Positions 1-64,000 of a DNA stretch of 64,000 nucleotides are shown here, in pieces. The stretch is from positions 1-64,000 of IMG/VR virus record IMGVR_UViG_3300048588_000476. One strand, 5' to 3'. The stretch comes from a virus. Numbering within the stretch: the stretch's first letter is position 1; the number at the start of each line of letters is the position of its first letter. The position numbers and the translations under genes are program-made. Below the pieces are notes generated by a model, which saw nothing but the letters and a program-made list of their open reading frames with translations, was not told where the DNA came from and searched no databases.

Positions 1-1
1 G

Positions 2-247
2 TGGTACCGAACCTACTACCACATGCCTGTGCAGAACGGTATGGGCAAGCCGTCGCTTGACTTCATTGGGTGCAGTAACGGGTTCTACTTTGGGGTCGAG
101 ACCAAGGCCCCGGGCGAGAAACCTACCAAACGACAGGAGGTGACAATCGACGAAATCCTACGGGCCAAAGGCAAAGTGTTCGTCATCAACGGCGACTGCA
201 CCGAGCTGGAGGCGTGGCTTACGTTCACATATCTAGGAGGTGCATGA
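2..247 (+). CDS. VRR-NUC domain nuclease, C-terminal part (start outside window)
   Basis: The reading frame is open from the first bases of the window, so the start lies upstream. What remains matches the VRR-NUC fold, a PD-(D/E)XK-type nuclease found in phages as a stand-alone protein: G-K-P-S-L-D-F-I-G, then F-G-V-E-T-K, then a Q nine residues later (T-K-R-Q). The D, the E-x-K and the Q are the expected catalytic set. Stand-alone VRR-NUC proteins are usually 90-150 residues, so most of the protein is probably visible. The stop overlaps the next start. Probable role is processing of branched or flap DNA during replication; the family is well supported, the exact substrate is inference. Confidence 0.8.
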   Translation, partial: WYRTYYHMPVQNGMGKPSLDFIGCSNGFYFGVETKAPGEKPTKRQEVTIDEILRAKGKVFVINGDCTELEAWLTFTYLGGA

Positions 248-552
248 TGCCGACCCGGCCTGATGCCGTTGTTTTACTTCTCAGTGACTACCACGGAATC
301 TACCTGCCTCACAAATTCGCAACGACCTTCGACCTGTCCAAATTCACCGGGCTGAAAGACGAGTCGATCCGCGCCCTTCGTGGCGGGCCGCACGCCGACA
401 ACTACTGGGAAGCGTGGACTGACGTGCTCGACAATGCCCGTATGAAGAGCCACGGGCTCGAATACGTGCTGTACCAAGATGGCGATCTTTGGGCAATGTG
501 CATCGATCACATGACCAAGGAAGAACGCAGGAACTTTGGAATGGGAGATTAG
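247..552 (+). CDS. Hypothetical early protein
   Basis: About 101 residues, not recognised. It is Trp/Tyr-rich (D-N-Y-W-E-A-W) with a charged C-terminus and no membrane segment or metal motif. Two ATG codons stand in tandem at 244 and 247. A strong AGGAGG at 235-240 is better spaced for 247, although 244 would give an ATGA overlap with the nuclease gene upstream. It lies in the early operon between the nuclease and another unknown gene. Confidence 0.65.
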   Translation: MPTRPDAVVLLLSDYHGIYLPHKFATTFDLSKFTGLKDESIRALRGGPHADNYWEAWTDVLDNARMKSHGLEYVLYQDGDLWAMCIDHMTKEERRNFGMGD

Positions 553-554
553 AC

Positions 555-968
555 ATGCCTTGCACTACAGACCACATGCAGCCGACCGCTGCGGAGCAAC
601 ACCGGCAACAAGCAGCAACGTTGCTGGCGTACGTGTATCATTCGCTGGGGTACCCGGTGTCTGACCTGCTGGTGAAGGAAACGAAGAACATGTACCAAGG
701 GTCGGACGTGTATGTGCACGAGCTATGCTCGCAGTTGAAGCTAATGCCCCCCGAAACACTCCGCAAGATTACGTATGATGCGGGGGAGAAGGGAGAACTG
801 CGTGGGCTGGAGCTGGCGCTGTGGTGGGCTCGTCACCGCAAGTTTGACGGGCTCCGCGAGCTGGCGGAGCGGCAAGCCCAGCTGGAGTTGGATCAACGCG
901 AAGCTGCGTTGAAGAAAGTGGCGCATCTGACCGACGAAGAGTGCCGAATCCTCGGCATCCGCCGTTGA
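555..968 (+). CDS. Hypothetical early protein, Glu/Gln-rich helical C-terminus
   Basis: A 137-residue protein, not recognised. Start ATG 555 follows the preceding stop by two bases. The C-terminal third (R-E-L-A-E-R-Q-A-Q-L-E-L-D-Q-R) should be a long charged helix or coiled coil. Its stop codon TGA lies inside the first copy of the phage's 16-bp palindrome (964-979), so the palindrome both ends this gene and precedes the exonuclease gene. Confidence 0.65.
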   Translation: MPCTTDHMQPTAAEQHRQQAATLLAYVYHSLGYPVSDLLVKETKNMYQGSDVYVHELCSQLKLMPPETLRKITYDAGEKGELRGLELALWWARHRKFDGLRELAERQAQLELDQREAALKKVAHLTDEECRILGIRR

Positions 969-979
969 TAGCTATCAAC
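964..979. promoter_or_regulatory. 16-bp palindrome, perfect copy
   Basis: GTTGATAGCTATCAAC is self-complementary. It supplies the stop of the upstream gene and lies 5 bases before ATG 985 (20 before ATG 1000) of the exonuclease gene. Candidate operator. Confidence 0.7.
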
Positions 980-999
980 CTCACATGGAGAAAGTAATT

Positions 1000-1668
1000 A
1001 TGGGAACTGCAATGATGGCAGTATGGGTCACGCTGATCGCCGTGGTGCTGTTGCTTGTTGGTGCGCTGATCGGAACGTACCTTAGCTCCGGACCGTCGGT
1101 GGTACCCAAGGCTCGAACAGCCCATATTGTGTTCGACCTCGAAACGCTGGGCACCGTGCCGGGGGCAGTGATCACCAACATCGGTGCACATGTCGTGTAC
1201 CCGCACAAGCAAGGGGTAGAGCGCTGGGGGCCGACGTTCTACGCTCGCATCGACCACGAGTCGGCAAAAACTTGGGGGCTTCAGGAGGACCCCGACACGA
1301 TAGCTTGGTGGGCGAAGCAGACGGGTCCCGCTCGGGAGGAAGTGTTCGGCAAAGACCTTCCGCGGACCCCCATGCACACCGTGTTGGCTGACTTTCGCCG
1401 GTTCGTGCAGCAATTCGGGCCAGACGTGCAGGTGTGGGGTAACGGCTCCGACTTCGACTGCGCCATGCTGGCTGTGGCCTACCACGCCATCGGGCAGAAG
1501 ACGCCGTGGCAGTTCTGGAATACCCGGTGCCTTCGGACGCTGCGGGCCATGCACTCTGACATTCATGTGGAGCGCGCCCCGACCAGTCTGGCACATCACG
1601 CCATGCACGACGCCACGTATCAGGCGGAGGTTCTGCTGGCGCTTGCAGATAAGGGGGTGGTGGGGTGA
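1000..1668 (+). CDS. Membrane-anchored DEDDh 3'-5' exonuclease
   Basis: About 222 residues. An N-terminal transmembrane helix (about residues 6-26, V-W-V-T-L-I-A-V-V-L-L-L) precedes an RNase T/Rv2179c-like exonuclease domain. The metal ligands are visible: D46 and E48 in F-D-L-E-T, an acidic G-S-D-F-D motif in the middle, and H-A-M-H-D-A near the C-terminus (the DEDDh His and Asp). The reaction expected for the family is 3'-5' hydrolysis of single-stranded nucleic acid. An alternative ATG at 985 adds five residues; GGAG nine bases before ATG 1000 favours the shorter form. The membrane anchor is unusual for this family and would place the enzyme on the inner face of the cytoplasmic membrane. 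Palindrome 964-979 lies in its leader. Confidence 0.8.
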   Translation: MGTAMMAVWVTLIAVVLLLVGALIGTYLSSGPSVVPKARTAHIVFDLETLGTVPGAVITNIGAHVVYPHKQGVERWGPTFYARIDHESAKTWGLQEDPDTIAWWAKQTGPAREEVFGKDLPRTPMHTVLADFRRFVQQFGPDVQVWGNGSDFDCAMLAVAYHAIGQKTPWQFWNTRCLRTLRAMHSDIHVERAPTSLAHHAMHDATYQAEVLLALADKGVVG

Positions 1669-1823
1669 AGCCCGGGCAGCGTGGATGGATCGCCCTTGGG
1701 TGGGCTATCTGCATCCTGAACCTCGCGATAGGTATCGGGTACGGTATGTTCCTGACCCCTGCTGCCGGGCTGTTTTCGGTGGGAGTATCGCTGTGGATGC
1801 TGCCCAACCTTACAAGGAGGTGA
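1665..1823 (+). CDS. Small two-helix membrane protein
   Basis: A 52-residue ORF starting at GTG 1665, which overlaps the exonuclease stop in a GTGA. Two hydrophobic stretches (about residues 9-30 and 33-46) with a basic C-terminus (T-R-R) predict a helical hairpin in the inner membrane. Coupling to the membrane-anchored exonuclease upstream and to another tiny membrane protein downstream suggests a small membrane-associated module. No family recognised. Confidence 0.6.
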   Translation: MKPGQRGWIALGWAICILNLAIGIGYGMFLTPAAGLFSVGVSLWMLPNLTRR

Positions 1824-1824
1824 C

Positions 1825-1977
1825 GTGACTTTGTTCTACTGGATAGGGCAGTGTCTGGCAATCGGGTGTTTCATTAGTGCCGGGTACGAGCTAGGCATCA
1901 AGCAATACGGCGGGGTTGTGGCCCCGTTGGCGGTAGGGTGTTGGGTGCAGTATCTTGTCCTTACGCGAATTTCATAG
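1825..1977 (+). CDS. Small membrane protein
   Basis: A 50-residue ORF from GTG 1825, preceded by AGGAGG at 1815-1820. Hydrophobic throughout (F-Y-W-I-G-Q-C-L-A-I-G-C-F-I and V-V-A-P-L-A-V-G-C-W-V), consistent with two membrane helices. It is the third consecutive membrane-linked product after the exonuclease. Not recognised. Confidence 0.55.
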   Translation: MTLFYWIGQCLAIGCFISAGYELGIKQYGGVVAPLAVGCWVQYLVLTRIS

Positions 1978-1988
1978 GAGAGTGCAAC

Positions 1989-2264
1989 ATGAACAAGGAA
2001 GGTCGTGAGCTGATCAACAAGTGGAAAGGCACGGTGGAGGAGCTGCAAACCGGGCTGCAAGACCTCCACTCCGACGTGGAAGAACTCGCCGAAGGTGAGC
2101 GGGAGAAATACGAGAACATGCCTGAGTCCCTGCAGAGCAGCGACAGGGGCGAGGCCATGAACGCAGCGGCGGAAGCATTGGAAGCCGCCGTGTCCGAAAT
2201 CCAGACTGCCATTGACTCGCTGGATAGCGTGCTGGGGCAGCTGGGCGAAGCGGAGGGCGAATGA
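1989..2264 (+). CDS. Acidic coiled-coil hypothetical protein
   Basis: A 91-residue protein, strongly acidic and predicted almost fully helical with heptad-like spacing (E-E-L-Q-T-G-L-Q-D-L; A-I-D-S-L-D-S-V-L). The start ATG 1989 has GGAGAG upstream. It overlaps the next gene by ATGA. No Cys, no catalytic motif, no family recognised. Confidence 0.7.
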   Translation: MNKEGRELINKWKGTVEELQTGLQDLHSDVEELAEGEREKYENMPESLQSSDRGEAMNAAAEALEAAVSEIQTAIDSLDSVLGQLGEAEGE

Positions 2265-2608
2265 TGGACCGCACGCATCCTGACTCCGCCGAGTTGGAGG
2301 CGCCCCCCATTGCCTCCGCCATTCTCAACCACCCCTTGTACGACGTGTTCATGCAGGCCATCGTGCAGGCCATGTACGGTAAAGGCGAGCGGCACGGTGG
2401 GGCGGGAGTGCCGTTCATGGAGCAGCAATGGGTGGCGCTCGGGAAGTCCCACGGCAACGGGTTCCTGACCGGGCAAGCCGCCAAGAAACTCAACGAGGCT
2501 GCCGAGCGGGGCGAGTACGACGACGCATTCAACCGCGAAGTGCTGGGGGCGATGGTCTACGCCGGTATGGCGTACATTGACGCAAAAAGGAGGCAACGTG
2601 GCGAATAA
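2261..2608 (+). CDS. Hypothetical early protein
   Basis: 115 residues starting at a tandem ATGATG that overlaps the previous stop. Contains a helical core (Y-D-V-F-M-Q-A-I-V-Q-A-M-Y-G-K-G) and a basic C-terminus. Not recognised. The AGGAGG that starts the next gene lies within its last codons. Confidence 0.65.
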   Translation: MMDRTHPDSAELEAPPIASAILNHPLYDVFMQAIVQAMYGKGERHGGAGVPFMEQQWVALGKSHGNGFLTGQAAKKLNEAAERGEYDDAFNREVLGAMVYAGMAYIDAKRRQRGE

Positions 2609-2915
2609 GAAACGCTCGGACCTGTTCGTGGGGCAGTTCGACCACCTCGCTATCAGGGTGCGCAACGCCGCAGAGAACTACCGCATGAAGCATTTCTACA
2701 AACGGCCTCCGCCCCCGCCGGAAATCGCCGCCGCGATGAAAATCGTCAACGAGTACCACACCAAAGAGACACGCAAGATGGGGCTGCAATTGCTGGCACT
2801 GGAGAAGGAGGGCAAGAACCTTGTTCAGAAGCTGCTGTTCGAGGAGCCTGCCGATGCACTGAAGCGGGTCGAGGCGTTCGAAGCGAAGTATTCAACGAAG
2901 AAAGGAGGAAAGTAA
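2598..2915 (+). CDS. Hypothetical protein, paralogue of the next gene
   Basis: 105 residues from GTG 2598 with AGGAGG just upstream, inside the end of the previous gene. It shares an architecture with the product at 2917-3243: a proline patch followed by x-A-M-K-I-V-N-E-Y-H-T-K and a C-terminal A-L-K-R-V-E-A-F-E-A-K-Y. The two are evidently an old tandem duplication. Charged, helical, no catalytic motif; function unknown. Confidence 0.7.
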   Translation: MANKKRSDLFVGQFDHLAIRVRNAAENYRMKHFYKRPPPPPEIAAAMKIVNEYHTKETRKMGLQLLALEKEGKNLVQKLLFEEPADALKRVEAFEAKYSTKKGGK

Positions 2916-2916
2916 C

Positions 2917-3243
2917 ATGACTGAGAAAAAAGCGGCATCAACCCCGCAAGTGACGAAGATTCAAATCGACTACCTCGTCGGCCGCATGCGCAAGGTGTAC
3001 AACCCGCGGTATGGCGCGGAGTTGCCGGTGCCGCCGGACGTGCAGGCCGCAAAGAAGATCGTGGCTGCATACAACACGAAGACACAGAAGCTGCAGGAAG
3101 AGCGGGAGACGAAGTGGCGTAAAGAGATGGCTCAGGTCGAAGAAGACATCCGGTTCCTCCCCGGCGAGGTGGCGCTGGAGAAGGTGAAGGCGTTCGAGGC
3201 GAAATGGACGCCGCCCGCTGCACCGAAGGCCAAAAAGCGGTAG
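2917..3243 (+). CDS. Hypothetical protein, paralogue of the previous gene
   Basis: 108 residues, ATG 2917 with AAGGAGG upstream. The core A-K-K-I-V-A-A-Y-N-T-K and the C-terminal A-L-E-K-V-K-A-F-E-A-K-W align with the gene at 2598-2915, so these are tandem paralogues. Lysine-rich ends. It directly precedes the DNA polymerase gene; a short hairpin lies between them. Function unknown. Confidence 0.7.
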   Translation: MTEKKAASTPQVTKIQIDYLVGRMRKVYNPRYGAELPVPPDVQAAKKIVAAYNTKTQKLQEERETKWRKEMAQVEEDIRFLPGEVALEKVKAFEAKWTPPAAPKAKKR

Positions 3244-3247
3244 AATA

Positions 3248-3264
3248 GGCAGTCGACAACTGCC
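3248..3264 (+). promoter_or_regulatory. Short hairpin ahead of the DNA polymerase gene
   Basis: GGCAGT-cgaca-ACTGCC, a 6-bp stem 11 bases before the polymerase ATG at 3276. No obvious Shine-Dalgarno lies in the same stretch, so the hairpin may affect initiation. Confidence 0.35.
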
Positions 3265-3275
3265 CCGTTGCTACC

Positions 3276-5123
3276 ATGAAAATTCTCACTATCGACTTCG
3301 AGACGTTCTACGGTACTGGATACACACTATCCACAATGCCTATCGAAGAGTACGTGAGAGACCCGAGATTCTGGGTGCACGGTGCAGGCATCAAGCTGGA
3401 TGATGGGCCGTCGCGGTGGGTTACTGCAAATGAATTGCCACTATTCATGGCCGCGATACGGGCCAGAGTGGAGCGGGAACCCACCGCGATTCTTTGCCAT
3501 CACACGCAGTTTGACGGGTTCATCCTGTCAGAGAAGTACGGCATACGCCCCAAGCTATGGCTAGACACCATGAGCATGGGGCGTGCACTGCACGGTGTTG
3601 TGTCGGGCGTGAGTCTCGCCAAGCTGTCCGAACTATATGGTATCGGCAGCAAGGGCAATGAGTTGTCGGAAACCCGCAACGTTGCCAGACTCAATGCACA
3701 CCAAGAGGCGAGACTAGCCGCCTACTGCGTCAACGACGTCGAGTTGACGTACAAGCTATTCCAGCTCATGCGCCCGCAGTTCCCCCGGCGCGAGCTTCGC
3801 ATGGTCGATATGGTCATCCGGATGTACACCGAACCGGTGCTGCAGCTGGATTCTGCACTGCTGACCGAATATCTCGACCACCTTCGCGCGACCAAGAATT
3901 TCCTCCTCCTCCGCGCGAATGCCTCCGTTGAAGACCTCCGCAGTAACGACAAGTTTGCCAAGCTGTTGCAGTCGTTCGGCATAGACCCTCCCCAGAAGAT
4001 CAGCAAGACCACCGGCAAGCCCACATGGGCTTTCGCCAAGACCGACCCCGAAATGCAGGCGCTCGCCGAGCACCCCGAGATCGAGATACAGGCCCTGATC
4101 GCCGCGCGCACTGGGGTCAAGAGCACCATCGCCGAGAGCCGAGCTGAACGGTTCCTGAGCGTGGCGTCTCGCGGTGCCGCCGCACCTGTTTACTACAAAT
4201 ACTCTGGAGCAGCGCAGACACACCGCCTCAGCGGCGGGGACATGACTAACTACCAAAACATGACCAGAGGAAGTCAGCTACGACAGGCCGTCGTTGCTCC
4301 CAATGGTTACGTAGTAATGGTCATCGACTCGTCCAACATTGAGGCGAGGCTACTTGACTATCTGGCCTGCCAGAATGATATGATCGAGGCGTACCGACTG
4401 TACGATGCCGGGCTAGGTCCTGACATCTACTGTGTCACAGCAACAGGGCTGTATGGTAGGACCATCGACAAGAAGAAGGACCCGGACGAGCGACAAATCG
4501 GCAAGATCGTCAAGCTGGGGCTAGGGTACGGCATGGGGCCGGAGAAGCTGTTCACGACGGCGCGGCAGATGAAGATCCCCATGACCGCGGACATGGCGAC
4601 CAAGGCCGTGAGCTTCTACCGCACGTCGGTGCACATGGTGCCCCGATTGTGGAAGCGGTTCGAGGACGCCTTTCCGTTCATGCTGGCCGGTGCCCGGGTC
4701 CCGATCGACGCCCGGGGCATCTTGTACACGTGCAAGGATGGGTTCGTTCTCCCCAACGGGCTCCGAGTCATGTACCCGGACCTCAAAAAGGACGTGGACC
4801 CGCAGACGGGGAAGACCCGCGGGTGGTCGTACAACAGTGGGCGGTTTGGCCGGGTGTCGATCTATGGCGGGAAAGCCGTGGAAAACGCCATTCAGGCACT
4901 GGCGCGGATCGTCGTGCTGGATCAAACTCTGGACCTGAGCGAGCTGTACAAACTCGCCCTGTCCTCGCACGACGAGACCGGGGCCGTGGTGCTTGAAGCC
5001 GACGCCCCCAAATGTATGGCGGACGCGCTGCGAATCTTTCGCACGCCGCCGTCGTGGGCTCCCGATCTGCCGCTCAACGCGTCAGCGGGATTTGCGAAGC
5101 GCTATGGAGACGCGAAAACATGA
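3276..5123 (+). CDS. Family A DNA polymerase with 3'-5' exonuclease domain
   Basis: 615 residues, the replicative polymerase. The exonuclease domain shows I-D-F-E-T (D7, E9) and Y-C-V-N-D-V-E-L-T-Y (Exo III). The palm has motif A (V-I-D-S-S-N-I-E-A-R, about residue 348), motif B (R-Q-I-G-K-I-V-K-L-G-L-G-Y-G, about 406) and motif C (S-H-D-E-T, about 564). No 5'-3' exonuclease domain, and the length fits phage PolA. In motif B the residue four after the conserved Lys, equivalent to E. coli Pol I Phe762 and T7 Tyr526, is Leu. It sits among the replication genes and overlaps the next ORF by ATGA. Confidence 0.93.
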   Translation: MKILTIDFETFYGTGYTLSTMPIEEYVRDPRFWVHGAGIKLDDGPSRWVTANELPLFMAAIRARVEREPTAILCHHTQFDGFILSEKYGIRPKLWLDTMSMGRALHGVVSGVSLAKLSELYGIGSKGNELSETRNVARLNAHQEARLAAYCVNDVELTYKLFQLMRPQFPRRELRMVDMVIRMYTEPVLQLDSALLTEYLDHLRATKNFLLLRANASVEDLRSNDKFAKLLQSFGIDPPQKISKTTGKPTWAFAKTDPEMQALAEHPEIEIQALIAARTGVKSTIAESRAERFLSVASRGAAAPVYYKYSGAAQTHRLSGGDMTNYQNMTRGSQLRQAVVAPNGYVVMVIDSSNIEARLLDYLACQNDMIEAYRLYDAGLGPDIYCVTATGLYGRTIDKKKDPDERQIGKIVKLGLGYGMGPEKLFTTARQMKIPMTADMATKAVSFYRTSVHMVPRLWKRFEDAFPFMLAGARVPIDARGILYTCKDGFVLPNGLRVMYPDLKKDVDPQTGKTRGWSYNSGRFGRVSIYGGKAVENAIQALARIVVLDQTLDLSELYKLALSSHDETGAVVLEADAPKCMADALRIFRTPPSWAPDLPLNASAGFAKRYGDAKT

Positions 5124-5299
5124 CGCGCACCAAACGTGACTACTGCAGCAAAGGAAGGCACCCCCGGTGGCGCCTTTGGCGCGCGGAGTATGGGTCAGGG
5201 TGGAAAATGCCGCGGCTCGGTGTCTATTGCACAGAATGCGGCGGAGCAGTCGCCGACAATGTCGGGCGTAGCCCGTACCTCAAGAGGATATTGCCATGA
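5120..5299 (+). CDS. Small Cys-containing hypothetical protein
   Basis: A 59-residue ORF whose ATG overlaps the polymerase stop. Very basic and Trp-rich N-terminus (P-R-W-R-L-W-R) and a Y-C-T-E-C-G-G knuckle near the middle; with C9 it could bind one metal. A longer in-frame ORF from 5012 exists, but the ATGA junction makes 5120 the likely start. Function unknown. Confidence 0.55.
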   Translation: MTRTKRDYCSKGRHPRWRLWRAEYGSGWKMPRLGVYCTECGGAVADNVGRSPYLKRILP

Positions 5300-5481
5300 G
5301 TACGATGAAGCTGGTGCACCCGGAGCATCCCGAGCTGGTGTGGGACATTCTGGGGTTCAACAAAGAGACCAACACGGTTCGGCTGAAGGGGCTGTACGCC
5401 GAGATCGAGCAGCCGATGGACCGCGAAGGATGGAAGGCGAAGGGCTACACCATTGTCAAGACGGAGGTGCAACATGCCTAG
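5296..5481 (+). CDS. Small hypothetical protein
   Basis: 61 residues, ATGA-coupled to the preceding gene, overlapping the following gene by eight bases. Looks like a compact beta-rich domain (L-V-H-P-E-H-P-E-L-V-W-D-I-L-G). Not recognised. Confidence 0.6.
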   Translation: MSTMKLVHPEHPELVWDILGFNKETNTVRLKGLYAEIEQPMDREGWKAKGYTIVKTEVQHA

Positions 5482-5761
5482 CAGCCCCGGCTACAAGCGG
5501 AACTACTCTCAGGAGTGGGCCACCGCCAAGAAACGCAATGAGGACGAGGATAACGCCGCGCGACATCGGCTCCGCCGCAAGGCAGTCAAAGCCGGTATGG
5601 TCAAGCCCAAAGACGGCAAGGACCTCGACCACGTGCAGGCGCTGTCGAAGGGCGGTGCCAACACACTGGCGAACGCACGGGTGACGACCCCCAGCCAGAA
5701 CCGCAGTTACCCACGCAACAGCAAGGGGGGCATGATCCGCAACACGCCCAAGAAGAAATGA
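5474..5761 (+). CDS. HNH-type endonuclease-like protein
   Basis: 95 residues, ATG 5474 with GGAGG upstream. The core D-L-D-H-V-Q-A-L-S-K-G-G-A-N-T-L followed by N-A-R and S-Q-N-R-S fits the HNH fold (D-H ... G-G-x-N ... N). No flanking zinc knuckles. N- and C-termini are basic, suited to DNA binding. HNH proteins in phage replication regions are nicking or homing enzymes; which applies here cannot be told. It ends in an ATGA overlap with the next gene. Confidence 0.75.
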   Translation: MPSSPGYKRNYSQEWATAKKRNEDEDNAARHRLRRKAVKAGMVKPKDGKDLDHVQALSKGGANTLANARVTTPSQNRSYPRNSKGGMIRNTPKKK

Positions 5762-5901
5762 CGGAGGCTGACTGGGCGTTGTTGTTCGGGCTGGCGTGCT
5801 TGGTCTTGTTCGCCCTGTTCATGTGGGTGACGTGGACCGACCGCATGCCCCTTCGCTGGGATGAATTCTTCACGCGTCATGGATGGAGGCGCAAGCGGTG
5901 A
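5758..5901 (+). CDS. Tiny single-pass membrane protein
   Basis: A 47-residue ORF: hydrophobic helix at about residues 7-27 (L-L-F-G-L-A-C-L-V-L-F-A-L-F) and a basic tail (R-H-G-W-R-R-K-R). ATGA-coupled to the HNH gene and GTGA-coupled to the nuclease gene downstream. Not recognised. Confidence 0.55.
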   Translation: MTEADWALLFGLACLVLFALFMWVTWTDRMPLRWDEFFTRHGWRRKR

Positions 5902-6563
5902 CCATCCCACCTATCTCCCACAGTCGTATTACCAAGCTACTGACGTGTGGTAAGCAGTATTACCACACGTCAGTGGTGAAGGACGTGAAGGAATCGCAAG
6001 GTGAAGCCGCCATGTGGGGCGAGCAGGTGCACCTTGCCATCGAGAACCGGCTGCGTGATGGGACCCCGCTCCCCACCGGGTATGAAATGTACGAAGGCTA
6101 CTGCCAATCAATTTTGGATAAGGGCGGGAAGCAGTTGTACGAGGTGCAGCTGACCATCGATCGACAGTTACAGCCCTGTGACTGGCAGGACCCGAACGCT
6201 TTCTGGCGAGCTATTGCCGACGTGCTGATCCTGAAGGGCGACACCGCCTTGGTGATCGACCACAAGACCGGCAAGTACAAGCCCGGATCGACTCAGCTGC
6301 AGGAGACCGCGCTGCTGGTCTTCCACACGTTCCCCGAAGTGCAGACTGTAAAAACGGCGTATACTTGGTTGTCTGTGGGGAAGCGCACAGTTGATAGTTA
6401 TCAACGCGCGGATACTGCAGCTATGTGGCAGCGCCTGAAGCCGATGGTTCAAGAGTACATGACCGCGTACAAGACCGATACGTGGGTCGCTCGACCGTCT
6501 GGACTGTGCAAAGGGTGGTGCCCCGTTACGTCGTGCATACACTGGAGGGCTAAGAGAAAATGA
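5898..6563 (+). CDS. Cas4/AddB-like PD-(D/E)XK nuclease with probable Fe-S cluster
   Basis: 221 residues from GTG 5898, which has GGAGG eight bases upstream and overlaps the previous stop. The nuclease core is A-I-A-D-V-L followed by V-I-D-H-K-T-G-K (the D-x-K catalytic motif). One Cys near the N-terminus (L-L-T-C-G-K-Q-Y-Y) and three near the C-terminus (C-K-G-W-C-P-V-T-S-C) form the split four-Cys set typical of Cas4 and AddB iron-sulfur nucleases. Expected role is DNA end processing in replication or recombination. A one-mismatch copy of the phage palindrome lies inside the gene and encodes V-D-S-Y-Q. Confidence 0.82.
   Translation: MTIPPISHSRITKLLTCGKQYYHTSVVKDVKESQGEAAMWGEQVHLAIENRLRDGTPLPTGYEMYEGYCQSILDKGGKQLYEVQLTIDRQLQPCDWQDPNAFWRAIADVLILKGDTALVIDHKTGKYKPGSTQLQETALLVFHTFPEVQTVKTAYTWLSVGKRTVDSYQRADTAAMWQRLKPMVQEYMTAYKTDTWVARPSGLCKGWCPVTSCIHWRAKRK
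6390..6405. promoter_or_regulatory. 16-bp palindrome, one mismatch, inside a coding region
   Basis: GTTGATAGTTATCAAC, one base from the perfect form. It is read as V-D-S-Y-Q inside the Cas4-like nuclease, so the site persists within coding sequence. Confidence 0.55.
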
Positions 6564-6844
6564 CAGGCGCAGAGGTGGGCTTAGAGTTGGAAAGGCTGAC
6601 GGAAAAGAATTTTCGAACCCGCATGTCCCGCAAGCTGGAGCGGGCCAAGCAGTACCTTGCTGATCGAGGGATCGCCGCTATGGGTCCAAACTCGACGTTC
6701 ATTTACACAGACTCAAAGGGGAAGACGCATGAGAGACAAGAAGAAGCGGAATTGCTACGTGCACGCCGCCATTCTGATGACCGAACTGATGCAAGGTCCG
6801 AAGACTGTGCGCCAGCTGATGGACGCACTGGAGCTGACGCCTAA
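6560..6844 (+). CDS. Hypothetical protein overlapping the next gene
   Basis: 94 residues, ATGA-coupled to the nuclease. The first 60 residues look genuine (charged helix E-R-A-K-Q-Y-L-A-D-R-G, then F-I-Y-T-D-S-K-G-K). The last third overlaps the following gene in another frame and has low-complexity, shadow-like composition. Either a true out-of-frame overlap or a gene whose end has frameshifted. Without it 6564-6728 would have no gene. Confidence 0.5.
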   Translation: MTGAEVGLELERLTEKNFRTRMSRKLERAKQYLADRGIAAMGPNSTFIYTDSKGKTHERQEEAELLRARRHSDDRTDARSEDCAPADGRTGADA

Positions 6845-7103
6845 CGCAGTAAAAGGGGCGATGCGCCCTTTTCGGGCTGCAGGAATGATCCGGGTTGCTG
6901 GCGTAGCCCCAGACGTTCGGGGGCACATGAAGGCGATACTGTACGAGTGGGGCACCGCCCCGGATGTCGAACTCCCGCCGTCGTTCAAGCCGATGGTGTA
7001 CGCCTGCCAATCCGACGATCTGCTGCTCGCCGCATTTCGCCGAAAAGTACGCGCGGCAGCTGCCCCCCGTAAACCCATTGTCCAAGACCTAGACCGCTCG
7101 TGA
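6729..7103 (+). CDS. Winged-helix-like DNA-binding protein
   Basis: 124 residues, ATG 6729. Residues about 10-60 (L-M-Q-G-P-K-T-V-R-Q-L-M-D-A-L-E-L-T-P-N-A-V-K-G) read as a winged helix-turn-helix: a first helix, T-V-R-Q-L as the turn, recognition helix L-T-P-N-A-V, then a wing. The C-terminus is basic. Candidate regulator of early genes, for example a binder of the palindromes; that link is inference. The SNF2 helicase start overlaps its stop. Confidence 0.6.
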   Translation: MRDKKKRNCYVHAAILMTELMQGPKTVRQLMDALELTPNAVKGAMRPFRAAGMIRVAGVAPDVRGHMKAILYEWGTAPDVELPPSFKPMVYACQSDDLLLAAFRRKVRAAAAPRKPIVQDLDRS

Positions 7104-8677
7104 TCCTCGTCCCCCACAAACAGACCGTACTGCTTAGGGCACGTGACCCTAGCAAGATCATGTCGATCATCCCGCACAGTCGGCTGATCGACTACGAACG
7201 CCACAATGTGGCGGTGCGGTACGGGCTGGACGAGGTGAAGGTCCTGCGTAACCTTGGCGTCAATGTCCCGCCCCCCATCGAGCACATGTACTCGTGGCCG
7301 GGCAGGCACACCCCCTTCCCCCACCAGAAGACCACCGCAGGGTTTGTCACCCTGAACGATCACTGTTTCGTGCTAAACGAAATGGGGACGTCGAAGACTG
7401 CCAGCGTGTTGTGGGCAGCAGACCACCTGATGAACATTGGCAAGGTGCGGAAGGCGTTGATTGTGGCGCCGCTCAGCACCCTCGAACGTGTCTGGAAAGA
7501 CGAGATATTTTCGGTGCTGATGCACCGGTCCGCTGTCGTCCTACATGGCACGAAGGAACGTCGCCTCGACAGACTGGATGCGGATGTGGACTTCTACATC
7601 ATCAACCACGAAGGACTGGGCGTCATCCACAAACAGCTGCTGGCCCGTAAAGACATCGACATGGTGATTGTCGATGAGGCGGCGGACTACCGCAACGCAG
7701 GTACGGAACGCTACAAGCAGCTACGGGCGCTGGTGTACCACCGTCGCCCCCGCCCCCGCGTAGTATTGATGTCGGGTGCACCTTGCCCCAACGCGCCTAC
7801 CGACGCATGGGCACTGGCAAGACTGGTGCGCCCGGATGCAGTGCCGCAGTATTTCGGTACGTTCCAGCGCCTGACGATGACGCAGGTGGCGCTCGGGAAG
7901 TGGAAGCCCAAGCCGGAGGCGGAGCAGCTCGCCTATGCTGCAATGCAACCGGGCATCCGATACAAGAAGTCCGAAGTGCTGAAAGACCTCCCGCCGGTAC
8001 TGTTCTCCGATCGTGCAGTTACGCTTACTGCACAACAACGTACAGAGTACGCGCGGATGAAAAAAGAAATGGCGGTGGACTTGCAATCGTCGGGGGGAAT
8101 GGCTAGAATTGTGGCTGTGAATGCGGCGGACGCAACGACAAAGCTCCGGCAAATTCTGTGTGGCGTGATACGCGTGCCGAATACCAAAGATTTTGCGGTT
8201 CTCGACCATGCACCTCGTACACAAGAATTGCTAGCATGCATCGGGCAGGCGTCTGCAAAGGTCATTGTTATCGTGCCCTTCAAGGGTATAATCGAGACCT
8301 TGCGGGCAGAGATCGCGCCGCATTACAGCGTGGAAGTGGTGAACGGCGACGTGACCCCGAAAGTGCGGAATGACATCTTTGCCCGGTTTCGCTCCGACCC
8401 TGATCCGCACGTGCTGTTGTGTCACCCAAAGGTCATGAGTCACGGTCTGACATTGGTAGAAGCTGACGTGCTGGTGTTTTACGCACCGATCTACAGCAAC
8501 GACCAGTATCAGCAGGTGAAGGACCGGATAAACCGTCCGGGGCAGACGCGCCCGATGACGATAGTCCGGCTGGGCGGGGCGCCGTTAGAGTGGAAGATAT
8601 ACAAGGCGCTCGACGATCAGCAGCTAACTCAGTCTAAGATACTCGAAATGTATCAGGCTGAAATGGAGGGAACATGA
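7100..8677 (+). CDS. SNF2-family (SF2) DNA helicase/ATPase
   Basis: 525 residues from GTG 7100, overlapping the upstream gene. Helicase motifs in order: Walker A N-E-M-G-T-S-K-T (about residue 94), Walker B with D-E-A-A (about 192), motif III S-G-A-P (about 227), and motif VI R-I-N-R-P-G-Q-T-R-P (about 476), the last characteristic of the Rad54/SNF2 branch. Phage SNF2 proteins are DNA translocases or helicases linked to replication and recombination. ATGA-coupled to the next gene. Confidence 0.9.
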   Translation: MILVPHKQTVLLRARDPSKIMSIIPHSRLIDYERHNVAVRYGLDEVKVLRNLGVNVPPPIEHMYSWPGRHTPFPHQKTTAGFVTLNDHCFVLNEMGTSKTASVLWAADHLMNIGKVRKALIVAPLSTLERVWKDEIFSVLMHRSAVVLHGTKERRLDRLDADVDFYIINHEGLGVIHKQLLARKDIDMVIVDEAADYRNAGTERYKQLRALVYHRRPRPRVVLMSGAPCPNAPTDAWALARLVRPDAVPQYFGTFQRLTMTQVALGKWKPKPEAEQLAYAAMQPGIRYKKSEVLKDLPPVLFSDRAVTLTAQQRTEYARMKKEMAVDLQSSGGMARIVAVNAADATTKLRQILCGVIRVPNTKDFAVLDHAPRTQELLACIGQASAKVIVIVPFKGIIETLRAEIAPHYSVEVVNGDVTPKVRNDIFARFRSDPDPHVLLCHPKVMSHGLTLVEADVLVFYAPIYSNDQYQQVKDRINRPGQTRPMTIVRLGGAPLEWKIYKALDDQQLTQSKILEMYQAEMEGT

Positions 8678-9066
8678 GCGATGCCAGCGATGACAGGCTA
8701 GTTGCGACGTATCTCAAGGTTCGAGACCAAGCGGCGGCGCACGCCAAAGAATATGAAACCGCGCACAAGCGGTTCACCGATGCAATGAGTGCAATCCAAG
8801 ACGAGCTGTTGCGGCGCATGAATGAGCGCGGTAACGACGGCTTCAAAACGGAGCACGGGGCGGTGTACCGAGCGGAAACGGTTCGCTGCTCCATGGCCGA
8901 CGAGGCTGTTGTGTGGGATTGGATTGCCAAGAACAACGCGTTTGACGCAGTGGAAAAGCGCATCAAGAGTACGTTCGTGCAGGAGTACATCAAAGAGCAC
9001 GGAGTGCCGCCCCCCGGCGTTAACGTGTTTCGTGAATACAACGCGCGCATCCGCGCAGCCAAGTAA
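8674..9066 (+). CDS. Conserved phage protein of unknown function
   Basis: 130 residues. The first 55 residues are a helical, probably coiled-coil segment (A-A-A-H-A-K-E-Y-E-T-A-H-K-R-F). The rest (G-F-K-T-E-H-G-A-V-Y-R-A, then P-P-P-G-V-N-V-F-R-E-Y-N) resembles a protein family often found next to replication and single-strand-binding genes in phages. The specific role is unknown. Between the helicase and the SSB-like gene. Confidence 0.7.
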   Translation: MSDASDDRLVATYLKVRDQAAAHAKEYETAHKRFTDAMSAIQDELLRRMNERGNDGFKTEHGAVYRAETVRCSMADEAVVWDWIAKNNAFDAVEKRIKSTFVQEYIKEHGVPPPGVNVFREYNARIRAAK

Positions 9067-9078
9067 GGAGTTGCACAC

Positions 9079-10080
9079 ATGAGTACCGCAATGACGTTGT
9101 TTGCCAACCAGTCGGCGATCCCGGCGCACATTCTGGCGCTGCAGGAAGCCGCTTCGAACATCGCCTCCCGCGAGGGCGTGCCGAGTCTGACGTACCGCGG
9201 CAAGGTGTGGCGGATGATCAACGAGGGTGAGGAACAAATCATCCTGAAGGACGGCGACCCGGCAAGCTCGGTCGAGGTGATCATTCTCGACCAGTCCCCG
9301 TCGCGGGGGCGCACGTACTACGAAGGGCAGTACGTGGAAGGTGAGGCGCGTCCGCCCACCTGCGCATCCTCTGACGGCGTGCGCCCGGATGCGGACATCA
9401 AAGAGCCGCGAGCGCTGTCGTGCGCGCAGTGCCAGTTCTCCGCGAAGGGCAGCAGCCAGACCGGCAAGGGCGCGGCATGTGCACCGTTCAAGAACGTGGT
9501 TGTGGTGGCCGCGGACCTCAGCACCCCGCCGCTTCGTTTGCGGATGGCGCAAACCAGCTTGTTCGACGCGACGAACCCGGAGGAGTCGAAAGGTTGGTTT
9601 GCGTATGACCAATACATCAACCAACTTCGCGCACGCAATGTGACGTCCACGGCTGCGGTGGTGACGAAAATCAAGTTTGACGCGGACAAGGCGTACCCAA
9701 AACTGCTGTTCTCGGCGGTGGATTGGGTGGCTGCGGACAAGACGCCTACCATCATGGAGTTGAGGGCAGGCGAGATGATCCCCCAGCTACTGGGCAAGAA
9801 GGAAGCCGCACCCGCTACGGCTCCGGCCATCGCTGCCCCGACAGTGGCGGTTGCTCCGGTGGTGGCTCCGGCACCGGTCGTCGCTCCCGCGGTTGCAGCA
9901 CCGGCAGCCCCGGCTCCCGTTGTGGCGCCTGTGGCGGTTGCAGCGCCCGCAGTAGCTCCGGCACCGGTCGTCGCTCCGGTTGCCGTCGCGGCGCCGGCTG
10001 TGGCCCCTCCCCCCGTGGCTCCGGTTGTGGTTGCGGCGGGCGGGTCGCTGGACGACTTGCTGAAGGAATGGGATACGTAA
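9079..10080 (+). CDS. Putative ssDNA-binding/replication accessory protein with Ala-Pro linker
   Basis: 333 residues, ATG 9079 with AAGGAG upstream. Residues 1-240 form a folded domain containing a Cys cluster (S-C-A-Q-C-Q-F then A-A-C-A-P-F). Residues about 240-318 are a low-complexity A-P-V repeat (V-V-A-P-A-P-V-V-A-P). The C-terminus G-S-L-D-D-L-L-K-E-W-D-T is an acidic, aromatic tail like those by which SSB and T7 gp2.5 contact partner proteins. Position beside helicase, primase and polymerase fits SSB; there is no direct family match, so the assignment is inference. Confidence 0.55.
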   Translation: MSTAMTLFANQSAIPAHILALQEAASNIASREGVPSLTYRGKVWRMINEGEEQIILKDGDPASSVEVIILDQSPSRGRTYYEGQYVEGEARPPTCASSDGVRPDADIKEPRALSCAQCQFSAKGSSQTGKGAACAPFKNVVVVAADLSTPPLRLRMAQTSLFDATNPEESKGWFAYDQYINQLRARNVTSTAAVVTKIKFDADKAYPKLLFSAVDWVAADKTPTIMELRAGEMIPQLLGKKEAAPATAPAIAAPTVAVAPVVAPAPVVAPAVAAPAAPAPVVAPVAVAAPAVAPAPVVAPVAVAAPAVAPPPVAPVVVAAGGSLDDLLKEWDT

Positions 10081-10323
10081 CCCGGGTTTGACTGTTGAGG
10101 AAGGAGCAGACCCTAGTGGGATGGGGGATCGGGGGTGTAGACCGGAGAAAGGGGGTAGCCGCCCCCGGTGGGCCGGGGCATCCTAACGATAAACGGAGTG
10201 GCGGTATGGGGTAGCTCCCGGACGTGTCCACACCGAACTCAGCAGTCATCTGTACATGGTTAGGGACGAACAACCTCCCAGCGACCCGAGCGGGTGAAAG
10301 GCCCGCATTTTCTTGGAACCGCC
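10081..10323 (+). other. GC-rich untranslated stretch with several hairpins
   Basis: 243 bases without an ORF. It holds GGGGG-tagccg-CCCCC (near 10151-10166) and a longer imperfect hairpin (CGGTATGGG pairing with TCCACACCG, near 10202-10235), and ends in a weak terminator (10290-10314). A short stretch CCGAACTCAGCAGT resembles the loop C region of 5S rRNA, but the rest does not fold as 5S. Possible structured leader or small RNA. Confidence 0.35.
10290..10314 (+). terminator. Weak rho-independent terminator candidate
   Basis: GCGGG-tgaaagg-CCCGC followed by ATTTTCTT, located between the SSB-like gene and the next small gene. The 5-bp stem is short, so termination would be partial. Confidence 0.45.
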
Positions 10324-10518
10324 ATGCAGCCCAAATGCAATTGGTATCAGGACGGGGACGAGACGTCCGAACTGTGGCAGACAGGGTGCAACAAATACTT
10401 CTGCCTCAACGACGGCGACCCTGTGGACAACAAGATGAAGTTCTGTTGCTACTGCGGCAAATCTATTGTGGCGTATCGCCTGAATGAGGAAGGCGAGCAC
10501 GTGTTGGTGACGCCGTGA
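10324..10518 (+). CDS. Small zinc-ribbon-like protein
   Basis: 64 residues, ATG 10324 with GGAA upstream. Cysteines: C5, C22, C27 and the knuckle F-C-C-Y-C-G-K, enough for one zinc ribbon. A GTGA overlap couples it to the next gene. Similar in size to the array proteins at 53-61 kb, but it lacks their P-C-G-H motif and C-terminal helix. Function unknown. Confidence 0.6.
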   Translation: MQPKCNWYQDGDETSELWQTGCNKYFCLNDGDPVDNKMKFCCYCGKSIVAYRLNEEGEHVLVTP

Positions 10519-10841
10519 CCCCAAAACATGGCGACATCACGCGAGAAGGCGACGAATACAACCTCGAAACGTGGTACTACTGCGAAATATGCTTCAGGTC
10601 GCATTCGTGGGACTACGAAGGGTGCGAAGGACTGCGCAATTACGCCAAGGCCGGACGCGAGGCACTCAACAAGCAAATTGCCAACGCCACGAAGGAAGTG
10701 CAGAAGCGGGCGCGGTACTTCCCACACACATTCAACGAATACAACGCGTGGTGCGGCGCAAAGACTGCTCTGGCAGAAGCCAAGACACACGAAAAACAAG
10801 CGCGGGCGAAGTGGCTCGCCATAAAAGGGACGAAATCATAA
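10515..10841 (+). CDS. Hypothetical protein with Cys knuckle and basic helix
   Basis: 108 residues from GTG 10515. The N-terminal W-Y-Y-C-E-I-C-F-R-S-H forms a Cx2C knuckle with a later Cys; the rest is a lysine/alanine-rich helix. GTGA-coupled to the zinc-ribbon gene. Not recognised. Confidence 0.55.
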   Translation: MTPKHGDITREGDEYNLETWYYCEICFRSHSWDYEGCEGLRNYAKAGREALNKQIANATKEVQKRARYFPHTFNEYNAWCGAKTALAEAKTHEKQARAKWLAIKGTKS

Positions 10842-10847
10842 ACCATC

Positions 10848-11231
10848 ATGGAAGTCATCTGCCCATACTGCGCAAAGCCCGCCAAGGCCGTCACTGGCGC
10901 GGCTATCTACAAGAACAGACCTGACCTGCAGCGCCTGATTTACTGGCAGTGCAAGCCGTGTGAGGCGTACGTAGGATGCCACCGCGGCACCATGCGCCCT
11001 CTGGGGCGACTGGCTAACGCACAGCTTCGCATTGCCAAGATGCGAGCGCACGCCGCATTCGACCCGATCTGGAAGAACCGGCACAAGACCCGCACCGACG
11101 CCTACGAGTGGTTGTCGAAGGTCATGGGTCTGCCCTTTGCCGAGACGCACATCGGCATGTTCGACATCGAGCAGTGCCGCAAGGTCATCCACGAGTCGCG
11201 CCTGTTCTTCACGAAGCTGCATGGCGAATGA
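10848..11231 (+). CDS. DUF3268 zinc-finger protein
   Basis: 127 residues. The N-terminus I-C-P-Y-C-A-K-P-A-K, the following I-Y-K-N-R-P-D-L, and W-Q-C-K-P-C-E-A-Y-V-G-C-H form the four-Cys zinc-binding half typical of DUF3268 phage proteins, with the G-R-L-A-N-A and H-A-A-F-D-P-I-W-K signatures after it. The family occurs near replication genes and its biochemical role is unknown. ATGA-coupled to the next gene. Confidence 0.82.
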   Translation: MEVICPYCAKPAKAVTGAAIYKNRPDLQRLIYWQCKPCEAYVGCHRGTMRPLGRLANAQLRIAKMRAHAAFDPIWKNRHKTRTDAYEWLSKVMGLPFAETHIGMFDIEQCRKVIHESRLFFTKLHGE

Positions 11232-11602
11232 GCACTCCTACGTACCCCCGGCACGACACGTGGATCAGGTGCCAGCTGGCCCACCGCTCCGCCCGAATCA
11301 AGCTAGGCCCCGCCCTCGGGCTGACCGTGTTACGATCCGGGCTCAGCATCACCCTTATCACGGAGGCGCTTGGGCAGGGGGACGCCACATTCTACGACTG
11401 GATTTTCGGGCGTCGATACCCTCAGCGGACCAAGTACCCGCGTATCTGGCGGCTTACCGAACTTCTTGAACGGGGCCTAGCCGCAGGGGACCTCCCCCGG
11501 CCAGACACGACGGGCGACCTCGAAGCCGAAAGGGAAGTATTCCGCGCCCTGCATGCGCGCCACCACCGCGCTGTTGCCGAGTGCACCCCCAAACGATTGT
11601 GA
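11228..11602 (+). CDS. Putative helix-turn-helix protein
   Basis: 124 residues. S-I-T-L-I-T-E-A-L-G-Q-G-D-A-T-F-Y-D-W-I (about residues 40-60) looks like a helix-turn-helix with a DNA-contacting second helix. Ends basic. It lies between DUF3268 and the primase-helicase. Candidate transcription factor; no close family recognised. Confidence 0.5.
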   Translation: MSTPTYPRHDTWIRCQLAHRSARIKLGPALGLTVLRSGLSITLITEALGQGDATFYDWIFGRRYPQRTKYPRIWRLTELLERGLAAGDLPRPDTTGDLEAEREVFRALHARHHRAVAECTPKRL

Positions 11603-11617
11603 CCGCAAGGGAGACGT

Positions 11618-14527
11618 ATGAGCGTCACGGCGTTTCTATCGGACATCGTACCGACAGTGGGCTATCCAGTAGCCGCCAAGGTACTGTCCGCAAAAATACA
11701 ACACCAAGTCCGGGACAATGTAACAGAGCTGGTTGCTGCCGGCATGCAGCTGGATCAGAGGGGAGAAGATGCATACTTCTGTGTCGGGACACTTATTGAG
11801 AAGCGTAAGTACCAATTTAACGCTGACGGTACGCCCCTCATGGCAGACGGCGGAAACGGCCAGCAGTACCACAAGTACGTTGTCCGCACTGCTGCCAATA
11901 TCAGTCACGTCAAAGTTCTACATCTGGACGTCGACGTTCACGTATCGGGATTCAAGCGCGGTGTAGCTGTCTATCCCAGCACGCTGGCAGCGCTGACTGA
12001 CATGAAGCGCATCGCCACCGAACTGTCATTCCCCAAGCCGTCAGTGGTGGCGAGCGGGTCCGGTGGGCTGCACGTGTACTGGCTGATCGCGGAGGACGTG
12101 CCGCGCGACGCATGGCGTGCGTTGGCGGCGAAGTGGCGTCTGGTGATCGACAAGATCGCCCCGCTGATCGCTGACAAATTCGTGCTGGAAGACTGCACCC
12201 GGGTGTACCGCCTCCCGGGGACCAAGCGGCACGCGGACGGCACGCTCCGAGACGTGACCATCATCACGCGAGGAACCCCGGCCCCGGTTGATAGCTATCA
12301 ACAATGGCTGGATGCCGCTGTGGCTCGCCTCAACATCAACGTGCCGCCACCGGCCATGCCCGCCCATCTGGCAGCGCTGGGCTCGAACATCCCGGCGAAG
12401 GACTTCCCCCCGCTGGATTTCGTCACTCTGGCCGGGCAGTGCCAAGCGTTCAAGTACGGGTTCGACAACCAAGCGTCCGCGAACGAGCCGGTGTGGCGGG
12501 CGATGCTGATGACGGCACGCCTGTGTACCGACAAAGACGCGGTGCACTGGGTCAGCATGAAGCACCCCGACTATGACCACGGGGCCACGGAGCGCAAAGT
12601 TGCCTCGATCACCGCGACGGGCGCGGCCACCTGCCAGCTCTTCGACCAGCTCCTCGGGAAGTGCGGGGGGTGCGCTCACCGGGGCAAGGTCAACTCCCCG
12701 GCGTCCGTGTCGCACGCCGTCATCCACGCCCCCGCTCCAGTGCAGACCGTGAGCACCCCGGCAGGCCCGGTGCAGGTGACCTTGCCGAACCCACCTCACC
12801 CGTACGCGCGGACCGCTCAGGGCACTATCGTCATGCAGGGCAAGGACGAGAACGGGAACCCGACGGTGGAGAAGGTGTGCGATTACGATATGTACCCGAC
12901 GCACCGGATCGGAGACAAGAGCAACGACGACGAATACACTATCTGGCAGGTGCACTATCCGGTGAAGGGGTGGGAGAGCGCGGAGTTCATGGCCTCTTGC
13001 TTCTACGACACGAAGAAACTGCACGGGGCCTTGCTTCGCAAGGGTGTGTATGTCATGCCGGGGGACGTCAGGAAGGTACATTCATTCATGGTTGCATATT
13101 TGAAGCACCTGCAGAAGCAGGCCAAGGAAGACAAGCGGTACGCCAAGCTGGGGTGGCAGGACGAGGGTGAGACGTTCGTGCTGAACGGCCGGGTGTCGAC
13201 CCCGACAGGCCCGGCCACCCCCTCCGCTGCCAGCGAAGCGTTCACCGTGGTTCGAGGGGTCGGAACAGGCGGGACGTTGCAGGGATGGAAAGACGCGATG
13301 CGGTTCTACGACGACCCTCGGTACGTCGCTCACCAATTCTGTTGCCTTGCCTCATTCGCAGCGCCTCTCATGAAATTCACCGGGTTCGCTGGCGTCGTGC
13401 TCAACATGGACGGCAGGCCCGGGGCGGGCAAGACGACGGTACTGCATGCTGTCAATTCAGTGTGGGGCAATAGTAACGAGTTGATGCTAAGCGGCGGCAA
13501 GGCCGGAAGTACCGTGACCGGCAGGTATCAGAAACTCTCAGCACACAACAACCTCCCCGTGACATTGGACGAGATCACAACGCTGAGCGGGGAAGAAGCC
13601 AGCGCACTGGTGCACGCAGGGTCTCAGGGGATGGGCAAGCAGCGCGCCAAAGGATACGGTGACATGGAGACATGGTGCACCATCCTTGAGACCACCTCCA
13701 ACGGCAGCCTGTACCACAAAATCTCCACCTTCAAGGAAGACGCCGCAGGGGAGAACGTCCGCATCTTCGAAATCTACATGGACAACATGCAGGTACACAC
13801 GAAGGCGGAAGCGGACGAATTCAACTATCAGCTTCGCCAGAACTACGGCTGGGCTGGGCAGCTGTACGCCGACGCCCTCGTCAAGAACCGGGCGAAGCTC
13901 CCCGACCTCGTCAGGAGCTTCATGTTGGACGTAGACGCCCGAGCGCACGTCGAGTCCGGGGAGCGGTTCCGCGCCGCCTTGGTGGCGGTCGTAGGCGCGG
14001 CCGGTGGGATCGTGAAGCGCCTCGGCCTAGTAGGTTGGGACATTGACGCCGTGGTCGAGTGGGGCGTGCAGCACATGTCCAGCCTGCGGGAAGTCACCGC
14101 CGCCTATCACGCCACGGCCATGGACACCTTGGGGGATTTCCTCGATACCCACCTGAACGACACCTTGACGCTGATCAACGCGAGCAAGGCGCTGTCCGGC
14201 ACAGCGGACATTCTGCGCGAGCCCCGGGGCAAGCTGCTGGTCCGGCACGAGATGGACACCGGCACCCTGTTCATCCAAGCGAAGAGCTTCAAGACCTACT
14301 GCAGTACCGCGGGGGCGGACTTCCGGCAGATTCAACAGGAGCTGCAGGCGCTGGGGGTGCTGGTGGCGGTGGACCGGCTCAAATCCTTGGGCAGTCACAC
14401 GACGCTGGAGAAGTCGCCAAGCCGGTGCTGGGTGATTGATATGACCAACCCGCTGGTGTCCCGCAAGCTGGTCGCGGTCACCTCTCCGCCAATGCAGATG
14501 CCGATTGGGCAAAAAAGTACCCCCTGA
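11618..14527 (+). CDS. Primase-helicase (AEP-like primase plus P-loop ATPase)
   Basis: 969 residues, GGGAGA before ATG 11618. The N-terminal part has archaeo-eukaryotic primase-type signatures: L-H-L-D-V-D-V (about residue 104), G-S-G-G-L-H-V-Y-W (His motif) and R-L-P-G-T-K (about 199). A Cys patch, C-G-G-C-A-H (about 348), may bind zinc. The C-terminal part has Walker A G-R-P-G-A-G-K-T-T (about 600) with an acidic Walker B (T-L-D-E-I-T), like phage DUF927/SF3-type helicases. It would prime and unwind DNA at the fork. A perfect palindrome lies inside (12287-12302), read as V-D-S-Y-Q. Confidence 0.85.
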   Translation: MSVTAFLSDIVPTVGYPVAAKVLSAKIQHQVRDNVTELVAAGMQLDQRGEDAYFCVGTLIEKRKYQFNADGTPLMADGGNGQQYHKYVVRTAANISHVKVLHLDVDVHVSGFKRGVAVYPSTLAALTDMKRIATELSFPKPSVVASGSGGLHVYWLIAEDVPRDAWRALAAKWRLVIDKIAPLIADKFVLEDCTRVYRLPGTKRHADGTLRDVTIITRGTPAPVDSYQQWLDAAVARLNINVPPPAMPAHLAALGSNIPAKDFPPLDFVTLAGQCQAFKYGFDNQASANEPVWRAMLMTARLCTDKDAVHWVSMKHPDYDHGATERKVASITATGAATCQLFDQLLGKCGGCAHRGKVNSPASVSHAVIHAPAPVQTVSTPAGPVQVTLPNPPHPYARTAQGTIVMQGKDENGNPTVEKVCDYDMYPTHRIGDKSNDDEYTIWQVHYPVKGWESAEFMASCFYDTKKLHGALLRKGVYVMPGDVRKVHSFMVAYLKHLQKQAKEDKRYAKLGWQDEGETFVLNGRVSTPTGPATPSAASEAFTVVRGVGTGGTLQGWKDAMRFYDDPRYVAHQFCCLASFAAPLMKFTGFAGVVLNMDGRPGAGKTTVLHAVNSVWGNSNELMLSGGKAGSTVTGRYQKLSAHNNLPVTLDEITTLSGEEASALVHAGSQGMGKQRAKGYGDMETWCTILETTSNGSLYHKISTFKEDAAGENVRIFEIYMDNMQVHTKAEADEFNYQLRQNYGWAGQLYADALVKNRAKLPDLVRSFMLDVDARAHVESGERFRAALVAVVGAAGGIVKRLGLVGWDIDAVVEWGVQHMSSLREVTAAYHATAMDTLGDFLDTHLNDTLTLINASKALSGTADILREPRGKLLVRHEMDTGTLFIQAKSFKTYCSTAGADFRQIQQELQALGVLVAVDRLKSLGSHTTLEKSPSRCWVIDMTNPLVSRKLVAVTSPPMQMPIGQKSTP
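12287..12302. promoter_or_regulatory. 16-bp palindrome, perfect copy inside the primase gene
   Basis: GTTGATAGCTATCAAC, translated V-D-S-Y-Q in the primase-helicase. Read in another frame it contains stop codons, so its presence here constrains the frame. Confidence 0.6.
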
Positions 14528-14537
14528 GAAGGGGGTA
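14511..14537 (-). terminator. Terminator of the late operon, overlapping the primase stop codon
   Basis: On the minus strand: TACCCCC-ttctca-GGGGGTA followed by CTTTTTTG. It ends transcription coming from the late block. The hairpin lies across the stop codon of the convergent primase gene, so the same bases serve both strands. On the plus strand no T-run follows. Confidence 0.75.
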
Positions 14538-14558
14538 TCAAGGTAACTCAGGAGGGAG

Positions 14559-14627
14559 ATGCGCCCTGTCCCATCGCTGGAGAGCGCAGGCGCACTCTAC
14601 CTCCGCCGCTGGCAAGCCGTCAAGTAG
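14559..14627 (+). CDS. Possible 22-residue micro-ORF after the primase
   Basis: ATG 14559 has a strong GGAGGG three bases upstream and an in-frame TAG at 14625. It overlaps the i-spanin gene on the other strand. Length and lack of a recognisable pattern make it uncertain; the strong ribosome-binding site is the only support. Confidence 0.25.
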   Translation: MRPVPSLESAGALYLRRWQAVK

Positions 14628-15076
14628 GCTTGGCACTCTCCAAGCCGGATCACTTCCCCGACGCAGGCGGCGACTTCTCGATTGACTCGCGCAAGAGCCT
14701 CATCTGTTCGTTCAGCTCTTCGAGCGATGTCATTGGATCGCTGCTGGCAGGCTTCAAGACTTCCATCGGTACCGGGAACGATGGGCACTCCACTACCCGC
14801 ACCGGACTGCTGCTGCAGCCGCTTAACACGAGCAGCGAGACGATCGCGCTCGGCCACGCCCCACGCCAGTACCTGTTTGGTTGCTTCATCGGATTCTCTC
14901 TTCTGTTCTTCGCGCTTTCGAAGCGCCTCGGCATGCTGTTCGTCAGCCGCGTTTTGCTCTCCTACGCGAACCGCATCCTCCAGACCTGCCTTGACCGATC
15001 GGTACCCATATCCGGCGGTGTACGACATTGCGACCAGAGCGGCTAACCCGCCCAGCTTAGCCAGAAGTAGGTTCAC
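14597..15076 (-). CDS. Rz: i-spanin (Rz-like)
   Basis: 159 residues. An N-terminal transmembrane helix (about residues 5-25) is followed by a long charged periplasmic coiled coil (E-A-L-R-K-R-E-E-Q-K-R-E; R-L-A-A-R-V-K-R-L) and a Cys-containing C-terminus. Size, topology, place after the holin and the lipoprotein gene embedded in another frame identify the inner-membrane spanin, which spans the periplasm with Rz1 and fuses the membranes at lysis of a Gram-negative host. Confidence 0.85.
   Translation of the reverse strand: MNLLLAKLGGLAALVAMSYTAGYGYRSVKAGLEDAVRVGEQNAADEQHAEALRKREEQKRESDEATKQVLAWGVAERDRLAARVKRLQQQSGAGSGVPIVPGTDGSLEACQQRSNDIARRAERTDEALARVNREVAACVGEVIRLGECQAYLTACQRRR
14650..14889 (-). 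CDS. Rz1: o-spanin lipoprotein embedded in Rz
   Basis: 79 residues in a different frame wholly inside the i-spanin gene. Signal sequence with lipobox L-L-V-L-S-G-C at about residues 18-24, then a proline-containing short periplasmic region. Start ATG 14889 is chosen so that the basic segment R-Y-W-R-G precedes the hydrophobic core. Embedded Rz1 is a known spanin arrangement; here it lies entirely within Rz. Confidence 0.83.
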   Translation of the reverse strand: MKQPNRYWRGAWPSAIVSLLVLSGCSSSPVRVVECPSFPVPMEVLKPASSDPMTSLEELNEQMRLLRESIEKSPPASGK

Positions 15077-15317
15077 TGTTTTTCCCCCGCATGTCGGAGT
15101 ACGACTGCACTAATTCTTTCAGGATATACGTTGCGGGGATCAATACGGCGGCAATCACGGCAGACAGTTCAAGCCCGGTGACCCCCGGGCGCATGGCGTA
15201 CTGCTTGGCCCAGACGTAGGAGTCCACGAACATCCACGCGACAATACCTAGCATGACCCGCCGCACCACCATCCGCGTGTCGATAAAGTCCAAGAACTGC
15301 GTGATGTATTTGCCCAT
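15057..15317 (-). CDS. Holin-like two-helix membrane protein
   Basis: 86 residues with two membrane helices (V-M-L-G-I-V-A-W-M-F-V and A-V-I-A-A-V-L-I-P-A-T-Y-I-L), an amphipathic N-terminus and a hydrophilic C-tail. It lies between endolysin and spanin genes, overlapping the spanin start by 20 bases. Topology and context fit a class II holin or pinholin; no close family match, so the call rests on position. Confidence 0.75.
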   Translation of the reverse strand: MGKYITQFLDFIDTRMVVRRVMLGIVAWMFVDSYVWAKQYAMRPGVTGLELSAVIAAVLIPATYILKELVQSYSDMRGKNSEPTSG

Positions 15318-15320
15318 GCC

Positions 15321-15767
15321 CTACCCCTGCTTATAGTTGTAAATCTCGATGGTGGGAGTCCCGAATTCCCGCAGCAACTCGATGATTTCGATGCACCTGT
15401 CCACCGCCGGCTTACAGTTCCCGACCCACCCCTTGTCGATCCGCTGCTCTTTCCCCACGAGGATGCACCCTTCCGTGTCGGATGCGGAGTTGCCTCCATG
15501 GATGCGGATCGCCGTGAAGTCCCGTACGTTGCTCAGGAGAGGAAGCCGGATTCCGAACCGATGGCTCAGGGTGACGGTAATGGGGTACGTGCCGCTCGGA
15601 ATCGCTGTCTTGCCCGGGATTTTCATGGTTCGCTCCCACTTCCACCGACCCCCGATCATCTGCTCCCGCACTGGGTCCTCCAACGTGTACCCGATCAGCT
15701 CGCCCTCAACGTGCAGCTCCCCCATGGTGTATTGCCCTGTCAGCAATGTACGGTGAAGTACGAACAT
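15321..15767 (-). CDS. DUF5675 protein, probable endolysin
   Basis: 148 residues. DUF5675 signatures: T-L-E-D-P-V-R, K-I-P-G-K-T-A-I-P-S-G-T-Y, then I-R-I-H-G-G-N with S-D-T-E-G-C-I-L-V-G. The H, the D and the C of these motifs form a conserved polar cluster. The family often sits in phage lysis cassettes and is thought to act on peptidoglycan; activity is inferred from position next to holin and spanins. No signal peptide. Confidence 0.75.
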   Translation of the reverse strand: MFVLHRTLLTGQYTMGELHVEGELIGYTLEDPVREQMIGGRWKWERTMKIPGKTAIPSGTYPITVTLSHRFGIRLPLLSNVRDFTAIRIHGGNSASDTEGCILVGKEQRIDKGWVGNCKPAVDRCIEIIELLREFGTPTIEIYNYKQG

Positions 15768-15768
15768 G

Positions 15769-16266
15769 TCAGTCCTTCCGAAGGTGTTCGATAACCTGCG
15801 AGATGATGGTGGCTGCCGCCCCCACTACGACCGTGATCTGCACCCAATAGTCTTTCACCCAGCTAAACGATCGCTTGGGGGCGGGGCGGAAGATGGGTTC
15901 TTCGACGGGGGATGCCGGGGAAACCTGCGAGAGAAATGCCATAAATCCGCCTGCCCCGTCCACGAGCGCGACAACCCGCACGTTTGCCCATACCACGGCA
16001 CCCCGTTTTGTAAGGTACCTTTTTGCCATGTCGTAACCTTCGACTCGACTATCGGCGACATCGCGCGCCATCTCGACATCATCTCCCACGTCGTCCGGAT
16101 GTGTAATATCTTGGAACCGCCGTTTCTCCAGTTCGGACTCCGTATACTGTAGAAAACGGCATAGGGCAGGGTTAGCGCGTAAGAAAGTACCATCCTCAGC
16201 CACAATGGCAACCCCCACCACGCTCGATTCCCACCACGCACCAATAATCGTTTCATCGGACGGCAT
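15769..16266 (-). CDS. PAS-domain protein with C-terminal membrane helix
   Basis: 165 residues. Residues about 8-105 read as a PAS sensor domain: S-S-V-V-G-V-A-I-V-A-E-D-G-T-F-L, then N-P-A-L-C-R-F-L, the F-x-D-I-T-H-P-D-D signature and G-A-V-V-W-A-N-V-R-V. A hydrophobic helix at about 138-158 (I-T-V-V-V-G-A-A-A-T-I-I) anchors the C-terminus. No kinase or other output domain. Its place directly before the endolysin, one base away, suggests a sensor tied to lysis or to the cell envelope. The longer upstream frame is shadow sequence; ATG 16266 is chosen because the PAS starts there. Confidence 0.75.
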   Translation of the reverse strand: MPSDETIIGAWWESSVVGVAIVAEDGTFLRANPALCRFLQYTESELEKRRFQDITHPDDVGDDVEMARDVADSRVEGYDMAKRYLTKRGAVVWANVRVVALVDGAGGFMAFLSQVSPASPVEEPIFRPAPKRSFSWVKDYWVQITVVVGAAATIISQVIEHLRKD

Positions 16267-16286
16267 CCTCGGCACGATACGCCTCG

Positions 16287-17930
16287 TTAGACTGTTACGT
16301 ATATTGTTGTTGGGTTCAGTCTTACTTGGGTTTCTGAAGTGGTTGATCGGATGACTATCTGCGCCAGCACCGCCCCCGCTGGCAACGATGTAGGCGGGAA
16401 CCCCTCCGCCGTGCTCGACCCAGTAGATGCCCCCACCGCTGCCCACACCGCTTGCGCTACTGCCGCAGCAGTAGCTGCGGCAACCGCGACCCCGACTCCT
16501 GACTCGATGGAGCTGAGAACATCGGATGTCGCCAACGCAACGGCGCTGCCTGCAGCAGTCCCCACCGCCGCCACGACAGTACGGGACACCGCCTCTGCAA
16601 GGGACGAGCCCGCAGAAGTAACCGATCGGGGCTCGTACGCGGAGACTTCTGTACCGTCCGCCGTCGCGGTCGCAACGCCTGTGGACGTCGCTGTTCGAAA
16701 ATGGATGCTCTGGGATACGCCAAGGGCGTCTGGCCCCCCGGGAGTGGCCCCCGCCGCTGCCCAAACGGACCTTCCTGTGGCTGCTGCCGTGGATGTGCCG
16801 ACAGAAGAGCCCGTGGCTTCAGCAAACCCAGACGCGGCGTCAGTTCCAGTCGCGAGCGCCGTCGCCGCCCCGACAGAAGCCCCGACCCCCGCCCAGACAG
16901 CCCGCGCCGTAGCCGACGCCGTTGCTGCTCCGGCGGACGCCCCCACAGCCGCGGTGATCCCTGCTGCCGCATCAATGCCATCAGCGAGCGCGTCAGAGGT
17001 GCCGACGGAGGTGCCGACCCCCGCCCAAAGGGCCTGTGACTGGGATGACGCTCCGGCCGTGGCAATACTGGACGCCACTGCAGCAACCACGGTCCGGGAG
17101 GTTGCGGAGACTGTCGGCGCCGCAGTAGATGCACCGACTACTGCCCACGTGGCTTGGGAAGTAGCGGAAGCCGTGGCGACCCCGACCGAGGCCCCTACCC
17201 CGTTGGTAGTGCCCCCGCTCGCCGCGGAGAAAAAGAACATCGAGGCGGGCTTGTCTTCTTCGAAGAGCTGGCCCGGGGCGCCTGTGAGCGACGCCATTTC
17301 CCCAATAGTCAGCACCCGCCCGGCGAACTCAGCGTAGCCAAGAATGGTGGCGTTGATGGATTCGGTGTTGTCCGACCGGCCAAACAACGACCCGGTATCG
17401 ATCGTAAACGTCTGCGTAGACGACCCGGACCCGCAGACGTTGCCGTCAGCAAAAAATCGTGCCGTGGTGCCGTCGTAGGTAACGCCAACAACGGACAGCT
17501 TGCCTACCGCAAGTCGCGCATTCGACGAGACGCCGATACTGACAACCGCTGCCCGCAGCAGCTCGTGCTCGCCCCCCGCCGTAATTCGCCACTGAGAGCC
17601 GTTAGTGGACCCGCTTACCGTGCTTGTAATGATAGTTCCGGTAGCCAGACCGTCCGGAACTACAAGCGCGATTCGCGAAAACGTCTGCCCCTGCCCGATA
17701 CCGGACATCCGCAGATTGCCGAACGAGCTGTACACCCCAAGCGCGCCCTGCCGCACGTTCGGCGTCGGGCCACTCAAGCTCACGAACCGCGCTTGCCCGA
17801 CAGCGTCAACAAACCGCTCGCCCATCGGGTACAGCAACGCAGACAGCCCGCGCGCCCGCCATCGCGCAGATGGCGCTAGAAAGACTCTAGGCCATACGTG
17901 CCGCGCGCCCGGTGCTACCCCGACTGTCAT
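16287..17930 (-). CDS. Virion/tail protein with lectin-like N-terminus and Ala-Gly repeats
   Basis: 547 residues. The first ~240 residues look like a concanavalin-like jelly roll (L-S-V-V-G-V-T-Y-D-G-T-T-A-R-F-F-A-D-G). Then about 14 imperfect units of roughly 18 residues of the form V-G-A-S-x-G-x-A-T-A-x-A-T, with W-A in many, run to residue ~510. Such Ala/Gly/Val repeats are common in phage tail and fibre proteins. Probably a surface-exposed virion protein. ORF start GTG/ATG at 17930, following the gene at 17934. Confidence 0.6.
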   Translation of the reverse strand: MTVGVAPGARHVWPRVFLAPSARWRARGLSALLYPMGERFVDAVGQARFVSLSGPTPNVRQGALGVYSSFGNLRMSGIGQGQTFSRIALVVPDGLATGTIITSTVSGSTNGSQWRITAGGEHELLRAAVVSIGVSSNARLAVGKLSVVGVTYDGTTARFFADGNVCGSGSSTQTFTIDTGSLFGRSDNTESINATILGYAEFAGRVLTIGEMASLTGAPGQLFEEDKPASMFFFSAASGGTTNGVGASVGVATASATSQATWAVVGASTAAPTVSATSRTVVAAVASSIATAGASSQSQALWAGVGTSVGTSDALADGIDAAAGITAAVGASAGAATASATARAVWAGVGASVGAATALATGTDAASGFAEATGSSVGTSTAAATGRSVWAAAGATPGGPDALGVSQSIHFRTATSTGVATATADGTEVSAYEPRSVTSAGSSLAEAVSRTVVAAVGTAAGSAVALATSDVLSSIESGVGVAVAAATAAAVAQAVWAAVGASTGSSTAEGFPPTSLPAGAVLAQIVIRSTTSETQVRLNPTTIYVTV

Positions 17931-17933
17931 GCC

Positions 17934-18392
17934 TTACGGCGCCGGTCCGTACGCAATCGGCGTCATTTTGATCGCCCAGCCCGTAGACACCTGTTGCCCT
18001 GCCGTATTAAACAGGTACACCTCACCTTTGCGCGGCAGATTGACCGCCGTCGCTTCCACTGTCTGCGCTGCAGTCTGGTTGAGCATGTTGAAATGCCCGA
18101 CAACGCGGTGCGGGTAGGCAGTGGTCGGAACGGGCGCGTCCGTCGTGCCGTCGATGTCCATCGGGCGCACGACAATCTGAATCGCACCCAACGCCGTGAA
18201 CGCACTTGCGCACGAACAGGTCAGTGTGAAGATGGCGCGGTCCGTGTCGGCGGCATCTGTCGACGTCAAATCATACTGCGTCGAAGCAGCCACGCTCAGC
18301 GCGTTGTTGGCGATTGCCGTTCCGCCGCTCGACTCCAACGTGATCGTTGTCGCCGAAAACTTCCGGACCGCATCGTTTGTGCCGATCGGCAT
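17934..18392 (-). CDS. Putative virion structural protein
   Basis: 152 residues, beta-rich, Thr/Ala-rich (F-S-A-T-T-I-T-L-E-S-S-G-G-T-A). GGAGG lies just before the ATG. Between tail genes; no catalytic motif, no family recognised. Confidence 0.6.
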   Translation of the reverse strand: MPIGTNDAVRKFSATTITLESSGGTAIANNALSVAASTQYDLTSTDAADTDRAIFTLTCSCASAFTALGAIQIVVRPMDIDGTTDAPVPTTAYPHRVVGHFNMLNQTAAQTVEATAVNLPRKGEVYLFNTAGQQVSTGWAIKMTPIAYGPAP

Positions 18393-18401
18393 GTCGCCTC
18401 C

Positions 18402-18941
18402 TTACTGGTTCAATAGCGCACTGATTTCCGACGCCGTGAGGATGCCGTCCCAGTTGAGGCGCCACGCCGTCACCCCGCTAGTGCCAGCGTCGGTGCCGCC
18501 CAGCTTCTGTTCAGCCCACGTGGCATTGCGCGTCATATCGTTGAGAATGACCGATCGGCTACCGCTGTTCGTCGCCCCGCTGAAGATGTCGGCAATGGCG
18601 CTTCGAACCTTGGCCCGTGTCGGGTCCATGACCCCAACGCTTTCCATCAAGTCAAACGCCTGACGCTCCGCCACACTGCGCCCAATGTAGTCCGAAATGT
18701 TTACCGCTTCGAACAGTTCGAGCCCCGTGTATGTCGTCTTCCACACCTTCTGCACTGGCGAGGCAATCGCGTTGCAGTAATTGGCGATGGCAGTGTCATC
18801 CCGGATCAGAACGTTGGCCGCTAGTGCCGGTTCGGACAGAATCGCGGCCCGCAGGGTGTTTTTCTGCTGGTTGTTCATTTCGGCTCCAGAGGCAATCCCC
18901 GCAATGAGGATCAGGACGGTGGCAAAAAAGGCACGAATCAT
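18402..18941 (-). CDS. Conserved phage protein with signal peptide or dual start
   Basis: 179 residues from ATG 18941, which has AAGGAG six bases upstream. The first 20 residues (A-F-F-A-T-V-L-I-L-I-A-G-I-A-S-G-A) form a typical signal peptide with A-x-A-like cleavage. An internal ATG (M-N-N-Q-Q, codon 22) has its own GGAG with six-base spacing and matches where related phage proteins start, so both an exported and a cytoplasmic form are possible. The body is helical with no known catalytic motif. Confidence 0.6.
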   Translation of the reverse strand: MIRAFFATVLILIAGIASGAEMNNQQKNTLRAAILSEPALAANVLIRDDTAIANYCNAIASPVQKVWKTTYTGLELFEAVNISDYIGRSVAERQAFDLMESVGVMDPTRAKVRSAIADIFSGATNSGSRSVILNDMTRNATWAEQKLGGTDAGTSGVTAWRLNWDGILTASEISALLNQ

Positions 18942-18950
18942 GGCGGCTCC

Positions 18951-19382
18951 TTAGTCTTCGGTGACAGTGCTGGCCGTCGTCAGGCGCGGGATCACGCTGA
19001 CAGCCATGGTGATGGGCGGGGTTACACCGCCGGAGTACAGCACCTTGCCGGCGCCCGACGCTGCTGTACCGACCGACCAATGCGTGATGGCGCCGCCGGG
19101 GGAGGCCGTGCACGCGTTGAAATCGATGTTGGCGACCGGGCTCGCCGAGCTGCCCGTGACCGTCCATCCGCCTGACGTGCGCGCTACGGGAACCCGCGCG
19201 TAGCCCGTATACGCCGTTTCGCTGGTAGTCTGGTCCCCCGCCTCCGGGCTACCGGTGTGGAGCGCTACGTAGGTATTGGTGATCGGGCTGGACGATGCAT
19301 TGTCCGCAATGTTGGCAATGGCGGTGCCATTGAGAAACAACCGCAGTACGTCGTTTTCGAAAGTATCGCTCTTACCAGACAT
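18951..19382 (-). CDS. Putative tail/fibre-associated protein
   Basis: 143 residues. N-terminus (F-E-N-D-V-L-R-L-F-L-N-G-T) and the Y-V-A-L-H-T-G-S-P and Y-T-G-Y-A-R-V-P motifs match a common phage tail-protein pattern (short fibre or tail-tip domain). Located among virion genes. Confidence 0.6.
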   Translation of the reverse strand: MSGKSDTFENDVLRLFLNGTAIANIADNASSSPITNTYVALHTGSPEAGDQTTSETAYTGYARVPVARTSGGWTVTGSSASPVANIDFNACTASPGGAITHWSVGTAASGAGKVLYSGGVTPPITMAVSVIPRLTTASTVTED

Positions 19383-19392
19383 GGTGCACTCC

Positions 19393-19992
19393 TTATGTGG
19401 TCACTTCTTGAGTCACTGCCACTGATCCTCGCATCAATGTGGTCACTACCCCGGAGCTAGACACCAGCTCCAAGTCGTAAACCCCGGACCGCCACGTGTA
19501 CGCCGCGGTGTCGGTTGCAGAGATGGTGACAGTGATCGCCTTGTTTGCATTGTCCAGCAAGATGCCGGAGTTCTCGGTAGTGAGGGACGCCAGCTCAGTG
19601 CCCCCCACAAAATCACGGATGGTCATCCGGGCGGTGTACCCGGACAGTGTCTGCGGGGTGTAGTAGACGAGCGAGCCCCCGGAGGTGTACGCGTCGTACC
19701 CCGCAGAACTGACGGCAGGGAGCGCAATGGTGTCTGCGCTGAGCACCGTGGCCGTCTCGAACTCCGACCCCCGGGGCGGGTATGTTCGGGCGTTGATCTG
19801 GGACATTCCCCCGGCAGATATTACGGCTACCCGCCACCCTTCGGGTACGCCATGCGCCACGGACGTGATGACAACAGGCGTGGCCCGCGCGATTCCGGTG
19901 ATCGCCTTGGTCGTCAGTAGCGAAGTCTCCCAGCGCACGATCTGCTCGAAGGTGTTGCCCTGCACGATGGTGAGTTTCTGCTTGGTCGCCAT
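19393..19992 (-). CDS. Putative virion structural protein
   Basis: 199 residues from ATG 19992, which follows the stop of the giant gene by two bases (TGATCATGG); an in-frame GTG at 19998 is an alternative. Beta-rich, with two domain-like halves: L-T-I-V-Q-G-N-T-F near the N-terminus and Y-T-A-R-M-T-I-R-D-F later, reminiscent of phage baseplate or fibre connector domains. Not recognised with certainty. Confidence 0.6.
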   Translation of the reverse strand: MATKQKLTIVQGNTFEQIVRWETSLLTTKAITGIARATPVVITSVAHGVPEGWRVAVISAGGMSQINARTYPPRGSEFETATVLSADTIALPAVSSAGYDAYTSGGSLVYYTPQTLSGYTARMTIRDFVGGTELASLTTENSGILLDNANKAITVTISATDTAAYTWRSGVYDLELVSSSGVVTTLMRGSVAVTQEVTT

Positions 19993-19994
19993 GA

Positions 19995-22900
19995 TCACCT
20001 GTAGGGGTACACGCCCTGCTTCCCGGTCGCCACGTCCCGGGGCGAGCCCGGCAGTCCGGTGCGAAGGCCGACGGCGAAGTCACGATCGGCGCGGGTGAGC
20101 CCTTGGTACACAGATGTGAGTGTAACGCGGAACGCGGGATTCGTGGTATTGAAGGCGTCAATTTCCGCTTGCGCTTCGCGCGCCGCGTCGGGGTCCTTGG
20201 CGTCGATGGCCTGTCGCATCTTGGTTCGGAGCTGCGTCTGACGGCGCCCCATGAGTTGCTCGCGCGTGTTCTCGGCGTACTGCTTCTCCCGCTGGGACTT
20301 CAGCACCGCCGGGGTCAGCCCCGCGCCCATCTGGAAGATGTCCCACGAGTTCAGCTCGACAGGAATCTTGTTGCCCTTGCTGTCCTTGGGGTAGCCGTCG
20401 TTCACCGCCTCGAACGCCTTGATGAGCCCCTTGATTGCGTTGGGGGCTGCGATCTCGACCACCTTGGCGCCGGGCAGCCCAGCGTCCGCAGCATCCACCG
20501 TACGCGCGGCCATGCCCAACAGCCCAAACGCTGGCCCTGCGGAATCAACCGCCAACGCTGCCACTCGGTCTTCCCACCGACGCCGGTCAGCCAGAAACGC
20601 GCTAAACGGTAGCAAGTCCTGCATGCCCGAACGCGAGAGGTCGACGCCCAGCGCCCGTGGAAGCCCCTTAGCGAGAACCTCGCCCGCCCCCTCGCCAAAA
20701 GTCCCAGCCAGCCATGTTTGATACGCCACCTTGGCATCGTAGGGTTCGTCGTCATCGCCCAGCATTGTCTCAAGCGCACGGGCAATCACCGTCGCCATCG
20801 GGAGCCCTAGAGAGCCCGCCAGAACCCCCGTGGTGGTCATCACCCCGGCAAACAGGCGGCGGTTCTCGCGAAGCATTTCTTTGGCCCGCGTGTTGTACTC
20901 CTCGTCCGTCTCCGCAGGATCGCGTACCGGCTTCACCGTCGCATTCTTGGCGGTGCGGGCCAGCATCTCGATCATCTGCACGGAGTAGGAAGCGAACTGC
21001 GTGACCAACGGGGTCACCGGCCCGAGAAAGCCGTGAGTGCCGAGCTGTCGACCCTTGTTGGCTACGGAGTAGTCGAACTGCGTCTTGTCGACCATGTCCA
21101 TGGCGTACGTCTCTGCACTGGCCTGCGCGCTGTCTGTCATGCGGGCAAACTTCGGGTCCTTCTGCCGCTGCAGTTCGAGATTGTACGCGGCCAGCGTCGT
21201 CACCAGCCGGTTCAAGATTTCGCCGTAGTGAGCGCCAACCCCGATCGCCATGGACAGCCGATGCGTCCGGCCCGTCTGCCCATCGGCCACAGCATTGATG
21301 TGGGAGTAGTACGTGCCGTCGATACGGGCAGTATCGAACGCCTGCTTCAGTGCACTCGCCTCGCCGTAGGTCAGCCCGTAGTCCTTGAAATTGGCCTTCG
21401 GCCCGCCCAGCTCCAGTTCGAGGTACGGGCGTAGGGAATTTTCCTTCGCCATCGCCATCAACAGGGACCCGGCTTTCTTCTGGGCGTAGACCATCGCCGC
21501 CATGGATTTCACAAACCCGTGGCGAGCGCCCAGCGTGGGCAACGTCAGCTGGAACGGCTGCAGCAAGTTCGTCAGCAGATACGCCGGGCTCATGCCCAGA
21601 TAGAAGTTGTGGGACACCGCGTTGACGGAGGACACCCACGGCAGCTCGTTCGTGTCGTACTCCTGCGCGTCGCGCCGCTTGACCTCCTCGAAGATGTCGC
21701 GCGCTCGCACCGCGGCGCGGACGTCCGTCCCCCGCTCCAGCTCCGCCACCTGCGAGGCCATGGCCTTCATCGCGTCGTTCAGCAGCGGGGTGAATTTCAG
21801 CCGGGACAGCCGGTTGATCGAGATGACGCTGCGCTTCGCCCAGCTACGGGGGAGCGCCGAACGGTCGTAGCCCGCCACTTCCTTCCGCTTGACCATCACC
21901 CGCTTGGGAGACATCTCCGGCAGCATGCTGATGTACATGTCCCGCATGGAAAGTTTCAGCCCGGCCTTCTGTGCATCTGACAGGTCAGTGCGCCCGTCGA
22001 TCCGCTCGTACAGGCGCTTGATGACCTCGAACGTCTCGCGGAACTCGCGCGGCAGTGCTTCTGCCAACCGCCCCTGCGAGAAAGTCGGCTCCTTATTGGA
22101 GTTGACCTGTTCATGCAGCGGCACCCCGGCGGCGGTCTTCCGGCTCTTGACGTCCGCCACGGCAGCTGCCAGCTCGCCCTCGGTCTCGAACCGCTGGAAC
22201 ACCCGCTCGTTGTTCTCGTCGTTGTACCGCAGGTAATACTCTCCGAAGCGGCCGATGTGGAAGTACGTGCCATCCATGGCCTTGAACGCGGAGTGCAGGG
22301 GCTTGAACATGTCCTGCGCCTCTTTGCCCAGCCGCCCGTTCATCAACGCATCTTCCATCTGCGCCGTCGTGGAGTCGCGCGTGATCCCCGCCTGACTGGC
22401 CTCGCCGAACAGGTCGATGATGTTCACCAGCGCCGCCTCGTATTCCTGCTTGGCAAGGTTCTCCGTGAACTCCAGCTTCTCGCGCAGAATCTTCTGCCCG
22501 CCGCTCGGCGCCAGCGCCTGCCACAGCTTCATGACCTCGTCGTACTGCACGCGGAGCTTGGCGTTGTTGCCGTTCTTGTCCGTGGTCATGTAGCCGCGCT
22601 GCTTCTCGAACGCCACGCGCGGGTTGATGTGGAGCGACGTGATGTCGTCCATGGCCTTCAGGAACACCTCACCCTGCGTCATCCCGGCGATAGTCGACGC
22701 CTGTCCGCCGAACTTGCGCGCCCAGTTGTCGTATCGTGCACGGGTGTGGTCCGCGTTGCGCTTCAGCCCGTTGGCAAAACCCGCGGCGAGGTTCTTCACT
22801 TCCGTGAAAGCGCGCATCTGTGGGAACTGGTCGCCGAACGTCCACGCAAGGTTCTTGAGGGTGGACCACCCCAACGACGTGCGATGCAGCCAGCCAGTCA

Positions 22901-25900
22901 GCGTCAGCGACCCCGTCTTTACCTGCGCGGGAATCTTGTCGCTGACCTTGGTGAGGTTGCCCGCCCACGCAGATGCACCGTCCAGCGCCACTGCGGGGCT
23001 GCCCTCGATCCGAGCGACGTATTTCTTCACCCGCGCGTAATCCGGCGTTTCTTGCCCCAACACCTCCAGCACTTCGCTGGTCTGGCCGACTACTTTGTCG
23101 AACCATGACGTTGCTGCTGTGCGCGGCCCCATCCCGAGCAGCGAGCGCCCCCACGCAATGAACTTGTCCCAAAACGTGACGGGAACAACTTCTTCCGCCC
23201 CATATTGCTGCCCCAACATCCATACTCGAAGTTCTGGATTGGTTAGCGCGTAGGTTAGAAATTCATCACGGCTCTTCGCCGGTTCCCGCAGCCACACAGG
23301 CGCGTCATCTCGTTCGAGCAAGGGCGCCGCCTTGGCTCGGAACTCGCGCCAGAGCGTCTCAAACTCTTTGAGCACGCGGTCGCCTTTGGACCCGCCCATG
23401 ATCGCCTGCCCCGCCTTCCGCATATAGACATCCAGCACCGCGAACCGGGCGAATACGACCGCATGCACCATCTCGTGCAGAAAGATTTCCTCGCTGACTC
23501 CTGCGCCAGAATCCGGCACGTCGCGAAGATACACAGCGACCCCGCCGTTCTCAGTGTCGTACTGCGCCAGCCCCATGTTCTGCCCTTGCGCAATACTCAT
23601 GGGCGCCAACGTGTCGGGCTTCGCCAAGATAAGCGACATGGTGCTTTTTGCAGGCAGCAGCTTGCCCAACGTTGCCGCCAGTCGACGGTACCAGTTGTTG
23701 GTGCTGTTGGCTTCGATCCACCCCAGCGCCCCGCGAATGTCCCCGTTTTCCATCAACTTTCGCAGAGGCGCGCTGACGGGCTGCGGGTCAGAGCCCAACA
23801 CTGCAGACGAAGAACCTATCGAGTTTTTGGCGGACTGCAGTCGAGCCATACGCGCTGCTTCCGCATCCGCTCTCCGCACGTCGGCATCCTCCGATGCATC
23901 CTCGACAATGCCGAACAGCTCCGGATTGACTTTGCGGTTTGCCCGCGTGCGCTCTGCCATTGCTTCTTTATTGGCTTGGCGCACTGCCTCGTTGTGCTCG
24001 CGCGTCATCTGCGCTTTGGTCTCGGCCGCGAGCTTTTCCTGGGCGTTCATGCGCTCCAGCGTACGTTTCACGCGGGCAAGAGACTCTTTTGCCGCCGCCA
24101 TTCCGGGGTGGTTCGCGTGCTGCTCAAGAACTTTCTGCGCCATCACCGCGGCTTCGGTCGGCTCCCCGCCCTTACCCTTCGACACCTGCTCTGCTTCTTC
24201 CATGAGGTACAGCAACGCGCTGACGTGCGCCGACCTCGACTGGTTTGGATCGATCAGAAACTTGACTGCCGAGCGCACATGCGCCACCGGGGAGTCCGGC
24301 GTCTCTTTCTTTTTCGGCGTTGCCTTGGGCTCAGTGACGGTTTTGACTTCGGTCTTCGCCCCTTCCTTCTTGACCTTGGCCCGGAGCGCCTTGGCTTTCT
24401 GTTCCTTGGTCTGGGGGGCTTCTGTGGTTGCGGCTACTTCCGCCAGCATCCCGGCCAACCGGCTGGCGAGCTGCCCAATTCGACGCTCCGTCCGCCCCGC
24501 GGCCTTGGTGCTTCTCTCCGCTTCGGGGTAGCTCTGCAGCGCTTTGATGTACGCCGCCAGCGTAGTTCTTTGCTCCGCCGGGGTACTTGCCTCTTTATGC
24601 GCTTTGCGCGCGGCCTTTACGCGCTCCATCGCTGCAATGTACTCCGGGGACGGGCCGTGCGTCGCCATGAGCGCAAACATCTGCTGCGCGATACCTTCCT
24701 GCGCTACCCGGTTTCCTTGCGCCCGCGCTTCCTTGTACGCTGCACTCAGCGCTTTGAATTTCTGCTCGTATTCGTCCGCTGCCTTTGTTTCGGGCGCGGG
24801 TTCTTCCTTATCCGGCATCTGCCCGTCAGCAGTCTTGCCGGTCTTACGGCGCGTGTACCCGGCTTCCTTCAGCTTCTCACTGCGGGTTTTCGGCTTCTCT
24901 TCCACCTTCGGTGCAGGAGCGGACTCCACCTTGGCTGCCGGTGGAGTCTCTACCTTCGGTGCTTCCGGCGGCTTTACTTCGGCGGGAACGGTGCCTTGGC
25001 CTTGCCCGGCGGGAACGGTGCTTTGCCCCCCGCCTTGAACGGGGGCTTCATCCCCATCTTGGGGGGTGGGGCTCCCTTCTTGCCCATCGGTTTCTTCATT
25101 CCGGCTGACGCTTTCATCCTTGCCTCCATTGGCGAGTCGTTGACCCCACAGCTTCAACCCTTCCACCGTCTTCGGCTTCAGGTCCTTGTTTGCAGCAATG
25201 TACGCTTCGACGTCGGCTTGCGTGGGTGCGGGTGTGGCGCGCAACACTGCCGTGACACCTTTCCGCAGCTCGACCGAATTCGACGGGGCCTTGCCTTCCG
25301 GCGCCGTCATGTCCATGTTCGTTGCCAGCCGCTCGGGCGTGACCTCGCGCGTCTTGCGCCCCGACTCCAGCTCCACCCACTTCAGCTCCGACTCCTGCTG
25401 TTCCATGGGGGAGAGCCCGACCGCGCGCCGCAGCGCTTGGTACCGAGCGTTCGAGATGACTACTGTGTCGGTGGGGGCGCCGTTGACCATCGCCGTGGTA
25501 GACGTGGGGAGCCGCCACCCGGCATCCGGGTTGTTCGGGTCGATCGCCGCCGTCATGGCGAGCTGCTTGGCTTGCGCCGCGGTGGCTTTGCCCGAGCCGG
25601 TCGTCAGCTTGCCGTCCGCCGTCACCCCAGAATTCTTGAGCTGCTCGTAGAACGCCGCTGCATCCTCCAGCGTGGCAAACCCCAGCCGGAGCGGTGCCCC
25701 CTTGGTGTTCGTGAACTCCACCGGCACCGTGCTGGACTTCACCAGTCGATTGGCGAGCGTGACAGCCTTGGCCCGCTCCGCTTCGCCCACCGGCAGTTCG
25801 AGCACGTGCCGCGTGAGCCCGCCAGATGCCTGCGTGACTTCGGGGGAGCCCTGTGCACGCGTGATCCGCGTGTCTCCCTTGCCTTCGGTGGCAGGAACCG

Positions 25901-27104
25901 GCGCCGGGGTGAACGGCGCGAGCTGGGCGGTCTCGTCCCCCTGAGCACGTCGGTACGCCACGTTGGCTTCCGCAGTGAGCGCATCCGTGTCCGGCAGGCC
26001 CAGCGACTGGGCGTACGCCGCCTTGAACGCAGGGAAGTCGCTCGACGGTGCTGCCGGTGCTGTAGGGGCGGCAGGGGGAGCGGCGGGGGGAGCTGTCGGT
26101 GCTGACGCATCCGCGACAGGAGGCTCCGTCGGCGCGGGCGGGGCGGCAGGAGCCTCGGGACGATTCGGTCTGAGCAAGCCACCGCCTGCACCCAACACTC
26201 CACCGGCAAGACCCCCGATGATCATGTCGTCGACCACGCCGTCCAGCAGCTGCGTGGACTTGTCCATGTACTTCTGCGTGACCCAATTGCTGGCCGCACG
26301 TTCGAGCCCGGACTGCACCGCCTCTTGTGCCATTTCCCCGCGGAAACCCTGCACCATGTTCCCGATCCGGCTGGCGCCCCGCAGCTCCTTCCCGACAATC
26401 ATGCCCAGCACGCCGGAACCGGCAATCATGCTGCCCAGCGCCGTGCCTGCGGCTTGTGACAGAGATGCTACAGAGGCATCCCCGGCGATTTTTTTGCGTG
26501 CTTTGGCCTCATCCCCGCCAGATTCGGCCAGTGCTTCAGCCCACCCGGGCTGCTGAGCGAGCTGCTCCGTGGGCGTGTTTTCGACTTGCAGGCGGGTATC
26601 TTCCGGAGCCGTGACCCCGGTCACCGCGGCTTCACTGGCGGCAATTACGCCGCGCTGCGACAGTTTGGACAGCCCCTCGAACCCGCCCTTGACAAGCCCC
26701 GTGGCTTCACCGGCTGCCAGAATGCCCTTGGCGCCGAGCCCGCCGACCGCCAGTGATGGCAAAGATTCCGCAGCAGCGCCCGCTACCTTGCGGATCATGT
26801 TGCCGCTCTTCCACGCCTCACCTACCGTCTGGCCCGAGGCTTCCTGCTGAAGCGGGGAGGTCGTTGCGCGGATGTCGCCCGACAGGGCGGCGCGACCTCG
26901 GTTGATGTCGTCGGCGTAGTCCGACACGGCTTCGCTGCCGGTGAGCGCCCCGATACCCCGCGTGGCAAGGGACGCACCTGCCCCCGCAAGGTCGACCGCC
27001 CCCGCTGCTACCAGCTTGGGCATGTCGGTGAATGCGTTGCCAGTCTTCTTGGCCGGGGCTGGGCGCCCCATCCATACCGCGGTGTCTTCGGGTGTGATCG
27101 CCAT
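19995..27104 (-). CDS. Giant polyvalent (internal virion) protein with HExxH motif
   Basis: 2369 residues. The N-terminal ~300 residues hold several hydrophobic Gly/Ala segments able to enter membranes (L-A-G-A-G-A-S-L-A; G-L-G-A-K-G-I-L-A-A-G). A Pro/Ala linker follows, then helical charged regions, a zinc-metallopeptidase motif H-E-M-V-H at about residue 1208, and a C-terminal third with L-L-Q-P-F-Q-L-T-L-P-T-L-G-A-R-H-G, the type of signature seen in large polyvalent proteins. These giant, late-expressed podophage proteins are thought to be packaged and injected, where they help DNA entry and block host defence. No lysozyme domain recognised. Confidence 0.75.
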   Translation of the reverse strand: MAITPEDTAVWMGRPAPAKKTGNAFTDMPKLVAAGAVDLAGAGASLATRGIGALTGSEAVSDYADDINRGRAALSGDIRATTSPLQQEASGQTVGEAWKSGNMIRKVAGAAAESLPSLAVGGLGAKGILAAGEATGLVKGGFEGLSKLSQRGVIAASEAAVTGVTAPEDTRLQVENTPTEQLAQQPGWAEALAESGGDEAKARKKIAGDASVASLSQAAGTALGSMIAGSGVLGMIVGKELRGASRIGNMVQGFRGEMAQEAVQSGLERAASNWVTQKYMDKSTQLLDGVVDDMIIGGLAGGVLGAGGGLLRPNRPEAPAAPPAPTEPPVADASAPTAPPAAPPAAPTAPAAPSSDFPAFKAAYAQSLGLPDTDALTAEANVAYRRAQGDETAQLAPFTPAPVPATEGKGDTRITRAQGSPEVTQASGGLTRHVLELPVGEAERAKAVTLANRLVKSSTVPVEFTNTKGAPLRLGFATLEDAAAFYEQLKNSGVTADGKLTTGSGKATAAQAKQLAMTAAIDPNNPDAGWRLPTSTTAMVNGAPTDTVVISNARYQALRRAVGLSPMEQQESELKWVELESGRKTREVTPERLATNMDMTAPEGKAPSNSVELRKGVTAVLRATPAPTQADVEAYIAANKDLKPKTVEGLKLWGQRLANGGKDESVSRNEETDGQEGSPTPQDGDEAPVQGGGQSTVPAGQGQGTVPAEVKPPEAPKVETPPAAKVESAPAPKVEEKPKTRSEKLKEAGYTRRKTGKTADGQMPDKEEPAPETKAADEYEQKFKALSAAYKEARAQGNRVAQEGIAQQMFALMATHGPSPEYIAAMERVKAARKAHKEASTPAEQRTTLAAYIKALQSYPEAERSTKAAGRTERRIGQLASRLAGMLAEVAATTEAPQTKEQKAKALRAKVKKEGAKTEVKTVTEPKATPKKKETPDSPVAHVRSAVKFLIDPNQSRSAHVSALLYLMEEAEQVSKGKGGEPTEAAVMAQKVLEQHANHPGMAAAKESLARVKRTLERMNAQEKLAAETKAQMTREHNEAVRQANKEAMAERTRANRKVNPELFGIVEDASEDADVRRADAEAARMARLQSAKNSIGSSSAVLGSDPQPVSAPLRKLMENGDIRGALGWIEANSTNNWYRRLAATLGKLLPAKSTMSLILAKPDTLAPMSIAQGQNMGLAQYDTENGGVAVYLRDVPDSGAGVSEEIFLHEMVHAVVFARFAVLDVYMRKAGQAIMGGSKGDRVLKEFETLWREFRAKAAPLLERDDAPVWLREPAKSRDEFLTYALTNPELRVWMLGQQYGAEEVVPVTFWDKFIAWGRSLLGMGPRTAATSWFDKVVGQTSEVLEVLGQETPDYARVKKYVARIEGSPAVALDGASAWAGNLTKVSDKIPAQVKTGSLTLTGWLHRTSLGWSTLKNLAWTFGDQFPQMRAFTEVKNLAAGFANGLKRNADHTRARYDNWARKFGGQASTIAGMTQGEVFLKAMDDITSLHINPRVAFEKQRGYMTTDKNGNNAKLRVQYDEVMKLWQALAPSGGQKILREKLEFTENLAKQEYEAALVNIIDLFGEASQAGITRDSTTAQMEDALMNGRLGKEAQDMFKPLHSAFKAMDGTYFHIGRFGEYYLRYNDENNERVFQRFETEGELAAAVADVKSRKTAAGVPLHEQVNSNKEPTFSQGRLAEALPREFRETFEVIKRLYERIDGRTDLSDAQKAGLKLSMRDMYISMLPEMSPKRVMVKRKEVAGYDRSALPRSWAKRSVISINRLSRLKFTPLLNDAMKAMASQVAELERGTDVRAAVRARDIFEEVKRRDAQEYDTNELPWVSSVNAVSHNFYLGMSPAYLLTNLLQPFQLTLPTLGARHGFVKSMAAMVYAQKKAGSLLMAMAKENSLRPYLELELGGPKANFKDYGLTYGEASALKQAFDTARIDGTYYSHINAVADGQTGRTHRLSMAIGVGAHYGEILNRLVTTLAAYNLELQRQKDPKFARMTDSAQASAETYAMDMVDKTQFDYSVANKGRQLGTHGFLGPVTPLVTQFASYSVQMIEMLARTAKNATVKPVRDPAETDEEYNTRAKEMLRENRRLFAGVMTTTGVLAGSLGLPMATVIARALETMLGDDDEPYDAKVAYQTWLAGTFGEGAGEVLAKGLPRALGVDLSRSGMQDLLPFSAFLADRRRWEDRVAALAVDSAGPAFGLLGMAARTVDAADAGLPGAKVVEIAAPNAIKGLIKAFEAVNDGYPKDSKGNKIPVELNSWDIFQMGAGLTPAVLKSQREKQYAENTREQLMGRRQTQLRTKMRQAIDAKDPDAAREAQAEIDAFNTTNPAFRVTLTSVYQGLTRADRDFAVGLRTGLPGSPRDVATGKQGVYPYR

Positions 27105-28537
27105 TATTCGCCTGTAGCGGGCACGGGCATGCCGATGCTAGTTTTCCCCTGCGGCGCGTCCATCGGCACAACTTCGCCGTTGCTCAACCGCAGAGCCACC
27201 TTGCCGTCTTTCACCACCTTCGTGCCTAGCACCGTGCCGGAAGAGTCCTTGATAGCCTCCCCCGGAGCCGCTGCACGCACTGCCGCGCGAATCTGCCCAT
27301 CGGCCTTCAGCATGTCGGACGATTTGTACTCTGCTACCCCGCCGCGACCAACCATGACAATTCCGCCGTCCGCTAGAGGCACCACTGTCGGCGGTGCTTC
27401 CGAGCCCTTCAGCTCCGCTTGGCGCTGCGCCAGCTTTGCCGCTTCAATGGCTCGGCGATTGGCGTTCGTCATCGCCACACCTGCGAGTTGCGCGTCTGCC
27501 CCGTAAATGCTGGCATTGGCGCTCGTCTCCGCCACCTTCTGAGCAGCCGCCTGCCGCCCGGCTTCCAGCACTGGCATCTGATCGACCTGCTTGCGCTGCG
27601 TCTCCGCATTGAACGCGTTGACCCCGGCGTTGGCTTGCTGCACTCCTACTTGCTGGGCGTTCTTGAGCGCTGCGGCATTCCACTGCGCGTTCCACATCTT
27701 GTCCCACGGATTGCGCGACCCGGCGAACGGGCTCTGCACTGAGGATGTGGCCGGCGCTGCGGGAGTCGTCGACATCGCAGGGAGCGGCCCGCCCGTGACG
27801 GTGCCAGTGTCGATCAGACGCTGGTTGATCCGCTTGAGGTCGTCGGCGTACTTCATCCCCGCCGCGTACAGGTCGCCATCCGCTGCAGGTGCGGGGGTGG
27901 CCTTTGCCGGTGCGGGGATCGAACCCGACATGGTGCCAGGGCCGGTCATCGCTGGCGGCTTGGCCGGGGTAGCCTTGGCAGGAGCTGCGGGGGCTGCGGG
28001 GGTCACGGCGGCGGGCGCGGCTACCGCCGGTTTGGCCGGTTCGTCCGTGATGCCGAAGAACCCCTTCGCCGCATCCCCGGCTCCTCGAACGGTAGCCCCC
28101 AGCCCAGCATCCATCGCCGTACGCCCCACTCCATCGATCGCGTCCATTGCCAACGCCGGGACCGTCATCAACGCCGACCCCGCTGCCGCACCTACCTTAC
28201 CCGCCATCGTGGGCTGTTTCTGCACCCGCTCGACGGCATTCGCCGCGACTTTGCTGGTGGTGTCGAAGTCGTTGAACGTCCGGCTCCCCAGCTCTTGCGT
28301 GAAGGTGCCGGGGCCGGTCAGCGGTGCCGGGGGCGGCGCCACATACCCGGGGCGCTTGGACATCATGCTTTCGGCCCGCGCGTCCGTGGCCCGCAGAATC
28401 GCCGACGGCGCCACCGTGGTGCGACCGGACGTGGGTATCAGCCGAGGGGCAATGCCCGTGGCGTCCACCACCTTCGGGGGCGGCACCATTGCGGGCATCA
28501 CCGGAATTCCAAAATCATCCTTCGCAGGCTGCACCAT
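27104..28537 (-). CDS. Putative internal virion/ejection protein
   Basis: 477 residues from ATG 28537 (GTG 28543 is an in-frame alternative). A Pro/Ala-rich N-terminus and middle (A-P-A-A-P-A-K-A-T-P-A-K) is followed by a long Gln/Ala-rich helix (residues about 290-380). Composition and position between the giant polyvalent gene and another helical virion gene suggest an internal core or ejection protein. Not recognised at family level. Confidence 0.6.
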   Translation of the reverse strand: MVQPAKDDFGIPVMPAMVPPPKVVDATGIAPRLIPTSGRTTVAPSAILRATDARAESMMSKRPGYVAPPPAPLTGPGTFTQELGSRTFNDFDTTSKVAANAVERVQKQPTMAGKVGAAAGSALMTVPALAMDAIDGVGRTAMDAGLGATVRGAGDAAKGFFGITDEPAKPAVAAPAAVTPAAPAAPAKATPAKPPAMTGPGTMSGSIPAPAKATPAPAADGDLYAAGMKYADDLKRINQRLIDTGTVTGGPLPAMSTTPAAPATSSVQSPFAGSRNPWDKMWNAQWNAAALKNAQQVGVQQANAGVNAFNAETQRKQVDQMPVLEAGRQAAAQKVAETSANASIYGADAQLAGVAMTNANRRAIEAAKLAQRQAELKGSEAPPTVVPLADGGIVMVGRGGVAEYKSSDMLKADGQIRAAVRAAAPGEAIKDSSGTVLGTKVVKDGKVALRLSNGEVVPMDAPQGKTSIGMPVPATGE

Positions 28538-28539
28538 GA

Positions 28540-29523
28540 TCACGCTCCCGAACTGGCAACAGTGGACGTCGTCGCGGCCACTGCGTTGAAGCTACTATAC
28601 GCCGCCGCTGCGGTCCGCGCATACATGTCCAGCCGGGCTTTCTGAGCTTCGACGCCGGACGCGGTGATGTTCCCGATGAAGCCCCCGGCCAGCGTGGCGT
28701 ACCGGATGTCGTTATCGGCGTTTGCAATGTCGGCCTTCAGTTCGATCTCCGCCGACGCAATGACCGCTCGATAGTATTCCGTCACCGCTGCGTACGCCGC
28801 GCGTTTGGCTTCTGCTACCGAAGACGCATACTCTGCCGCTGCGTTGGGCAGGCGTGAATACGCCGTAACCAGCCCGCTGATACCGTTGAGCAGCCCGATC
28901 TTCAGCTTGACGCCCACGTCCGCCGCAAATTTCACCGCCTCGACGTGGATGTCCAGCGCCTTGATTGCTTGCTGCGCCGCCATGTCTGCGTTGGCAAAAT
29001 GCGTGTCCTGCAGTCGCATTTGCAATTGATTGTTCACCACTCCGCCCGGCATGGAGAACCCGCGAGACGCCCATTGCGTCACGATCGAATCTTCATATCG
29101 CGCTGCGTCCCGAAGCGTCTGGGCCTTGGCCCGCTCCCACATGATTTCTTGGGTAGTGGCGTCCACCATGGCCCCGGCAATGATGTCGCTGAGCAAGGGG
29201 TCCAGCCCGTCCGGAAGCGCCGCCGGAAAGTAGTCCCGCAGCCACGACGTCTGCAGGCTATCGACTACCTGCTTCACCTGTTCCAGCGCCCCAGCAAAAT
29301 CCACGGTGAGGTCGTTGGGGTCCGGGGGCGGGGGCAACGCCGGGATAGTGGGGGTGTCGACGATGCCATACTGCGTCAGTGGGCGCGCGAAGGTCGAGGA
29401 CTGCCCGGGGACATAGGTGGCCCAGTTCAGGTTGGTAGACACCAACTCCGCCGCGTCGAGCGCGTTGGACGCTACCGCCTTCATGTCCTCGATCAGCTGT
29501 GCGGGGGCAGAGGCTTCGGCCAT
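28540..29523 (-). CDS. Putative virion/internal protein, helical
   Basis: 327 residues, Ala-rich and mostly helical (A-K-R-A-A-Y-A-A-V-T-E-Y-Y-R-A-V-I-A-S-A), with a proline-rich segment at about residues 62-69 (P-A-L-P-P-P-P-D-P). Three bases separate it from the gene at 29526. Probably a structural or ejection protein; no family recognised. Confidence 0.6.
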   Translation of the reverse strand: MAEASAPAQLIEDMKAVASNALDAAELVSTNLNWATYVPGQSSTFARPLTQYGIVDTPTIPALPPPPDPNDLTVDFAGALEQVKQVVDSLQTSWLRDYFPAALPDGLDPLLSDIIAGAMVDATTQEIMWERAKAQTLRDAARYEDSIVTQWASRGFSMPGGVVNNQLQMRLQDTHFANADMAAQQAIKALDIHVEAVKFAADVGVKLKIGLLNGISGLVTAYSRLPNAAAEYASSVAEAKRAAYAAVTEYYRAVIASAEIELKADIANADNDIRYATLAGGFIGNITASGVEAQKARLDMYARTAAAAYSSFNAVAATTSTVASSGA

Positions 29524-29525
29524 AG

Positions 29526-30779
29526 TTACACTCCGTGCCGCTTCAGAATCTGCGGCTTAAATTCAATGCTGTCGAGGTCGAACGTCGCCCCCGCCCTGTT
29601 CTCCACACGGAACTGCCAATACCTCGCCTGCAGCCCGCGACCCAGCGTCGCCCGCGACCCGTGCACGTACGACGGGTGATGCTCCAGCGCGTAATAGCGC
29701 GTCACCGTGTCGTTGGCAACGACCTTGAGCGCCAAGTCCCCGTCCGCCCGCGCCGCCACGTACACCGCCGGAATCCGCTTGTCGTATGGGTTCTTGTAGT
29801 CCGTGCGCGGGGTAGTAACCGCCGCCGGTATCGGCGCCCCGTCATCCGTGGCCCCCGCGTACCGGTACACCCCCGCCCGCGTGGTCATGTACGTGGCCCC
29901 CTTGAACCTGCACATAGAGGTAGCAGGGAGCCCGACGAATCGGCTGGGCGCCGACGTGTCGTAGTTGATCGCCCACGCCGTGAAGTCGTCGTTGAAGGGG
30001 TTGGAGGGTGTCGGAGTGAACCCCACCGGCAGCATGTACATCTGCGCCGCCCCGCCCATCCGCATTCCACCTGACGGTACATGCACCGGGAAGTACCCCG
30101 TCACCGGGGCCGTTCCGCCCACGCGCATCCCGCCACCCACCGTCTCGGGGTAGAGGGTGGACACCGGGGCAACCCCGCCGATTGTCACACCCCCCGCGGG
30201 GGTAATTGTGTTGATCGCTGGGAGGCTAATCCCCGCCGACCCGCCCAGCACCATGCCGCCCGTTGCAAACACCGGAGAACCGTCGAACGCCGCCCCGCCC
30301 AGCACCATACCGCCAGTCACGGTTTCGACAAACGCGTTAGGCACCACCGCCGCGCCGCCCACCTGCACCCCGCCGGACGGGGCAAACTCAATCCAGTCGA
30401 ACGCGTCGGGGGCCGTACCCCCCACCCGCATCCCGCCCAGCGGGCCAAGGTCGAAGATCGTGACATACACGTCAGCAATCGGAGCCTCGCCACCGACCGT
30501 CATGCCCCCGGTGGGGATGATCGGGTCCCCAAAGATGTCCGCCCCGCCCCCGAGCGTCATCCCGCCATCGGGCACCATCGAGAAATTGAGCGGAGACGAC
30601 AGAGCGAACCGGGGAAGCCGCGGACCGGCGGGTACTCCCGTCTCGCCTAGCTGGAACGTAGGAAGCCGCGGACCGGCGGGTACTTCCGTCTCGCCTAGCT
30701 GGAACGTAGGAAGCCGCGGACCGGCGGGTACTTCCGTCTCGCCCAGTTCATACGACGGCAGGACTGCTGTCGTCGCCAT
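29526..30779 (-). CDS. Repetitive virion protein (Gly-Gly-Met repeats)
   Basis: 417 residues. It opens with three 16-residue units (L-G-E-T-E-V-P-A-G-P-R-L-P-T-F-Q, the third slightly changed), followed by about ten units of roughly 20 residues carrying G-G-M-x-(V/L)-G-G-x-A, then a C-terminal beta-rich domain (from about residue 250) ending I-E-F-K-P-Q-I-L-K-R. The 16-residue units are encoded by 48-bp near-identical DNA repeats. Probably an extended surface or tail protein. Confidence 0.6.
   Translation of the reverse strand: MATTAVLPSYELGETEVPAGPRLPTFQLGETEVPAGPRLPTFQLGETGVPAGPRLPRFALSSPLNFSMVPDGGMTLGGGADIFGDPIIPTGGMTVGGEAPIADVYVTIFDLGPLGGMRVGGTAPDAFDWIEFAPSGGVQVGGAAVVPNAFVETVTGGMVLGGAAFDGSPVFATGGMVLGGSAGISLPAINTITPAGGVTIGGVAPVSTLYPETVGGGMRVGGTAPVTGYFPVHVPSGGMRMGGAAQMYMLPVGFTPTPSNPFNDDFTAWAINYDTSAPSRFVGLPATSMCRFKGATYMTTRAGVYRYAGATDDGAPIPAAVTTPRTDYKNPYDKRIPAVYVAARADGDLALKVVANDTVTRYYALEHHPSYVHGSRATLGRGLQARYWQFRVENRAGATFDLDSIEFKPQILKRHGV
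30613..30756 (-). repeat. Three 48-bp tandem repeats
   Basis: Units start at 30613, 30661 and 30709, with near-identical sequence for most of the period. Each encodes one 16-residue unit of the virion protein above. The high DNA identity implies recent expansion; copy number may vary between isolates. Confidence 0.85.
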
Positions 30780-30787
30780 CTACCCGC

Positions 30788-31672
30788 CTACGCCAGAGAC
30801 AACGTCGCGTCGGTGATCTGAACGGACGTTACCCCGCTGGTCAAAACGTCGGTGTTGAGGATCATGTCGGAAGCTCCGGACACCGTACCGACCGTGCCCT
30901 GAACAGTAAACGTGAACCCCGTAGAGTGCGTTTTTACCCAACGGAAATAGGTCACCGTGTCCGCACTGCCCCCGCTCGCTGTGACTGTCGGTCCCGCCGC
31001 GCTCAAAGCTGCCGCTCCGCCCGCCGCTGACGCCCACAGCTGGGTGGCCCCGATAGTGAACGTCGCGCACAGCGTGCCCGTTGGCGCGAGGTCCGCCGTG
31101 GCGGGCGGGGTGCCTGTATACAGGCTGATTGTCGACCCGCCGTTGGTGTTGATGCCCATCTGCGGAACCGTGGTGAGCACCCCAGTCCACAAGTCCACCA
31201 GCCGGTTGGCAAGCGACGTACTCAGCCTCAACGTGCCATTGCTGAGGGGCATGCGAAGAGACAGCGCTGTCAAAATCGGCGGCACCCCCGCGCTCGACGA
31301 CAGGATGCTCAACGTCACATCGCCGCCCCCGGACAACGCCACGTCCGTATCGATGATCGGCCCCGGCCCGGAATTGAAAATTCGGGCAAACGTCAGGGAC
31401 CCGACCGACCCCGCACTCGCGGGCGTCGTGGCCGCGACAGGAGCTGCAAGGGTAGAAATGCCCCCGCCCGCTGCCGACATCTTGCTCGCAAGGTCGAAAC
31501 CCGCCGTCGTCGCCGAGAACACCTGCGTTCCTGCGGGGGTTGCCGTCGGGTCCGCCGGCTGCACTCCGTTGTAGAGCTGCACCCACCTCCACGGAGTGGA
31601 CGACGTGCTTCGCCCTGTAAGCCAGTCGAGGGTGATGTTCTTGAAGGCGACAGTCGCAAATGTCGTAGCCAT
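30788..31672 (-). CDS. Putative virion structural protein
   Basis: 294 residues, beta-rich, Ser/Thr/Ala/Gly-rich (L-D-W-L-T-G-R-S-T-S-S-T-P-W-R-W-V at the N-terminus). Low charge, typical of phage structural proteins. Precedes the repetitive protein gene. No family recognised. Confidence 0.6.
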   Translation of the reverse strand: MATTFATVAFKNITLDWLTGRSTSSTPWRWVQLYNGVQPADPTATPAGTQVFSATTAGFDLASKMSAAGGGISTLAAPVAATTPASAGSVGSLTFARIFNSGPGPIIDTDVALSGGGDVTLSILSSSAGVPPILTALSLRMPLSNGTLRLSTSLANRLVDLWTGVLTTVPQMGINTNGGSTISLYTGTPPATADLAPTGTLCATFTIGATQLWASAAGGAAALSAAGPTVTASGGSADTVTYFRWVKTHSTGFTFTVQGTVGTVSGASDMILNTDVLTSGVTSVQITDATLSLA

Positions 31673-31684
31673 GACGCCCCCCGG

Positions 31685-32098
31685 TTACTCCTTGGACAAC
31701 GTGATGGTCGGCGTGATGATGATCTGATCGCCGGCATTCTGAACCACCTTGGGCGACGAGAAGGACTCCGCCCACAGCAACAGACCGGTGGTCACGTCCG
31801 TGACAAAATACCCATGCACCGTGACCGCCGTGCCCGCGGTGAACGTCCACGTTTGCGGGGCGTAGGTAGCGGACGCCTTGCCCCCAGCCTGCGTGATTAC
31901 CCACGAAGTCTTGGTCAGCACCTTGTGGACGTAGCTCAGCGTCGCGCCCATCTCGGTGAAATCTCCGGCCACCAACGCATCATTGCTGAGCGTAACCGCG
32001 GTGGTGTAGAGCTTGAGGTACTGATTGCCCGGCGTGTTCACCCCGAGGGCAAAGCCGAGCATTGTGTTTTCGGAAGCGGTCGGAAGGACGAGCGGCAT
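31685..32098 (-). CDS. Putative virion structural protein
   Basis: 137 residues, beta-rich (L-K-L-Y-T-T-A-V-T-L-S-N-D; G-T-A-V-T-V-H-G-Y-F-V-T-D). A short Thr/Val-rich tail-type domain; no family recognised. A 48-base gap follows to the next gene. Confidence 0.6.
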   Translation of the reverse strand: MPLVLPTASENTMLGFALGVNTPGNQYLKLYTTAVTLSNDALVAGDFTEMGATLSYVHKVLTKTSWVITQAGGKASATYAPQTWTFTAGTAVTVHGYFVTDVTTGLLLWAESFSSPKVVQNAGDQIIITPTITLSKE

Positions 32099-32146
32099 GG
32101 CGAGTCTCCTGAGAGAAGTGTGGGGAGTGTATCACGCACCTACACC

Positions 32147-33679
32147 CTACGTGACTAGGATTCCGTACGTGCGGGTAGGAAGTATCGGGTCCCCCGTGTT
32201 GTAAAAAGGACGCAGCTGGTACCCCGCCAGATTTCCTGCCTGCATGTCCGCTTTCACCACTCCGGAAGCATTATCCGCCAGCTCTTGCAGCACCGCTGCG
32301 CGAAACGCGGGGTTGCCGTCAAATATGGGTGCCCCACCTGCGTCCGGGGAAGAAAATATCGCCACATAATCCGCCACGCCCCCGGACGACACCGCCGCTC
32401 CATACCCAAAGGAAGTGGTGCTTGTCGGCCGTTCCCACAACTGCACGCGCACCCCCCGCACGTCTTTCATACACACAGAACGGAACATAGACGGCGGGAT
32501 CGACGTCGTGTATTCCGCGCGGCTCTCCTCCGAATAGGACCACACGCATATCTGCGCCCGAGCGTCATAGAACATCACATTTACCCCCAAACTACGCGGA
32601 GGCATTGCGTCCGTCTGTGTGGAATTCGAATTTTGCTCCGGGCGGTAACGAACCACCACTGTGCGGGAAAAAGTCTGGTACGCCCCCGAACTACTAAGCA
32701 TCGGGACTGAAGTCCACGGCAGAGTCGCCAAAGTGCTCCACGAAACCGCGCCTGTTGATTCGGTCACTGACCGCTGCCCCTCCGCGGCAACTACCGTATT
32801 GAACAGAGGCGGAGGAGTGTCCAACACATAAGGCCCCGCGTAGCTGTTCGTCACCTCGCTTTCGGCCGTTGCCTCCGTCATCGTACGCACAATAATAGGC
32901 GCGTCGCTTCCGTCTGCCTGATACTGAAACGTGCTCCAAATTGTTACGTCGGACCTGTTGATTGACGTGCTCGTACTCCCCAACGACTCCACAGTCCCAA
33001 CAATAGCCCCAATGTCCGGCAGCTTGAAAGTACCCTTCGAGGTAGTCGTCGACTCCACCACAGGCAAAGACACCAGCGGGGCGTTCCGCAAAAACACCGT
33101 TGTGCCTGGCGTATCGTAGTTAACAGTATACTCTGTTTGCCCCCGCCACACCCGTGTTCCGCTTGGATGCACCTCGTACGCTTCCGCCAAAAACGCGCTT
33201 TTCGTTCCGGATTCTACGTACGTATTGCCGGGGGTCGTGCCATCCGCCGCCTGTTTCACCGCCCCATTGCGCAGATGCCCGGCTTTCCCCTCGCTGCCGA
33301 TACGAACGGCCGAAACCGCCCTCGCAGAGGTCTGCCACGCGCGGTTAGCCGCCCCTGTCTGCCATGTTGAGCCGTCTATATCTTCGTACGCGTAAGTTTT
33401 GTACCTCAACCGCCGCACAGGCGTGCGGATCGTATTCCCGCCTTTTGCCGCCGGCACCACAAGTTCCAGCCCAAAAACAAACCCCCGATCCGTCGGCGCC
33501 GTCGTTATTCGCACCTGCGCGTTATCTTGATCGAACACCCGGATGTCGACCGTGGCGTCCCCCAGCGGGAAGTGACGGCGCGAAACCCCCGCTGCCGCCA
33601 TCTTGGCCGCTTGCGAGCGGCCAAACCCCATCCACGCTGCCCCGACCGACATGTCGTCGACAACAAATCGGACTTTCAT
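32147..33679 (-). CDS. Putative tail/virion protein
   Basis: 510 residues, beta-rich with many Tyr/Thr/Ser. N-terminus M-K-V-R-F-V-V-D-D-M-S-V-G. No membrane segment or catalytic motif. ATG 33679 is directly adjacent to the stop of the next upstream gene, so the pair is tightly coupled. Probably part of the tail or tail tip. Confidence 0.6.
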   Translation of the reverse strand: MKVRFVVDDMSVGAAWMGFGRSQAAKMAAAGVSRRHFPLGDATVDIRVFDQDNAQVRITTAPTDRGFVFGLELVVPAAKGGNTIRTPVRRLRYKTYAYEDIDGSTWQTGAANRAWQTSARAVSAVRIGSEGKAGHLRNGAVKQAADGTTPGNTYVESGTKSAFLAEAYEVHPSGTRVWRGQTEYTVNYDTPGTTVFLRNAPLVSLPVVESTTTSKGTFKLPDIGAIVGTVESLGSTSTSINRSDVTIWSTFQYQADGSDAPIIVRTMTEATAESEVTNSYAGPYVLDTPPPLFNTVVAAEGQRSVTESTGAVSWSTLATLPWTSVPMLSSSGAYQTFSRTVVVRYRPEQNSNSTQTDAMPPRSLGVNVMFYDARAQICVWSYSEESRAEYTTSIPPSMFRSVCMKDVRGVRVQLWERPTSTTSFGYGAAVSSGGVADYVAIFSSPDAGGAPIFDGNPAFRAAVLQELADNASGVVKADMQAGNLAGYQLRPFYNTGDPILPTRTYGILVT

Positions 33680-34933
33680 CTACAGCACTTCCGCAGCTCG
33701 GACCACCTCTCCCGCTGTATAGTCCGCGCTTGAAGCAACAGCGCCCGAGGGCGTGGAAAGCAGTGCAATCGCGGACTGGTGACCTTCGGCGATGTCGATG
33801 CCCATGGCGCCCGTTGCGTACGAAGGTACCGCAAGTTGATCTTCCGTCAGGTTCTTAACCTGCCCGCCTACCGCGCCCCGAACGAATCCACGCTCCGAAA
33901 ACCACATGACGTCGGTAGAATCCACTACCTGCGTCACCGCGCCTTCGACCGCCTTATACGGCAACACTTCTCGCCGACGCACGTCTTCGGTACCTACCCC
34001 ACTGTAGAAGTAGGTACGCTCCGCGGAGATGTACAGCCCGTCCGGCACCGCTGCCAGCAGCGTGACCCGCTGGGGGTGCATGAAGAAGCTACCGACATTG
34101 TCCGCCAGATTGTAATTTAGCGGGTCGGTATGCCACACCATGCTGCCGGACGCGATATAGATGATACCGTTCAGGTACGTCAGCAACTGCCCGGGTGGGG
34201 GCGGGCTGTTGAACTGCGTGCGCAACGGTGCCCCGTTCGCAAAAAAGCCTGACAGAAGTACGGTAGTCTGCCCCACCGGTACATCCGTCTGCCGGTAATA
34301 TACTTTGCCGTCGATGTTGGTTACATACACCCGGACATGCGTGACCCGGCTATCTGTGGGTTGTGGAATGCTGGTAACCCGAATCGTCGGCGTGTCGCCA
34401 CACAACACCGTTGTGTGTGGCCCCGCCCCAGATTCTTCTCCGGTAGCGGTCACAAACGTACATGTTACGTTGTACAGCCGGTCGAGCGTCTCGACTACTG
34501 TGCCAAAACAAAACGGGGCTGTGGTGGGCACGGCGATACCCCACGGGGCATACACGTCCGCCGCCGTGATCTTGCCGTTGATCTGCTCATTCGAGAAGAA
34601 GATTTCGCCGTTGACAGTGACGTACGACAGGCGCGCGCCCAGCCGTGTATCGGTCAGCAGTTCGATCGGGAGGAGGTCACTTCGGCACATGTAGAGCGTA
34701 TCCGCATCCGCCCACACCATGCGCTCGTCGTCCGCATACAGGCTGTGCGCCCCGGGGAGCGCCAAGAGCTGCTGCACTCCCTTGCGGGACACCACCTTGC
34801 CGCTGGTTCGAATGTCGACGTTGACTGCGTCGCGAAGGGAACCGTCAGGGACGTCGTGGTCCGGCGCCCGATTGTTCACTCCTTTCGGCCAGCCTCGATA
34901 CGTTGCCCGGCCTGTGAACTGATCGAGTTCCAT
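33680..34933 (-). CDS. Putative tail (nozzle-type) protein
   Basis: 417 residues from ATG 34933, which shares one base with the preceding stop (TAATG). The N-terminal F-T-G-R-A-T-Y-R-G-W-P-K-G-V-N-N-R and D-G-S-L-R-D-A-V-N-V-D are typical of large podophage tail proteins with a beta-propeller. Upstream in-frame sequence to 35308 is shadow. Together with the adaptor gene upstream this suggests the tail stub; assignment by pattern and position. Confidence 0.6.
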   Translation of the reverse strand: MELDQFTGRATYRGWPKGVNNRAPDHDVPDGSLRDAVNVDIRTSGKVVSRKGVQQLLALPGAHSLYADDERMVWADADTLYMCRSDLLPIELLTDTRLGARLSYVTVNGEIFFSNEQINGKITAADVYAPWGIAVPTTAPFCFGTVVETLDRLYNVTCTFVTATGEESGAGPHTTVLCGDTPTIRVTSIPQPTDSRVTHVRVYVTNIDGKVYYRQTDVPVGQTTVLLSGFFANGAPLRTQFNSPPPPGQLLTYLNGIIYIASGSMVWHTDPLNYNLADNVGSFFMHPQRVTLLAAVPDGLYISAERTYFYSGVGTEDVRRREVLPYKAVEGAVTQVVDSTDVMWFSERGFVRGAVGGQVKNLTEDQLAVPSYATGAMGIDIAEGHQSAIALLSTPSGAVASSADYTAGEVVRAAEVL

Positions 34934-35694
34934 TACCGACTCCAGCGAAAGGCGCCATTCCCCAAGGAAAAGCCATGCGGCGCAAAGGTACGGCGTGCCG
35001 CGTCTTGCATGGCTTTTTTCACACAGGCATCGAACGCAATCTTGTGTTTCTCGGCGGCAGTCGCGTCCCCGCCATCGGCGTCGTGGTTGGAGTACGCCCG
35101 GTACGCCGCCCAGTTGAGGATGTCCAGATGGTAATCCTCGGGGATCTCCAGCTCGGCATCTTCGTTGTCGAGCGTCAGGGGCTCCAGCGGGAGCCGCGAG
35201 ACCCGAAGGTACAGCACGTTCCCCGCCTCGTCCGTGGACGGCTTGGGGTACACCCGGAGCGTGATGGGGGTGTTCGGCCCGCCCTGCAATTCCTCGTCCA
35301 CCGTCCACGCCCGGGGGCGTCCGGGGGCCAGCTCGGACGCCGTGTTGACGTCGAAGAACTGATCCTGCGTGGCACCCACGTAGGTGTCCAGCCGCGTGTG
35401 GGATGCACGGGGGAGGTCCACGGCGTCTGTGTGGTACCGCACAGAGCGCACCGACAGCGCCGCGGGGTTCAGCGGGTAGAGCGTCACCCCCGGCTGCAGG
35501 AACACCTGCGTCAGCTCAGGCGTGGTGGCGTCCCAGATGATCAGCGTCTCGCGAGCAAATCGCCGGTATGCCTCGTTGATGTACCGCGCCAGCGTGACAT
35601 CTGACCACAGACGATCATCATCCCCCGCAAGCAACGAGGAGTTGTCGCGGAGGATGTTGGTTCGAAGCTCGTCGAGAAGCTCGCGAAAGATCAC
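34933..35694 (-). CDS. Putative head-tail adaptor protein
   Basis: 253 residues. N-terminal helix F-R-E-L-L-D-E-L-R, then W-S-D-V-T-L-A-R-Y-I-N-E-A-Y-R-R-F, a pattern found in phage adaptor proteins between portal and tail. C-terminal W-A-A-Y-R-A-Y-S-N-H-D-A-D helix matches the same class. Position between capsid and tail genes agrees. Confidence 0.68.
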   Translation of the reverse strand: MIFRELLDELRTNILRDNSSLLAGDDDRLWSDVTLARYINEAYRRFARETLIIWDATTPELTQVFLQPGVTLYPLNPAALSVRSVRYHTDAVDLPRASHTRLDTYVGATQDQFFDVNTASELAPGRPRAWTVDEELQGGPNTPITLRVYPKPSTDEAGNVLYLRVSRLPLEPLTLDNEDAELEIPEDYHLDILNWAAYRAYSNHDADGGDATAAEKHKIAFDACVKKAMQDAARRTFAPHGFSLGNGAFRWSR

Positions 35695-36020
35695 AGTGCG
35701 TTGATGTCCCGTTCGACGATGCGGTACGGGAAGCGGGGGCGGTCACGAAACCCGACGATCTGCTCGTTCTCGTCCAGCACCGGCACCGACGTCACTGCAC
35801 TGTCGAGCACGCCGAGAATCTCGACCGGCACATCAGCCTCTTCGCCAGACCGTAGCACATACGACCGGCCGTTGACCCCGATAAACTGCCCAGAGGGCGG
35901 AATCTCCGCGTTGTCCGCCAGCACGATACGCACCCGTCGTTTGTCCGGGGGCTGCGTTGCGGTGTCCACCTTGGACTGGTCAACTTTGGCTACCGGCGAG
36001 GGCTTCTTGTCGAGTTCCAT
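35691..36020 (-). CDS. Small virion-region protein
   Basis: 109 residues from ATG 36020, with one base shared with the preceding stop. Lys-rich N-terminus, then a beta-rich domain (R-R-V-R-I-V-L-A-D-N-A-E-I; V-N-G-R-S-Y-V-L-R-S-G-E). ATGA overlap with the adaptor gene. Function unknown. Confidence 0.6.
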   Translation of the reverse strand: MELDKKPSPVAKVDQSKVDTATQPPDKRRVRIVLADNAEIPPSGQFIGVNGRSYVLRSGEEADVPVEILGVLDSAVTSVPVLDENEQIVGFRDRPRFPYRIVERDINAL

Positions 36021-36280
36021 CACTTCCCCTTCACTGCGTGTGTGAAAGCCGTATCGTACTCGTCTTCATCATCCATGGGGTGAAGCTCCGGAATTTTGGT
36101 CTCCAGAAACTTCAACATGGACTTGATGTCGGTGAATGCGTACCCCTTCCACGGGTCCTGATACGGCAGGTATTTTCCGTTCTTCTGCGGGTTTCGATTG
36201 GCTTCCCGAATGGTCGAGTCGACGATCTCGACCTCGTATCCATTCTCCAGCTTTTCGATCTTGAGAATGCAGTTGTCCAT
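36020..36280 (-). CDS. Small hypothetical protein
   Basis: 86 residues from ATG 36280, preceded by GGAG. An acidic protein with a beta start (C-I-L-K-I-E-K-L-E-N-G-Y-E-V-E-I-V) and a helix (K-S-M-L-K-F-L-E-T-K-I). Separated from the capsid-side gene by a stable hairpin. Confidence 0.6.
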   Translation of the reverse strand: MDNCILKIEKLENGYEVEIVDSTIREANRNPQKNGKYLPYQDPWKGYAFTDIKSMLKFLETKIPELHPMDDEDEYDTAFTHAVKGK

Positions 36281-36294
36281 TGGGGGCTCCACGA

Positions 36295-36320
36295 ACAACA
36301 GGGGCCGAAGCCCCTGTTGT
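36295..36320 (-). terminator. Strong intergenic hairpin between capsid-decoration and small genes
   Basis: An 11-bp perfect stem (ACAACAGGGGC) closed by a four-base loop; on the minus-strand RNA the loop is UUCG. No U-run follows, so it may attenuate transcription or stabilise the upstream mRNA rather than terminate fully. Confidence 0.55.
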
Positions 36321-36321
36321 C

Positions 36322-36786
36322 TTAGCCTTCCATCATGATGTACAGCGTGGCGCTCGCCGGAACCATGGTGGCCCCGAGCCGGACCGTGCCCACCCCAAGC
36401 GACTCCCCGATCGGGGGGTTGCCCAACGTGGACGCCGCAGGGGTCGTGGCGTTGACAGACACCAAGCTGCCGTCATTCGAGAAGCCAACCAGCACGTCGC
36501 CGGAAGCCACCACGATGTTGGTGCCGGATGCCGCCACCAGAACGCCGCCAGAGGTCGGATGCGAACGGGTGCCCGCAGTGATCGTGCGGATGAAGTGGTT
36601 CGCCGGCATACCCTCGAACCACTCGTACTCTGCGAGGTTCGTGAGGTCGGCCACAACGATGTGGGACGGCTGGAACCCGACATTGAAGATCGTCGGAGCA
36701 GCGGTCGCAGCGGTGGTGGTGAAGGTGAAGTGCGCCAGATTCGGCACGCCCATTTGCTGGGAACCAGCGGTTCGAGTACCTGCCAT
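36322..36786 (-). CDS. Putative capsid decoration/structural protein
   Basis: 154 residues, beta-rich and Ala/Thr/Val-rich (G-G-V-L-V-A-A-S-G-T-N-I-V-V-A-S-G-D-V-L-V), lying immediately after the major capsid gene and set off by hairpins on both sides. Size and place suit a decoration or stabilising protein. Family not certain. Confidence 0.6.
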   Translation of the reverse strand: MAGTRTAGSQQMGVPNLAHFTFTTTAATAAPTIFNVGFQPSHIVVADLTNLAEYEWFEGMPANHFIRTITAGTRSHPTSGGVLVAASGTNIVVASGDVLVGFSNDGSLVSVNATTPAASTLGNPPIGESLGVGTVRLGATMVPASATLYIMMEG

Positions 36787-36809
36787 GGTGAGTCTCCTGA
36801 TTCGTGACC

Positions 36810-36831
36810 GGGGAGCGGATCACCGCTCCCC
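36810..36831 (-). terminator. Hairpin after the major capsid gene
   Basis: GGGGAGCGG-atca-CCGCTCCCC, 9-bp stem, nine bases after the capsid stop. No U-run. It could be a partial terminator that keeps capsid transcript levels above those of downstream genes. Confidence 0.55.
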
Positions 36832-36839
36832 GTAGGGCA

Positions 36840-37913
36840 TTACGCCGTTGCAGCGACCTCGACCCGTGCCATCCACGCGTCATTGAGAATCACCGTCGCC
36901 TGATACGTCTTCCAGCCCACCGTACCGCGCTGCGCCAGCGGATCGCCGGGAGCGGGCTTCGGATTGACCACCATGGGCGTCAGGCTGGTCTTGCCCTTCA
37001 GGGGCACGATGCCGTATGCGTCACGGGCGAAGATCAGGATCGGGTACACGTCCGCGGCCAAGCCGCCAGTCGAACGCATCGTGCCGGGCGTACCGCCAGC
37101 GTTGATCCACGGCGTCGCCACCGTGGTGCTGATATAGCGCACCTGCTCCACCGTGCCGATCTCGTTCTCCCACGGGGTGTGATGGGGGCCGTAATCCGCC
37201 ACCTTCACGAAGCCCGTGATGCCCCGAATGTCGCTTTCGAGGTCGGGGTGCACGATCGCCACGTAGCTGGCTTCCACCGACTTGGTGTTGAAGTCAGGGG
37301 TCGACGCAATGATGCTGGTGATCTTCTTCGCGTTCTGCCGGTTGAGCTGCGTGGTGACCTGACGCTGAAGCGCCAGCCCCGCTGCCCCGGTGTACGCCGT
37401 GTTGACCGCCGTGGTCGCCGTACCATTGGCGAAGTAGACGTTCGTGCCTGCCTTCAGCACGTTGTACCGCAGCGTCTCCACCGTCAGCGCGGCCGACTCG
37501 CCCAGCACTTCCGTGGCTGCCTGCAGCACTTGGTCTTCGTGGGTGTCCATCACCACGTCGGTGATGGTCGTGAAATCGCCGTACTGCTGGATCGTCACCG
37601 TGTAGTCGGTGTTCGCCAGCTTGCGACCGGCCGGCGTGACGCCTTCCGTCAACGGCGTGGTCGACAGCGGGATGCCCCAAGCGGGACGGTCCGGGGACGC
37701 GCCACCCACCGCCGTGCCTGCCCCGGCAGCGCCGGTCGAGCCCGCGAGGTAGTAGCGCCGGAACTTGGCGACCTTGGTCGCATTCGTCGGGAGGGGGTAC
37801 GTCTGGCCGAACTTCTCGAACGCGAGGTACGGCATGCCGCGCTTGAGCAGCTGGGTCACCGCGTACGCGGCGGTTCGGGGAGAGATGTCCCCGTAAACAG
37901 TGGTCGCTGCCAT
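36840..37913 (-). CDS. Major capsid protein, N4-gp56 family
   Basis: 357 residues. The N-terminal pattern A-A-Y-A-V-T-Q-L-L-K-R-G-M-P-Y-L-A-F-E-K-F-G-Q, followed by P-L-P-T-N-A-T-K-V-A-K-F-R-R-Y, is the signature of the N4-gp56 capsid family of podophages, with HK97 fold. The length fits. Preceded by the scaffold-like gene and flanked by hairpins, as expected for the most abundant virion protein. Confidence 0.92.
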   Translation of the reverse strand: MAATTVYGDISPRTAAYAVTQLLKRGMPYLAFEKFGQTYPLPTNATKVAKFRRYYLAGSTGAAGAGTAVGGASPDRPAWGIPLSTTPLTEGVTPAGRKLANTDYTVTIQQYGDFTTITDVVMDTHEDQVLQAATEVLGESAALTVETLRYNVLKAGTNVYFANGTATTAVNTAYTGAAGLALQRQVTTQLNRQNAKKITSIIASTPDFNTKSVEASYVAIVHPDLESDIRGITGFVKVADYGPHHTPWENEIGTVEQVRYISTTVATPWINAGGTPGTMRSTGGLAADVYPILIFARDAYGIVPLKGKTSLTPMVVNPKPAPGDPLAQRGTVGWKTYQATVILNDAWMARVEVAATA

Positions 37914-37937
37914 GGATCAGACTCCTTGTGTCATCGG

Positions 37938-38792
37938 TTACTTGACCGCGGCTTTGGCGAATTCCTCGAACGCGCCATCAAAATCGTTCGGGTCCGCCGC
38001 CGTCGTCGGCGCAGTTCTTCGGGATGGCACCGCCTTGAGTCGCTCGGCCGCTTTGTTGGCTGCGGGGGGTGCTGCTGGTGACGCAGAATTTACCACAGTG
38101 CCAGCCGGTTTCAAGCCCTTTGCTTCCTTGTACATCGAAATAAGGTCCGAGACCTCTTCCGCCGTGCCCTCGTCCACCACCGTCTGGAACGCTTTCTTGC
38201 GAGCCGGAGACTGTTCGCCCACCCACGCGATCACGTCGTCGTAGACCGCGTCGTAGTCCGCATGCGCTGCTGTGATGGCGGTCATGTGCTCGTCGACATC
38301 TGCCGTCTCCAGCCGCGAGCGCAAATCCACGATGGTGTCCTGCAGCGGCTTCACGTACGCCTGCACCTGCCCGAACACGTAGTTCAGCAGCCTGTAATTA
38401 TCCGCCTTGCGCCGCACCTCTTCCGCCGCTGCAATCTCCGGCCAATCCTTGAGGTAGCCATCCACCATCTCCCGCTCAGCGTCGGACAGCGCCAGCTCGG
38501 TCGGTGTGGGTTCCGGCGTGGGCTCGGGGGTCGGCTCCGGTGTCGGCTCCGGCGTTGCTGCCTTGCGCAACTCTTCCCGGAACGCCTTCAGCTCGTCAGC
38601 AAACGACGTCTCTGTGGGCTCGGGCGTAGGTTCCGGGGTCGGCTCCGGTGTCGGCTCGGGCGTGGGCTCCGGTGTCGGCTCGGGCGTGGGCTCCGGTGTC
38701 GGCTCGGGCGCACTGGCCTCGTTGAATGCTGCGTCGAATTGCTCGTCCGCCGTCAGTTCGGGTGCCGGAGCTGCGTCAAGTTTCGGGTCCAT
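37938..38792 (-). CDS. Scaffold-like protein with Pro-Thr-Pro-Glu repeats
   Basis: 284 residues, acidic. Two tracts of E-P-T-P repeats (about residues 29-61 and 80-97) surround a short helix (F-A-D-E-L-K-A-F-R-E-E-L). The rest is helical (about 100-250) with a C-terminal acidic/aromatic segment (F-D-G-A-F-E-E-F-A-K-A). Position directly upstream of the capsid gene and overall character fit a scaffolding protein. The repeats probably form a stiff extended rod. Encoded by 12-bp or longer DNA repeats. Confidence 0.7.
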   Translation of the reverse strand: MDPKLDAAPAPELTADEQFDAAFNEASAPEPTPEPTPEPTPEPTPEPTPEPTPEPTPEPTETSFADELKAFREELRKAATPEPTPEPTPEPTPEPTPTELALSDAEREMVDGYLKDWPEIAAAEEVRRKADNYRLLNYVFGQVQAYVKPLQDTIVDLRSRLETADVDEHMTAITAAHADYDAVYDDVIAWVGEQSPARKKAFQTVVDEGTAEEVSDLISMYKEAKGLKPAGTVVNSASPAAPPAANKAAERLKAVPSRRTAPTTAADPNDFDGAFEEFAKAAVK

Positions 38793-38798
38793 GTATCC

Positions 38799-40361
38799 TC
38801 AGCGTGATTGCACGGCCCATGGGCCGATGTTTGGGGGTATTGAGTACCGACGATTGTACCTGTCTCTGGCGCCTTGGACATGCGCTCCAGCCCGCCATGT
38901 GGGGGAGTCGGGCTTGAGGCCGAGCCATGGCTTCGCGGGGTCGATGAAGAGGGGGTCGGACGTGATGTTGTTCGCGCCCATCGTGTGGTTGACGGCAGCC
39001 GCCATGCCGAAGAAGCAGTTGTTGTTCTCCAGCGTCCATGCGTCCACGGTGTCGAACACCGACACTCCGGCCCCGGTGAAGATGTTGTTCCTGACGGCCA
39101 CGTTCGCGCGATCGGCCAAGGTGCCGAGGTAGCAGCCGTAGTCGAGGCAGTTCACGAACGCGTTGTTCGAGAACCAGCACCCGGCCTGATTGGGTAGGGG
39201 CGTGCCGATCAGCAGTCCGCCCTTGAGGCCGAACCCTACGTTCCCCCAGAACCGACAGTTCACAGAATCGAGGAGCATCAGCAGGAAGCCGGAGTTGAAC
39301 ACGGCGGGCTTGCCGAAGTTGCGCACGCCGACGTTGCCGTAGATGTCGCAGTTGTCGCACCCGTGATCTATCAGCACAGAACACGCGTCGATCGTGGTCG
39401 TCGTGAGGTCTTCGAAGTAGTTGCAGAAGATCTGGTACTCACCATAGAAGGCGTTCACGCCGCCCACTGCGCCAGCGACTCTATTTGCCACGTTGAAAGA
39501 CACGTCGTTCGGACCGAACCCGGGCGTCGTCGATCTCCGGAACCCGTCCACGGCGATGCACCCACCCATGCCAGCCGTGACGAGCGACTCGCCGCAGTCC
39601 TCGAACGTGTTGAACCGGATCTTCACGCCAGACCCCACGCCCCACGCGTCCGTCTTGTGCTTGATCTCCATGCACAGACCGCGCGTCCCGACGAACCGGT
39701 TGCGCTCGATGACGAGGTCGTTCATCGCCACCGTCGTTCCTGCTATGCCACGGAAGTGAATCAGCGCCCTGCCAGCGGTGGATCCGTTGAACAGGTTGTT
39801 TCTGATCGTGAGGCGGGAGAGGCTGTTCGTTGTGCCACCAGTCCCGTTGTAGAACGACAGATTGGCACCGGTCCCGGGGTCGGAGCCGCCGTTACCGAGA
39901 AACGTGTTGCCCTCGATCAGGATGTCCGCATGGTTCTGCCCGGTCGCGACCGAAAAACTGATGGCGGAAGACGAGACCATCCGCAGCGTGTTGTAGAGAT
40001 ACGCGCAGTTGGTCGCAGACGCCTGCACGAAGATCAGGCTGGAGCTTCCTCCGGTGATATCGAGGTCTCGGAAGATGGTGAACGCCCTGGTGCTATTCAG
40101 GAAGTTGGCGCCAGAGAAGACGATTCGTCCGGGGTCGGGCGCATAGGCTCCCGTAATGATCACCGGGGACGCGAGTGTGCCGCCATGTGCGCCCGGGGTA
40201 AGGGTGGCCGCGATCGACCAGAGCCCGCAGACATATAGCGTCGAGCCCGCAGTCAGCGCGGCCCACGAGATCGAGGCCCAGCCTTGGTAGGCGTTGGCGT
40301 ACGAACTGCCGGAGTTGTTCCCGCCGTGCGATGCGTCAGGTCTAACGTACAGGTCTGGCAT
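38799..40361 (-). CDS. Right-handed beta-helix tailspike-like protein
   Basis: 520 residues. Repeated short strands with N-x-x-x-(I/L) and N-N-x-F/N-N-x-C patterns (I-R-N-N-L-F-N-G-S; V-R-N-N-I-F-T-G; E-N-N-N-C-F-F) are those of a parallel beta-helix, as in phage tailspikes and pectate-lyase-type proteins. It ends in N-I-G-P-W-A-V-Q-S. No signal peptide. Probable surface tailspike or depolymerase. ATG overlaps the stop of the next gene. Confidence 0.75.
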   Translation of the reverse strand: MPDLYVRPDASHGGNNSGSSYANAYQGWASISWAALTAGSTLYVCGLWSIAATLTPGAHGGTLASPVIITGAYAPDPGRIVFSGANFLNSTRAFTIFRDLDITGGSSSLIFVQASATNCAYLYNTLRMVSSSAISFSVATGQNHADILIEGNTFLGNGGSDPGTGANLSFYNGTGGTTNSLSRLTIRNNLFNGSTAGRALIHFRGIAGTTVAMNDLVIERNRFVGTRGLCMEIKHKTDAWGVGSGVKIRFNTFEDCGESLVTAGMGGCIAVDGFRRSTTPGFGPNDVSFNVANRVAGAVGGVNAFYGEYQIFCNYFEDLTTTTIDACSVLIDHGCDNCDIYGNVGVRNFGKPAVFNSGFLLMLLDSVNCRFWGNVGFGLKGGLLIGTPLPNQAGCWFSNNAFVNCLDYGCYLGTLADRANVAVRNNIFTGAGVSVFDTVDAWTLENNNCFFGMAAAVNHTMGANNITSDPLFIDPAKPWLGLKPDSPTWRAGAHVQGARDRYNRRYSIPPNIGPWAVQSR

Positions 40362-41737
40362 CAGTACCTCCCTTCTGCAAACGCACCCACCGGCACGCGC
40401 GCTGGATCAAGACGACGGCCACCCATGAGCCGCACGCCTTGGGCGTACACACCAGCGTTGCCGAGCGGATTGAGCATGGGCACGCCGTCGATGCCGAACG
40501 GAACAAGCAGCTCGCCGCGAGACCTTGTGTATCGAGACCACTGGATCGGGCGAGACCCGACCCCGAGCGCCGGGGTCGCTACGATGCCCTGGACGAACAG
40601 CCCAACGTCTTCGAAGTAGTTGTTGCTCTCCACCTGTCCCGCATTCTCCGCGAGGCGGATGCCGATTTCATACCCGCGGATCAGGTTGTTCATCACCACA
40701 TTGCCGGAGTGCCCGCTCTCGCACTGGATCGCCTTCTGGTTCAGGGCGCCGATGTTGGCAACCGAGTTGATGAACGTGTTGTTGATGACGCGAGAACCGT
40801 TCGCTTCGCACCACACCCCGAAGTGCTGCCCCTCGCATCCTGTATTCATAAACAGATTGCCGGTGATCGACGACGGGGAGAAGGCGCGAATCTGGAACAG
40901 CGCGTCGATGAAGATGTTGCCGTAGATGATTGCCGGTTTGTTTGTGTAGATGCCCTGCACGGCGCCGTTGCCACCGATGATGGTGTTCCCGTAGACAAGT
41001 CGGGGGGCAATGCCGGTCCCGGACGCGGAGTCGAAGATGATGACTTGCTTGCCGACGTTGAGGCGTCCATCCATGTAGTTGTTTCGAACGACCGCACCCG
41101 CATCATCGCTCGACCCGTTGATGCAGTCGGAGAGGTTGCGCCCATCCGTATTCATCCGCCAGATGCGGTTCTCCTCAATCAGAACATCCCAGCCGTGCCA
41201 GATGATCCCGTCGGTGCAGATGTTCCAGATGTTGCAGTTCCGAACGACGTTGCCCCGCCCGCGCAAGCTGATTCCGTTGTTGAAGTCAGTGCCGGGGATA
41301 CCATCGTGAATGTTGCACCGCTCGATCACGATCTCCATCGGGAAACTGTGTTCTACCGGAGACACCGCGGCCGTGATTGCATTGCACACCGACGAGCCGT
41401 TGCCGATGTTCGAGACATCGAAATCCTGGATGTTCCAGAACCCAACCCTGTTCGCGAGGTTGATCCCAAACTGCGTGGCCCCGTTGCCGACGACGACGGC
41501 CTTGTTACGCGTCGGATTTCCTGTTCCTATCTCGTAGGACCGCAGCGTCTTGCGTGCCGCGGCAGTACCGGAGACGTTCGGGTTGAGCGCGTTCCCCACG
41601 CCGCCGACCAGCGGCGCCCCCTCGACTTGCGCAAAGTCGTCGTCCGACGACCAGTTCATGCCTGCCCATGTGTTTTTGGGGTCGAGCAGCGTGCCCGCCC
41701 CGTTGGACGCCGCGGTCGGATTGACGAACACTGTCAT
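40361..41737 (-). CDS. Second right-handed beta-helix tailspike-like protein
   Basis: 458 residues. Beta-helix pattern with many N-N/G-N turns (V-R-N-C-N-I-W-N-I-C; V-Y-G-N-T-I-I-G-G-N; V-I-N-N-T-F-I-N-S-V). Distinct from the neighbour at 38799 but of the same fold. N-terminus V-N-P-T-A-A-S-N-G-A-G-T-L-L-D-P resembles the same capping segment. The last ~60 residues are less repetitive. The two may decorate the same tail; receptor or polysaccharide binding is the likely role. Confidence 0.75.
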   Translation of the reverse strand: MTVFVNPTAASNGAGTLLDPKNTWAGMNWSSDDDFAQVEGAPLVGGVGNALNPNVSGTAAARKTLRSYEIGTGNPTRNKAVVVGNGATQFGINLANRVGFWNIQDFDVSNIGNGSSVCNAITAAVSPVEHSFPMEIVIERCNIHDGIPGTDFNNGISLRGRGNVVRNCNIWNICTDGIIWHGWDVLIEENRIWRMNTDGRNLSDCINGSSDDAGAVVRNNYMDGRLNVGKQVIIFDSASGTGIAPRLVYGNTIIGGNGAVQGIYTNKPAIIYGNIFIDALFQIRAFSPSSITGNLFMNTGCEGQHFGVWCEANGSRVINNTFINSVANIGALNQKAIQCESGHSGNVVMNNLIRGYEIGIRLAENAGQVESNNYFEDVGLFVQGIVATPALGVGSRPIQWSRYTRSRGELLVPFGIDGVPMLNPLGNAGVYAQGVRLMGGRRLDPARVPVGAFAEGRY

Positions 41738-43107
41738 TAGAGGGACCTCCTGCGGCGCGTTCCAGCAAGGGTGACGATGTTTCTCTGCTCGGGGTTTCTA
41801 ACCCCGAAAGTATCGCGCACCGACTTGATGAGTCGCTCGCCATACTTCACGCTAGGCGCAATATAAGCACCCTCGCCAATCTCGTTCCACGCGTAGATAA
41901 TCGCCGTTTTATCCGTCAGCACTGGAAACTGATCAAGCCGTTGTTGGAGCGCCTTTACGTGTCGATCGAACTGTTCCGCCGTAGGAGAGCCAAGCGCCCT
42001 GCTACGAGTGGCGTTTGTGTCAACCACTGGGTAGCTTTCCGCCGGGTTTCTCCACGGGCGCACGTCAAACCCAGCCGATGCTTGAGGCCAAAACTTCATC
42101 AGCGTCCCGCTGGATTCAAGCGCCCAGTCCCAATCACTCCGCAAGCCATAGTCAATGTCGTCGAACGTTTCCCACAGCGGCCCTGCAGTTGCCAGCCCTG
42201 TGGAATTGTTATGGTTCGTGAACGACTGCACGCCTCGGTAGTTCGTAACCGCGTCAAACCCAGCTCGCTGAAGTATCCTACTTGCGCCAGAAATCCAGTA
42301 CGGATACGCGGGGGAACACCCCACGAAATAGATCCCGGAAATTCCTGCGGCAACGGCACGCGATTTAGCGTCGTCCAGCATCCATTTCATGGACGCCGCC
42401 CACGTCAGGTCGTCAGGCGCTCCGAGCAACGTCCACCGTGCCGAGTCGGTCGTCATGGCAGCAGCGGACGTATGCGCGGAGTTGCACTCGTAGTAGGCGC
42501 GAGACGTGCCCCCAAGCGCGTTACCCGCATCTCGCACGACCTGATTGAGCCCGTACGCCTTAGAAGGAACCCACGCCCCCACGTACGTTTTTGTTGGGTG
42601 GTGTTGCACCACCCACGACGGGTTTTTGAAGAAGTCGTCAACCCCGAAGATGATAACCACCGGTTTCCCGTCTTGTGTCAACATCTCGGGTCGCGCAAGG
42701 TAGTTTGCAATCCAGAAGTCCACAAGCGCTCGCCACTGCGTGAGGCTGTCGTTACTGTTGCGGGCATGATTCGCGAACAACAGACAGAACTTCATACGGT
42801 GGCGAAACTTCGACTTCAGGAAGTTGCGAAGCGCCCATTGGTGGAAGGTCGAGGAGCCTGACCAATAGGTGCAGAAGGCAAAAAAATCGATACCGAAGTC
42901 AGCTGCTTTATTGATGGACCAATCCATGGTCCATTGCTCAGCTTCGTTAAAATATCCGATTGCTGGCCTGCGCTCGGCGTACTGCGGCGCCCCAAGATAG
43001 ATGTGGTTGGTCGTGTCGTTTACCGCCCACGGATTCGGTCGCCACGTTACCCCGGGCTCCCCAATTACCCACCCGCCAAAGTAGTAGGCGCCGATTCGGT
43101 ACGTCAT
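41737..43107 (-). CDS. GH99/WbsX-like glycoside hydrolase, candidate depolymerase
   Basis: 456 residues. The N-terminus R-I-G-A-Y-Y-F-G-G-W and the C-terminal Y-A-W-N-E-I-G-E-G-A-Y-I-A-P-S are typical of the GH99-like (WbsX) TIM-barrel family, in which the W-N-E-x-G-E acidic residues are catalytic. In bacteria this family acts on surface-glycan metabolism; in a virion operon beside two beta-helix spikes it would be a capsule or O-antigen degrading tail enzyme. Catalysis is inferred from the motif. Confidence 0.75.
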   Translation of the reverse strand: MTYRIGAYYFGGWVIGEPGVTWRPNPWAVNDTTNHIYLGAPQYAERRPAIGYFNEAEQWTMDWSINKAADFGIDFFAFCTYWSGSSTFHQWALRNFLKSKFRHRMKFCLLFANHARNSNDSLTQWRALVDFWIANYLARPEMLTQDGKPVVIIFGVDDFFKNPSWVVQHHPTKTYVGAWVPSKAYGLNQVVRDAGNALGGTSRAYYECNSAHTSAAAMTTDSARWTLLGAPDDLTWAASMKWMLDDAKSRAVAAGISGIYFVGCSPAYPYWISGASRILQRAGFDAVTNYRGVQSFTNHNNSTGLATAGPLWETFDDIDYGLRSDWDWALESSGTLMKFWPQASAGFDVRPWRNPAESYPVVDTNATRSRALGSPTAEQFDRHVKALQQRLDQFPVLTDKTAIIYAWNEIGEGAYIAPSVKYGERLIKSVRDTFGVRNPEQRNIVTLAGTRRRRSL

Positions 43108-43580
43108 CAGTCAAAAATTCCGTACGCGCCAATCTGCACAAGGCTCATGGTGCCCGCACATGCAATGGTAATGCCCCAACCGCCGTTTTGTGAGCGCATC
43201 CCCCGCGGCAACATTACGGTGGCCGTCGCCCCCGCAGCCAGAGTCTTCAGCGCGCCCAAGTCAACCCACGCGAGCGTGGTTGCCCCGTCCTGAAGCGTTG
43301 CGGAAGTGATATTCGAAGCGCTGCCATTGAAAAGCGTGATTCCGTAGACAACGTTGCCTACAGCTCCGGTAACGCCAAGCGACTTTCGAACCCCGGTGGC
43401 CGTTCCGCTAAACGTGCTGGGCCAGTAGTCGATAGCGTCGACAGTCTCCTGCACCCCGAGGTTTGGGTTCTCCCCCGCCAGCAAATTCGATATTTGGACT
43501 TTCTGCGTGCCGTCGTCCGTCACCCGCATGGGCATCGGAAGGTTACTTCCGTCCGGCATCCCGGTGCTTACGTCAGACAT
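43107..43580 (-). CDS. Putative virion structural protein
   Basis: 157 residues, ATG 43580, overlapping the glycosidase start by one base. Beta-rich (V-V-Y-G-I-T-L-F-N-G-S-A; T-L-A-A-G-A-T-A-T-V-M-L-P-R-G-M). The N-terminal M-P-D-G-S-N-L-P-M-P-M-R-V-T-D-D-G is a common phage structural-protein opening. Possibly a decoration or tail-tip component. Confidence 0.6.
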   Translation of the reverse strand: MSDVSTGMPDGSNLPMPMRVTDDGTQKVQISNLLAGENPNLGVQETVDAIDYWPSTFSGTATGVRKSLGVTGAVGNVVYGITLFNGSASNITSATLQDGATTLAWVDLGALKTLAAGATATVMLPRGMRSQNGGWGITIACAGTMSLVQIGAYGIFD

Positions 43581-43589
43581 ACGCCACCT

Positions 43590-43823
43590 CTATTTGAGTA
43601 TGCGCGGGGGGCTGTCGAGCCCCTCCAGAATCTTGCCCGTGGTGTAGTACACCCCTTGGGCCTTGTATACGTCGTTGCCTTCGCCGGTTGCCGCATCGTG
43701 CGCGGCCATCTGGCGAAGGTGGTCGATTACCTCACGCAGTTTTGCTACCAGCGGGTCGCTTCTTTGCTGGTGCAGCTCCGCCAGCAGGCTTTTCACCGCC
43801 ACCCGTCTCGATTGATAGTCCAC
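43590..43823 (-). CDS. Small protein overlapping the portal gene
   Basis: 77 residues from GTG 43823, inside the 3' end of the portal gene in another frame (92-base overlap). Reads as a normal soluble helical protein (K-S-L-L-A-E-L-H-Q-Q-R-S-D-P-L-V-A-K-L; V-Y-Y-T-T-G-K-I-L-E-G-L). Located between portal and structural genes. Function unknown. Confidence 0.6.
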   Translation of the reverse strand: MDYQSRRVAVKSLLAELHQQRSDPLVAKLREVIDHLRQMAAHDAATGEGNDVYKAQGVYYTTGKILEGLDSPPRILK

Positions 43824-45840
43824 GTTCCAGCGTCTCCAGCATGGTGTTGACCTGCTCGCCCGCCGCATTCGCGGAGTTCTTCTCCGCCTGCGTGAGGTTC
43901 TTGACCGTCTCCGCGAGGACCTTGCGGACCTCTGCCCGGACCATTTCCTCTTGCTGCGCGGCCGTCTTCTGTGCTTCTTCCGCCCGGCTCTGCTTGATCC
44001 GCACGGCTTCTTCGTCAGACACGATGACGTGGCGCGGGAGGTCGCGCGTGGCGAACCGTTCCTTCAGCAGCTCGAACCGGTCCACGTAGGGCATGTCTTC
44101 TTCGTGGAGCGTCGCCATCATGTTGTCCACCTGCAGCCCGCGAACTTCCTTCGCTACGAGGCTGCTGGCGCCCCGGGCGACGATCTGGAAGTCCCCTTTG
44201 ATGTCCGTCCGGTTCGAGAACAGGTGGTTGAACGCCACCAGCGCGCTGATCACCGAGCGCGTGAACGAGTCGAAATTCCGTACCACGTCCTTGAACGGCA
44301 GCGCCGCGTCGCCCCGGAGCATGGATGCACCTGCCGCGGTCCGGAACGGCTCGCTGGGGCCTTTCTGCTGATCCCCACCGGTCTGCGGGCCGACGAACGT
44401 CTCCTGATCCGCCCGATTGTCGAACATCTCGATGATCTGCAGCAGCTCGGGGATGTGCGCGTCGTAGCTGATCGGCCGCACCGCTTGGTTCGCCGCCTCC
44501 GGCCCCACCCCTTCCGTGTACCACACCTTGAACGGCGTGATCGTCGTCTGGTCCTGCCCGGGGTACAGCCGGTCCACGTTGACTTCCGCGCTGGGCGTGC
44601 ACGCCACGGACGCGTTGTCCATCAGCAGCATGGTCGCCGCCGTGGCGCCCATCTGCGAGTCCCGCATGATGCTCGGGAGCCCGTTGCCCAACAGGGACGT
44701 CTCGTCGTGCTCAAAAATGAACTGGTGGTACATCGTGACGGCGTAGTTCGTATCCGCCTCGACCCACGGATCAAGATCGACCTTGATGACGGTCTCGTCG
44801 ATCATCCAGACGTCCGCCATCAACTCTTCCGTCCGCATGTTCTCGGGGACGTCGACCCCACCCGCTGCCAGCTCGGTGCCCGCCACGTAGCCGTGCCACT
44901 GGATGACCTCGTACTTGCGCCCGTTCTGGTCGCCCACGAAGTTCTGCACCCCCATGGCTTTCAGCTCAACCTCGTGGGGCTGGCGCTTGTAGTTGCCCTG
45001 CTGGTGCTCGGCGAGGTACTTCAGGATCGCCTCGCCCCGGAAGTCCGAGCGGTCGGCGAGCTTGCGGAGCTGGTGCCGCGACATGATGTGGCGCTCAAAC
45101 TGCCCGTCCATCTGGGCAAACGTCTTCGCTGACATGTCGGGGTAGTAGTCCCACACCGACACGAACTCGAACATGGGCCGTTTCGCCTGATCCATGGTCG
45201 CGATGTAGGTGTTGGTCGCTGGGTCTTTCGTCCACCGCCGCACCGGCTGCTCACGGACGAACGGGCCTTTCATCACGCCGCAGCCGTACTGCACCGCCGA
45301 CAGAATGACCATCTTGCACAGAGCGACGTAGTCGAGCGTCTTGTCCCCGCCCAGCTCGTCGAGCTGGTCCTGCACCTCGTTGCACAGGTTGTCCGCCCGA
45401 TCCTGAGCGAACTTCCGGATGGCCTCCTCGACCGCGGAGTCCTCCAGCTCGTTGCCCGCGTCCGCCGCGAGCTGCTCCAGCACCAGTTGGAGGTCTTCCG
45501 GGGCCAGATTCGGCACCATGGAGGGGGCCAGCGTCCAATTCTTTTCGGACGTGGGGAAGAGCAGGTTCATCAGTCGCGCGACCATGCTCATGACCTTGAC
45601 CCGCGTCAGGCGCGGGTACGCTCGCGAGCGCGTCGCATCGAGCGCGGCTTTCACCTCCGGGTCGTGCTCGCCGAGGAACTGCCGGGCGTTCTGCAGCCAC
45701 TTCAGTTCCGCCTGCCTCCGGTCGCGCACGTACTCGTCAAACCGGCGACGCAGAGTCTGCCCAAGCCGAACCACCATCTCGTCCGGCGTGAGCTGGGGGG
45801 TCTGTGGCTGGTCCTGCGTGGCTACCGGGAACTCCGCCAT
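43732..45840 (-). CDS. Portal protein
   Basis: 702 residues from ATG 45840 (GTG 45846, directly after the terminase stop, is an in-frame alternative). Pattern of large podophage portals: R-R-R-F-D-E-Y-V-R-D-R-R-Q-A-E, then P-R-L-T-R-V-K-V-M-S-M-V-A-R-L, and a charged C-terminal coiled coil (E-E-A-Q-K-T-A-A-Q-Q-E-E). It forms the dodecameric vertex through which DNA is packaged and ejected. Follows TerL directly in the late operon. Confidence 0.85.
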   Translation of the reverse strand: MAEFPVATQDQPQTPQLTPDEMVVRLGQTLRRRFDEYVRDRRQAELKWLQNARQFLGEHDPEVKAALDATRSRAYPRLTRVKVMSMVARLMNLLFPTSEKNWTLAPSMVPNLAPEDLQLVLEQLAADAGNELEDSAVEEAIRKFAQDRADNLCNEVQDQLDELGGDKTLDYVALCKMVILSAVQYGCGVMKGPFVREQPVRRWTKDPATNTYIATMDQAKRPMFEFVSVWDYYPDMSAKTFAQMDGQFERHIMSRHQLRKLADRSDFRGEAILKYLAEHQQGNYKRQPHEVELKAMGVQNFVGDQNGRKYEVIQWHGYVAGTELAAGGVDVPENMRTEELMADVWMIDETVIKVDLDPWVEADTNYAVTMYHQFIFEHDETSLLGNGLPSIMRDSQMGATAATMLLMDNASVACTPSAEVNVDRLYPGQDQTTITPFKVWYTEGVGPEAANQAVRPISYDAHIPELLQIIEMFDNRADQETFVGPQTGGDQQKGPSEPFRTAAGASMLRGDAALPFKDVVRNFDSFTRSVISALVAFNHLFSNRTDIKGDFQIVARGASSLVAKEVRGLQVDNMMATLHEEDMPYVDRFELLKERFATRDLPRHVIVSDEEAVRIKQSRAEEAQKTAAQQEEMVRAEVRKVLAETVKNLTQAEKNSANAAGEQVNTMLETLERGLSIETGGGEKPAGGAAPAKKRPAGSKTA

Positions 45841-45846
45841 GGGCAC

Positions 45847-48183
45847 CTACCGTAGGGCATACAGATTCGGGAAGCGAGGGGGCTTGAAGCCGCTGTTGGT
45901 CCGCTTCAGGTTGCGGTCGGTCTGGTTCCTGCAATGCTTCGCCAGATACTGCACCGCGTCGGCGGGGTGGCTGTACTGGTTCTTGTCCGGCTCCGCTTTC
46001 TCCAACCCGCTCTTGGGAACAGTATACCGGTAGCCGCCCTCCAGTGCACGAATTGTGACCTTGCAGCTGGGGTCGATCAACAACGCCGGACCCACCGTGG
46101 TGAGGTTCGTCATGTAGTGCTCAACCGCCGCCAGTCGGGGCGGGAGGGTGTTGTTGGTGTCAAAGCGCACGTCGAAGTGCTTCCGGTACTCGTCCACCAC
46201 CGTGCGCTCGTCCGACTGTGCACGGGTGTTCGCCGCCGGGTCCGCGGCCACCTGCACACGGTAGCCGGGGTATTTCGCCCGCAGCAACGGCCTCAGCCGC
46301 TCCGCAATGACCCTTGAGGCCCCCATATTCTGGGTAATCACCTCGTCGTAGACCAACAGCCGACCGTGCATGTCCTCCTGCCCGATGACCACTGCACCGT
46401 GCTGCACCCCCGGGTCCACGCCAAGAACGAGAGGCAGGTACGGATTCGCCCGCAACGGGCTAGGCGACACGTGGTAGAGCCTGCGAAACATGGGGAATAC
46501 CGGCTGCCCGTCGAGGCTGTGCCCCCACTGGCACATGATGAACTGCTTCACCCACTCGTCCGATTTGCCTTCCTTCAACGAGGTGTAATACGCCGCTTTA
46601 CCCGGCAGATTGTCGATGTTTTCTGCATCTGGGCTGTCCCCCGCCGGCTGTATGAACAGCCGCGTGTGCGACGCCAAGTCGTCCTCAATGAGGTATTTAT
46701 ACCACCAGCTGTCCTCGTTGCCCGGGTTGGACGACCCCCACATGCCCCAGTTTGTTGCACCGCCATGGATGGCCGGCGGGTACCGTCCTGCCCGCGCTGC
46801 AATGGCCTCCACCACCTCTTTGGCGATGGTCACGAACTCGTCCAAGATCACGAACGTCACTTCGAGGGAGAGCACCCGTGCCACGTCGTCCGCCGTGTCG
46901 AGGGCTCGAAACAGCACCTCGCACTCGATGTCGCCAAACTTCAGCACGAATGTCTTGTCGGTGGCCCGCCACGTCCCCGCCACGCCGTCTTGGAACCAAT
47001 ACAACCATGACGGAATCGTCGTGTCCCGCAGCTGCGGAAACGTGTTCCGCACCACCACTGCTTTGCTGCGACGTATGCCGTCGATCGGACTGCGGGCCTG
47101 CAGCTGGGCCATGTAGATCAACTTGAAGAAGATGCCTGTCGTCTTCCCGCTATTCCCTGTGACAAACACGCGATTGTTGTGCCGCACCACAAAAAACCCG
47201 CTGGGCACCACGAAGCAATACTTTCGTCCGTCTGTAGAGCGTACCCGGGAAATTTGTGTTTCTGCGCGCACCATCGCTCTGTTTTTGGCGTTGTCGCTGG
47301 TACGCACGTTGACTGTGTACCCCGGGTTCCAGTGCAGGTGTTCGAGGTATTTTTCTTGGTGAATTGTTGCACGGCGCCCTGTTGCATGCGCCGCATACTG
47401 CATGAAGTCCGCGCACGGTTTACTTGTCGTGCTGAACCGAATCTCGTCATGCTCGTGCAGCCCGTCCCAATGCGTCATTTCGTCGAGCACGATTTTCAGC
47501 TGTTCCGCAGACGCTCCGTACCACTCCGGGCCGTACGTCTTGCCCCGATACCCGTTCGGGGGGTCGTAGCGGAACACTGTCTCCGTCGGCCGCGCCGGGT
47601 ACGTGGTTTCGGTAAACGCCACGTTCATTCGGGCGAGCAACGCCCGCAGCCTCGCCTTCTTGCGCTCCTTCCGGAGGGTGACCGACACTTTCTGCCCCGC
47701 CCGAGGCACGTGCCCGTCGGCATGAAACATCACCGCGTAGCGAATTTCGTTCTCGGTCGCCGTGAACGTCTTTGTCGTTGTTGTGAAAGTTGTGGGTATT
47801 GTGCGCCTGCTAGGTGCCCGTTCCATCTCTGCAGCGGTGCACACCTTAAACCGACCTTGGTAGTCGTAGTACGGCACTCGGTGCTCTTCCGACAACGCCA
47901 TCTGCAGCGACCCGGAGTCGAACAAGATGAACTCGTCGCACGGGAGGTCAATATGGTCCGTAGGGTGCACGAACGTTGCCTGCCCGTCCGGCGTCCACTG
48001 CATTACCATATCCCCCGGCGTGTAGCTGTCCATGCGCCTCCACCCGGCGGGCGTCAGGAACTCTGTTTCCGCGGGCAGACATCCGACCGGGCCGATGATG
48101 AAGTCAAAGAAGAGCTGCCCGTCCAGCTTGTCGACTATGAAGTCCCGGACGGTCGGCGGCGGTGTGTAGTTGATTGCCGCCAT
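45847..48183 (-). CDS. terL: Large terminase subunit, interrupted by an intein in the Walker A motif
   Basis: 778 residues as translated, about 468 after splicing. The N-extein (34 residues) ends in G-P-V-G and the C-extein begins S-G-K-T, so splicing rebuilds the Walker A motif GPVGSGKT. The ATPase Walker B follows (F-V-I-L-D-E-F), and the C-terminal nuclease domain has V-D-P-G (first Asp) and later acidic residues (A-D-P). The enzyme translocates DNA into the prohead and cuts the concatemer. Unspliced protein cannot bind ATP, so packaging depends on splicing. Confidence 0.92.
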   Translation of the reverse strand: MAAINYTPPPTVRDFIVDKLDGQLFFDFIIGPVGCLPAETEFLTPAGWRRMDSYTPGDMVMQWTPDGQATFVHPTDHIDLPCDEFILFDSGSLQMALSEEHRVPYYDYQGRFKVCTAAEMERAPSRRTIPTTFTTTTKTFTATENEIRYAVMFHADGHVPRAGQKVSVTLRKERKKARLRALLARMNVAFTETTYPARPTETVFRYDPPNGYRGKTYGPEWYGASAEQLKIVLDEMTHWDGLHEHDEIRFSTTSKPCADFMQYAAHATGRRATIHQEKYLEHLHWNPGYTVNVRTSDNAKNRAMVRAETQISRVRSTDGRKYCFVVPSGFFVVRHNNRVFVTGNSGKTTGIFFKLIYMAQLQARSPIDGIRRSKAVVVRNTFPQLRDTTIPSWLYWFQDGVAGTWRATDKTFVLKFGDIECEVLFRALDTADDVARVLSLEVTFVILDEFVTIAKEVVEAIAARAGRYPPAIHGGATNWGMWGSSNPGNEDSWWYKYLIEDDLASHTRLFIQPAGDSPDAENIDNLPGKAAYYTSLKEGKSDEWVKQFIMCQWGHSLDGQPVFPMFRRLYHVSPSPLRANPYLPLVLGVDPGVQHGAVVIGQEDMHGRLLVYDEVITQNMGASRVIAERLRPLLRAKYPGYRVQVAADPAANTRAQSDERTVVDEYRKHFDVRFDTNNTLPPRLAAVEHYMTNLTTVGPALLIDPSCKVTIRALEGGYRYTVPKSGLEKAEPDKNQYSHPADAVQYLAKHCRNQTDRNLKRTNSGFKPPRFPNLYALR
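47152..48081 (-). other. Intein with LAGLIDADG-type homing endonuclease, inside TerL
   Basis: 310 residues (TerL residues 35-344). It starts with C-L-P-A-E-T (N-terminal nucleophile Cys) and ends V-F-V-T-G-N with Ser as the next residue. The penultimate residue is Gly, not the usual His. The central part has two LAGLIDADG-like helices: A-V-M-F-H-A-D-G and L-D-E-M-T-H-W-D-G, each with a catalytic Asp, plus the F-S-T-T-S-K motif common in intein endonucleases. So it is a full-size, potentially homing intein placed in the most conserved part of TerL. Confidence 0.9.
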
Positions 48184-48184
48184 G

Positions 48185-48307
48185 TTATGCCACGACCGTG
48201 CTCGGCCCTACCGCGCTGTCTTCGACAGCAGGGCCTCCGCGCGGAGGGGCTGGCACCGCAGGTGCCGTGGGAGCCCCGAGCACGGTCGTAGGAAATTGCG
48301 GGCGCAT
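48185..48307 (-). CDS. 40-residue Pro/Ala-rich ORF encoded mostly by the cloverleaf element
   Basis: Starts at ATG 48307, which shares a base with the preceding stop (TAATG), and ends at TAA just before the TerL start. Almost all codons lie inside the 103-bp element (48190-48292); the peptide reads P-T-T-V-L-G-A-P-T-A near the start and G-P-S-T-V-V-A at the end. It may be a true small protein, or only translation across a structural DNA/RNA element that couples terS to terL. Confidence 0.4.
   Translation of the reverse strand: MRPQFPTTVLGAPTAPAVPAPPRGGPAVEDSAVGPSTVVA
48190..48292. repeat. 103-bp cloverleaf element, copy 1
   Basis: Ends pair as CACGACCGTGCTCGG with CCGAGCACGGTCGT; inside are three hairpins: GCTGTC-ttc-GACAGC, the palindrome CCTCCGCGCGGAGG, and GGCACC-gca-GGTGCC. 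Together they form a four-way cloverleaf. The copy at 49071-49173 is a near-identical inverse. Lies just upstream of TerL. Confidence 0.8.
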
Positions 48308-48573
48308 TACACCCCAGCCTTGGTGATGCCGCCGTACGTCATGGGGCCGTGGCTGTGGCCGAGCGACGCCAGCCGCCGAATCTGTGCTTCCAGCGTTCGA
48401 ACGCGGTCTTCCAGCGCCGATACCCGGGCCTCCCACACGCGGTCGGCAGAGGGCGTGTCAGGGCACCACGGGGCGGGGTACGTGGGGTAGTGGGATTCGT
48501 GCAGGGCTCCGCACGCAGGAGCCGGCGCCGAAGGCGCCGTGGGGGCGACGAGTACGGTCGTGGGATGGTTCAT
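48307..48573 (-). CDS. Small coiled-coil protein between terS and terL
   Basis: 88 residues from ATG 48573, overlapping the terS stop by ATGA. The first ~20 residues (M-N-H-P-T-T-V-L-V-A-P-T-A) are encoded by a half-copy of the cloverleaf element and resemble the starts of the two element-encoded ORFs. Residues about 45-68 (V-S-A-L-E-D-R-V-R-T-L-E-A-Q-I-R-R-L) are a clear coiled coil, then a Gly/His tail. Possibly a small packaging accessory or a fused element-plus-domain; unknown. Confidence 0.6.
   Translation of the reverse strand: MNHPTTVLVAPTAPSAPAPACGALHESHYPTYPAPWCPDTPSADRVWEARVSALEDRVRTLEAQIRRLASLGHSHGPMTYGGITKAGV
48505..48564. repeat. Partial cloverleaf element (half-copy)
   Basis: One arm of the element: GTACGGTCGTGG at one end, GGCGCC-gaa-GGCGCC as inner hairpin and GGCTCCGCACGCAGGAGCC as the next. 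Encodes the N-terminus of the coiled-coil protein. More diverged than the two full copies. Confidence 0.6.
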
Positions 48574-49055
48574 TCGCCCTCCAGCTGGGCAAGCGGGTTG
48601 ATGGTGATGGTCATGGGGTCCGATGCACCTGTCTTGGGTGCCGGTGGGGCAAGGTTGATGTTGATGCTGAACCCGTTGCCTGCCGCTTGTGTGGACGCCG
48701 GTCCCTTGCCTGCACTGTCGAACCCGGCCACCCGCGCGGTGAATTTGATCAAGTCTGCCCGTACCGCCGGGGGTATGGCGGTGTCTTGGATCATGTTGTA
48801 CGACGTCTGCAGCAGCGCCTCCGCTTGCATCTGTGCCTTGACCCGGTACGAGAACCCTTCTTCCTGTGCCTGCTTTACCGCCTCTTTGACCGCCTGCTTG
48901 AACGCATCGTTGTTCTTCAGATTTGTCCACGTTTCCTCGTCGATGCCGTATGCATCCAGCAGCTCAGGCAGCGGGGAGATGCGCAGGGCCATCTCGACCG
49001 GCAGTGTAGCCGGCCAGCCGATGGTAGCGGGGTCGATAGTCAAGTCGGTTACCAC
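48570..49055 (-). CDS. terS: Putative small terminase subunit
   Basis: 161 residues from GTG 49055, with AGGAG seven bases upstream; the longer in-frame ORF runs into the cloverleaf element and is not favoured. Contains helices (L-K-N-N-D-A-F-K-Q-A-V-K-E-A-V-K-Q-A; A-Q-M-Q-A-E-A-L-L-Q-T-S-Y) and A-I-P-P-A-V-R-A-D-L-I-K-F-T-A-R-V-A-G, a pattern known from small terminase-like phage proteins. Located directly upstream of TerL in the late operon. Role: DNA recognition for packaging. Flanked on both sides by inverted copies of the element. Confidence 0.72.
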   Translation of the reverse strand: MVTDLTIDPATIGWPATLPVEMALRISPLPELLDAYGIDEETWTNLKNNDAFKQAVKEAVKQAQEEGFSYRVKAQMQAEALLQTSYNMIQDTAIPPAVRADLIKFTARVAGFDSAGKGPASTQAAGNGFSININLAPPAPKTGASDPMTITINPLAQLEGE

Positions 49056-49065
49056 AAACGTGCTC

Positions 49066-49182
49066 CTATGCCACGACCGTGCTCGGGGCTTTCCCGGCAC
49101 CTGCGGTGCCAGCCCCTCCGCGCGGAGGCCCTGCTGTCGAAGACAGCGCGGTAGGGCCGAGCACGGTCGTAGGATGGTTCAT
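49066..49182 (-). CDS. 38-residue ORF inside the second cloverleaf element
   Basis: ATG 49182 overlaps the previous stop by ATGA and TAG ends at 49066, 11 bases before the terS start. The peptide opens M-N-H-P-T-T-V-L-G-P-T-A and ends A-P-S-T-V-V-A, echoing the ORF at 48185-48307. Either a coupled leader peptide for terS or a by-product of the repeated element. The recurring frame and ends argue for some selection on coding. Confidence 0.4.
   Translation of the reverse strand: MNHPTTVLGPTALSSTAGPPRGGAGTAGAGKAPSTVVA
49071..49173. repeat. 103-bp cloverleaf element, copy 2 (inverted)
   Basis: Near-identical reverse complement of 48190-48292; the differences are few and mainly in one bulge (GTGGG versus GGAAA-type). 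The same three hairpins are present. With copy 1 it brackets terS and the coiled-coil gene. Confidence 0.8.
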
Positions 49183-49325
49183 GGGTTCTTCTTCGCAAGG
49201 CGCCACGCCCGCATGACTGCAGCGTAGCACTGCTTGCAATACGCAGCCAGCCCATCCCGCTCGTTTCGGTTACGAGAGAAGTCGCTGGAAGGCTTGTTGG
49301 TAGAACATTTTGGGCAACGTTTCAT
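49179..49325 (-). CDS. Small zinc-finger protein at the head of the late operon
   Basis: 48 residues. C-P-K-C-S-T-N-K-P at the N-terminus and A-Y-C-K-Q-C-Y later give a four-Cys zinc site, with a basic C-terminus (R-L-A-K-K-N-P). This is a common phage mini-protein pattern, C-x2-C-x-x-x-K-P ... D-G-L ... Y-C-K-x-C. It is the first gene after the late promoter, so it may bind DNA in packaging or in late control. Below the length cutoff of typical ORF scans. Confidence 0.7.
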   Translation of the reverse strand: MKRCPKCSTNKPSSDFSRNRNERDGLAAYCKQCYAAVMRAWRLAKKNP

Positions 49326-49331
49326 CGTGAA

Positions 49332-49359
49332 AGTATGCCTGTTGACGAAAATTTGTCAA
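49332..49359 (-). promoter_or_regulatory. Late promoter, minus strand
   Basis: TTGACA at 49359-49354 and CATACT at 49337-49332, spacer 16. An inverted repeat GTTGAC-N8-GTCAAC (49341-49360) covers the -35 box and could be an operator. It drives the zinc-finger, terminase and downstream virion genes. Confidence 0.65.
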
Positions 49360-49367
49360 CCGGTGAA

Positions 49368-49400
49368 GCGTGAAAGTAGCGTGAAAGTAGCGTGAAAGCG
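49368..49400. repeat. Three 11-bp direct repeats upstream of the late promoter
   Basis: GCGTGAAAGTA repeated at an exact 11-bp period (third copy changed at its end). A further CGTGAAAGTA lies at 49327-49336 within the -10 region. One-turn spacing puts all copies on one face of the helix, so they are likely sites for an activator or repressor of late transcription. Confidence 0.7.
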
Positions 49401-49516
49401 ATAAAACGACAGGAATTTTAAGTATGGAACAGGCACTTCGTGGGGGCCGGCGCCGGGCGGAAAACCCCCTCGGGGGGTCGATCCGGAAAAAGGATTCTTA
49501 TGCAAGGCGGGGCGGG
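49401..49516. other. Divergent control region between late and early-right genes
   Basis: About 115 bases between the late promoter and the plus-strand promoter. Contains CCCCC-tc-GGGGG-type hairpin (near 49467-49479), followed on the minus strand by TTTT, so it may terminate minus-strand transcription arriving from the right. No ORF. Confidence 0.4.
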
Positions 49517-49545
49517 TTGACAACGGAAGGCGGGGCAGGTAGAGT
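49517..49545 (+). promoter_or_regulatory. Sigma70-like promoter for the small early genes
   Basis: TTGACA (49517-49522), 17-base spacer, TAGAGT (49540-49545). Transcription would begin near 49552 and reach the gene at 49596, which has its own AGGAG. Confidence 0.65.
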
Positions 49546-49595
49546 GCATCCATCGACAGAGCAATACCGCTCTTCGGTAACTCAGGAGAAACACC

Positions 49596-49814
49596 ATGAA
49601 CGTTAGCGTCGGCAAGGAAGTCAAGCTCTCCGGTAAGTCGGACCTTTGGACTCTGCAGTTCGAGTATTGGCTGAAGGAAGAGGGGATCAAGGTCGCGGCC
49701 AAGAAGATGAAGCAGAAGGGAGTGCCGTGCAGTATGGTGATCGGATGGCTGAGGGTGAGAAACGAGAACGCCAACGTCTTCGACACCTGCATGAGGGATT
49801 TGGACTGGGCATAA
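49596..49814 (+). CDS. Small early protein, DNA-binding-like
   Basis: 72 residues, ATG 49596 with ACTCAGGAG-type ribosome site. Lys-rich; residues about 20-60 (F-E-Y-W-L-K-E-E-G-I-K-V-A-A-K-K-M-K-Q-K) could hold a helix-turn-helix. First gene behind a sigma70 promoter and divergent from the late operon, so a regulatory role is plausible. Family not recognised. Confidence 0.6.
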   Translation: MNVSVGKEVKLSGKSDLWTLQFEYWLKEEGIKVAAKKMKQKGVPCSMVIGWLRVRNENANVFDTCMRDLDWA

Positions 49815-49825
49815 CGTAAACAACA

Positions 49826-49848
49826 GGGGCGGACATCCGGTCCGCCCC
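49826..49848 (+). terminator. Hairpin between the two small early genes
   Basis: GGGGCGGAC-atccg-GTCCGCCCC, 9-bp stem with no T-run. Likely an attenuator or mRNA stabiliser that partly separates the two genes. Confidence 0.5.
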
Positions 49849-49865
49849 GCCTCAAGGAGAGAGTC

Positions 49866-50069
49866 ATGGGCGCATTGAAGAACGAAGTAGTGTCGAAGAT
49901 GGTGACTGAGGTGGAAGCATATTCGATGCTAAGCAAGCAAGGCATTAACCCCGAGCAAGACTGCAGGATGTCGATTCGGGATCTGATGCAGTTAATGGCT
50001 GAGTGTGACTTTACGATCGAGCAGATGGAGGCCGTAGCCTGCTACGTTAACGACTTCTACGGAATGTAG
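49866..50069 (+). CDS. Small early protein
   Basis: 67 residues, ATG 49866 with AAGGAGAG upstream. Acidic and helical (V-V-S-K-M-V-T-E-V-E-A-Y-S-M-L; D-L-M-Q-L-M-A-E-C-D-F). Two Cys but no zinc motif. Not recognised. Confidence 0.6.
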   Translation: MGALKNEVVSKMVTEVEAYSMLSKQGINPEQDCRMSIRDLMQLMAECDFTIEQMEAVACYVNDFYGM

Positions 50070-50181
50070 CACCCACCCACACTGCCTGTATGGGGTGTGG
50101 GTATCGACCTAGTAGTGCCTCCCCTCGTGCGTGCCATATGCGAACGGTACGATGGATGCATACAATGATGTATCAACAAGG

Positions 50182-50197
50182 GTTGATAGCTATCCAC
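50182..50197. promoter_or_regulatory. 16-bp palindrome variant overlapping a promoter
   Basis: GTTGATAGCTATCCAC, with TTGATA serving as the -35 box. Just upstream lies TATCAAC-aagg-GTTGATA, the same half-sites in opposite order. A protein bound here would block the promoter. Confidence 0.65.
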
Positions 50198-50211
50198 TAA
50201 TGGGGCATAAT
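50183..50211 (+). promoter_or_regulatory. Sigma70-like promoter overlapped by the palindrome
   Basis: TTGATA (50183-50188), 17-base spacer, CATAAT (50206-50211), start near 50218, 43 bases before the gene at 50261. The -35 box is part of the palindrome. Confidence 0.65.
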
Positions 50212-50260
50212 GGCTTCACGGTCAAACGTTGACCGGGCGCAGTACAGATAGGAGATTCAA

Positions 50261-50836
50261 ATGGCTACCAAGCAAAAGGCGGTGAAGGCGTCCAAGGAAC
50301 TGACGACGGCACAGCGTAAGGATTTGCGCGCTATCGCCGAAGAAATGCAAAGGGCGTTTGCCACCATTCAGGCCGGTATCAGTGCGGATGGAATGTGCAT
50401 GCTTTGTCTGGACGCGGCGCGAACGAAGGGAATCCCGACCGTTCAGGTGGTGCACGCTGCTCTCGATTCGATGCCCGACAAGGGAATGCCGAGCAGCCTG
50501 AAAACGCGGAAAGCGAAACTGTTCGCCATTGCTAACGCGGTGGATGCGGGAACGACGATCCCGCACGGCAAAGACAAGACTCCGACTAGCGTCGGGTCGC
50601 TGCTCAAGCGCTCCGACGGCACGGGAGCAAGTCTGCAAGGCATGTACTCTGCGATCCGTGCCTTGTCGATGAAGGCGAAGGGCGTGCAACAGCGATTCGA
50701 TGAATTGATCGAACGGATCGCCAAGCAGTTGAGCAACGACCGTGAATTGCTCTCGGCATTCCTTGCGGATGGAACGATCGAAACGATCGAGGCGAGCGCG
50801 GAGGATATGATCAAGGAAAAAACGACCAAGAAGTAA
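50261..50836 (+). CDS. Early protein of unknown function
   Basis: 191 residues, ATG 50261 with TAGGAG upstream. Lys-rich N-terminus, helical throughout (L-R-A-I-A-E-E-M-Q-R-A-F-A-T-I; F-D-E-L-I-E-R-I-A-K-Q-L). Cys pair M-C-M-L-C-L. It has its own regulated promoter and a strong terminator directly after, so it is a single-gene unit, possibly a regulator or abundant DNA-binding protein. Not recognised. Confidence 0.65.
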   Translation: MATKQKAVKASKELTTAQRKDLRAIAEEMQRAFATIQAGISADGMCMLCLDAARTKGIPTVQVVHAALDSMPDKGMPSSLKTRKAKLFAIANAVDAGTTIPHGKDKTPTSVGSLLKRSDGTGASLQGMYSAIRALSMKAKGVQQRFDELIERIAKQLSNDRELLSAFLADGTIETIEASAEDMIKEKTTKK

Positions 50837-50857
50837 CGCTGACACAACGCAGTGCAC

Positions 50858-50886
50858 GGGGCGACCTTCGGGTCGCCCCTTTTTTT
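50858..50886 (+). terminator. Strong rho-independent terminator
   Basis: GGGGCGACC-ttcg-GGTCGCCCC followed by seven T. A 9-bp GC-rich stem with a UUCG tetraloop; ends the 50261 unit. Confidence 0.92.
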
Positions 50887-50893
50887 GTCCGTT

Positions 50894-51064
50894 CCACGCC
50901 CGTGCTCGCCTCTATCTCGCCGCTGACGCGGCAGAGGCTGCGCGCGGAGGGTGGGGCGGACTGCGTCCTAGTAGTCGCTCGCCCCGCGCGTGGCGTTGTG
51001 ATAGGATACGCACGGAGGCTCTGGTGTCGTAGACACCGAGGTAGAGCCGAGTACGTTCGTAGTA
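50894..51064. repeat. Diverged relative of the cloverleaf element (171 bp)
   Basis: Outer arms CCACGCCCGTGCTCG and GAGTACGTTCGTAG; inner hairpins GGTGTC-gta-GACACC and a GCCGC-type pair. It looks like the elements around terS but with a longer centre. The order (terminator, element, palindrome, gene) separates the 50261 unit from the 51093 gene. Confidence 0.6.
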
Positions 51065-51066
51065 TA

Positions 51067-51082
51067 GTTGATAGCTATCAAC
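51067..51082. promoter_or_regulatory. 16-bp palindrome, perfect copy
   Basis: Ends 10 bases before ATG 51093 and abuts the ribosome site GGAGGG, so a bound protein would also cover the translation start region of the transcript's template. Confidence 0.7.
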
Positions 51083-51092
51083 GGAGGGAGCC

Positions 51093-51362
51093 ATGGCTGC
51101 ACCACGCATAGAGGCAGAGAGCTGGGTACGTAGACTGGTGGAGAGGCACCTAGCCGCTACCAACGCCAAATTGACAGAAGCAAGGGTCAAATTGGTGCTA
51201 CTACGCAAGGAAGGGGCGCGTACTGCTGCAACGGAGCGACGATGCCAACGTTTGATCGCGCTAGCGCATAGGGACAGAACATGGCTGGCAGCAGCTGGGC
51301 CACGCAAGCGGCCGAAAGCCCCGCCGGGCGAGCTGACAAAACTGCTGGACGAATTCCGTTAA
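51093..51362 (+). CDS. Basic early protein, unknown
   Basis: 89 residues, ATG 51093 with GGAGGG. Very rich in Arg/Lys/Ala (R-L-V-E-R-H-L-A-A-T-N-A-K-L-T-E-A-R) and helical. Proline-lysine stretch R-K-R-P-K-A-P-P near the end. A nucleic-acid-binding role is plausible. Last gene before the 2-kb gene-free region. Confidence 0.6.
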   Translation: MAAPRIEAESWVRRLVERHLAATNAKLTEARVKLVLLRKEGARTAATERRCQRLIALAHRDRTWLAAAGPRKRPKAPPGELTKLLDEFR

Positions 51363-51909
51363 ATTTCGAGGGGGCCTGAATTTAAGGCCCTTATTTTTTG
51401 GGGGTTGTGGGAGTAACGCTCTTAAATTTCGAGGGGGCCAGAATTTAAGCCCTTAAATTTCGGGTGTCGTCCCAGTAGTGGGCTTATTTGCCGCGAAATT
51501 GTGGATAGTGAGAAATCTCGGTATGTTTGGTGCACCTGCCGAAAAAACAACGACTTACCCCCTCTATTATTATTTCTTTATATTAAAAAGAGAGAGAGAG
51601 GGGGGTCCGAAAATGGGTCTACAGTAGTCATTTTCTTACTATACAATCCTCTCTAGTAGCAGCCTTAAATTCGAGGGGGGCCGTTAAATAAGATTTCACT
51701 CTGAGGACACATTGAAAAAAGCCCGATTTTTGTTAAAACTATGATTCTAAAGGAAAAGTTACTTTCACGTTTTGTTAAAAGCATGATTCGAAACGACTTT
51801 TTTTTAACAAATTTTTCCAATTTTGTTAAAAGCATGATTCTAAAGGGAAACTTAGGGGCAGGTCTTGCCCTAAATACTCCACAATCCTCGAATTCTATAA
51901 ATTCTTATT

Positions 51910-52062
51910 CCCACGCAAAGTGTCACCAACTCCCCCGCAATTTAAGCTCAGCTCTTAAATTCCAGCACCTGTGCATATAACGCCACTACTCCCACGCAAA
52001 GTGTCACCAACTCCATCGAAATTTAAGCTCACTAAATTCCAGCACCCGTGCATATAAGCCGA
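51910..52062. repeat. Two direct repeats, 81-bp period
   Basis: Each begins CCCACGCAAAGTGTCACCAA and continues through AATTTAAGCTCA to CCAGCACCxGTGCATATAA. The copies start at 51910 and 51991 and differ by a few substitutions and small gaps. Confidence 0.8.
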
Positions 52063-52077
52063 ATTACCTGACGTATT

Positions 52078-52093
52078 GTTGATAGGTATCAAC
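52078..52093. promoter_or_regulatory. 16-bp palindrome, one mismatch
   Basis: GTTGATAGGTATCAAC, just after CCGAATTACCTGACG. The strong promoter at 52195 is preceded by the similar CCGAATTACTTGACA, so the two segments look like diverged copies. Confidence 0.6.
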
Positions 52094-52194
52094 TACGCTA
52101 CTGCCACGACACCCAGAATTTAACGGCCTTACTACCCACAATTCTCCACCACTTACACTATCCACAAACCTCGTTTATACAACGTCCGAATTAC

Positions 52195-52223
52195 TTGACA
52201 TTTCCTATCTATTAGCGTATAAT
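52195..52223 (+). promoter_or_regulatory. Perfect consensus sigma70 promoter
   Basis: TTGACA (52195-52200), 17-base spacer, TATAAT (52218-52223). Both boxes match consensus exactly. Expected start near 52230. It faces the zinc-ribbon array, with a leader of about 1.1 kb. Confidence 0.85.
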
Positions 52224-52316
52224 GGTGGCGTTAGTGGGAAATTGTACGAAGTAAATTTTGGCAGTAAGGCAGTGCGAGGCGGGCCGGTGGTGCGTTGATA
52301 GACTTCTGTACTTTCA

Positions 52317-52332
52317 GTTGATAGCTATCAAC
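52317..52332. promoter_or_regulatory. 16-bp palindrome, perfect copy in leader
   Basis: About 95 bases after the consensus promoter. A lone half-site GTTGATAG lies at about 52294. Confidence 0.65.
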
Positions 52333-52781
52333 CAAAACCCCAGCCCAAATGCACGCCCTCCCACTACTGGGTCGCGGTGCGGTTCGCTAACCAGCCTGCG
52401 CGACTCAGGCTCAGCCTTCGGGCAGCTACAGGTGCATAACAAGCGGTGCAGTAATGTGGATGCAGACGGAATCAGTACTGTCGAACGATAGTACGAAACG
52501 CCCCGAGGCGGGGGCGGACAGGGAGCTGGTGGTGTGGGGCAATCAGTGTGTTGGTGCTGCTACAGGGCACACGTGCACTGACCCGAAGTACCATGCCTAG
52601 CGTGCCTGTTATGCGAACGTCGGTAAGATTCGGCTCACTACCGAGCGCTACCCACCACGCTGCACGGAGCGCATTGAAAGCTCGCCAGACACAAGTGCAT
52701 GACCAATAAACGTGTCGGCGTTAACCCTTCAGTGCATATGCCAGCATCCCCCGTGCGTAAGGCACGTACAAAGGGCGGCGC

Positions 52782-52797
52782 GTTGATAGCTATCAAC
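52782..52797. promoter_or_regulatory. 16-bp palindrome, perfect copy in leader
   Basis: Second copy within the leader of the array operon; no adjacent start codon of a supported gene. Confidence 0.65.
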
Positions 52798-53245
52798 GTT
52801 CAACCTACCCGGGTGGCGATCCAAATAAGACGAAGGCGAAAGAGATCGAATGTAGTTGATTCAGCGTGCCGTGGTTCGTAAGCCCTCCCCGCGCAAGGCC
52901 GGGAATCGGTGGACACAAAGCGGCGTCGGTCAGTGTGACCGACAAGAACACCAAGACATACGCTGATACGCTGCACGTGCATGGTGTCGTGAGACACGCA
53001 TGCATCGGTCTCGGACTGGGGCGGAGCAAGCAGCCCCTGCGTACACAACGTACGTGCTGGTCGACCCCAACCATGCTAGGGGTCACTAATGTAAACGCGC
53101 AGCGGCGGAGCTGCGTGTGTGTCGCCACCTATTCCCATACACTTCAGGCAACGCACTACTGGGGCAGCCCAGACGAGGCATATCCCTCGTGCAGCTCCGC
53201 CTATCGAGCGCGGGGCGCTCCCCCAACTCGATCCTAAGAAACACC

Positions 53246-53318
53246 TTTCTTCGGCGCCTCTGACCGTTCCCCTAACCGTATGACCTTTCGCAGTACCGGT
53301 ATGGAGGCGCCGAAGAAA
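53246..53318. repeat. 15-bp perfect inverted repeat with 43-base loop
   Basis: TTTCTTCGGCGCCTC (53246-53260) and its reverse complement (53304-53318). In RNA it would form a stable stem 43 bases before the first array gene; possible attenuator. Confidence 0.6.
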
Positions 53319-53336
53319 GCTGTTTCTATTCTTCCC

Positions 53337-53352
53337 GTTGATAGCTATCAAC
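53337..53352. promoter_or_regulatory. 16-bp palindrome opening the zinc-ribbon array
   Basis: Perfect copy ending 8 bases before ATG 53361 of the first array gene, in the place where a ribosome site would be expected. Confidence 0.75.
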
Positions 53353-53360
53353 CAAACGCC

Positions 53361-53573
53361 ATGAAAATAATCCGAGCTGAACGCTGGGACGAACCGGAAG
53401 ACGCCAAGTGCGTCGTGTGCGACATGCCTACAATAGGCTGGGCGCAGACAGACCAGATGTCCGGCGTCCGACGGGTCGTCCTGCCTTGCGGGTGCTGTAA
53501 TCAACTTGACACCCCGCATGCGATACCCGACGACATGATCGCCGTGGCTCTGCTGATGTTGGAGGAGACATGA
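53361..53573 (+). CDS. Array zinc-ribbon protein 1 (type A)
   Basis: 70 residues. C17/C20 knuckle (C-V-V-C), second knuckle L-P-C-G-C-C (C43, C45), C-terminal helix I-P-D-D-M-I-A-V-A-L-L-M-L-E-E. ATG 53361 is chosen over an upstream in-frame ATG (53280) because it follows the palindrome and matches the length of the other members. GGAGGA in the last codons serves the next gene (ATGA overlap). Function unknown for the whole family. Confidence 0.7.
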   Translation: MKIIRAERWDEPEDAKCVVCDMPTIGWAQTDQMSGVRRVVLPCGCCNQLDTPHAIPDDMIAVALLMLEET

Positions 53574-53761
53574 ACAAAATAGCGGCAGCATGGCGCCCTG
53601 TGCACCCCCAAACGTGCGTCGAATGTGGAGCCCCCGTTGAGGGGTATGTGTTTATGGAGGGAAGACCGCACGGGGGCACGTTGCCGTGTGGGTGCAGTTT
53701 CTCCGGCAAGTTGACGCCCGAAGAGATAGCACTAGCCTTGCTCATGCTGGAGGGTGAATGA
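53570..53761 (+). CDS. Array zinc-ribbon protein 2 (type A)
   Basis: 63 residues. Knuckles C16-V-E-C19 and L-P-C40-G-C42; C-terminus L-T-P-E-E-I-A-L-A-L-L-M-L-E-G, the clearest form of the family's tail. ATGA overlaps at both ends. Confidence 0.72.
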   Translation: MNKIAAAWRPVHPQTCVECGAPVEGYVFMEGRPHGGTLPCGCSFSGKLTPEEIALALLMLEGE

Positions 53762-53979
53762 GACGCGCGGCATCACTCCGGTACATGCACGGGTACAACG
53801 GCCCCAACTGCTGCCCGGCATGCGACTCCCCCGTCACTGGGTTTGTGCTCGACGGCAGAGCACGGCACATATACGTCGTGCCATGCGGGCACCGCTCGAC
53901 GAATCCAGAGTGGTGCTCGAAGGGACAGCGCCAGCTGACGCCATTCGAGATAGCGTTGATGTTATTGGAGGCAGAATGA
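53758..53979 (+). CDS. Array zinc-ribbon protein 3 (type A)
   Basis: 73 residues. C19-P-A-C22 (preceded by another Cys) and V-P-C43-G-H45; an extra Cys at 53. C-terminus L-T-P-F-E-I-A-L-M-L-L-E-A-E. ATGA-coupled on both sides. Confidence 0.72.
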   Translation: MRRAASLRYMHGYNGPNCCPACDSPVTGFVLDGRARHIYVVPCGHRSTNPEWCSKGQRQLTPFEIALMLLEAE

Positions 53980-54188
53980 AACCAAGACCGATCCTCAAGG
54001 TGGAGCAGAGCCCCGGCCCCACTAGCTTTTGTGGACTGTGCAACCGTAATCGTGCATGGTACGCAGAAGCAGAGGACTGCGGGAATACGTACCGCTTCGA
54101 CCTCCCGTGCGGGCACTCGTGGGGAGTACAGGTGCACCTCACGCCCGAAGAGCTGGCCCTAGCCTTGTTGATGATGGAGGGTGCATGA
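53976..54188 (+). CDS. Array zinc-ribbon protein 4 (type A)
   Basis: 70 residues. C19-G-L-C22, L-P-C45-G-H47, tail L-T-P-E-E-L-A-L-A-L-L-M-M-E-G-A. The final 48 bases are identical to those of member 8 (54985-55032), pointing to recent duplication or gene conversion. ATGA start is used rather than the longer in-frame ORF. Confidence 0.72.
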   Translation: MKPRPILKVEQSPGPTSFCGLCNRNRAWYAEAEDCGNTYRFDLPCGHSWGVQVHLTPEELALALLMMEGA

Positions 54189-54391
54189 AACAAATCACAA
54201 GCGTGCATCGGTACTCAATGACCGGCGTGCATTGCGAGGTATGCCACGAGCCGAGTAACGGATGGGCGTGCGTCGACCAGATGCACTTTTTCGCCATGCC
54301 GTGCGGGCACCAGCGGACCACCAAGCACGTACTCACCCCGCGTCTGCATGCGATAGCCTTGCTCATGTACGAAGGGGCCGAACGTGACTAG
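54185..54391 (+). CDS. Array zinc-ribbon protein 5 (type A)
   Basis: 68 residues. C17-E-V-C20, M-P-C40-G-H42; tail L-T-P-R-L-H-A-I-A-L-L-M-Y-E-G followed by A-E-R-D. ATGA with member 4; member 6 starts at a GTG eight bases before its stop. Confidence 0.7.
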   Translation: MKQITSVHRYSMTGVHCEVCHEPSNGWACVDQMHFFAMPCGHQRTTKHVLTPRLHAIALLMYEGAERD

Positions 54392-54593
54392 AAAATTCCA
54401 TATGCGCCAAACGATGGCGTCCGTGCAAGGGCAGCCGGCTAAGTGCCCTCAATGCCGTCGTTTTGTCACGCACTTCCTGTGGACTAATGCAAGCACTACT
54501 GGGTTCGCGCTGCCATGTGGGCACCATCCGGAACCTATTCAGCTCAGCCCCGAGGACTTGGCCCTAGCCTTGTTGATGATGGAGACGGTGTAA
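54384..54593 (+). CDS. Array zinc-ribbon protein 6 (type A)
   Basis: 69 residues from GTG 54384. C21-P-Q-C24, L-P-C45-G-H47, tail L-S-P-E-D-L-A-L-A-L-L-M-M-E-T-V. Shares one base with the next start (TAATG). Confidence 0.7.
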   Translation: MTRKFHMRQTMASVQGQPAKCPQCRRFVTHFLWTNASTTGFALPCGHHPEPIQLSPEDLALALLMMETV

Positions 54594-54826
54594 TGCCTAC
54601 CCTAGACATAAACGCCGAACTAGACTTCTTCCCCGCTGACGAGCGCACAGGGCAAGCGTGCCCCCTGTGCAACGAGGTAGTGCGCGGATGGGCATCGGCA
54701 ACGAGGTATGTCGGGCACCCGACGCTGTTCTGCCTCCCGTGCGGGTGCGCCCCGTTCCAGTTCACCGACTGGTCGATGACGCCTGCACTGCATGCACTGA
54801 TGCTCCTACGAATGGAGGGCGTATGA
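54593..54826 (+). CDS. Array zinc-ribbon protein 7 (type A)
   Basis: 77 residues. C23-P-L-C26, L-P-C50-G-C52 with an extra Cys at 47; tail M-T-P-A-L-H-A-L-M-L-L-R-M-E-G. ATGA into member 8. Confidence 0.7.
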   Translation: MPTLDINAELDFFPADERTGQACPLCNEVVRGWASATRYVGHPTLFCLPCGCAPFQFTDWSMTPALHALMLLRMEGV

Positions 54827-55032
54827 GACGAATCACGACGGTCGAACCTAACGGCGCAGGTTTGCAAATGTGCACCAAGTGCCGCGAGCGTACCCCGTAC
54901 GTTGCGCGGGTGGATGCCCGACACCATAGCTACTACAACTTCGACCTCCCATGCGGGCACTCGTGGAGCGACGCGCCGCCGCTGACGCCCGAAGAGCTGG
55001 CCCTAGCCTTGTTGATGATGGAGGGTGCATGA
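54823..55032 (+). CDS. Array zinc-ribbon protein 8 (type A)
   Basis: 69 residues. C17-T-K-C20, L-P-C44-G-H46-S-W, tail L-T-P-E-E-L-A-L-A-L-L-M-M-E-G-A. The second half is nearly the same as member 4 at DNA level (48 identical bases at the end, and one mismatch in 27 around the P-C-G-H codons). Confidence 0.72.
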   Translation: MRRITTVEPNGAGLQMCTKCRERTPYVARVDARHHSYYNFDLPCGHSWSDAPPLTPEELALALLMMEGA

Positions 55033-55244
55033 GAGTCCACAAGCGGACCAGCCTGGAGTGGTGCGACGACTGCAACGCCAGCACTACTTTCTGGGTTGAC
55101 CTCGCGCCGCATCTGCCGGGCATTGAAGAGTGCTACTCGTTGCCATGCGGGTGCTACCTCGGACGCCACGCGGGGCATCTGCCTCGACCCCCGCTCTCTA
55201 CAGAGCAGGCAGCCCTTGCTCTTCTCTTGGCGGAGGACGCATGA
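55029..55244 (+). CDS. Array zinc-ribbon protein 9 (type A)
   Basis: 71 residues. C12-D-D-C15, L-P-C40-G-C42, tail L-S-T-E-Q-A-A-L-A-L-L-L-A-E-D-A. ATGA-coupled at both ends; the GGAGGA at the end serves member 10. Confidence 0.7.
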   Translation: MRVHKRTSLEWCDDCNASTTFWVDLAPHLPGIEECYSLPCGCYLGRHAGHLPRPPLSTEQAALALLLAEDA

Positions 55245-55480
55245 GACGTATTCAGTCAGCCTACACGAATAAGGGGCTACCGTACCGGTGCTCCACGTGC
55301 GACGCCCTCGTCTTCGGACGCGCAGAGGTGCATGAGGAGTCCTTCCAGCTCGCCCAGCTCATGCTTCCGCACAACCTTCCATGCGGGTGCGTGTGGAACA
55401 CATACAAACATATGTCGTCCGGGGCGTTGGGGACCGCCGAGCTGGCCGCGGCGATGTTGATAGCTATCAACGAGGACTAG
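55241..55480 (+). CDS. Array zinc-ribbon protein 10 (type A), tail written by the palindrome
   Basis: 79 residues. C17-S-T-C20, L-P-C48-G-C50. The C-terminal helix ends A-A-M-L-I-A-I-N-E-D, and L-I-A-I-N is the reading of the perfect palindrome at 55456-55471. So the operator-like DNA has replaced the usual L-L-M-x-E tail. Four bases separate it from member 11, the first junction in the array without overlap. Confidence 0.7.
   Translation: MRRIQSAYTNKGLPYRCSTCDALVFGRAEVHEESFQLAQLMLPHNLPCGCVWNTYKHMSSGALGTAELAAAMLIAINED
55456..55471. promoter_or_regulatory. 16-bp palindrome at the array's first block boundary
   Basis: Perfect copy, inside the last codons of member 10 and 13 bases before ATG 55485 of member 11. 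Confidence 0.75.
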
Positions 55481-55484
55481 GGCC

Positions 55485-55697
55485 ATGCACAGACGCGTAG
55501 ATTTGTTCGTGCCGTTGGATGGCGCAGGTACGAAATGTCCTCACTGCTTCAGTAGGCCAGAAGGGTATGTATGGTTGGAAGTCAACAACCTGTCATACCC
55601 AATGCTGGTGCCGTGCGGGCATGCGGCAGAGGGCCAGCACCTCGAACATCTTACGGACGCCGAGATTGTGTTTGCTGCCTTGCTGCGAGACAAATGA
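55485..55697 (+). CDS. Array zinc-ribbon protein 11 (type A)
   Basis: 70 residues. C18-P-H-C21, V-P-C44-G-H46, tail L-T-D-A-E-I-V-F-A-A-L-L-R-D-K (less conserved). First gene of the second block, started after the palindrome; ATGA into member 12. Confidence 0.7.
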   Translation: MHRRVDLFVPLDGAGTKCPHCFSRPEGYVWLEVNNLSYPMLVPCGHAAEGQHLEHLTDAEIVFAALLRDK

Positions 55698-55927
55698 TGC
55701 CAGTGCGAACAGATATCCCCGGGGCAATTGTGTATATGTACGAGCCCGCAGCGCCCCCAGCACCCCCGATATGCCGCACGTGCTGCACTCGCACGTCGGG
55801 GTGGGTATATGTGGACCCAGATTATTACCATCTGCCATGCGGGCACGGGGCGCCGCCTCGATCCGGGGAAAAATCCCTCGACCCGGCGGTGCACGCACTG
55901 GCACTGTTGATAGTGGAGGACGCATGA
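55694..55927 (+). CDS. Array zinc-ribbon protein 12 (type A)
   Basis: 77 residues from ATG 55694 (second ATG at 55697). A Pro-rich insertion (P-P-A-P-P) precedes C27-R-T-C30; then L-P-C49-G-H51 and tail L-D-P-A-V-H-A-L-A-L-L-I-V-E-D-A. ATGA-coupled. Confidence 0.7.
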   Translation: MMPVRTDIPGAIVYMYEPAAPPAPPICRTCCTRTSGWVYVDPDYYHLPCGHGAPPRSGEKSLDPAVHALALLIVEDA

Positions 55928-56133
55928 GAGTGTATCGACGTGCGAGTGCAGCACGGTGCCATAAATGTGGGCAGCCGTCGGACTACTGGGTCGACGTAGC
56001 AGCGTACATAGACCCGGATTCAACCCGCATGTGGGACGGGTACTACGACCTGCCGTGTGGGTGTGCGTGGGATGGCGGCGCCCCTCTGCCTGCCGACCAG
56101 ATTGCTATTGCCCTGCTGATGGGAGACCCATGA
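55924..56133 (+). CDS. Array zinc-ribbon protein 13 (type A)
   Basis: 69 residues. C12-H-K-C15, L-P-C45-G-C47, tail L-P-A-D-Q-I-A-I-A-L-L-M-G-D-P. GGAGA in the last codons; ATGA with member 14. Confidence 0.7.
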   Translation: MRVYRRASAARCHKCGQPSDYWVDVAAYIDPDSTRMWDGYYDLPCGCAWDGGAPLPADQIAIALLMGDP

Positions 56134-56357
56134 GAAAAATCGTGCGGCCCCCAGAGCCTCACTGGAAAACGCAAAACGCATGCTCCATGTGCTATGAGTC
56201 CGTGGAGCACGTGGTGTGGGTCGCTGAACCCGGCACCATGTTTGGCAACATCTATGCGCTTCCGTGCGGGCACCTGATAGAATATTTGGGCAAAATGCCC
56301 AACGACTTGACGACAGACGAGATAGCGCTGGCAATGCTGATGCTGGAGGTGTCGTGA
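56130..56357 (+). CDS. Array zinc-ribbon protein 14 (type A)
   Basis: 75 residues. C18-S-M-C21, L-P-C46-G-H48, tail L-T-T-D-E-I-A-L-A-M-L-M-L-E-V-S. ATGA from member 13; member 15 starts at GTG in a GTGA overlap. Confidence 0.7.
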   Translation: MRKIVRPPEPHWKTQNACSMCYESVEHVVWVAEPGTMFGNIYALPCGHLIEYLGKMPNDLTTDEIALAMLMLEVS

Positions 56358-62333: not shown

Positions 62334-63607
62334 CCAACGAAGTGCAGACAGTATCGCCTGAATTGCAGAAGTCGCTCGACGACGTCATGGTCCGTATGGG
62401 CGTCAAGTGGCCGTTCTTCTGCCAGATGATGGCAGCACAAGTGCTGGAGTTGAACAACTCCATGCCCACCATGGCGACCGACGGACACAAGGTCTACATC
62501 AACGAGAAGTTTTTCATGGAGGTTCTGAGCGACGCCACGCGTGTCGGCGTCATGGCGCACGAGATCGTGCATGTGTGTCTGGAGCACCCGTCTCGGGTCG
62601 GTTTGCGCAACAAGCTGATCTGGAACATCGCCATCGACTTCGTTACCAACGGACTGCTGGTGGCGGAGAAGTTCGAGCTGCCCACCCCGTACCGCACCTT
62701 CGACACCATCATGTCCCCGGGGTGCGGGGCACTGGTCGATTCCCGCTTTGACGACATGTCGGAAGAGCAGGTGTACGACTACCTGATGAAGAACCTGCCG
62801 TCCGAGGCGACCAAGGAGCCGGAAGCGGGCGAGAAAGGTGTAGGGGAGGGCGCTGAGCCCGGCGGACTGCAGGGCGACGGCCCCGGCAAGCGGCAGCGCG
62901 GTAACGGGCGCCCGCGCCCCGACATGGACGACATGATGACCCCGCAGGGCACCCCCGAGCAGCAGGCCGAGCAGCGGCGCAAGACGCACACCGCCATCAT
63001 CAACGCTGCCACCATGGAGCGGGCCATGGGTCAAGGTGCAGGGCTGGGCCAGCGGCTGGCCGGGCGCCTTACCCAACCCAAAGAGCGGTGGTACGACCGG
63101 CTCCGTCGGTACGTGACCGATCTGACGTTCCACAACTACAACTGGAACAAGATCAACCGCCGGGTATTGCGCACGGTCGGCATCATCGCCCCGGATATGC
63201 GCGACGAGGTGATCCGGCATCTGGTCATTGCGGTGGACTTGTCCGGCAGTATCACGGACGAGATCGTCGACTACTTCGCCAGCCATATGAACAAGATTCT
63301 CGACGATTGCAAGCCCTCCAAGATGTCTGTCATGTACTTCGATGACGGTGTGGACCGCACCGACGAGTACACGGTGCAGGACTTGCCTATCAAGTTCGTG
63401 GCACGGGGCGGCGGGGGAACCAACTTCATCCCGGTGTTCGAGGAAGTCGCCAAGATGGAGCAGCCGCCGTCGGCGCTGATTTTCCTGACGGACACGTACG
63501 GGGCGTTCCCCCGGCAGGCGCCCGACTATCCGGTAATCTGGGCGAGCTTTATCGACACCGTTGAGGTGCCGTTCGGCGAGCTGGTAATCATCGACGACAG
63601 GCATTGA
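62330..63607 (+). CDS. VWA-like / HExxH metallopeptidase-like partner of MoxR
   Basis: 425 residues from GTG 62330. Residues about 75-85 read A-H-E-I-V-H-V-C-L-E-H, a zinc-metallopeptidase motif of the DUF2201-type N-domain. A charged Gly/Pro/Arg linker follows (about 165-210). The C-terminal third is a VWA-like domain with the MIDAS start D-L-S-G-S (about 304) and a later T-N-F and T-D-T-Y. The two domains are those known from the DUF2201/VWA-like family found with MoxR ATPases. Confidence 0.85.
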   Translation: MTNEVQTVSPELQKSLDDVMVRMGVKWPFFCQMMAAQVLELNNSMPTMATDGHKVYINEKFFMEVLSDATRVGVMAHEIVHVCLEHPSRVGLRNKLIWNIAIDFVTNGLLVAEKFELPTPYRTFDTIMSPGCGALVDSRFDDMSEEQVYDYLMKNLPSEATKEPEAGEKGVGEGAEPGGLQGDGPGKRQRGNGRPRPDMDDMMTPQGTPEQQAEQRRKTHTAIINAATMERAMGQGAGLGQRLAGRLTQPKERWYDRLRRYVTDLTFHNYNWNKINRRVLRTVGIIAPDMRDEVIRHLVIAVDLSGSITDEIVDYFASHMNKILDDCKPSKMSVMYFDDGVDRTDEYTVQDLPIKFVARGGGGTNFIPVFEEVAKMEQPPSALIFLTDTYGAFPRQAPDYPVIWASFIDTVEVPFGELVIIDDRH

Positions 63608-63632
63608 CAGCACGGGCGGGGCTGCGCATAAT
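63604..63632 (+). promoter_or_regulatory. Sigma70-like promoter
   Basis: TTGACA (63604-63609), 17-base spacer, CATAAT (63627-63632). The -35 overlaps the stop of the VWA gene. Start expected near 63640, before ATG 63675 (AAGGAG upstream). Confidence 0.75.
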
Positions 63633-63674
63633 CGGCTCCGCCATTCGGCATTCCAACTACGCAAGGAGTATCCC

Positions 63675-63974
63675 ATGTCCGCAGTGCAAATCATGACGTT
63701 CGAGACCCCCGCCACCCCGGCTCGCGCGGTGCGTACGTCGCCGTACAATTTCGGTGAACTGCCGGTGTCGCAAGTGGGGCAGCCGACCCGCGGCCTGTTC
63801 GTGGTCCCGCAGGAAGTGGACGGCAAGATGGAGTCGGTCGGCGACATGAGCAAGCGCGTTCGCAGCTCGTACCAGTCGTTCGCCAAGCGTCACAACAAGG
63901 AAGGCTACAAGTTCGCCTCCGAGCGCCGGTCGCATGAGGGCGTCGAGGGACTTCTGGTGTGGCGCACCGCCTAA
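63675..63974 (+). CDS. Small early protein, unknown
   Basis: 99 residues. Beta start (V-Q-I-M-T-F-E-T-P), then S-P-Y-N-F-G-E-L-P-V-S-Q, and a basic C-terminal half (K-R-V-R-S-S-Y-Q-S-F-A-K-R-H-N-K-E). Has its own promoter, so is probably strongly expressed. A DNA-binding role is possible; no family recognised. Confidence 0.65.
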   Translation: MSAVQIMTFETPATPARAVRTSPYNFGELPVSQVGQPTRGLFVVPQEVDGKMESVGDMSKRVRSSYQSFAKRHNKEGYKFASERRSHEGVEGLLVWRTA

Positions 63975-64000
63975 CCAAAGGTTCGGCTACCTCACTGTCC

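Follow-up and report, generated by a model that had tools for sequence, protein, structure and literature searches.

The 64,000-nt window analyzed here belongs to a virus record of 65,844 bases, and its genes for a large terminase (TerL), a head-tail adaptor/portal-like protein, a major head protein, DNA polymerase A and a helicase identify the genome as that of a tailed phage. The packaging operon lies on the minus strand, with a promoter-like site immediately upstream of its gene zn (49179–49325), which codes for a 48-amino-acid CxxC protein kept upstream of terS in relatives. The small terminase gene, terS (48570–49055), is identified by position and belongs to phrog_36773, a family of unknown function. 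It is followed by geneC (48307–48573), a coiled-coil ORF, and by terL (45847–48183), whose nearest named relative, at 48% over the TerL domain, is that of Pseudomonas phage Rollin. An intein interrupts TerL and splits the Walker A motif as GPVGC / N-SGKTT; its LAGLIDADG_3 match is sub-threshold, and the intein portion resembles (35%) a stretch of phage primase/helicases. The two TerL parts adjoin in most relatives, which therefore lack the intein. Single-sequence searches of viral contigs returned no relatives of terS or of the gene at 50261. Elsewhere in the window, about a dozen small paralogous genes on the plus strand (53280–59013) carry CxxC motifs, LPCGH and a common end like LTPEELALALLMMEG; among them, a 20-bp perfect inverted repeat surrounds a long stable hairpin (55779–55955, −94.7 kcal/mol). 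Separately, the ORF at 37938–38792 contains a Pro-Glu-Pro-Thr run encoded by 12-bp direct repeats (38488–38723).

Two intact copies of a 103-bp cloverleaf element lie within the operon, element A at 49071–49173 and element B at 48190–48292 (both minus strand). The initial annotation called them near-identical reverse complements, and the description holds: they form an inverted repeat pair that is 95% complementary, and the minus strand of A differs from the plus strand of B at only five positions after a one-base register shift. Both also fold with the matching ends and three internal hairpins first ascribed to them. The 14-bp arms (CCTACGACCGTGCTC / GAGCACGGTCGTGG in A) enclose hairpin 1 (6 bp, a 5-nt 5' bulge, 6 bp and a 3-nt loop), a small central hairpin 2 (CTCCGCGCGGAG) and hairpin 3, which is the mirror image of hairpin 1 because the common plan places the bulge on the outer side. 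The predicted folds reach −68 to −71 kcal/mol (z-scores of −4.8 to −7.0), and none of 200 shuffles folded equally well. Among non-overlapping 110-nt folds in the window, the top three in stability are those of A, B and the region of a diverged copy, D, the last of which takes in the terminator adjoining D. A count of perfect inverted arms that are 14 bp or longer and lie 40–110 nt apart gives three in the window versus 0.03 expected in Markov-shuffled sequence. The proposed likeness to a tRNA is limited to the four-way outline, because ARAGORN finds no tRNA in the element and Rfam yields no relevant family match at E values up to 1.

Of the five differences between A and B, three fall within a single 5-nt hairpin bulge and two at a single wobble pair, where they are both halves of one end pair (T..G); none breaks a Watson-Crick stem pair. 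Such avoidance of the stems by chance would be unlikely were the five differences independent, but the three neighboring changes may represent one event. Hairpin 1 of A matches hairpin 3 of B in reverse complement at 32 of 32 positions, and hairpin 1 of B matches hairpin 3 of A in the same way at 29 of 32, the bulge excepted. On the minus strand, however, CCTACG is read at the 5' end and CGTGGCATA at the 3' end of both copies, with a matching polarity in D (CTACGA ... CGTGG). Thus, the end motifs of A, B and D share one polarity, yet the core of B is reversed.

The phage holds two further, decayed copies, also read on the minus strand, so that the set grades from the nearly identical A and B to the diverged D and the truncated C. 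Element C (48507–48564), annotated initially as a diverged relative at 48505, is indeed related but is a half copy comprising the 5' arm and hairpins 1 and 2, and scores weakly in the covariance search (E of 0.54–1.1). It lies in frame at the N-terminus of geneC, and 7 of its 13 changes from B are at third codon positions (hand count on printed sequences), fitting, without proving, translation of C. Element D (50894–51063), the other proposed relative, is a diverged copy that keeps hairpins 1 and 3 and carries a longer stretch in place of the central hairpin; in alignment, it follows the hairpin 1/3 plan using different letters. Six of its nine changes from A, counted in the same manner, fall in first codon positions, and D is therefore not preserved as protein. 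In core orientation, C resembles B and D resembles A.

We also observed two other repeats, each with a copy in or beside D. A 29-nt repeat (79%) with CCTAGTAGT occurs at 50105–50133 and at 50964–50992, the latter within the expanded middle of D, and is possibly part of a promoter. The 16-bp palindrome GTTGATAGCTATCAAC occurs 12 times on the plus strand at up to two mismatches (0.01 expected), at positions 964, 6390, 12287, 50182, 51067, 52078, 52317, 52782, 53337, 55456, 58176 and 62199. Several copies stand directly before gene starts, one abuts D and the copy at 50182 provides a TTGATA −35-like box, and the palindrome appears operator-like.

Compensatory changes in the stems, named at the outset as support for an RNA, were found. 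Across A, B and a hand-trimmed D, 13 of 41 pairs were altered on both sides and 95.9% of the cells pair, in a comparison of three sequences only in which most of the difference between A and B is the core flip. None of 500 shuffles reached this number of two-sided changes, and slid controls gave 0–3 while cell pairing dropped to 34–47%. The fold is therefore conserved beyond the sequence, and the element retains its four-way structure while its letters drift. The outer arms show no compensation, with three mismatches there in D. The reverse pattern, a conserved protein without stem pairing, did not emerge: the peptide read from A has no similar protein in phages, and it is the pairing that the copies conserve.

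The order on the minus strand is zn, A, terS, C (inside geneC), B and terL, which places A, C and B at the successive junctions zn/terS, terS/geneC and geneC/terL. A creates a 38-amino-acid ORF (MNHPTTVLGP...STVVA, 49066–49182, minus strand) that begins at an ATGA overlapping the upstream stop and ends beside the terS ribosome site (TAGGAG, then GTG). Similarly, B creates a 40-amino-acid ORF (MRPQFPTTVLGA...STVVA, 48185–48307, minus strand) that begins at a TAATG overlap and ends one base ahead of the terL ATG. Removal of the elements in silico restores the neighboring genes. Deletion of A and one flanking CAT joins the flanks into an uninterrupted terS reading MNHRSTFVVTDLTIDPATIGW, with terS in frame (MNHRSTFVVTDLTIDP...) from an ATG overlapping the zn stop, and once the 103 bp of B are deleted, an ATG that overlaps the geneC stop opens terL (MRPQFHNMAAINYTP...) in frame. 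This is the picture expected of insertion at a coupled start, but two in-frame sites would by themselves arise by chance one time in nine.

CAT is directly 5' of A (49174–49176) and directly 3' of it (49068–49070, both minus strand), a possible 3-bp target duplication, but the 3' copy may be element sequence instead because CATA also follows B. The ends of B and D have no direct repeat, and C is without one end. Upstream of the element, ATGAACCAT is common to A and C, which suggests that the element may have been copied together with its flank. The D flank resembles those of the other copies only in ATCAACTAT versus ATGAACCAT, inside the operator-like palindrome.

A search with TerL recovered 80 related loci at about 50–61% identity. 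In relatives carrying both terS and terL, zn, terS and terL lie on one strand without the element, and zn and terS commonly overlap directly at ATGA, with the terS ATG within the zn end. The terS match lies within 35 nt of terL in 19 of 65 measurable relatives, and in others unrelated small ORFs occupy the gap. Two relatives (L033 and L049) have a short coiled-coil ORF comparable, at weak similarity, to geneC without the element-encoded N-terminus. As for empty sites, the support for mobility anticipated initially, the relatives offer element-free junctions but, at 50–61% identity, are too distant to give a base-level site. These loci also bear on the idea that A and B are the ends of a cassette, which is unsupported because the relatives have these genes, identically ordered, but no elements, and C lies inside the supposed cassette.

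Copies were also sought in other phages and host genomes, as initially proposed, and none was found in collections from which the records nearest to the window may be absent. The element was not detected by BLAST in 50,697 phage records or 72,556 plasmids, where matches were short, GC-rich and due to chance; plasmid matches L109–L111 were discarded for having no such fold. Viral contigs scanned with three exact-match patterns, which diverged copies could escape, yielded no comparable element, and none of 10 arm-pattern matches there had an inverted partner. An exact-match two-arm scan of 84,980 species genomes, which could miss diverged ends, also found no element, its sole match being a chance one that falls in a histidine-kinase gene and lacks the hairpin core. 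A covariance model over 33 related records found no copy (best outside match, E of 0.2), and a descriptor of the bulged hairpin and arms recovered only A and B over all loci; other inverted repeats in the relatives were rejected as lacking this architecture. Over the whole 65.8-kb record, no copy falls outside the 2.9 kb that contains all four (P of 3e-4 for random placement). No transposase was noted among the part of the ORFs scanned, and the exact arm and two-arm patterns revealed no autonomous IS with the same terminal repeats in the viral contigs or the 84,980 species genomes.

The reading we favor, with confidence that is about even, is that the repeats are a lineage-private, non-autonomous palindromic insertion element that works like a MITE or a Rickettsia palindromic element (RPE), and whose copies decayed after insertion. 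This is the most economical explanation because young (A and B) and old (C and D) copies coexist, relatives lack them and their removal restores terS and terL. In the proposed sequence of events, a unit of about 103 bp, with 14-bp terminal inverted repeats around three hairpins, would have inserted in this phage lineage and then degenerated. A, C and B would have landed in stop/start junctions of the terminase operon, where inserts may be tolerated, and each would add a short open frame keeping ribosomes moving over the junction. The mini-ORFs are, by this account, presumably translated. The right half of C would have disappeared and what is left of it would now form the geneC N-terminus, and D may be an old copy at a promoter/terminator region. 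The copies probably moved by transposition, driven in trans by an enzyme of the host or one since lost, and not through local copying. Of the possibilities first listed, a MITE/REP-like element is thus the best supported, from the evidence of the empty-site type and the in-frame restoration, while copies outside the phage and a transposase were not found.

The presence of the element at all three operon junctions makes a functional structured RNA a serious rival, though a distinctly less probable one. The cloverleaf would act in the terminase mRNA through processing (RNase III-like), stability or translational coupling, and could set the terS : geneC : terL ratio. The very stable fold, the stems kept with two-sided changes, the sparing of Watson-Crick stem pairs by all five A/B differences, the mini-ORFs whose ends adjoin the ribosome site of terS and the start of terL, and the promoter-like site close upstream of zn are all consistent with such a role. 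However, every relative with the same operon lacks the element, half of C is lost, and D, whose end polarity is on the opposite strand from the neighboring genes, is not part of the operon. Furthermore, palindromes can stay matched through templated repair, which could account for the matching stems without selection.

Local copying without a transposase is a real alternative because the copies cluster and share flanks, albeit one to which we assign a rather low probability. One palindrome would have arisen here and then multiplied within 3 kb as palindromes provoked template switching or gene conversion, a route that would also flip the core of B. Consistent with this, sequence outside the element is common to A and C (ATGAACCAT) and, past the 3' end, to A and B (CATA), the core is flipped while the ends are fixed, and the phage has further local duplications. 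Against it, three separate junctions were struck almost exactly at stop/start sites, and D has little flank in common with the other copies. If the core flip in B stems from strand folding, it offers a concrete test of palindrome spread without an enzyme of its own.

In parvovirus terminal repeats, small palindromes flip and flop, and it is conceivable, if quite improbable, that this element is similarly moved or maintained as a single-stranded hairpin and that its core flips between fixed ends. Such behavior would make it a new kind of hairpin element carried by phages, with a core orientation that reflects how a folded strand was processed in the past. Least probable, and very unlikely, is a packaging (cos/pac) site or an inversion switch for the terminase module, despite the adjoining terS and the inverted A and B: terS and terL share a strand in all relatives carrying both, without the element, there are four copies, decayed ones included, and inversion would set terS antisense to its own operon.

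Bacteria commonly carry very small palindromic elements, and to our knowledge these are rarely described in tailed phages. The element described here fills successive junctions of an essential packaging operon, where it adds mini-cistrons and, in C, may have partly become coding. Prokaryotic MITEs are shorter than 500 bp and have terminal inverted repeats of 4–30 bp (PMC10969869), a range that includes the 103 bp and 14-bp arms of this element. Like QMITE and Chunjie, for example, it combines short size, terminal inverted repeats and a stable RNA fold with intact and degenerate copies and insertion at gene boundaries. In contrast to these MITEs, it is GC-rich, phage-located and present as only four clustered copies, without a related IS. 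Young MITE copies have flanking direct repeats from target duplication (PMC10969869), whereas here this applies to one copy at most. We therefore describe it as working like a MITE rather than being one, since no related IS was found and a direct repeat flanks one copy only.

RPEs, of about 150 bp, occur in many unrelated bacterial genes (PMC10969869). The phage element resembles them as a palindrome with an open frame that is fused in frame (C) or read as a short ORF, but D changes mostly at first codon positions and its peptide is not conserved. REP elements and their dimers are similar in their paired hairpins at extragenic sites, orientation tags and TAG in the terminus. However, GTAG/CGTC REPs measure 20–40 bp and carry a GTAG or CGTC tag that stays unpaired (PMC3733652), whereas this element is one 103-bp four-way fold with paired ends and falls outside the class. 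In cluster K mycobacteriophages, the SAS and ESAS repeats lie upstream of many starts, with ESAS common across the phage cluster (PMC3203893). As here, these repeats belong to phages and include imperfect inverted repeats (17 bp) immediately before start codons, but they lack a multi-hairpin core. The 13-bp SAS motif GGGATAGGAGCCC is not enriched in our sequence (13 matches versus 18 expected from shuffles), and a resemblance at 49060 was discarded for this reason. The ultra-small MPME mobile elements of mycobacteriophages are 439 bp long, and their precise pre-integration sites came from near-identical phages (PMC3029335); like the proposed mobile element here, they are very small and sit near the 5' end of a gene.
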